Positions 1 through 23,566 of a stretch of DNA of 23,566 nucleotides are shown piece after piece; position 1 is the first letter of the stretch, and every line of letters begins with the position of its first letter. Position numbers and translations under genes: made by a program. The DNA lies in the IMG/VR virus record IMGVR_UViG_3300032242_000870, positions 1 through 23,566 of that record; one strand, 5' to 3'. The DNA comes from a virus. The notes beneath the pieces were generated by a model. That model was given only the letters and a program-made list of their open reading frames with translations. It ran no database searches and was not told the DNA's origin.

Positions 1-1646
1 CACCAGCACAGGTATTCAAAACGCTTGAGCCTTTATTTTTTAACCACGACATACTTACTGTCGGGCACAACTTAGTGTTTGACCTTACTTCTATCGCTAA
101 ATACTACAGCGGTAAAGTTCCAGTCGGCCCTTACTTTGACACCATGATTGCGTCGTTTATTTCAGATAACCGCAATAAGAACAAGTGCGGTCTAGATGCT
201 TGTCTCAAGCGTGAGTTTGGCTATGAGATGACCAAAGGCGTAGGCAAAGAAGTAGAGAAGTATTCCTTTAATGAGGTAGCTAAGTACGCATACCTTGATG
301 CCAAGTACACGTTCTTACTATGGAAGTCCTTGCTCCCTAAGATTAAAGAAGCACAGCTTGAGACAATTATGGACTTAGAGATGGAAGTTCTAAAGGTTCT
401 ATGCGAGATGAAACTTACTGGTGCTCCCATCGATGTGGAGCAACTAAAGATTTTAGATACACAATTACGTATTGACATTGAAACCGCTAGGGCAAACATT
501 TTTAAGATTGCTCAGAAACCTTTCAACATTAACTCCAACCAGGAGAAACAATTCCTGTTGTTTGCTTCTAAAAAAGAAGGCGGTCGAGGGCTTAAGACTA
601 AGGCTCTGACCCCTGCAGGCAAGAAGAAGAACAGGGAAGACCGCACTTACGCTGACTACTCAGTGGCTGCTGAAGCACTGGAGCTATTGCGTGATGAAGA
701 CCCTCTAGTAGAGGCACTGCTTGCGTACTCAGACCTTAACAAGTTGAGCACTACTTATGTAGTTCCTTACTTGGGTGGAGAAGTAGTTCGTACATTAAAT
801 GGAAAAGAAAAGCGTGAACAAAAAGAAAGTCTACTCATCAACGGAAGGATTCATTGTGACTTTGTACAGCACGGTGCGGAGACGGGTCGTTTTAGTAGCC
901 GTAACCCTAACCTACAGAATGTGCCTGCTCCTCATACGGCTCATGGAAAGGCAATCAGAAATCTTTTTTATGCGCCCGAGGGGTACAGACTTGTGGTGGC
1001 GGATTACTCGCAAATTGAACCACGTGTCATCGCATCTTTATCCGAAGACCCTATTATGATGGACAACTATTTGCAGGGCGGTGACATCTACACGGCTGTT
1101 GGAGATGCCATGGGTGTAGACCGCAAAGCAGGTAAGGTGCTTGTGCTTGCTATGGCATACGGCGTGGGACCCGACAAGATTTCACGTTCTATCGGGTGTA
1201 CGTTACAAGAAGCCAGAGACTTGTTATCAGATTTCTCTGAAAAGTTTGCCGCTGTAAATTTGTACCGTGCTCGATTGATTCGTTCAGTGAAACTTAACAA
1301 GGGCAACTATGTTAAGACAATGATGGGTCGCCGTAGGTATCTACCAGACATTACCTCCAGCGACCAGTACCTACGTTCTGCTGCAGAACGCCAAGTGTTT
1401 AATACTAAAATCCAAGGCACAGCAGCAGATTTAATTAAATACGCTATGATTAGGGCATACAACCGTTTGCCACAGGAAGCGAGACTCATTCTCACCGTTC
1501 ATGATGAGTTGGTCACGTTGACACCAGAAAACTTGGTAGATGAAACGGTTGAGGCAATTCGTGAAGCCATGGAAGGTATTAATACTTTGAAGGTTCCACT
1601 AGTTGCTGACATTAAAGTTGTTCAACGTTGGGGAGACGCCAAATGA
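1..1646 (+). CDS. polA: DNA polymerase I (family A), 5' end outside window
   Basis: Replicative family A DNA polymerase with a 3'-5' proofreading domain. The frame is open from base 3, and the residues before the first internal GTG (base 75) still read as exonuclease (VGHNLVFDL, the Exo II motif with Asn and Asp), so the true start and the Exo I DxE motif lie upstream of the window. Exo III is YAYLD at 285-299. The polymerase palm follows: motif A DYSQIEPRVIA from 1002, the O-helix (motif B) RKAGKVLVLAMAYG from 1122 with its Arg, Lys and Tyr conserved, and motif C VHDEL from 1497 with the catalytic Asp and Glu. The residue at the position of E. coli Phe762 is Leu (codon 1146-1148), a variant known from environmental viral PolA proteins. 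No 5'-3' exonuclease domain is visible. The stop overlaps the next gene in an ATGA. The identification is secure. Confidence 0.96.
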   Translation, partial: PAQVFKTLEPLFFNHDILTVGHNLVFDLTSIAKYYSGKVPVGPYFDTMIASFISDNRNKNKCGLDACLKREFGYEMTKGVGKEVEKYSFNEVAKYAYLDAKYTFLLWKSLLPKIKEAQLETIMDLEMEVLKVLCEMKLTGAPIDVEQLKILDTQLRIDIETARANIFKIAQKPFNINSNQEKQFLLFASKKEGGRGLKTKALTPAGKKKNREDRTYADYSVAAEALELLRDEDPLVEALLAYSDLNKLSTTYVVPYLGGEVVRTLNGKEKREQKESLLINGRIHCDFVQHGAETGRFSSRNPNLQNVPAPHTAHGKAIRNLFYAPEGYRLVVADYSQIEPRVIASLSEDPIMMDNYLQGGDIYTAVGDAMGVDRKAGKVLVLAMAYGVGPDKISRSIGCTLQEARDLLSDFSEKFAAVNLYRARLIRSVKLNKGNYVKTMMGRRRYLPDITSSDQYLRSAAERQVFNTKIQGTAADLIKYAMIRAYNRLPQEARLILTVHDELVTLTPENLVDETVEAIREAMEGINTLKVPLVADIKVVQRWGDAK

Positions 1647-2101
1647 AATGGAAGTTTTGGGAAAAGAAACCCGAGCTTGAGATTGTTATTGACAGTCATG
1701 AGATACCTACAAGCACATTGTTTCGGTGGTTCCTGTATGACAGTGGAGCGTCTGACCCTAATAAGATTGCTACCTCGGTAGGGTACACAGCCATCAGTTC
1801 TGAGGGTGAAGAGATGGAACTCAAAGAGTCCATTGAACGACTCCGTGAAGTAGAGCCTTACAAAAGTTTTTTAGATTTATTGTCCGAGATTACAGGGCAA
1901 GTAATGTCACATACTTTGGCAACTGTTTTGACAGAGAACGACATAGTTGAAGAAGAAATTGACAAAGAACAGCAAGCCATAATGGCTGAGGTCTACACCC
2001 GTGTAGCCAATCTAGCCTTAGTTCCTGCTTTCGCCGCTGCATTAAAGCTCGGCATTATTGTTAACCCAGGCACATTTACAGGAGACATTGATGAGTTCTG
2101 A
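1643..2101 (+). CDS. Hypothetical protein after polA, acidic helical
   Basis: A 152-residue protein of unknown function. I chose the ATG at 1643 because it overlaps the polymerase stop as ATGA and has GGGGAG about 7 bases upstream; an upstream TTG at 1628 in the same frame lacks this. It begins with a basic, aromatic stretch (MKWKFWEKK), followed by a mixed acidic region and a hydrophobic Ala/Leu-rich C-terminal part (about residues 120-140) that could pack as a helix. There are no Cys motifs and no nuclease or NTPase signatures. Translational coupling to the polymerase suggests a role in replication, but nothing in the sequence defines one. Confidence 0.85.
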   Translation: MKWKFWEKKPELEIVIDSHEIPTSTLFRWFLYDSGASDPNKIATSVGYTAISSEGEEMELKESIERLREVEPYKSFLDLLSEITGQVMSHTLATVLTENDIVEEEIDKEQQAIMAEVYTRVANLALVPAFAAALKLGIIVNPGTFTGDIDEF

Positions 2102-2462
2102 TTGGTATTCCCGTAGGCTAAACAACAACCCCCAGCCACAACCTAGCCCTTTGCCCCCCACAGCCCCGTCAGCGCCTATTCCGTACAACCCTAACCCGAA
2201 CCCACAAATCCCTCAGGAAGCCTTCAGAGCGCCTGAGAGCGCCGTTTCAGCCTCCCGCTGTCCTGGATGTGGCAGTGGCAATTACGGCAAGTCTGCGATG
2301 GCTCCAGAGGCTAAGGCACGATGCTACGATTGTGGCTACCCTGTAGTACAGTCTGGTAGTGGAGTAGGTAAAGGCATTACCCAGCAAGGTGGCGGAGCAC
2401 CTACCCCAGCCCGTCAGATTCAATCTGGCGGATTTAGTTGGGCTATCGGAGAGAAGATGTAA
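2091..2462 (+). CDS. Proline-rich zinc-ribbon protein
   Basis: A 123-residue protein. The ATG at 2091 has AGGAGA about 6 bases upstream and overlaps the preceding stop by 11 bases. Residues 13-45 are Pro/Asn/Gln-rich and probably disordered. Then comes a four-Cys zinc ribbon, CPGC at 57-60 and CYDC at 78-81, and a Gly/Gln-rich tail. Zinc ribbons of this kind usually bind nucleic acid or mediate protein contacts; no enzymatic motif is visible. Its position between polymerase and recombinase, with a 1-base TAATG overlap to the latter, suggests a replication accessory role by inference only. Confidence 0.85.
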   Translation: MSSDWYSRRLNNNPQPQPSPLPPTAPSAPIPYNPNPNPQIPQEAFRAPESAVSASRCPGCGSGNYGKSAMAPEAKARCYDCGYPVVQSGSGVGKGITQQGGGAPTPARQIQSGGFSWAIGEKM

Positions 2463-3520
2463 TGAACGCAGAGCTTTTAAAAACTATTGCACAAATTAAT
2501 AAAAAGAGTGGCATAGACCTTGTGGTACTTGGGTCTGACATTGGGAACCATGTATCTGCCCGTGTGAGTTCAGGCTCGTTGTCGTTAGATGTACTTCTTG
2601 GTGGCGGATTTCCTGTTAATAAATGGATTGAAATCGTAGGCGAAGCGTCTAATGGTAAGACTGCCGTAGCCCTTAAAACTATTGCTGCCAACCAGAAGCG
2701 TGACCCCAACTTCACCACTGTGTGGGTAGCCGCTGAAGATTGGGTACCTCAGTACGCAGAAATGTGTGGCGTAGATGTTAAGCGTGTGTTCGTTGTGGCT
2801 ACTAACATCATGGAAGAAGCATACGAGACTGTTCTTAAGCTTGTAGAGACTAAAGAGATTGACTGCGTGGTCATTGATTCACTTCCAGCCTTAGTACCCA
2901 CAGCCGAAGACGACAAGAACATGGATGAAGCGACTGTTGGTCGTGGCGCATTGCTTACAGGTAAGTTCTTTCGCAAGATGGGACAGGCTGCCAAGCGTTC
3001 CCTTACCGAAGAGGAACGACCCTTTATTGGCATTGTGATTAACCAGTACCGCATGAAGATTGGCGTTATGTACGGTGACCCCCGCACTACACCTGGCGGT
3101 GAGGCTAAGAACTACGCATTCTTTATCCGTATGGAGGTCAAGCGTGACGAATGGATTGAGGCTGGCGTAGGTCAGGACAAGCGCAAGGTCGGCCAGACCA
3201 TTAAGATTCGTTCGTTAAAGAACAAGACGGCGCCAATGCAAGAGCCAGCGTACCTAGACTTTTACTTTGCTGATGGCGGGGCATGTAGTGCAGGTGAGTA
3301 CGACTTTGCTAAAGAGATTGTCAGCCTTGGAATTTTGTACCGAGTTATTACCCGTGCTGGTGCCTACTACAGTTACCAAGACCGTAAATGGCAGGGTGCT
3401 AACGCTGTGGTAGAATCTATTAGAGAAGAGATTGACCTGAAGGAAGCTTTAGACCGTGAGGTACTTGACGTAGTACGAGCGAGTTCTAAGCACGTTCAGA
3501 GCGTGGCTGATGAAGTCTGA
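2462..3520 (+). CDS. RecA/UvsX-like recombinase
   Basis: ATP-dependent strand-exchange protein of the RecA superfamily, expected to coat single-stranded DNA and drive recombination-dependent replication and repair. It has 352 residues, close to bacterial RecA. Walker A is GEASNGKT at residues 60-67. Walker B is CVVIDS, with the Asp at 139. The FIGIVINQYRMKIG strand and the GDPRTTPGGEAKNYAFF stretch (about 205-221) match the RecA segment just before and within DNA-binding loop L2. The start is the ATG at 2462, overlapping the preceding stop as TAATG; a start at 2438 would extend further into the previous gene. Junction-processing nucleases lie downstream in the same operon. Whether it is closer to RecA or to UvsX cannot be judged by eye. 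Confidence 0.94.
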   Translation: MNAELLKTIAQINKKSGIDLVVLGSDIGNHVSARVSSGSLSLDVLLGGGFPVNKWIEIVGEASNGKTAVALKTIAANQKRDPNFTTVWVAAEDWVPQYAEMCGVDVKRVFVVATNIMEEAYETVLKLVETKEIDCVVIDSLPALVPTAEDDKNMDEATVGRGALLTGKFFRKMGQAAKRSLTEEERPFIGIVINQYRMKIGVMYGDPRTTPGGEAKNYAFFIRMEVKRDEWIEAGVGQDKRKVGQTIKIRSLKNKTAPMQEPAYLDFYFADGGACSAGEYDFAKEIVSLGILYRVITRAGAYYSYQDRKWQGANAVVESIREEIDLKEALDREVLDVVRASSKHVQSVADEV

Positions 3521-3842
3521 GGGACAGAAACAGTCAAAGAAGCATGAGAACAGACTAGCCAAATTAGTCGGCGGTACTACTAACGCCGCTAGCGGAGCCT
3601 TCTGGAGCCGCAAAGGTGATGTCCGTTCTGATGACCTACTTATCGAGCATAAGTGGACAGGCAAAAAACAAGTAACCGTTAAGTCGGATGTCTTGGAAAA
3701 GATAGTCAGGGAAGCAATCCTTGACGGTCGGATGCCTGTTCTCGGGTTCTACCTAAACGGTCAGAACTACGTAGCACTAACTGAAGATGATTTTCTGGAG
3801 ATGCGACAAAATCTTCAGGAGTGTAGGTGCGAGACCACCTAG
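3510..3842 (+). CDS. Hjc-like PD-(D/E)XK nuclease, putative Holliday junction resolvase
   Basis: A 110-residue protein with the layout of small archaeal and phage Holliday junction resolvases: an N-terminal acidic residue in a helix (Glu13), a Gly/Thr/Ser loop (GGTTNAASGAF, 21-31), then KGD with Asp37, and EHK with Glu46 and Lys48. These would form the PD-(D/E)XK metal site. A helix (residues about 59-71) and the PVLGFYLNGQNYVAL strands complete the fold. It overlaps the recA-like gene by 11 bases and the whiB gene by 16. Pairing with the recombinase supports a role in resolving recombination intermediates. A different DNA substrate for this superfamily is possible. Confidence 0.8.
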   Translation: MKSEGQKQSKKHENRLAKLVGGTTNAASGAFWSRKGDVRSDDLLIEHKWTGKKQVTVKSDVLEKIVREAILDGRMPVLGFYLNGQNYVALTEDDFLEMRQNLQECRCETT

Positions 3843-4141
3843 ATGTTGAAAATTGGCGAGCAGAAGCCAAGTGTCGAGGTATGGACACCGAACTTTGGTT
3901 CCCGCCAAGGGACAAAGAGCTTTACAAAACAATTGCTGACAAATCAAAAGCAGTCTGTTTAGGTAAAGACAGTCGGCCACCCTGCCCAGTCCGTAAAGAA
4001 TGCTTGTTGTACGCACATGAGAACGACGAGCAATTTGGTATCTGGGGTGGGCTAAGCCATAGAGAACGAAATGCTTTAGAGCGTAAAGCTCAGCGCAATG
4101 GAAAGACCCTCGAAGAGTGGGTAGAAAGCGAAGAACGATGA
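3827..4141 (+). CDS. whiB: WhiB-family Fe-S regulator with stretched Cys spacing
   Basis: WhiB-like proteins are actinobacterial [4Fe-4S] transcription factors that bind the principal sigma factor; phages encode versions that rewire host transcription. This 104-residue copy has Cys16, Cys44, Cys53 and Cys59, the CPVRKEC block, and the hallmark turn GIWGG (71-75) followed by a basic C-terminal region (SHRERNALERKAQR). The second and third Cys are normally CxxC; here eight residues (LGKDSRPP) separate them. The start is GTG 3827 with AGGAG about 7 bases upstream, giving the usual N-terminal WhiB sequence (WRAEAKC). Cluster binding may be altered by the insertion, but the rest of the family pattern is intact. 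It points to an actinobacterial host. Confidence 0.93.
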   Translation: MRDHLDVENWRAEAKCRGMDTELWFPPRDKELYKTIADKSKAVCLGKDSRPPCPVRKECLLYAHENDEQFGIWGGLSHRERNALERKAQRNGKTLEEWVESEER

Positions 4142-4443
4142 CCGAGTACACGCCCTTTAAATGTCCTGACTGTGGTGTATGGTGGAGAACTGCTACACAT
4201 AAGTGCGAACCAAAATCTTATTTAGCGCCTCCGACAACTACCACCACAGTGTCCGAGCAAGATAAAAAGAAAAAGGATTTGCCTAAAGGCAAGTCTAGGT
4301 GTACTGTGTGTGGTGAACCACTAGGTATTTACGAAATTGAAACTTGTTGGGAACACAAGAAGTATCGTAAGTACAGCCACCACTACAAAAAGGGGTACGA
4401 CAAGTATGGCAACCCAGACGAAAAAAGCAACTGGAAGTCTTAA
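4138..4443 (+). CDS. Double zinc-knuckle hypothetical protein
   Basis: A 101-residue protein. The ATG at 4138 overlaps the whiB stop as ATGA. The N-terminal knuckle is CPDC (9-12) with HKC (21-23). A Pro/Thr-rich linker with a Lys run follows. A second site is CTVC (55-58) with Cys70 and His73, then a strongly basic His/Tyr/Lys-rich tail (EHKKYRKYSHHYKKGY) suited to nucleic-acid binding. The last 38 bases overlap the next gene. The second half somewhat resembles HNH-type zinc frameworks, but I see no catalytic HNH arrangement, so I leave the function open. Confidence 0.84.
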   Translation: MTEYTPFKCPDCGVWWRTATHKCEPKSYLAPPTTTTTVSEQDKKKKDLPKGKSRCTVCGEPLGIYEIETCWEHKKYRKYSHHYKKGYDKYGNPDEKSNWKS

Positions 4444-5290
4444 GAATTTAGTAGACGCAGGTAAAACTCCGTCCGTTGTTCTTGGTGCGGTAGAGCGTTG
4501 GCAATTAGCCCAACCCGCTGACACTAGCCGACGGACGGATGTTTTGCATCCATCTGAAATCATCAAGCCAGATTGGTGCCCACGTGCATCCTGGCATTTG
4601 CTACAGGGTGCTAAGCCTGCACCAAAGAAGCTTACAACTAAGCAGATGCGTGTGTTTAAGCGTGGTCATCAGTTGCATGATGATTGGCAAGCTAACCTTG
4701 CTGCCATGGGTAAACTGTGGGGTGATTGGAAGTGTGCAATCTGCACTACCGTTGTAGCTCGTGAAAGTTTGCGCCCAAAGTTTTGCCCACATTGTGAGGG
4801 TGAAGATTTTATTTACGATGAAGTTCGTGTAGCCAGTGATGCACATCGTATTGAAGGTCATGCTGACGGCATCATTGTAGGCATAGGTAAAGAGCCACTA
4901 CTCCTTGAAATTAAATCCATTGGCGAGGGCACCATTCGTTGGGAAGACCCTTCAGCATGGATTGCATCAGGCAATGATTTTAAGAAAGCATGGGCGGCAC
5001 TAAACGCACCGTTTTACAGTCACATCATGCAAGCTCAGATGTACATGAAGTTACTTGAACTCATGTACGAAGGTACTATGTTTAGTTACCCTAAGAAAGC
5101 TGTCTTTATTTATGAGACCAAGGGTGACCAAGAAGTCAAAGAATTTGTTGTTCCAAAGAGCGACTTTGGTATCACAGACATCTTTGACAAAGCCCTCGAG
5201 ATAGCCAAAGCAATCAAAGCTGGTATAGAATTACCATGCGTAGACCAATCAGGTTCTTGCTCAAAGTGCGAGGTGTTTAATGGCAATTAA
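4406..5290 (+). CDS. Cas4/RecB-like Fe-S PD-(D/E)XK exonuclease with zinc-ribbon insert
   Basis: Probable DNA exonuclease of the Cas4/RecB group, generating or trimming ends for recombination. The start is the ATG at 4406, with AAAGGGG about 11 bases upstream; the 38-base overlap with the previous gene is unusual but gives the natural N-terminus. In 294 residues one sees the active-site Asp154 in GHADG, Glu168 and Lys170 in LEIKS, and a QAQMYM motif (209-214) matching the family QxxxY. Cys58 (DWCPRASW) and C-terminal Cys278, Cys285 and Cys288 match the one-plus-three Cys layout of the Cas4/AddB Fe-S cluster. An additional zinc ribbon (CAIC 110-113, CPHC 127-130) sits between the first cluster Cys and the catalytic core. 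No CRISPR genes accompany it; such genes are common in actinophage recombination modules. Confidence 0.9.
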   Translation: MATQTKKATGSLKNLVDAGKTPSVVLGAVERWQLAQPADTSRRTDVLHPSEIIKPDWCPRASWHLLQGAKPAPKKLTTKQMRVFKRGHQLHDDWQANLAAMGKLWGDWKCAICTTVVARESLRPKFCPHCEGEDFIYDEVRVASDAHRIEGHADGIIVGIGKEPLLLEIKSIGEGTIRWEDPSAWIASGNDFKKAWAALNAPFYSHIMQAQMYMKLLELMYEGTMFSYPKKAVFIYETKGDQEVKEFVVPKSDFGITDIFDKALEIAKAIKAGIELPCVDQSGSCSKCEVFNGN

Positions 5291-5765
5291 ATTGCGGGCT
5301 GAAGAAAGCCAAAAAACTATTGATGCAATTCGTTCACAAGGGTTTACCCTTGAGTCGGAATTCACAGGCTCTAATCCCATCATGCCGCATGACATCACTG
5401 ACTGCGATGACCTTGGGGTAATGCGCCTTTACCAAGAGTACAATGCTTACCTGCAGTTCATTCTGGCTCAGGTAACGTGTGCTCAGATTGATGAGCAGAA
5501 CGCTAAGAAACGTTTAGACATGGCTGAGGCTATGGCTATGGAAGAATACGCAGGCACAAAGATGACAGTGTCAGCCATTAAAGCAAAAATTTCTACTGAC
5601 AAGTCAGTGCAAAAACTTGCGGATGCTCAATCATTTGCTTATGATTACCGCAAGGGTATGGAAATGATGTACACGAACATTAAGTCAGACTGTGATTTTA
5701 TCAGTCGAGAACTTACCCGCCGAACGTCAGGGAACTTTAACCGAGTAGGCAAGTTCACCACATGA
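5280..5765 (+). CDS. Helical protein, possible recombination mediator
   Basis: A 161-residue protein overlapping the Cas4-like gene by 11 bases. After a short N-terminal part it appears almost wholly alpha-helical: residues about 45-95 are Ala/Gln/Glu/Met-rich, followed by a TKMTVSAIKAKISTD segment and a second long helix ending in a basic RELTRR stretch. I do not recognise a family. Its size, helical make-up and position in a recombinase and nuclease operon resemble UvsY-type mediators that load UvsX on SSB-coated DNA, but no diagnostic motif supports this, so it is a structural guess only. The coding call itself is firm. Confidence 0.82.
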   Translation: MAIKLRAEESQKTIDAIRSQGFTLESEFTGSNPIMPHDITDCDDLGVMRLYQEYNAYLQFILAQVTCAQIDEQNAKKRLDMAEAMAMEEYAGTKMTVSAIKAKISTDKSVQKLADAQSFAYDYRKGMEMMYTNIKSDCDFISRELTRRTSGNFNRVGKFTT

Positions 5766-5785
5766 GTCACATGAAGAGGTTAATT

Positions 5786-5929
5786 ATGGACCAAGAAGAA
5801 GACATGAAGAATGCCAACTGCCGTAGGCATTACACGGGTGGTCGTGCCCTGTCTATTAACTGTTGGGAATGCCAAGCTGAGTACAGGGACGATGACGTTT
5901 CAGAGAGTGAGAATGACAACGATGATTAA
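5786..5929 (+). CDS. 47-residue Cys/His zinc-knuckle protein
   Basis: A very small gene with a good ribosome binding site (GAAGAGG ending 7 bases before the ATG at 5786). An in-frame ATG at 5762 would overlap the preceding stop as ATGA and add eight residues, but it has no clear binding site. The product carries a Cys12-x2-His15 pair and a CWEC knuckle (26-29), consistent with one zinc, and an acidic tail (DDDVSESENDNDD). Its stop overlaps the next gene by 17 bases. It fills a gap that would otherwise be noncoding in a tightly packed operon. Function unknown. Confidence 0.7.
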   Translation: MDQEEDMKNANCRRHYTGGRALSINCWECQAEYRDDDVSESENDNDD

Positions 5930-6092
5930 GAAACACCCATACCGACAAGCGGTTAAGCACATCCGTGAACTGCACCATGCTGAAAAACGTAGTGCCCATG
6001 TTCAAATTACGTGTGCAGTATGCCAAATCCCTTACCCATGCAAAACTATACAGTTAATCGATGATGACTTGTACGATGACAGCGAGAAGTAA
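5913..6092 (+). CDS. 59-residue basic zinc-knuckle protein
   Basis: A short protein read from the ATG at 5913 (GAGAG about 6 bases upstream); the ATG at 5922 is a possible alternative. An N-terminal Lys/His/Arg-rich helix (about residues 5-26) precedes Cys34, Cys37 and Cys43 (CAVC and IPYPC), which with His21 or His22 could hold a zinc ion. The tail is acidic. It overlaps the preceding microgene by 17 bases and the next gene by a single base (TAATG), consistent with coupled translation. Function unknown; a nucleic-acid-binding or adaptor role is inferred from the charge and Cys pattern. Confidence 0.74.
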   Translation: MTTMIKKHPYRQAVKHIRELHHAEKRSAHVQITCAVCQIPYPCKTIQLIDDDLYDDSEK

Positions 6093-6502
6093 TGGGCTAC
6101 AAACCATTTAGTAAATCACTGTACGATACAAATGACAATGCTAAAGACTTAGTGATTAAGTGGCTTGCTGCTAACGGCATTACCGCTTGGGTAAACCCTG
6201 ACCAATACGGAATTGATTTACTATCTGATGATAAAAAGTATGAGGTAGAAGTCAAGCGCAATTGGCTAGAGGATGATTTTCCGTATGATGAGGTTCATTT
6301 TCCCGCTAGAAAACTTAAGTTTGCTACACCCGACGCAGTATTTGTTATGTTAAACCACAAAAAAACACATGCATTATTGGTTACAGGCGATGTATTTAAA
6401 GGTTCACCTAAAGTAATTAAATCTACAATTTACACAGAAAACGAAGAATTTATAGAAGTGCTGGTAAACAAATGCACTATTGTAAAATTGCTGGAGGATT
6501 AA
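6092..6502 (+). CDS. PD-(D/E)XK superfamily protein, nuclease-like
   Basis: A 136-residue protein with a minimal restriction-endonuclease-like core: a first helix (about 15-28), then YGIDLL with Asp42, a beta hairpin, and EVEVKRNW with Glu53 and Lys55. This matches the PD-(D/E)XK active-site order. Phages use such small proteins as junction resolvases, nicking enzymes or repair nucleases, and I cannot tell which from the sequence. It starts at the ATG at 6092 (TAATG overlap, GAGAAG just upstream) and is followed at once by the dNMP kinase fusion. It would be the third PD-(D/E)XK protein in this operon. Confidence 0.75.
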   Translation: MGYKPFSKSLYDTNDNAKDLVIKWLAANGITAWVNPDQYGIDLLSDDKKYEVEVKRNWLEDDFPYDEVHFPARKLKFATPDAVFVMLNHKKTHALLVTGDVFKGSPKVIKSTIYTENEEFIEVLVNKCTIVKLLED

Positions 6503-7369
6503 ATGCGTATTTACATTGCAGGTCCTATGACTGGCATCCCACAGTTTAACTACCCAGAATTCTTTAGAGTAGCAACTGTGTTAAGAGACTTGGGACATGC
6601 TGTTATTAATCCTGCTGAAACTAACGGTGCTACGGTACAAGAAGCTTTGCGAGATGTAGAGGCTAACCCACATTCGTGGGAGTATTACATGCGTAAAGAC
6701 GTAATGTCTGTAGCATCAGTCGATGCTATTTGTTTATTACCTGGTTGGCAAAATTCTAAAGGTGCTCGACTCGAGGTAACAGTAGCCAAAGCATTGGGCA
6801 TGCCACTGTACGTTCTGCGAGACGGAGAATTACACCCACGCATTGAAGTAATTGGTATTTCAGGCTACGCAAGAAGTGGCAAAGACACTATTGCTGAAAA
6901 ACTAGTGGAGATGGGTTACGTCCGTGGTTCATTTGCCGACGCAATCCGAGAAGCATTATTTATTTTAGACCCGCAGATTTTTGGAAAAAGTTTAGCCCGC
7001 CTTGTTAACACACACGGGTGGGAAAAAGTAAAATCCATTGAACATGTCAGAGAATTACTTCAACGTTTTGGTACTGAAGTTGGTCGTGAGATGTTTGGCG
7101 ATAACATTTGGATTGACTACTTATTTGACCGTCTTCCAGACGGAGCCAAAATAGTAATCCCAGACGTGCGCTACCCTAATGAAGCTGATGCCATTATTAA
7201 TTTAGGTGGCGCTTTATGGCGTGTCGAGCGTGACGGGGTGCAAGCTGTTAACGACCACATTTCTGATTCAGCCTTAGATGATTACCCATTCATGAACATT
7301 GTTTACAACTGTGGTACTATTGAAGAACTACACGCATGGGTAGAGCGGGAACTTCAGGACGACGAATGA
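6503..7369 (+). CDS. DUF4406 domain fused to deoxynucleoside monophosphate kinase
   Basis: A 288-residue two-domain protein. Residues 1-110 are DUF4406, related to nucleoside 2-deoxyribosyltransferases: IYIAGPMTGIPQFNYPEF at the N-terminus, the YYMRKDV segment, and LLPGW..SKGARLE with the conserved Glu91. Residues about 115-288 are a T4 gp1-type dNMP kinase: the P-loop GISGYARSGKDT (118-129), a RFGTEVGREMFGDNIWID segment, and IPDVRYPNEAD, typical of these kinases. The kinase would convert dNMPs to dNDPs for phage DNA synthesis; the N-terminal domain may act on nucleosides or nucleotides. A good ribosome binding site (CTGGAGG) precedes the ATG at 6503. Both domains are common in phages, usually as separate genes. 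Confidence 0.92.
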   Translation: MRIYIAGPMTGIPQFNYPEFFRVATVLRDLGHAVINPAETNGATVQEALRDVEANPHSWEYYMRKDVMSVASVDAICLLPGWQNSKGARLEVTVAKALGMPLYVLRDGELHPRIEVIGISGYARSGKDTIAEKLVEMGYVRGSFADAIREALFILDPQIFGKSLARLVNTHGWEKVKSIEHVRELLQRFGTEVGREMFGDNIWIDYLFDRLPDGAKIVIPDVRYPNEADAIINLGGALWRVERDGVQAVNDHISDSALDDYPFMNIVYNCGTIEELHAWVERELQDDE

Positions 7370-7431
7370 AACTACTTGTCGTTGTATTGCTGTGCGCTTG
7401 GTGGATAGGGCAATCGATTCGAGGTAGGTAA
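7366..7431 (+). CDS. 21-residue hydrophobic membrane micropeptide
   Basis: A tiny open frame that exactly fills the gap between two genes: its ATG overlaps the kinase stop as ATGA, its stop overlaps the next ATG as TAATG, and AGGA lies 6 bases before the start. The peptide has one positive residue, a hydrophobic run (LLVVVLLCAWWIG, residues 3-15) and a basic end (RGR), so it could insert as a short single-pass membrane segment. There is no lipobox. The exact double overlap is the main argument that it is translated. It might instead be only a ribosome-coupling device for the resolvase gene. Confidence 0.55.
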   Translation: MKLLVVVLLCAWWIGQSIRGR

Positions 7432-7976
7432 TGGCTAATCCAAAAATTTGGGGCGAAAAAAATCTCAAAGGTGCAGTAGCCGTAGGTATCGACCAATCGT
7501 ATTCAGGTTTTGCGTTAACAGCAATTGATGGCAACGACAATCATTACACAGAGGTATGGAAGTTAGATGAGTCAGGGGTTAAAAGGCTGGCTCAAGCTCA
7601 GCGTATTATTTTTGATTTTGTTAATAGTTTTGAAGTAAGCGCCACTGCAATGGAGGGCTACGCATTTGGTAGCCAGATGGCTAACATGCTTGGTGAATTA
7701 GGCGGAGCCGTTAAGTTAGCCCTATACAACTATTTTGATGAGCCAGAAGTGCGTTTTCCTTTAGTTGTGCCTCCCACTAGCCTTAAAAAATACATTACAG
7801 GCAAAGGTCGAGTAGATAAGAACCAAATCCTTTTGAGCGTGTACAAAAAATGGGATGTTGAGTTTAATAACGACAACGCTGCCGATTCTTACGGACTAGC
7901 CCGAATTGTGCGAAATAAGCATGATTTTGAATACGAAAAAGAAGTATACGATAAAGTAGTTTATTCGGGACTATAA
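7431..7976 (+). CDS. RuvC-like Holliday junction resolvase
   Basis: A 181-residue RNase H-fold nuclease of the RuvC type, expected to cut four-way junctions before packaging or during recombination. Visible active-site elements are VGIDQSYSGFA with Asp21, AMEGYAFG with Glu75, and NDNAADSYGLARI with Asp148 and Asp152. The KKYITGKGRVDKNQILLSVYKKW stretch before the last pair is also characteristic. In E. coli RuvC the last two Asp are three apart; here Asn149 occupies that position and Asp148 precedes it, a variant seen in RuvC-like phage proteins. GAGG stands 6-7 bases before the ATG. It is the last gene of the first operon. Confidence 0.9.
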   Translation: MANPKIWGEKNLKGAVAVGIDQSYSGFALTAIDGNDNHYTEVWKLDESGVKRLAQAQRIIFDFVNSFEVSATAMEGYAFGSQMANMLGELGGAVKLALYNYFDEPEVRFPLVVPPTSLKKYITGKGRVDKNQILLSVYKKWDVEFNNDNAADSYGLARIVRNKHDFEYEKEVYDKVVYSGL

Positions 7977-7985
7977 TAATAAAAC

Positions 7986-8019
7986 CCTCGTATAATTAAT
8001 TAACAACTACTATACGAGG
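7986..8019 (+). promoter_or_regulatory. Hairpin sequestering the spoVS ribosome binding site
   Basis: A perfect 9-base inverted repeat: CCTCGTATA (7986-7994) and TATACGAGG (8011-8019), with a 16-base AT-rich loop. The GAGG that should serve as ribosome binding site for the ATG at 8026 lies in the right arm, and the left arm supplies its CCTC complement. Read-through RNA from the upstream operon would therefore hide the site. It is not followed by a T run, so a terminator role is unlikely. Confidence 0.7.
7991..7996 (+). promoter_or_regulatory. Candidate -10 box TATAAT inside the hairpin
   Basis: A perfect TATAAT in the left arm of the hairpin. RNA starting about 7 bases downstream (near 8003) would lack the left arm and keep the spoVS ribosome binding site open. 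No convincing -35 element is visible about 17 bases upstream. A second TATAAT occurs at 7972-7977. Confidence 0.5.
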
Positions 8020-8025
8020 TACACA

Positions 8026-8304
8026 ATGTCGGAAATACCAGAAGACCAAATTCTTAAAGTCAGCGCAGGTTCAAACCCGCAGTCAGTCGCATCAGCAATT
8101 GCCCACAGTATTTATGAGAATAAAGCCTGTAAATTACGGGCTGTTGGCGCTGGCGCCGTAAATCAGGCAGTAAAAGCCATTGCCATTGCCCGAGGATACA
8201 CAGCCCCAAGAGGCTTGGATTTGAAGTGCATTCCAGGGTTTACCACCATTGAAAGCCACGATGGCGACATTTCAGCCATTGTATTTACCATTGTTTCAGA
8301 CTGA
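8026..8304 (+). CDS. spoVS: SpoVS family protein (Alba-like fold)
   Basis: A 92-residue protein matching the SpoVS family along nearly its whole length: LKVSAGSNPQSVASAIA at 10-26, RAVGAGAVNQAVKAIAIARGY at 38-58, then a LDLKCIPGFT segment (64-73) and a final beta strand. SpoVS is a small DNA/RNA-binding-type protein with an Alba-like fold; in Bacillus it affects sporulation and septation, and homologues occur widely in non-sporulating bacteria. In a phage it could act on nucleic acid or on host gene expression; this is inference. It stands alone between two noncoding gaps, with its ribosome binding site in the hairpin at 7986-8019, so it is probably regulated separately from the upstream operon. 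Confidence 0.93.
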   Translation: MSEIPEDQILKVSAGSNPQSVASAIAHSIYENKACKLRAVGAGAVNQAVKAIAIARGYTAPRGLDLKCIPGFTTIESHDGDISAIVFTIVSD

Positions 8305-8365
8305 TTATTTCTGTCTAGAGCCTTAAAATCTAAATAGGAATTCCTTTAACCCTAAAGAGGTAAAC

Positions 8366-8686
8366 ATGGCTAACAAGCCCCTAGCACCTACGCCAAATGC
8401 AACACCAGATAATGTTTTGGTGCAGAACGCTGCTGGCGAACCATCAAAGAACACCACAACTGTAGAGCGTATGGGACGTCAAGCTGCCGACCCTGCCGCA
8501 CAGCCACTTAGCGCACATCCGTATGCTCCAAAAGAACGTCACGGAGCAACTTATGGTATTCAGGTAGGTTTTGAAGCCCATACTGAACCAAGTGCAGGTG
8601 CGACTACTCATAATGGACATGTTGTTCCTTCCGCAGTAAATCGTTCACTGCCTAATTTCCAAATGGGTGCTACTGACTTGCACTAG
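8366..8686 (+). CDS. Hypothetical low-complexity protein
   Basis: A 106-residue protein rich in Ala, Pro, Thr, Asn and His with little predicted order, no Cys and no known motif. A strong ribosome binding site (AAAGAGG, 5 bases before the ATG) suggests high expression. It is transcriptionally isolated: a 61-base gap upstream, containing the palindrome AGGAATTCCT (8336-8345) and a short CTTTA/TAAAG hairpin touching the ribosome binding site, and an intrinsic terminator just downstream. Composition resembles the proteins encoded at 12201-14696, so a virion-associated role is possible, but this is only inference. Confidence 0.82.
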   Translation: MANKPLAPTPNATPDNVLVQNAAGEPSKNTTTVERMGRQAADPAAQPLSAHPYAPKERHGATYGIQVGFEAHTEPSAGATTHNGHVVPSAVNRSLPNFQMGATDLH

Positions 8687-8698
8687 TTACCCTCGTCG

Positions 8699-8728
8699 AA
8701 ACCCCGTCCATCTTTTGGGCGGGGTTTT
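8699..8728 (+). terminator. Rho-independent terminator
   Basis: An 11-pair stem, AAACCCCGTCC (8699-8709) with GGGCGGGGTTT (8717-8727), including one G-U pair, with a 7-base ATCTTTT loop and a T-rich tail (TTTT then TCGTTTTGTTG). It ends the gene at 8366-8686. Confidence 0.88.
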
Positions 8729-8753
8729 GTCGTTTTGTTGTCGAAATGTATGT

Positions 8754-8759
8754 TAGGCT
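8754..8759 (+). promoter_or_regulatory. Candidate -10 box (TAGGCT) for a leaderless start
   Basis: TAGGCT fits the actinobacterial TANNNT -10 pattern and ends 7 bases before the ATG at 8767, so the transcript would begin at or next to the start codon. It lies just after a terminator, where a new promoter is expected. No clear -35 is seen. Confidence 0.4.
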
Positions 8760-8766
8760 ACAAAAC

Positions 8767-9009
8767 ATGATTACTGACATTTTGAAAGAACATCTAAGCG
8801 GTGTGCGTACTGTTAATAAATGCACCACTGGTAAATGGCTAGAGACACAAGAGCCAGAAGTTGTTGAAATGCTTTCGGAGTTATCTAAACGACCAACAAC
8901 TAATGTATCGGCACTATTTAGGGATTTAGAACCCCTAGAGGTGCCGTTTCGTTTAACCACATTTAAATTACACATGAAAGGTAACTGCCAATGTCCAAAA
9001 GCATCTTAG
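8767..9009 (+). CDS. Small protein, possible HTH/DNA-binding, C-terminal CxC
   Basis: An 80-residue protein from the ATG at 8767; an in-frame ATG at 8746 would add seven residues but lies over the presumed promoter. The sequence has helix-rich segments (ITDILKEHLSG; EVVEMLSELSKR; TNVSALFRDL) and ends in LHMKGNCQCP with a CxC pair. Proteins of this size and ending (a basic residue, Gly, then CxC) recur in actinophages as presumed helix-turn-helix or small-terminase-like DNA binders, but I cannot assign it firmly. It overlaps the metallophosphoesterase gene by 19 bases. Confidence 0.72.
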   Translation: MITDILKEHLSGVRTVNKCTTGKWLETQEPEVVEMLSELSKRPTTNVSALFRDLEPLEVPFRLTTFKLHMKGNCQCPKAS

Positions 9010-10013
9010 ACATCTTAGCGAAAGCCCTTATCGAACCCTCGTATGGAACATCTACGGTACTAAGCCCTGTTGTTCCAGCCACACTACCTAAGACCACTAA
9101 AGCAAAAGCACGTAAAAAGAAAACCGATTGGAAATTAGGTGTTTTACTGCCAGATGCCCAAATTGGATTTAGACGATACGAGGATGGGGAACTAGACCCT
9201 TTTCATGATGTACGTGCTATTGATGTAGCCATGCAGTTGTTAGCAACTTTAGACGAAGAGTACGGCGTTGACCTAGTAGTTAACCTAGGGGACACCATTG
9301 ACCTTCCTATGTTCGGTAAATACGCACAAGAGAATGCGTTTTACAACACTATTAATCAGTCTATGGACGCTTGTCATACTTTCCTAGCCACTCAACGAGC
9401 TTTAGCCCCACACTCACGGGTAATTTTTATTGAAGGTAACCACGATTGCCGTGTAACAAAATACATGAACATTCAGGCTATGGCGGCATCTAAGATGAAG
9501 CAGGTAGGTGCAGATTTTCCAGTAACTAGCCTTCAGCATTTGTTGTGCATGGACGACCTTGGCGTAGAAATGATTGATGGATACCCAGCAGACAAGTTTT
9601 ACATTAACGACCGTTTGGTAGCCCGACACGGGACAAAAGCTAATTCCAACGGGTCTACGGCTAATCGGTACTTGAACGCTAACCACATGGAAAGCACTAT
9701 TTATGGACACAGTCATCGCCAAGAACTGATGTACAAGACCCATGACACACGCCATGGTATGGTGCAGAACGTAGCGTACAGCCCAGGTAGCCTATGCCGC
9801 ATTGATGGCGCAGTTCCATCTGTAATGGGTGGTATCAAAGCAGACGAGCGTCCTGTAGAGCAGTACGAAAACTGGCAACAGGGTATTGGTCTGGTGTGGT
9901 ACAAAGAAGCTGGCGACCATAAGGGAGCCAATGACTTCACCATTGAGAACATCCACATCATGGACGGCTGGGCAGTTTACGCAGGGACTGAGTTTAGGGC
10001 ATTAATTAAGTAA
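8991..10013 (+). CDS. Calcineurin-like metallophosphoesterase
   Basis: A 340-residue binuclear metal phosphoesterase. After a disordered basic N-terminus (Lys/Ala/Thr-rich, about residues 30-46) come the family motifs in order: PDAQIG with Asp55 (the usual DxH is DxQ here), LGDTID with Asp101, GNHD at 149-152, RHGT with His213, and GHSH at 239-242. Phage members may act on nucleic acids or cyclic nucleotides, or serve as Mre11-like nucleases; the substrate cannot be read from sequence, and no SbcC partner is present. The start is the ATG at 8991, 19 bases before the preceding stop, with AAAGG upstream. Loss of the His in motif I alters one metal ligand, although Gln there occurs in functional relatives. 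Confidence 0.92.
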   Translation: MSKSILDILAKALIEPSYGTSTVLSPVVPATLPKTTKAKARKKKTDWKLGVLLPDAQIGFRRYEDGELDPFHDVRAIDVAMQLLATLDEEYGVDLVVNLGDTIDLPMFGKYAQENAFYNTINQSMDACHTFLATQRALAPHSRVIFIEGNHDCRVTKYMNIQAMAASKMKQVGADFPVTSLQHLLCMDDLGVEMIDGYPADKFYINDRLVARHGTKANSNGSTANRYLNANHMESTIYGHSHRQELMYKTHDTRHGMVQNVAYSPGSLCRIDGAVPSVMGGIKADERPVEQYENWQQGIGLVWYKEAGDHKGANDFTIENIHIMDGWAVYAGTEFRALIK

Positions 10014-10021
10014 AAAACATC

Positions 10022-10027
10022 TAGAAT
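10022..10027 (+). promoter_or_regulatory. -10 box TAGAAT for a leaderless gene
   Basis: TAGAAT followed by exactly six bases and then the ATG at 10034, in a 20-base gap that has no ribosome binding site. Transcription would begin at or within a base of the start codon. The same spacing occurs before the gene at 14758. No -35 element is obvious. Confidence 0.6.
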
Positions 10028-10033
10028 TGATGT

Positions 10034-10573
10034 ATGCCTAGCAGTCATCAGAACGTCCAGAACCTTGGCGCCAGTGGGTTGTACGGGACTAACACTACTT
10101 TTGGTGGTGGCGGTCAGCCTGTAGCCCGTGGTGAGTTGGATTTTCTACGCTTAGGCGTAGGCAGAGTTCCTTCTGCAGAATACCCTGATGGGTATCTGGG
10201 AACTATTCGTTCACGCCGTGATGACCGAGGGCGCCCTTCAAGCACGTCGGACACCGTCCTAAACAGCATGAAGCAGCGCCTCGGTCAGCGTGGCTACCAG
10301 CGTGGCGTACACCGTGGTGAACGTATTGACCCTAGCGATTACTACTACCCGACTGAATTATCGGCTGAGCGTGGCGTTCAGCGCCAAATGAAAGCCAAAT
10401 TTACAGGCAATACTTGGGAAACCCTACGTTATGTAGAGAACCAAATGCTTGTTCCTGCTCCACATTTACCTAATGATGGCAAAGCAGGCCCTAATGTGCG
10501 TAGCGATTCACCTTACGCAGTTAACGAGAAACGTGTGTCGCAGTTGTCGAACATGCGCCCAAGCTGGAGATAA
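10034..10573 (+). CDS. Hypothetical Gly/Arg-rich protein, leaderless start
   Basis: A 179-residue protein of unknown function that opens a run of eight similar genes. The N-terminal third is Gly/Ser/Asn-rich and probably disordered; the middle is rich in Arg, Gly and Tyr (RRDDRGRPS, QRGYQRGVHRGER, DYYYP); the C-terminal part is more helical. No enzymatic or Cys motif is seen. There is no ribosome binding site in front of the ATG, which instead stands six bases after TAGAAT. Its composition and its neighbours suggest a minor virion or DNA-binding protein, without direct proof. Confidence 0.82.
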   Translation: MPSSHQNVQNLGASGLYGTNTTFGGGGQPVARGELDFLRLGVGRVPSAEYPDGYLGTIRSRRDDRGRPSSTSDTVLNSMKQRLGQRGYQRGVHRGERIDPSDYYYPTELSAERGVQRQMKAKFTGNTWETLRYVENQMLVPAPHLPNDGKAGPNVRSDSPYAVNEKRVSQLSNMRPSWR

Positions 10574-10575
10574 CC

Positions 10576-12198
10576 GTGGCTAGAAAACCTCGTGCTGCTA
10601 ATGAATTTACTAAAGCAACTAATCGTACTTTAGGTAGGGCAACTAGTCCAAAAACTAAACCAATTGAAGACCCTTATGTAAAGATGATTAGCCGTCGTGC
10701 TAGGTCACGGGCTAAAGCTTATGAGGCTGAAAGAAAAGGCAGAATAATTGAGGGTGTGCCAGGTTACGGCACAGTTGACATGGATGAAGTAGGCTGGCAT
10801 GTTCCAGAACATCCAGACGATAATAACCCTAATAAAGTTACCATGCGAAACCTTTTGGGTTTAAGCGGAACTAGCAGTGTTCCAGGCATTAAAAAAGGTC
10901 CCGCAATTGATGAGCCTCACGAAGCCGAGCCTAACGTTCCTGTAGAGCGCCGTTATGAAGATTTAAACGATGCAGAAAAAACAAAAGCAGACACCGTTTT
11001 AGACCGAGTGGGGTCAAGCGTAGACATTGCATCTAAACACATTCAAGATTCGTATGACCGTGCACATTACCGTGCAATTTTAGGTTTTTCAGGTCAGCCT
11101 GCAGGTATTGGGTTTTACGGAGGCCCTTCTACTGAACATAAGATAAATAGTGAACTTATTGCACAAGTTATGGAACACCCAGAGTTTAAGGCTAGAGGAC
11201 TTACACAAGACCATGCTGTAGCCATGGTTAATGCTGCGATGGCGGCAACTAGCCCAAGACAAGCCGTTCAAGTAGGGTCAGGAAATAATGTTACTTACCC
11301 TAACCACGCCGCTGGTCGTGTGGGAGTTGAGCATGCATTAGCAGGGGGAGACCCCGAAGACGTTCCCAAAGCCCCACATGGTGGAATTCATCAAAACACT
11401 ATAAGAGGGGCAAAATTAGCTACGCAAACTCTTACCGAAGGTGCATTAATTCCAGAACTTTTTGCAGATTCAGGAATTAAAGTAAGAAATTTTGCGGGAG
11501 CAAAGTCTGTAGCCTCTAGTGCCGATGCTTTTAGGGTTAACGATGTACATTCAACAGGTACAGCGCTTCCACACTTAGCCACTGAGGCAAATAAAAAGTT
11601 TAGTGTAATTGACCCTAACGGTGTTGACACAGGACAGGTTCATGAGTACGAAGCCGAAGACGTAGATGAAAAAACTGGTCTTCCTAAAGCCATACATGCC
11701 AAAAAACGTTTAGCGCATCACAAATTAGAAGGCCACACTTACCAAATAGCCCTTGACTCAAAAGGTAAGCCAGCCAGAGGTGATTCACCCGTAGAAAAAA
11801 CAGTTAGAGATAATGTGGTGCATTCTGCTTTAGATTTGGCTGGTCGACGTGCTAATGCCGCAAAAGGTTTAGTTCCAACTGAACGCCATGCTCAAGCTAC
11901 GCACATTGGGCAAGAAATTGATTGGCGTGACCGTCAAATACTTCGTCCAGATTTACCGTACAGCCTTGAGACAGAGCATCCTGTAACCCATCCTTTAACG
12001 CATCCACTGGGAGTTCAAATACCAGGTGGGATGGACATTTTAAACCCTTTTGGTACAGGTAAACTTGTGGATACTACAATGCCAACCTTATCCTCAGCCC
12101 CTGATGGTGACTCAACAGATGTGGATAAGCCAAAAGATGTAACTGCCCCAGCAGCAAGAGCTGGCAGAACGTCATCATTTTCTGCTGGAAGAAGTTAA
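10576..12198 (+). CDS. Large unknown protein with a SP-rich conserved helical core
   Basis: A 540-residue protein from GTG 10576, with GGAG about 8 bases upstream inside the previous gene. The N-terminal 130 residues are basic and look disordered. The central part (about 155-260) is the ordered core: AHYRAILGFSG, FYGGPSTEHKINSELIAQ and AMVNAAMAATSPRQAV (216-231), then NHAAG and a GVEHAL helix. The block of a short aromatic/Gly segment, a helix, an Ala-rich SP motif, and Asn with a following helix resembles the DUF7178-type proteins of actinophages; I cannot confirm this by eye. The C-terminal 100 residues are Pro/Thr/Ser-rich. No catalytic residues can be named. It may be a virion-injected protein, given its length and disordered ends. 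Confidence 0.82.
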   Translation: MARKPRAANEFTKATNRTLGRATSPKTKPIEDPYVKMISRRARSRAKAYEAERKGRIIEGVPGYGTVDMDEVGWHVPEHPDDNNPNKVTMRNLLGLSGTSSVPGIKKGPAIDEPHEAEPNVPVERRYEDLNDAEKTKADTVLDRVGSSVDIASKHIQDSYDRAHYRAILGFSGQPAGIGFYGGPSTEHKINSELIAQVMEHPEFKARGLTQDHAVAMVNAAMAATSPRQAVQVGSGNNVTYPNHAAGRVGVEHALAGGDPEDVPKAPHGGIHQNTIRGAKLATQTLTEGALIPELFADSGIKVRNFAGAKSVASSADAFRVNDVHSTGTALPHLATEANKKFSVIDPNGVDTGQVHEYEAEDVDEKTGLPKAIHAKKRLAHHKLEGHTYQIALDSKGKPARGDSPVEKTVRDNVVHSALDLAGRRANAAKGLVPTERHAQATHIGQEIDWRDRQILRPDLPYSLETEHPVTHPLTHPLGVQIPGGMDILNPFGTGKLVDTTMPTLSSAPDGDSTDVDKPKDVTAPAARAGRTSSFSAGRS

Positions 12199-12200
12199 TA

Positions 12201-12548
12201 ATGCCTAATCTACAGAATGGCGTGTACTCTAATCGTCCTTGGATTGCGCCCCCAGAGGCTGCGTACCCTCCACAGGCTTACATCGGCCCATTTTCTAGTA
12301 ACCAAGAGCAGATGCTGACGCAGGCTATGCAGTCATGGAACATGACCTCAGCCCAATTGCAAGAGTATGTGCGCCCTAATTTACCTCAAATAGAGTTGTT
12401 TCCGCCTAAATACGGTTACAGTACCCAAGAATACGGGCTAGACGACATGGTAAACTTGAATGTTCCTGTAACTGAGCGAGTAGATACTCCAAACCCTGCC
12501 GCTCAAGCAGAAAGCTCGTCCCGAAATACGTTAGGATACGGTGTGTAA
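12201..12548 (+). CDS. Hypothetical Pro/Gln/Tyr-rich protein
   Basis: A 115-residue protein that begins two bases after the preceding stop (GGAAGAAG about 8 bases before the ATG) and whose stop overlaps the next start as TAATG. The N-terminal 35 residues are Pro/Tyr-rich; a central helix (NQEQMLTQAMQSWNMTSAQLQEYV) is the only clear ordered element; the rest is Pro/Asn/Ser-rich. No known motif. Its place in the 10034-14696 block suggests the same unknown process as its neighbours. Confidence 0.8.
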   Translation: MPNLQNGVYSNRPWIAPPEAAYPPQAYIGPFSSNQEQMLTQAMQSWNMTSAQLQEYVRPNLPQIELFPPKYGYSTQEYGLDDMVNLNVPVTERVDTPNPAAQAESSSRNTLGYGV

Positions 12549-13420
12549 TGGCTGTTCAAGCGCAAACTGGTGGAGGAAAAGGACCAACACAAGGTGGTGG
12601 CGGTCGTACCCAACCTAGAGTTACGCCTTCTGTAAGTAACCAACAGCCTTCAGGCGTCAACAGAGGTGCACAGTTCGGCAATCCTACAGTAACAACTCCT
12701 GCTACAGGCAGTTTGTTCAGCCAAATTGGTAACTCAATAGGTCATAGTTTAAGCGATGCATGGAACGGAGCCACCCATTTTATTGGTTCTGGCATTCACA
12801 ATTTGTTTGGCAACGATTCACAGCAACGTGCCGCTGAACAGCGAGTTCACGATGTAACAAGTCCAAAGACAACGGTTACTGTGCCAGGCTATAACAACAC
12901 AGGTCGTATTGACCCACTCAGCGGTTACCCTATCGGTAATTGGGCATACAATCAAGATAATTCAGGTGGCAATAGAGCAAATTTGAACGAGAATGCTAAC
13001 GGTCATGATGAGTATGGACAACCCACAACTACAGCACATGGATTCCATCTACAACCTGGTCAAACATTTATGTACCACGGAATGAAAGTAACTCAAGGCG
13101 ACTTTATGAAAGAAAAAGGAAGCAACGAGTGGGATGACTGGCGCCCAGTTAAAGACGTTGTTCCCGCTAAAACCATTACTACACAAGGAACTGGCGCTAA
13201 TACCAATTACCAATTAGGTAAGCAGGGTGCAGTAGGTGGCAATGGTGGGTCTTACCAGCTAGGTTCTGGTCTAACTGCTAATAATGCTGCAGTTACTGGA
13301 CGTGGTAATGGAAGTCTAACTAACGGTATGTGGTCTTACGGCGGTTCATCAGGGGGCTACTCTGGCGGAGCAACTGGTAGTTCCTTCCAAGGTATTACTG
13401 GAGACCCAATTGAGCACTAA
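12548..13420 (+). CDS. Gly/Asn/Gln-rich low-complexity protein
   Basis: A 290-residue protein dominated by Gly, Asn, Gln, Ser and Thr, including a QTGGGKGPTQGGGG opening and a Gly/Ser/Tyr-rich end (GGSSGGYSGGATGSS). A short amphipathic or hydrophobic segment is present at about residues 55-80 (SLFSQIGNSIGHSLSDAWNGATHFIGSGIHNLFG), which could touch a membrane. A more ordered patch, HGFHLQPGQTFMYHGMKVTQGDFMKEKG, lies near residues 160-190. No catalytic motif. Such a composition is typical of phage minor structural or ejected proteins, but the assignment is inferred. Its stop overlaps the next gene by 11 bases if that gene starts at TTG. Confidence 0.8.
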   Translation: MAVQAQTGGGKGPTQGGGGRTQPRVTPSVSNQQPSGVNRGAQFGNPTVTTPATGSLFSQIGNSIGHSLSDAWNGATHFIGSGIHNLFGNDSQQRAAEQRVHDVTSPKTTVTVPGYNNTGRIDPLSGYPIGNWAYNQDNSGGNRANLNENANGHDEYGQPTTTAHGFHLQPGQTFMYHGMKVTQGDFMKEKGSNEWDDWRPVKDVVPAKTITTQGTGANTNYQLGKQGAVGGNGGSYQLGSGLTANNAAVTGRGNGSLTNGMWSYGGSSGGYSGGATGSSFQGITGDPIEH

Positions 13421-13646
13421 TTTTGGTTTAATGGCTGACAGCACAGGCGAAGGCATGTCTGGGGCTACAGATGTTGACCTAGTTGCCCAGAAAAACCTTA
13501 AGAAAACCGTCTACAATGGTAGTAAAGAGTGCCGTGGATGCGGTACTTTACTTGACCCGTTTCAAGGTCTACACACGGATAAATGCCGTGGATGCCGAGA
13601 TAAAGCGTCAACCGAACATTTTAAGAACAGGATGGCACCGAAATGA
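13410..13646 (+). CDS. Zinc-ribbon small protein (TTG start favoured)
   Basis: A 78-residue protein with a classical four-Cys zinc ribbon, CRGC at 41-44 and CRGC at 59-62, in a basic context. I favour TTG 13410: it has GGAG about 8 bases upstream and makes an 11-base overlap with the previous stop, a spacing found at three other junctions in this window. The ATG at 13431 (71 residues) has no clear ribosome binding site. The stop overlaps the next ATG as ATGA. It probably binds nucleic acid or a protein partner. Confidence 0.76.
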   Translation: MSTNFGLMADSTGEGMSGATDVDLVAQKNLKKTVYNGSKECRGCGTLLDPFQGLHTDKCRGCRDKASTEHFKNRMAPK

Positions 13647-13849
13647 CCGTACCTTACCGCCGCTCACCTAATGCGGAAATGCGAGAAGGCTCGACTGATG
13701 GCAAATACCGTAAGCGCCGTCCAAACACAACTGTAGCCCAGGGAATGGGTGACCAGCAGGTTATGGCTAACCGTGATGGTCTGCATCCATACATGAACTA
13801 CGGGTTTATCAACTCTGAAGAGCCTAACAAAGTAAACCCAGGAGCATAA
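13643..13849 (+). CDS. Small basic hypothetical protein
   Basis: A 68-residue protein, Arg/Lys-rich in its first half (YRRSPNAEMREG, KYRKRRPNT) and Asn/Gly/Tyr-rich in its second. It begins by ATGA overlap with the zinc-ribbon gene and ends two bases before the next start. No motif is recognised. The charge suggests contact with nucleic acid or with an acidic protein surface. Confidence 0.75.
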   Translation: MTVPYRRSPNAEMREGSTDGKYRKRRPNTTVAQGMGDQQVMANRDGLHPYMNYGFINSEEPNKVNPGA

Positions 13850-13851
13850 TC

Positions 13852-14250
13852 ATGGCTGGAAAACACGCAAGCGGTAAAGTAAATGCCCCCAAAAGCCTTT
13901 CTGAAGCTGCAACAAACATTATTAAGGTACACCAAGACGCACAGCTTCTTGGAAACATGAAACCTGGTTCAACCTTAGAGCCATCAGGTCCTGGCAAAAG
14001 AGGAAAGCCATTAACTCAAGAAGTCGCACAAGCAGAATCCGATGCCGCTAATGCCGCAGGTTACACGATGGAAACCGCTAAAGCAGTTCATGATAACTCG
14101 GTGCAGGGTAAAGTTGCGTTTGACCCTTATGAAGCAAAGGCAAGGGTTTCAGCACCTACTGACCGTGGTGAAGACCCTCATCGCCGTCCTGCTGCCCCAC
14201 TAGTTCATCGAAACGAAGATTCTATCGTTAAATCCCCACCACGAGGTTAA
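13852..14250 (+). CDS. Hypothetical Ala/Lys/Pro-rich protein
   Basis: A 132-residue protein with a good ribosome binding site (CAGGAG, 7 bases before the ATG). It has two probable helices, SLSEAATNIIKVHQDAQLLG (15-34) and QEVAQAESDAANAAGYTMETAKAVHD (about 56-81), with disordered, basic ends rich in Pro, Arg and His. No Cys or catalytic motif. It may be a small virion or scaffold-like protein; this is inference from composition and position only. Confidence 0.78.
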   Translation: MAGKHASGKVNAPKSLSEAATNIIKVHQDAQLLGNMKPGSTLEPSGPGKRGKPLTQEVAQAESDAANAAGYTMETAKAVHDNSVQGKVAFDPYEAKARVSAPTDRGEDPHRRPAAPLVHRNEDSIVKSPPRG

Positions 14251-14252
14251 TT

Positions 14253-14696
14253 ATGTTTAACATGTCGTGGGTTGACAAGCAGGGGTATCTGTTATCCCAT
14301 GCCCCTGGTCAAGGTGCACCTAAAAAAGGTTGGTCACGCAACCAGCACATTGCTTACCGTGAGCCTGTTACGCAGGCTCGTCATTTGCGTGACCGCACCG
14401 CAGGAGAAACTGAGCAAGCGTGGCGTCATCGTGCAATGGGCTACTCCAATACAACTATGCCAGATGGTTCAACACTAGGCACTAACAGCGGACCTTACGG
14501 TGCTACTTACGACCCAAAGACTCGTGAAACTAACCTTGGTTGGGTAAGCACCAATCCTAAAACAGGTCAATTAGAGCCTAATAAAAATTACATTTCAGCC
14601 CAGCGTTCTGGTTTTGCCGATTTAGTTAACCGTGCACCTAACCAGTTTGCCCAGGTACGCCCGCAGGCTGTAACCCGCCCTTCAGTCACTCGCTAA
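14253..14696 (+). CDS. Hypothetical Asn/Arg/Tyr-rich protein, last gene of the block
   Basis: A 147-residue protein starting two bases after the preceding stop. Its first half is basic (HIAYREPVTQARHLRDRTAG, QAWRHRAMG) and its second half is Gly/Thr/Asn/Pro-rich with turn-forming sequence (DGSTLGTNSGPYGATYDPKTRETNLGW). An internal alternative ATG encodes MSWVDKQG from residue 4. No family recognised. It closes the 10034-14696 unit; a 61-base gap with an AT-rich palindrome follows. Confidence 0.78.
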   Translation: MFNMSWVDKQGYLLSHAPGQGAPKKGWSRNQHIAYREPVTQARHLRDRTAGETEQAWRHRAMGYSNTTMPDGSTLGTNSGPYGATYDPKTRETNLGWVSTNPKTGQLEPNKNYISAQRSGFADLVNRAPNQFAQVRPQAVTRPSVTR

Positions 14697-14733
14697 CCTA
14701 TTCTAAATTAGAAAATAGCATAAAAGTAATTTA

Positions 14734-14759
14734 ATACTATTATGGTAAAATAATAGTAT
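14734..14759 (+). promoter_or_regulatory. 26-base palindrome over a -10 box and start codon
   Basis: ATACTATTAT (14734-14743) and ATAATAGTAT (14750-14759) form a perfect 10-base inverted repeat with a 6-base GGTAAA centre. The -10 candidate TAAAAT (14746-14751) lies within it, and the ATG at 14758 begins exactly six bases after that box. This is the geometry of a leaderless promoter covered by a dimeric repressor operator, or of a 5'-end RNA hairpin. Confidence 0.55.
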
Positions 14760-15303
14760 GGATTTTAGCGGTGCTATTGATTTAGGTGCAAAAGGCAATT
14801 CTGACGAGCCGATGATTCGGGTACTTGTTTGCCGTAATTGTAAGACAATTGAGGAGTTGCCCGATTACGAGGGCGACCCAGCAACTGACACATTATTAAA
14901 CATTCTTGTGTCTAAGCACCAAAAACCTGTTGAGCACATTGGTTTGCTTATGAAGTTCCCTTTCAAATACTGGGCTGTGCCTAAGATTCAAGCGGAGATT
15001 GTAAAGCAGATTAAGGGTGGTTCTGAAGGTCTTGACGCATTTCAGACTAACTTCTACGCCACTAAGAACCAGTTTGCTGAAGACGCTATGTCTTGTTACA
15101 GCGACCATAACCGCCCAAAGGGTCAATGTTCAGACTACAAGTCGGACAAAAAACTTCTTAAGCCAGATACTGACGCTGAACGTAAAGACGCAGGGCTTGA
15201 AAAAGCTGGAAAAACAGGCCCAAAGGTCTATTTATGCGACTTTTGCCCTGTTAAATCCTTTAACATGACTAAATCCAATGAGCATAAGGGGCTGTATAAG
15301 TAA
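14758..15303 (+). CDS. Conserved-type Cys-rich phage protein, leaderless
   Basis: A 181-residue protein with three Cys sites: CRNC (25-28) in a VLVCRNCKTIEELPDYEG context, CYSDHNRPKGQC (113-124), and CDFC (160-163). The Cys/His residues could make two zinc sites. Between them lies a helical region with AWVP-like and QTNFYATKNQFAEDA stretches. Proteins opening with a Cys knuckle followed by IEELPDY seem familiar from actinophages, but I know no function. There is no ribosome binding site: the ATG stands six bases after TAAAAT inside a palindrome, so the gene is probably leaderless and separately controlled. Confidence 0.82.
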   Translation: MDFSGAIDLGAKGNSDEPMIRVLVCRNCKTIEELPDYEGDPATDTLLNILVSKHQKPVEHIGLLMKFPFKYWAVPKIQAEIVKQIKGGSEGLDAFQTNFYATKNQFAEDAMSCYSDHNRPKGQCSDYKSDKKLLKPDTDAERKDAGLEKAGKTGPKVYLCDFCPVKSFNMTKSNEHKGLYK

Positions 15304-15353
15304 GCCCTAGGAGGTAGAATAGAGATACCTGCCCATCCCCAGAGGTGTTTACT

Positions 15354-15554
15354 ATGTTCTTAGAGGTTGCTTGCCAATGCTCTGCGATGATTCAACTAGA
15401 AGTTGATAAGTCAAAGGAAGACGCTGCATGGTTGTTGTTAGGGCGATTTGCTAGCGCACATTCTGCTTGTGGTTTTGTAACACCGTTACTTGAAGAACGC
15501 CCCGAGTTAACAAAAAGATTAAACATTAAGACAACTCCTGAAAAGGATGCTTAG
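15354..15554 (+). CDS. Small hypothetical protein with a CxC motif
   Basis: A 66-residue protein. The ATG at 15354 is preceded at 8 bases by AGAGG, which rules out the in-frame GTG at 15345 lying on that site. It begins MFLEVACQCSAMIQLEV, then a helix (KEDAAWLLLGRFASAHSACG) and an acidic/basic end. Cys at 7, 9 and in HSACG could bind metal. A TAGAAT at 15315-15320 in the 50-base gap may be a -10 box. Its stop overlaps the next start by one base (TAGTG). Confidence 0.72.
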   Translation: MFLEVACQCSAMIQLEVDKSKEDAAWLLLGRFASAHSACGFVTPLLEERPELTKRLNIKTTPEKDA

Positions 15555-16486
15555 TGAACTACTACGAAGCCCTTGCAAAACAGGCACAACCTGTTGAACT
15601 TGCTGGGCAGGAAACTTCTTACTTCGAAGCAGCGGCTAAAAATTTAGACCCTCGCCTATTTCAAGACGCAGTCTTAAATAGCCATGTGCGTTCAATTATT
15701 TTATCGATGGTGTTAAACCATTTAAATGCAAATTACAGAGAAGCAGACTCATGGACACAGGTTTACCTTGTTGGCTCAGGTGTTTCATTTTCTTGGCAAG
15801 CACACCGTGAGCCAGCAGATTTAGATTGTTTAATAAGCATTAATTACATTCAATTCCGCCAATCTAATTTAGATTATCGTGGATGGAGCGACTCAGAGAT
15901 TGCCGCAGACATCAACCAGGGATTTAAGGCTGAACTGACACCGACAACTAAAGAATTCATGGGTGTGTATGAACTTACTTTTTATGTTAATGAAAACCCA
16001 AACATCGCAGACTTAAAGCCGTACTCAGCGTATTCGGTTACAGATAACCGTTGGCTTGTAGAACCTAGCGAAATGCATGCCCCTGAAAATCCTGAATGGG
16101 ATAAGGCCGTTGAGCGTGATAAGACATCTGCTATTCAAATAATTGAACGTTATTCAACTGCATGGAGTTTAATTAAAAAAGCAATTAATCCTGCACACCG
16201 CCTAAACGCTGAAGCCGCCTTAAAACTAGCTGTTGAGCAAGGTTCAGCGTTGTACCGTGACATTCATGAATCTAGAAGTTTGGCGTTTAGTCCAGATGGT
16301 CAAGGGTACTCGGATTTCTACAATTACCGTTGGCAAGCAGGCAAGCGGTCAGGTGTTGTTCCTGCCATGAAAAAACTGCATGGAATGTTAGACGAAGCCA
16401 GCGGCAACTTTGCAACGGAGACTTACGGGGTAGAGCTACCTGATACTGCCACACTCTTAAGAAGAGCGTATCAATCAAATAGATAA
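15554..16486 (+). CDS. Nucleotidyltransferase-fold protein (Pol beta superfamily)
   Basis: A 310-residue protein from GTG 15554 (TAGTG overlap, AAAAGGA about 7 bases upstream). Residues 70-95 show the nucleotidyltransferase signature: YLVGSGVSFSW with GSG at 74-76, followed by PADLDCLISI with Asp89 and Asp91, the metal-binding pair. A third acidic residue may be in the TKEFMGVYELTFYV strand. The C-terminal half is helical. The superfamily transfers NMP groups to RNA, proteins or small molecules and includes antiviral and toxin enzymes; the target here is unknown. It lies upstream of a glycosyltransferase and a HAD-like gene, so a modification pathway is possible. Confidence 0.83.
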   Translation: MNYYEALAKQAQPVELAGQETSYFEAAAKNLDPRLFQDAVLNSHVRSIILSMVLNHLNANYREADSWTQVYLVGSGVSFSWQAHREPADLDCLISINYIQFRQSNLDYRGWSDSEIAADINQGFKAELTPTTKEFMGVYELTFYVNENPNIADLKPYSAYSVTDNRWLVEPSEMHAPENPEWDKAVERDKTSAIQIIERYSTAWSLIKKAINPAHRLNAEAALKLAVEQGSALYRDIHESRSLAFSPDGQGYSDFYNYRWQAGKRSGVVPAMKKLHGMLDEASGNFATETYGVELPDTATLLRRAYQSNR

Positions 16487-16545
16487 CTATGTGGTAGGTT
16501 CATACTATAGGGGCAACAAGTAACCACTTACTACCTGGAGTATTG

Positions 16546-17262
16546 ATGAAGACTAAAGAAACTATTGCAATCGCTTGGGCGCACACAGGAAAAGTTGATA
16601 CTGAGTTCTGTCTAAGTTTGATGGAAATTATCCGCCAAAAAGGACCCAAAGTTGGTTCGTTTTACTGTGTAGAGGGAACAGGGTTACTGGCTAAGAGCCG
16701 TAACATAATGGTTAAGCATTTCCTCGACAATACTTCAGATGACTGGCTGTTGATGCTAGATGATGACGAACGTATTTCCGTACAGGCGTTTGACCTGTTA
16801 TCTGCTACGGCTGACAAGATTGAGCGTCCTGCTGTTGCTGGTTTGTATTTTGCCGCCCTATGGGACGGACTAAACCTACGCCCCGTTCCGCTTATTTTTA
16901 AGCAGACCGAAGACGGTGGCATCCAGCCTGTTGATGATTATCCAAAAGATAGCGTCATACCCGTTGTTGCCGCAGGAACGGGCTGTATTCTAATTCATCG
17001 TGACGCTCTAAAGAAGATTAGAGACGGTCACGGTGAAGATAATCAAGATTGGTGCTGGTTCCAGGACGGCCCGATTGGTGGCAACAAGTGGCTTTCCGAA
17101 GATTTGTCATTCTGTGCCAAGTTGGGGCAGTTCGAGATTCCATTGGTAGCCAATACAGGTGCTGTCCTTCAACATCATAAAGAGTTCTGGGTAGACGCCG
17201 CTCACCACGACTCATGGTTACAAAATAACGAGGCTGGTAGCGGATTGGCACAGTTACAGTAA
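16546..17262 (+). CDS. GT-A family glycosyltransferase (GT2-like)
   Basis: A 238-residue enzyme expected to move a sugar from a nucleotide sugar to an unknown acceptor, in phages often modified DNA, virion protein or host surface polymer. Residues 66-76 read DWLLMLDDDERIS, giving the metal-binding DxD (Asp72-Asp74). An AGTGCILIHRDAL segment, WLSEDLSFC (Glu185-Asp186, the usual acidic catalytic pair) and QHHKEFW near the end complete the GT-A layout. No membrane segment. I chose the ATG at 16546, with GGAG five bases upstream; a TTG directly before it is too close. The 59-base gap ahead has TACTAT (16503-16508), a possible -10 box. Confidence 0.9.
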   Translation: MKTKETIAIAWAHTGKVDTEFCLSLMEIIRQKGPKVGSFYCVEGTGLLAKSRNIMVKHFLDNTSDDWLLMLDDDERISVQAFDLLSATADKIERPAVAGLYFAALWDGLNLRPVPLIFKQTEDGGIQPVDDYPKDSVIPVVAAGTGCILIHRDALKKIRDGHGEDNQDWCWFQDGPIGGNKWLSEDLSFCAKLGQFEIPLVANTGAVLQHHKEFWVDAAHHDSWLQNNEAGSGLAQLQ

Positions 17263-17375
17263 TGGATGAAGAATACGAAGAAGTATGGCGGTTATGTAGC
17301 AAGTGCGGAAACCTTAAAGCACACACTACACATAGCCCTGACTCAAGTTGGACGTGCGAATCATGTCGGTCATAG
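17262..17375 (+). CDS. 37-residue zinc-ribbon microprotein
   Basis: A very small gene whose ATG overlaps the glycosyltransferase stop as TAATG and whose end overlaps the next gene by 13 bases. After an acidic start (MDEEYEEVW) it encodes CSKC at 12-15 and CESC at 32-35 with two His between, a complete four-Cys zinc ribbon and little else. The compact zinc fold and the precise coupling make translation very likely. It may serve as an adaptor for a neighbour or bind nucleic acid. Confidence 0.75.
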   Translation: MDEEYEEVWRLCSKCGNLKAHTTHSPDSSWTCESCRS

Positions 17376-17860
17376 TTTTCCTTGACGGAGTAATGCGTAA
17401 GCATAAAGACCAGTCAGTAATTATGGAGGGCGTGTCCCTTTACAAGTCGTTAAATGAGACCAATCGTGTCATTGTCGTAGCTGATGACCGTGAACGAGCC
17501 AGTATTTGGATGAAAACCAACAACTTGGCTAAAAAGATTGATGACATTTATCAAACAGTAACTACGGTAGATGATGATGCCCGATTAACTACGGTCGAAT
17601 CCCTCAGAAGCCGAGGGAAGGTTGATTATGTCCTCACGGAAGACCCTGAATTTGCTAAAAAACTATTAGAAAATGGCATTAGTGTATTAGTTTTTCTTAA
17701 TCCTAGATACACCCGCCCAGAATTTAGGCCAGATGGCCGCCTGGGGGCAAAGTCATGGACTGACATTACTGATGAGTTAGATAAACAGCAGGGTTTGTAC
17801 GATGAAGACCGCCGATTAAAGGAGGAAGACGAATTAGAGGAAGTAGAACTTGACCTGTGA
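17363..17860 (+). CDS. HAD-like protein lacking the catalytic nucleophile
   Basis: A 165-residue protein with the outline of a small HAD-superfamily domain: SVIVFLDGVMRK at the N-terminus where HADs have hhhDxDGT/V, then NRVIVVADDRERASIWM, comparable to the second motif region, and DYVLTEDPEFAKKLLENGISVLVFLNPRYTRPEF near residues 90-125. The first, nucleophilic Asp of DxD is Phe6, while Asp8 remains, so normal phosphatase chemistry is not expected. The C-terminal 25 residues are almost all acidic. The start is the ATG at 17363, 13 bases inside the previous gene; the ribosome binding site is weak, so translational coupling is likely. The stop makes a GTGA overlap with the next gene. Confidence 0.75.
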   Translation: MSVIVFLDGVMRKHKDQSVIMEGVSLYKSLNETNRVIVVADDRERASIWMKTNNLAKKIDDIYQTVTTVDDDARLTTVESLRSRGKVDYVLTEDPEFAKKLLENGISVLVFLNPRYTRPEFRPDGRLGAKSWTDITDELDKQQGLYDEDRRLKEEDELEEVELDL

Positions 17861-19353
17861 AACTAATTTATTTGGGTGCGGATGTACCTAGCAATCGTGT
17901 AATCCTTGAGTCAATGAATGTCAAGGATGTCGGCGTGTCGTTCTGGCGGTTGACCCAGCGTGGGTTACCCAAAAGCAAAAGATACTTGCTTAGTAACTAC
18001 TTTAATGACGACATGCGTATTCATGTTCACCCTGGAGTACCTGAAAAAAACCAGATTTCTGGTGAAGATTTAGATAATTTTGCTGCGGAGTACGAAGACT
18101 TCCTTGCACACAACATGGATAGGCTTGAATCATTTATTGAAATAGACCATCCTACTTTAGATAAGCATGCTATTAATTTACAGCGTCAAGCCGCTTGGTC
18201 TGAAGAAGATAAGTTTTGGGCAACCTTGCGTGAGGATAATTCTTACAGCGAATTTGCCGAGATGTGTCAGCAATACAAGAATGTGGCAATTCCTTACAGC
18301 ATTATTGAGGCGGATGTATCATTAGCCGCTAAAACTAGGTCATTGACCAATCAATACGGCACGGTATTCCATGCCTTAGCCTGTGCCAAGCCTGATAATT
18401 TACGCCAGATTCATGTAGAGACCGCTAGCACACAGTCATGGCTGTCTCCAATGATGCGTGGCGAGACCATCGTGTGGGATGGCACTAAGTTACTTCGTTA
18501 CCCTAAGAAGATGAAAGACCAAGCCCGCCCAAGATACAAAGCAGTCTATGAGAAAGCTGGACTGGATTTTGATAAAATTATTAATGACGACCCCATTGAG
18601 GTGGCTAAACTCGCCCTTTGGTCGTATGACCAATTTGAGGAGCGATTTAACATGGCTAACAACCCCTTTTTTACCCCTGAAGATGACGATGATGAGTTCG
18701 GACTCTTATCAGATAACAGTGGTATCTTGCATGATGACGATTATGCGGAAACACCCCTCCCTGTAATTGATAAGAGGGGTGGTGAGATGCGGAAACTTAA
18801 CACCCGTAGTGCAGACGAAATGATGACCTTACCTGTGTTCGGAGCAGAGGTTAAGACCATTGTTGAGAAAGATGAGAACGGTGTAGACATCATCAAAGAT
18901 GTGCCGTTGTTACGCTCAAGCCAAGTTAGTTTGCGTATGTGTGACACCTGTTTTGTTGCGTCTAATTGCCCTGCGTTTAAGGTTAATAATAACTGTGCTT
19001 TTAATTTGCCTGTTGAAGTAAAAACTAAAGAACAGCTACGAGCTTTGCTTAACGCCATTGTAGAAATGCAGGCTCAACGCATTGCGTTTGCTAGATTTTC
19101 TGAAGAATTGAACGGCGGTTATCCAGACCCTAACACGGGTCAAGAGATGGATAGATTATTAAAATTAATTAAAAATGCAAAGGATTTGGATGATAACTCA
19201 TCCTTCGTTAAGATGACTGTCGAGGCTCGTAATTCGGGCGGAGTCCTGTCACAGATTTTTGGTGAACGAGCAAATAACTTGACTGAATTACCTAACGGCG
19301 GATTCAATGATGAGCAAGTTACACGCATCATTCAGCAAAGTATTGAGGACTAA
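17857..19353 (+). CDS. Large unknown protein with a four-Cys site and acidic linker
   Basis: A 498-residue protein starting at GTG 17857 in a GTGA overlap with the HAD-like gene. The N-terminal 250 residues look like an ordered alpha/beta domain, opening MKLIYLGADVPSNRVILE and including WLSPMMRGETIVWDGTKLLRYPKK and a LALWSYDQFEERF helix. A very acidic linker follows (TPEDDDDEFG). A four-Cys cluster, C362-x2-C365-x5-C371-x8-C380, then binds zinc or an Fe-S cluster. The C-terminal 110 residues are helical. The combination is reminiscent of large conserved actinophage proteins of unknown role, and I cannot assign an enzyme class. It directly precedes the ribonucleotide reductase. The coding sequence contains an inverted repeat at 18752-18781. 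Confidence 0.85.
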   Translation: MKLIYLGADVPSNRVILESMNVKDVGVSFWRLTQRGLPKSKRYLLSNYFNDDMRIHVHPGVPEKNQISGEDLDNFAAEYEDFLAHNMDRLESFIEIDHPTLDKHAINLQRQAAWSEEDKFWATLREDNSYSEFAEMCQQYKNVAIPYSIIEADVSLAAKTRSLTNQYGTVFHALACAKPDNLRQIHVETASTQSWLSPMMRGETIVWDGTKLLRYPKKMKDQARPRYKAVYEKAGLDFDKIINDDPIEVAKLALWSYDQFEERFNMANNPFFTPEDDDDEFGLLSDNSGILHDDDYAETPLPVIDKRGGEMRKLNTRSADEMMTLPVFGAEVKTIVEKDENGVDIIKDVPLLRSSQVSLRMCDTCFVASNCPAFKVNNNCAFNLPVEVKTKEQLRALLNAIVEMQAQRIAFARFSEELNGGYPDPNTGQEMDRLLKLIKNAKDLDDNSSFVKMTVEARNSGGVLSQIFGERANNLTELPNGGFNDEQVTRIIQQSIED

Positions 19354-19393
19354 CTCTTATCAGATAAGAGCCTCTTGTTCCAGTATGGAACAA
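19354..19393 (+). repeat. Two tandem palindromes upstream of the reductase
   Basis: CTCTTATCAGATAAGAG (19354-19370) is an 8-base palindrome about a central A. TTGTTCCAGTATGGAACAA (19375-19393) is an 8-base inverted repeat with a GTA centre. They occupy the 75-base gap before the ribonucleotide reductase gene. Neither has a T run, so a terminator is unlikely; operators or mRNA stem-loops are more plausible. The NrdR-box pattern is not present. Confidence 0.6.
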
Positions 19394-19428
19394 CCCTATT
19401 TCTACCATTCACTCACACAAGGAAGTTT

Positions 19429-21447
19429 ATGCTGTCATTTAAGTTAGCCGATGATTTTATTGCCACCTATCAGGACAAGAAAGTCCCATGGGGATACAAA
19501 GATGCAGGAGGCAACTCCGTAGGGGAAATTACATTCCTGCGTACCTATTCTCGGCTAAAAGAAGACGGTACGAAAGAGACTTGGGTAGATGTATGTCGCC
19601 GAGTCATTGAGGGTATGTATTCAATCCAGAAAGACTGGACTAAGCAAAGCCGTTTGCCATGGAACGAAAACAAAGCACAAGCCTCCGCTAAGGAAGGTTT
19701 CGAACGCCTGTTCGAGTTGAAGTGGACACCTCCTGGTCGTGGTCTTTGGGTCATGGGTACACCTCTTGTCAATGAGCAGTTGAATTCTGCCGCATTGCAG
19801 AACTGTTCTTTTGTATCCACAGAGTCAATGACCAAGCACAACCCTGCCAAACCATTTGGATTCCTTATGGAAGCCTCAATGCTCGGCGTAGGTGTGGGTT
19901 TCGATGACAAGGGTGCTGACAAAGACTTCACGATTCACGCCCCAACGCAAACAATTAACCATGTGGTAATTGCTGATACTCGAGAGGGCTGGGTAGAGTC
20001 AGTCACAGCATTAATTAATAGTTACTTGCGACCTGAACAACCTACTTTAGAATTTGATTATTCACAGATTCGTCCTGCAGGTGAGCCGATAAAAACTTTT
20101 GGAGGCACGGCGGCAGGCCCTGAACCTCTAGAAAAGTTGCATGAATACATTAATGCATTATTTAAGGGTCGTTCTGGTGCAAAATTAAGCAGAGTAGACA
20201 TTGCTGACATTGGAAACCTTATCGGTGTCTGCGTTGTCTCGGGCAATGTTCGGAGAAGTGCGGAACTCCTTATGGGTCGCTTGGATGATGATGAGTTCCT
20301 CAATCTAAAGAATAATGAGCGATTCCCAGAGCGTAATTCGTATGACCCCAAAGCTCCTGGCTGGGGTTGGATGTCCAACAACTCTGTTGAGGTAAAAGTT
20401 GGGGATGATTTGTCGGGTATTGTCGAGGGTATTTCCTTGAATGGTGAACCTGGAGTCATTTGGATGGATGTGACACGCAAGTATGGTCGTCTTATTGACC
20501 CACCAAACAATAAAGACCGCCGAGCCGCTGGGTACAACCCTTGTGCAGAGCAGAGTCTTGAGTCATTTGAGTGCTGTACCCTTGTGGAAACATACCTCAA
20601 CCGCCATGAGTCACTAGAGGATTACAAGCGAACTCTTAAGTTTGCTTACCTCTACGCCAAGACGGTTACTTTGCTTCCAACCCATTGGGAAGAGACCAAC
20701 GCCATCATGCAACGCAACCGCCGTATTGGTACATCTATGTCGGGCATTGCAAACTTTGCTGACAAACACGGACTTCCAACTTTGCGGGATTGGATGGATG
20801 AAGGTTACAATTTAATTAAATACTACGATGAATCTTATTCAGAATGGCTAGGTATTCGTGAATCAATTAAAACAACGACCGTTAAGCCATCAGGAACAGT
20901 ATCAATTCTTGCTGGCGAAAGCCCTGGTGTTCATTGGACTCCTGGGGGTAAGTATTTCCTTCGTGCTATTCGCTTTAGTAATGATGACCCAATGCTTCCT
21001 CTCTTCACTTTCGCAGGATACAAAGTTGAGCCTGCTAGTGAGTCTCCTAAAACTACAAGCGTGGTTTTCTTCCCTGTAAAGTCTGATGCGACTCGCTCGG
21101 AAAAGGATGTCTCTATCTATGAGAAGATGTCTCTCGCTTCGGTGGCTCAACGCCATTGGTCAGACAATTCGGTTTCCGTAACCGTATCGTTTGACGCAGA
21201 GAACGAGAAAAAGGATGTGGGTACGGTGCTTCATTTGTTCGATGGGCAGTTGAAGACCGTATCATTTTTGCCGATGGGCAACGCTGTTTATCCACAGATG
21301 CCGTACACTCAGATTACTGAGGACGAGTTCAATCAGTATTCATTTAGTTTATTGCCGATTGACTTCACCGATGTTTACGCAGGAATGGCTGCTGATGCTA
21401 TCGGAGAAAAATACTGCTCTACGGACTTCTGCGAAATCCCTAAATAA
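19429..21447 (+). CDS. nrdJ: Class II (B12-dependent) monomeric ribonucleoside-triphosphate reductase
   Basis: Reduces ribonucleoside triphosphates to dNTPs using adenosylcobalamin, without oxygen or a partner subunit. The 672-residue protein follows the Lactobacillus leichmannii RTPR plan (739 residues): NCSFVS with Cys126, the catalytic NPCAE (Asn370, Cys372, Glu374) and Cys383 eleven residues on, matching Cys119, Cys408 and Cys419 of that enzyme; VKPSGTVSIL (485-494); and the C-terminal redox pair YCSTDFC (Cys663 and Cys668). No radical-generating NrdB-type gene accompanies it. The start is the ATG at 19429 with AAGGAAG about 4 bases upstream; the upstream TTG at 19375 would include the palindromes. 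It stands alone between a palindrome pair and a strong terminator. Cobalamin must come from the host; no cobalamin riboswitch is visible. Confidence 0.96.
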   Translation: MLSFKLADDFIATYQDKKVPWGYKDAGGNSVGEITFLRTYSRLKEDGTKETWVDVCRRVIEGMYSIQKDWTKQSRLPWNENKAQASAKEGFERLFELKWTPPGRGLWVMGTPLVNEQLNSAALQNCSFVSTESMTKHNPAKPFGFLMEASMLGVGVGFDDKGADKDFTIHAPTQTINHVVIADTREGWVESVTALINSYLRPEQPTLEFDYSQIRPAGEPIKTFGGTAAGPEPLEKLHEYINALFKGRSGAKLSRVDIADIGNLIGVCVVSGNVRRSAELLMGRLDDDEFLNLKNNERFPERNSYDPKAPGWGWMSNNSVEVKVGDDLSGIVEGISLNGEPGVIWMDVTRKYGRLIDPPNNKDRRAAGYNPCAEQSLESFECCTLVETYLNRHESLEDYKRTLKFAYLYAKTVTLLPTHWEETNAIMQRNRRIGTSMSGIANFADKHGLPTLRDWMDEGYNLIKYYDESYSEWLGIRESIKTTTVKPSGTVSILAGESPGVHWTPGGKYFLRAIRFSNDDPMLPLFTFAGYKVEPASESPKTTSVVFFPVKSDATRSEKDVSIYEKMSLASVAQRHWSDNSVSVTVSFDAENEKKDVGTVLHLFDGQLKTVSFLPMGNAVYPQMPYTQITEDEFNQYSFSLLPIDFTDVYAGMAADAIGEKYCSTDFCEIPK

Positions 21448-21453
21448 ATAATT

Positions 21454-21490
21454 AAAAAAAACCCCCAGCTAATTAAAGCTGGGGGTTTTT
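21454..21490. terminator. Bidirectional Rho-independent terminator
   Basis: CCCCCAGCT (21462-21470) pairs with AGCTGGGGG (21477-21485) around AATTAA. An A8 run on the left and T5 on the right make it work in both directions. It separates the reductase gene from the convergent minus-strand cluster. Confidence 0.95.
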
Positions 21491-21503
21491 ATTATTAAAT
21501 TAA

Positions 21504-21779
21504 TTAAAACTGGAAAGTCGGTAAACCTTCATCAGCAAGAATCTCGCTGCTTGGTGAAGTTACGACAACTTCCGTAGGTTGCTTAATCATGATGTTAACA
21601 AAAGAATCATTGTGCTTGCGAAGCATTCCGTTCTTCTTGTTGACTGCGACCATGTTGTTGCAGTTAGGGCATTTCGCATACAGCGTTCCAGACATTGGAT
21701 GTGTCCATGACATGGTGTCTGCGATGATGATTGACTGCCCACTCAATGGGCATGGGTTTAGTATGTGTTTATTAGCCAT
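21504..21779 (-). CDS. Small Cys-containing protein, last gene of minus-strand cluster
   Basis: A 91-residue protein with AGGAG 8 bases before the ATG (21777-21779). Cys10 (NPCPLSGQ), His27 and CPNC (37-40) could bind one zinc ion. A basic linker (NKKNGMLRKH) and an acidic, Ser/Thr-rich C-terminal part follow. It is the final gene before the convergent terminator, with a 1-base TAATG overlap upstream. Function unknown. Confidence 0.8.
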   Translation of the reverse strand: MANKHILNPCPLSGQSIIIADTMSWTHPMSGTLYAKCPNCNNMVAVNKKNGMLRKHNDSFVNIMIKQPTEVVVTSPSSEILADEGLPTFQF

Positions 21780-21964
21780 TACAGCATCTCCTCTATGATG
21801 ATTCCGAGAGCATCTACAAAACTCTCGTATTGGTAAAACAGGTCAAGCGGATGGCATTCCGCCGTTGGTGACCAATGTGACTTCTCAAGAACATACTTGA
21901 GAAACATTTTCTTTGTGCGTTCAGCAAACTCCTCTGGAGTCATGCGTACCCCATGCTTAGCCAT
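21779..21964 (-). CDS. Small helical hypothetical protein
   Basis: A 61-residue protein with a GGGAGTGG ribosome binding site ahead of its ATG. It is mostly helical (TPEEFAERTKKMFLKYVLEK; DALGIIIEEML) around a short WSPTAECHPLD loop. It overlaps the HTH gene by 8 bases and the downstream gene by 1. No motif; a small protein-binding or regulatory role is possible. Confidence 0.75.
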   Translation of the reverse strand: MAKHGVRMTPEEFAERTKKMFLKYVLEKSHWSPTAECHPLDLFYQYESFVDALGIIIEEML

Positions 21965-22181
21965 TGTTCCACTCCCATGTTTCTAGTGACCATGTTTTTC
22001 CTTGCCCTAGTGTGGGCAAGAAACCTCTACGCCGAGCAATCTTAAGCACATTATGAATGTTCCTTGTGCTTACCTTGAGTTCTTTAGCAGTCTCTACAGC
22101 AGGTTTTGGTTCGCCTGCAGACAAAAAGTCTTTGTAAAGTTTGACTACAGACATAATTTCTTCATCAGTTCTCTTGCACAT
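21957..22181 (-). CDS. Helix-turn-helix DNA-binding protein
   Basis: A 74-residue protein with a helix-turn-helix: AVETAKELKVSTRNIHNVLKIARRRGFL (about residues 28-55), in which ETAKELKV is the first helix, ST the turn and RNIHNVLKIARRR the recognition helix, followed by GFLP as a wing-like element. An N-terminal helix carries DEEIMSVVKLYKDFL. It resembles small HTH regulators of actinophages. Its target is unknown; the palindromes at 14734-14759 and 19354-19393 are candidates to test. GGAG lies about 11 bases before the ATG. Confidence 0.86.
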   Translation of the reverse strand: MCKRTDEEIMSVVKLYKDFLSAGEPKPAVETAKELKVSTRNIHNVLKIARRRGFLPTLGQGKTWSLETWEWNNG

Positions 22182-22251
22182 CGTCTTTCTCCATTTCGTC
22201 TAGTCGGGAAAGCTTTTCCCGTAACCAATCAGCAAAATCGCTCTCGCTCAT
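22165..22251 (-). CDS. 28-residue microprotein
   Basis: A short frame whose ATG overlaps the upstream gene's stop as ATGA and whose end overlaps the HTH gene by 17 bases. The peptide (starting MSESDFADWLREKLSRLDEME) is amphipathic and highly charged, able to form one helix. It fills an otherwise noncoding 66-base gap. The start would depend on coupling because no strong ribosome binding site is seen. Function unknown. Confidence 0.55.
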   Translation of the reverse strand: MSESDFADWLREKLSRLDEMEKDDVQEN

Positions 22252-22505
22252 TCTGCACTCCATGTGTGGTTAGTCTTTGCCGAGATACTGACAACTTCGT
22301 TATCAGTATTAATTAATGTTGTCTGCACCATGAAATCTCCGTTGACGTTCTCACAAGCACAGCAGTTTATGCACACCTTGTCCAACTTTATGTTTATGCA
22401 ATAAATCCCATCTAAAGGGTCATGACATTCTTCGCAATCGTTATCGCTCGCAAAGTCCATAAGGTCATCTTCGTCAAACAGTTTAGTTACGTCAATGTGG
22501 CTCAT
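22248..22505 (-). CDS. Cys-rich small protein
   Basis: An 85-residue protein with seven Cys: CEEC (24-27), Cys36, and VCINCCAC (45-51), enough for one or two zinc ions. The N-terminal 23 residues are acidic and the C-terminal 30 look like beta strands (DFMVQTTLINTDNEVVSIS). GGAG and GGAAG precede the ATG, which overlaps the upstream stop as ATGA. Function unknown. Confidence 0.8.
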   Translation of the reverse strand: MSHIDVTKLFDEDDLMDFASDNDCEECHDPLDGIYCINIKLDKVCINCCACENVNGDFMVQTTLINTDNEVVSISAKTNHTWSAE

Positions 22506-22672
22506 TCTTCCACTCCAATTTCTCTCAAAACTCCAGTCATGGAGTCGGCTATTGCCTGCTGTTGTTCTGCACTTGAGTCGTATCCATCTTTGCTAAACAC
22601 GCCAACATAGTATCTAGCGGTCTCTCTCCGATTCTGAATAACCTGAATTATCTCGTCTCTTGACTTAATCAT
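22502..22672 (-). CDS. 56-residue helical hypothetical protein
   Basis: A short gene with a strong ribosome binding site (AGGAGG, 5 bases before the ATG at 22670-22672), overlapping its upstream neighbour by 8 bases and the downstream gene as ATGA. The protein is mostly charged helix (MIKSRDEIIQVIQNRRETAR, then EQQQAIADSMTGVLREIGVEE) with a YYVGVFSKDGYDS turn. No known motif. The ribosome binding site and coupling make coding very likely. Confidence 0.8.
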   Translation of the reverse strand: MIKSRDEIIQVIQNRRETARYYVGVFSKDGYDSSAEQQQAIADSMTGVLREIGVEE

Positions 22673-22778
22673 CGCTACCTCCTAAATAGCATTTAGAACA
22701 AAGTTCATTACCTTTTGAGTCGTGAAACCACACATCAGTTATGGTCTTACCACATTTAGAACATTTTAACTTTGCCAT
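22665..22778 (-). CDS. 37-residue zinc-ribbon microprotein
   Basis: A tiny gene with AGGAG 12 bases before the ATG (22776-22778). It encodes CSKC at 6-9 and CSKC at 27-30 separated by 17 residues, a complete zinc ribbon, similar in size to the + strand protein at 17262-17375 with the same CSKC core. It starts four bases after the upstream stop and overlaps the downstream gene by 8 bases. Function unknown. Confidence 0.78.
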   Translation of the reverse strand: MAKLKCSKCGKTITDVWFHDSKGNELCSKCYLGGSDD

Positions 22779-22782
22779 AATG

Positions 22783-23010
22783 TCAGCCTACTCCTGTTAA
22801 AGAATTATCCAAAATCCACTCAACGCTTGTAGTCGGTGGACGCACATCAACAACGCTGTGGGTGTGGGGCTTGCTAGTCGCAAGTTTCCATACCTGTTCT
22901 GCATTAGATTCTTCCAAAAGTTCGGCAAGTTCTTGGCCGCCGAGCTCTAGGCGAATCTCGTCTTCTACCTGAACCGTTTGGATTCTTTTAATTATTATTG
23001 TTGTATTCAT
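22783..23010 (-). CDS. Small acidic hypothetical protein
   Basis: A 75-residue protein beginning directly after the upstream stop (TAG then ATG). The ribosome binding site is weak (AGAAAG region), so coupling is likely. An N-terminal beta segment (NTTIIIKRIQTVQV) is followed by an acidic helix (ELGGQELAELLEESNAEQVWKLA) and a Pro/Thr/Val-rich end. No family recognised. Confidence 0.76.
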   Translation of the reverse strand: MNTTIIIKRIQTVQVEDEIRLELGGQELAELLEESNAEQVWKLATSKPHTHSVVDVRPPTTSVEWILDNSLTGVG

Positions 23011-23202
23011 CTACTTAACTGCTTTCTTGAATTGATTAGGTCGGTATTTCTCATCCAACCACTTGATTAGGGTGGGCAGGTAACTGGCGGTCACCAATAC
23101 CTTTTGCCCTTTCCATACGACATAGGTGGCATCGCCATCGTATTTCTTGGGATGCTCACCTCTCTTAGTGATGACTAGACCACTCTTGTGTGTCAGGCTC
23201 AT
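23011..23202 (-). CDS. Small basic hypothetical protein
   Basis: A 63-residue protein. The ATG at 23200-23202 is chosen because it overlaps the upstream stop as ATGA and has AGGAGG 9 bases before it; a GTG further upstream (23232) lies within the previous gene and lacks these signals. Beta-like segments (SGLVITKRGEH, ATYVVWKGQKVLVTASY) are followed by a helix (LPTLIKWLDEKY) and a Lys-rich end. It may bind nucleic acid; the function is unknown. Confidence 0.78.
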   Translation of the reverse strand: MSLTHKSGLVITKRGEHPKKYDGDATYVVWKGQKVLVTASYLPTLIKWLDEKYRPNQFKKAVK

Positions 23203-23540
23203 TGTGACCGACCTCCTGAACAAGTCATGCACTTCCAGATGTGTGTCTGGTGGACATAGTCGAATCGAACTTGGACGGTCTCTCCACTTTTCAGACCCTT
23301 GTCACAGCCTGCACAGTTAGTCCAATAGAAAGTTCCGCACACCAGACATGAGTTGCCCCAGCGTGGAGTTTTCCAATCGCATCCGTCACAGTCACCCCAT
23401 GTCACATCCTTGAGGTAGCCCGACTGCTGGCGTTCCCCGATGAAGTCAATGACTCCCATCGCTCCGAACGCATCGTAAATGTCTTGGCACAACTTGTTGA
23501 TGCTTACATCATCATTCTTGTATCCCTGTGGATTACTCAT
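23199..23540 (-). CDS. Protein with four CxxC knuckles
   Basis: A 113-residue protein with CDGC (51-54), CLVC (65-68), CAGC (76-79) and CMTC (104-107), eight Cys that would form two zinc sites like a miniature double zinc ribbon. The N-terminal 45 residues are helical and acidic. I chose the ATG at 23538-23540 with AGGAAG just upstream; an in-frame GTG at 23556-23558 would add six residues. It is the first complete minus-strand gene at the right edge; its promoter lies beyond or in the last bases of the window. Confidence 0.8.
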   Translation of the reverse strand: MSNPQGYKNDDVSINKLCQDIYDAFGAMGVIDFIGERQQSGYLKDVTWGDCDGCDWKTPRWGNSCLVCGTFYWTNCAGCDKGLKSGETVQVRFDYVHQTHIWKCMTCSGGRSQ

Positions 23541-23566
23541 TGCTTCCTGCTTTCTCACGATAAATG

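What the first reader, a model, noticed from the sequence alone, without database searches (positions are those of the whole stretch)
10034..14696. A 4.7 kb block of eight unrecognised low-complexity genes
Eight consecutive genes, most with Gly, Pro, Asn or Arg-rich disordered sequence, one 540 residues long with an ordered helical core, another with zinc knuckles, form a single unit starting at a leaderless promoter. They match no module I can name. Options are ejected or minor virion proteins, a decoy or condensate-forming set, or a host-takeover island.
Basis: partly seen in the sequence, partly recalled or inferred. Interest (0 to 1): 0.65.

Follow-up and report, generated by a model that had tools for sequence, protein, structure and literature searches.

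The report
Swappable tagged cargo genes in actinophages
In a large group of lake viruses that infect bacteria, the same few small genes are always found together, and in the gaps between them each virus carries its own ever-changing set of genes, many bearing one short address-label-like motif; the virus may use the label to load these proteins into its particle and inject them into the host, but that step is inferred.

Summary
The eight-gene block is real and none of its genes matches Pfam, PHROGs or NCBIfam. It is not one module of eight unknowns. In 53 non-redundant related myophage genomes it resolves into a conserved framework (A 10034, C 12201, E 13410, F 13643, closed by I 14758) and cargo slots (A|C, C|E, F|I) whose contents are usually unrelated from genome to genome; here the cargo is B, D, G and H. 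Two genomes about 99% identical around the block carry unrelated cargo in two slots. Otherwise unrelated cargo proteins share a short motif, PxDR[GSA]xDxxR, mostly at a terminus. A profile trained on 14 genomes finds it in 31 of 165 cargo ORFs of 39 others and in 0 of 991 ORFs outside the block; codon usage indicates protein-level selection. A second tag (PDGDSTDVDKP) marks A|C cargo of three unrelated kinds. Cargo is basic and disordered; DUF7178 cargo also occurs as a domain of large phage polyvalent proteins. Best reading: a hypervariable cassette of sorted, probably virion-packaged and injected effectors, working like T4 internal proteins with a new tag. Tag and cassette are shown; packaging and injection are inferred. 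Cultured distant relatives (Streptomyces phage BRock) have the framework without cargo or tag.

The parts
10022..10027 (+). -10 element TAGAAT of a leaderless promoter, 6 nt before the ATG of gene A
   Evidence: Sequence; equivalent site before A in most of 53 related loci
10034..10573 (+). Framework gene A (179 aa, basic, Gly/Arg-rich)
   Evidence: In 81 of 81 loci, 63-94% identical in the MPE-drawn set; BRock gp48 homolog
10576..12198 (+). Cargo gene B (540 aa), slot A|C; ordered core about residues 126-430, disordered ends
   Evidence: Absent from the related loci; distant relatives in the Terracoccus provirus (same position) and L175, L177, L179; low-confidence model
12100..12132 (+). Second tag PDGDSTDVDKP (residues 509-519 of B)
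   Evidence: Shared with A|C cargo of two other unrelated kinds; 8 of 4824 ORFs
12201..12548 (+). Framework gene C (115 aa, acidic)
   Evidence: In 79 of 81 loci; BRock gp47 homolog
12548..13420 (+). Cargo gene D (290 aa, Gly/Asn-rich), slot C|E; its C-terminal 70 residues recur in an otherwise different protein of L005
13410..13646 (+). Framework gene E (78 aa) with a conserved CxxC...CxxC zinc-ribbon-type motif; the true start may lie a few codons downstream
   Evidence: In 75 of 81 loci; cysteines conserved
13643..13849 (+). Framework gene F (68 aa, basic)
   Evidence: In 73 of 81 loci; BRock gp45 homolog
13852..14250 (+). Cargo gene G (132 aa), slot F|I
   Evidence: Tagged relatives only in L005/L032 and L054
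14155..14187 (+). Main tag PTDRGEDPHRR (residues 102-112 of G)
14253..14696 (+). Cargo gene H (147 aa), slot F|I
   Evidence: Relatives in a few loci only (L011, L013, L015, L027)
14746..14751 (+). -10 element TAAAAT of a leaderless promoter, 6 nt before gene I
   Evidence: Sequence; similar site in near relatives
14758..15303 (+). Conserved gene I (181 aa, Cys-rich), the far border of the cassette
   Evidence: In 67 of 81 loci; BRock gp42 homolog

Best explanation
The block is a hypervariable cargo cassette of a large group of myophages, mostly from lake metagenomes, that are distantly related to Streptomyces phage BRock. Small conserved proteins A, C, E and F form a fixed framework. Between them each phage carries its own exchangeable genes for basic, largely disordered or effector-like proteins. 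Many of these carry a short, mostly terminal tag, PxDR[GSA]xDxxR, and A|C-slot proteins may carry a second tag, PDGDSTDVDKP. Shown: framework and slots, cargo exchange, the tag, its near-confinement to the cassette and its selection at protein level. Inferred: the tag is a sorting signal that recruits the cargo, most likely into the assembling head (by a framework, scaffold or capsid protein not identified here), so that it is injected with the DNA and acts first on host defences or host machinery, as T4 internal proteins do.
For: Framework genes in 67-81 of 81 loci against 1-5 for B, D, G, H; 239 slot ORFs in 102 clusters, 76 singletons; L007 and L008 are 98.7-99.3% identical in recA, MPE and A but carry unrelated A|C and C|E cargo. 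Tag: 31/165 cargo against 0/991 other ORFs, 0/363 antisense, 0/3300 shuffled; 39 unrelated bodies, N-terminal in 32 of 58 (7.5 expected); 3/69 against 0/320 in 20 further loci; protein-level selection. Cargo median pI 9.5 against 5.9, hydrophobic fraction 0.21 against 0.33. DUF7178 cargo matches parts of large phage polyvalent proteins by fold and forms the C-terminal part of a 1319-aa protein with HExxH-type motifs; such proteins are argued to be packaged and injected (PMC5512222). A second tagged site near the terminase end of the late region in two genomes. In BRock the framework genes adjoin cell-wall hydrolase and endolysin genes, which suggests late expression. T4 and P1 give the precedent (PMC3012670, PMC12373910, PMC9024508).
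Against: No protein of this block is known from a virion. Most cargo (181 of 239) has no main tag at the cut-off, 21 of 53 genomes have none, and the tag is rarer in the more distant set. The tag also occurs internally (15 of 58), unlike the N-terminal T4 signal. The block lies away from the structural genes. The cultured relative BRock has the framework but neither cargo nor tag, so the framework has another, older role.
Confidence: 0.5

Rival explanations
1. A counter-defence or host-takeover island expressed inside the cell and not packaged; the tag brings the proteins to a common intracellular partner (a framework protein, the replication machinery, or a host factor such as polymerase, ribosome or protease).
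For: Swapping between near-identical genomes is typical of arms-race genes; the cassette has its own leaderless promoter and lies by the replication genes; no virion evidence exists.
Against: A terminal tag shared by 39 unrelated bodies is more typical of sorting into a particle (T4, P1); DUF7178 recurs in polyvalent-type proteins; late-type neighbours in BRock.
Confidence: 0.3
2. Framework and cargo are ordinary minor structural proteins (head decoration, head-tail joining or scaffold) with fast-evolving disordered parts; the tag is a capsid-binding motif without injection.
For: Framework identity is comparable to portal and polymerase; basic, disordered composition; homologs in myophages of Streptomyces.
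Against: No structural or packaging profile match; cargo is dispensable and exchanged for unrelated proteins, some with enzyme-like domain families.
Confidence: 0.13
3. The tag is a trace of a DNA-level recombination site used for gene exchange, and the peptide has no function.
For: It often sits at gene ends in a region of frequent gene exchange.
Against: Codons at the invariant positions broadly follow ordinary synonymous usage, so the protein sequence is what is conserved; it occurs at the N-terminus, the C-terminus and internally in 39 different bodies.
Confidence: 0.05

Closest known systems
T4-type internal proteins (ip loci, Ip1-Ip3) with a capsid targeting sequence
   Same: Highly diverse small proteins that share only a short signal, at variable loci, exchanged among close relatives (PMC3012670; PMC12373910).
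   Different: Different tag sequence, N-terminal, C-terminal or internal; cargo interleaved with conserved framework genes; hosts probably Actinobacteria; packaging not shown.
P1 Dar proteins (DarB N-terminal packaging signal)
   Same: A short terminal segment is enough to send a protein to the capsid (PMC9024508).
   Different: P1 packages a fixed set of large proteins; here a swappable set of mostly small ones, packaging not shown.
Phage polyvalent proteins (Iyer et al. 2017, PMC5512222)
   Same: DUF7178 cargo matches parts of large polyvalent-type phage proteins by fold.
   Different: Here domains are separate small proteins in a tagged cassette rather than fused in one giant polypeptide.
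Streptomyces phage BRock region gp49-gp36 (Borockvirus)
   Same: Homologs of the 8366 gene, A, C, F, I, the 15554 gene, the 17348 gene and TGT in the same order.
   Different: No cargo between A, C and F beyond gp46; no tag in real genes; peptidoglycan hydrolases occupy the F|I position.

Membership tests
T4-type internal proteins | Unrelated bodies sharing one short sequence signal | tested here: met
   58 tagged cargo proteins in 39 clusters with the tag masked; held-out test
T4-type internal proteins | Signal strictly N-terminal | tested here: not met
   32 N-terminal, 11 C-terminal, 15 internal of 58
T4-type internal proteins | Found inside the virion and injected | not testable with these tools
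   Needs virion proteomics
T4-type internal proteins | Locus content differs between close relatives | tested here: met
   L007 and L008
T4-type internal proteins | Signal removed by a prohead protease | not tested
   No protease search was made
Phage polyvalent proteins | Several domains in one polypeptide | tested here: not met
   Cargo proteins are small; only one domain family was recognised in each where any was
DUF7178, for cargo B of the window | Significant profile match to PF23802 | tested here: not met
   No Pfam match; hhalign E 0.003 at 11-12% probability with different alignments matching different parts
Known structural or packaging module | Profile match to structural or packaging families | tested here: not met

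The most novel reading that the evidence does not exclude
A previously undescribed protein-sorting code in phages: a short tag that works at either end or inside a protein, read by conserved framework proteins with no recognised relatives outside this phage group, through which an interleaved, constantly reshuffled set of effector genes is loaded into the virion and delivered to the host.
Probability: 0.35. Interest if true: 0.85.

Novelty: new variant of a known kind. Interest (0 to 1): 0.72.

Why it matters
If the tag is a packaging signal, it gives a sequence rule for listing injected effectors in a large, mostly uncultured group of phages whose genes are almost entirely unknown: anything carrying the tag is a candidate effector against host defence. 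It would also be another tagging system beside those of T4 and P1, and a possible delivery tool for Actinobacteria. The framework proteins (A, C, F) become defined targets for a receptor search, and cultured BRock-type Streptomyces phages make the framework part testable now.

Tried and rejected
B as a DUF7178 member: hmmsearch and hhalign gave no significant match, and E 0.003 at 11-12% probability with deeper alignments; left as a lead. Fold of B: low confidence, no meaningful fold match. DUF7178 against PDB: the best matches by probability are DNA glycosylases (OGG1 0.69, AGOG 0.44), none significant; not claimed. B and one ART-like cargo protein against PDB sequences: nothing. Tag as a DNA-level site: rejected on codon usage. 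Tag in BRock (the first 100 kb of 112.5 kb were scanned) or in the Terracoccus provirus: matches that by my reading lie in antisense or wrong-frame ORFs. ART-like, HExxH-like and ParB-like readings of some cargo: seen by eye, no Pfam support. Sigma-70-type promoter and terminator scans of the block: no more sites than in shuffles. RNA families and tRNAs in the window: none. Host from genome records: one relative only, in Terracoccus; the host of the lake phages is not established. Papers: no description of such a tagged cassette in the few searches run.

Full report
What the window is. The window is a 23.6 kb virus record with family A DNA polymerase, a UvsX-like recombinase, a Cas4-like exonuclease, a RuvC-like resolvase, a metallophosphoesterase (MPE), a glycosyltransferase, a TGT-like protein and ribonucleotide reductase; WhiB and SpoVS-like proteins are read from sequence. 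Related contigs of 88-100 kb carry terminase, portal, major head protein and tail sheath, so these are myophages. The nearest cultured relatives found through gene A are Streptomyces phages BRock, GiJojo, LuckySocke, Alone3 and pSt2308; BRock is described as a myovirus (PMC7453282, abstract). A relative lies within a 1.1 Mb contig of a Terracoccus genome.

The observation. Eight tightly packed + strand ORFs run from 10034 to 14696 with junctions of -11 to +2 bases. A leaderless TAGAAT site precedes the first and is conserved in most relatives; a similar site precedes gene I in near relatives. No protein family library recognises any of the eight. Most are basic or neutral (C is acidic) and all are poor in hydrophobic residues.

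Framework and cargo. The MPE gene drew 18 related loci and gene A 447 related stretches, of which the best 80 were kept. tblastn shows that A, C, E, F and I are present almost everywhere in the same order (81, 79, 75, 73 and 67 of 81 loci, the window included), whereas B, D, G and H are found in 1, 3, 3 and 5. In 53 non-redundant loci I collected 239 ORFs in the slots between the framework genes; they fall into 102 clusters with 76 singletons. Slots may be empty: A is followed directly by C in L004 and L014, and C by E in L006 and L009. Exchange is recent: L007 and L008 are 98.8% identical in recA, 98.7% in MPE and 99.3% in A, yet carry unrelated genes in slots A|C and C|E. In BRock the homologs of A, C and F are gp48, gp47 and gp45, with only gp46 between C and F, followed by peptidoglycan hydrolases, the I homolog, another gene and the endolysin.

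The tag. Reading the cargo of the first loci showed PPDRGSDPSRRP-like stretches at the ends of proteins with nothing else in common. I trained a position matrix on 26 instances from the 14 nearest genomes and applied it to the 39 others: score 14 or more in 31 of 165 cargo ORFs, 0 of 991 ORFs outside the block, 0 of 363 antisense ORFs of the block and 0 of 3300 shuffled sequences. In 20 further loci the count was 3 of 69 against 0 of 320. At a cut-off of 13, 58 cargo proteins in 32 of 53 genomes carry it. With the tag masked they form 39 clusters, so the bodies are largely unrelated; 32 tags are N-terminal (7.5 expected), 11 C-terminal (5 expected) and 15 internal. R10 is invariant; R4, D3, P1 and D7 are the next most conserved. 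Codons at these positions broadly follow ordinary usage, so the protein, not the DNA, is conserved. In eight near-complete genomes clear tags outside the block occur only at a second site in two (G001, G002), in the late region near the terminase end. A second tag, PDGDSTDVDKP, is found in 8 of 4824 distinct ORFs, all A|C cargo, in three unrelated kinds of protein including B. C-terminal RG endings are enriched in cargo (11 of 203 against 4 of 1065), partly through homologous proteins.

What the cargo is. In slot A|C some genomes have DUF7227 (with a weak GP88 match) and others DUF7178. B has relatives only in the Terracoccus provirus (same position) and in contigs L175, L177/L178 and L179; its core shows a motif order like that of DUF7178, but the profile comparison is not significant and the model is poor. 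The DUF7178 cargo of L013 folds with high confidence (mean pLDDT 87). Its fold matches parts of large phage proteins, some annotated as polyvalent or ART-PolyVal, and one relative forms the C-terminal part of a 1319-aa protein with HExxH-type motifs. Polyvalent proteins are argued to be packaged and injected (PMC5512222).

How it most likely works. Shown by sequence: a conserved framework, swappable cargo, a sequence tag under protein-level selection that is almost confined to this cassette, and effector-like families among the cargo. Inferred: the tag sorts cargo to one place. The best parallel is T4, whose internal proteins are a highly diverse set sharing only a capsid targeting sequence (PMC3012670) and where Ip1-3 each block a distinct GmrSD enzyme (PMC12373910); the first 30 residues of P1 DarB suffice for capsid entry (PMC9024508). 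I put packaging and injection at about one half. The main rival is an intracellular takeover island whose tag targets a shared partner.

Limits. Genes were called as longest ORFs, so some small cargo ORFs may be spurious. Training and test genomes are related, not independent. Most cargo has no detected main tag, and tag frequency differs between clades. In the window G has the main tag and B the second; D and H have neither. No protein of this block has been seen in a virion. The literature check was a few full-text searches of one open library.

Noticed in passing
L135 (G001:78001-88679), about 154-5482: Second tagged site upstream of the terminase gene in G001: a tagged 78-aa protein next to ORFs that look by eye like an ADP-ribosyltransferase, an HExxH metallopeptidase and an HNH nuclease (only HNH has a weak Pfam match, E 0.017).
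   Followed up: partly
L174 (Terracoccus sp. 273MFTsu3.1, NZ_KB911820.1) and L176 (100.6 kb virus record): A BRock-like relative lies in a bacterial chromosome contig and carries homologs of A, B and I in the same order, so at least one member appears to be integrated.
   Followed up: partly
window:8366-8686: Another conserved low-complexity gene (BRock gp49 homolog) upstream of the block, basic in most relatives; it may belong to the framework.
   Followed up: partly
L047:10792-11217 and L062:10542-10964: Tagged A|C cargo that looks by eye like a small ADP-ribosyltransferase, recalling T4 Alt; no Pfam or PDB sequence match.
   Followed up: partly
window:16543-17262: Glycosyltransferase next to the cassette in near relatives; a homolog sits among the structural genes in G002 at 63856-64551.
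   Followed up: no
window:17857-19353: TGT-like protein conserved across the group and annotated DpdA-like in GiJojo; may point to 7-deazaguanine DNA modification.
   Followed up: no
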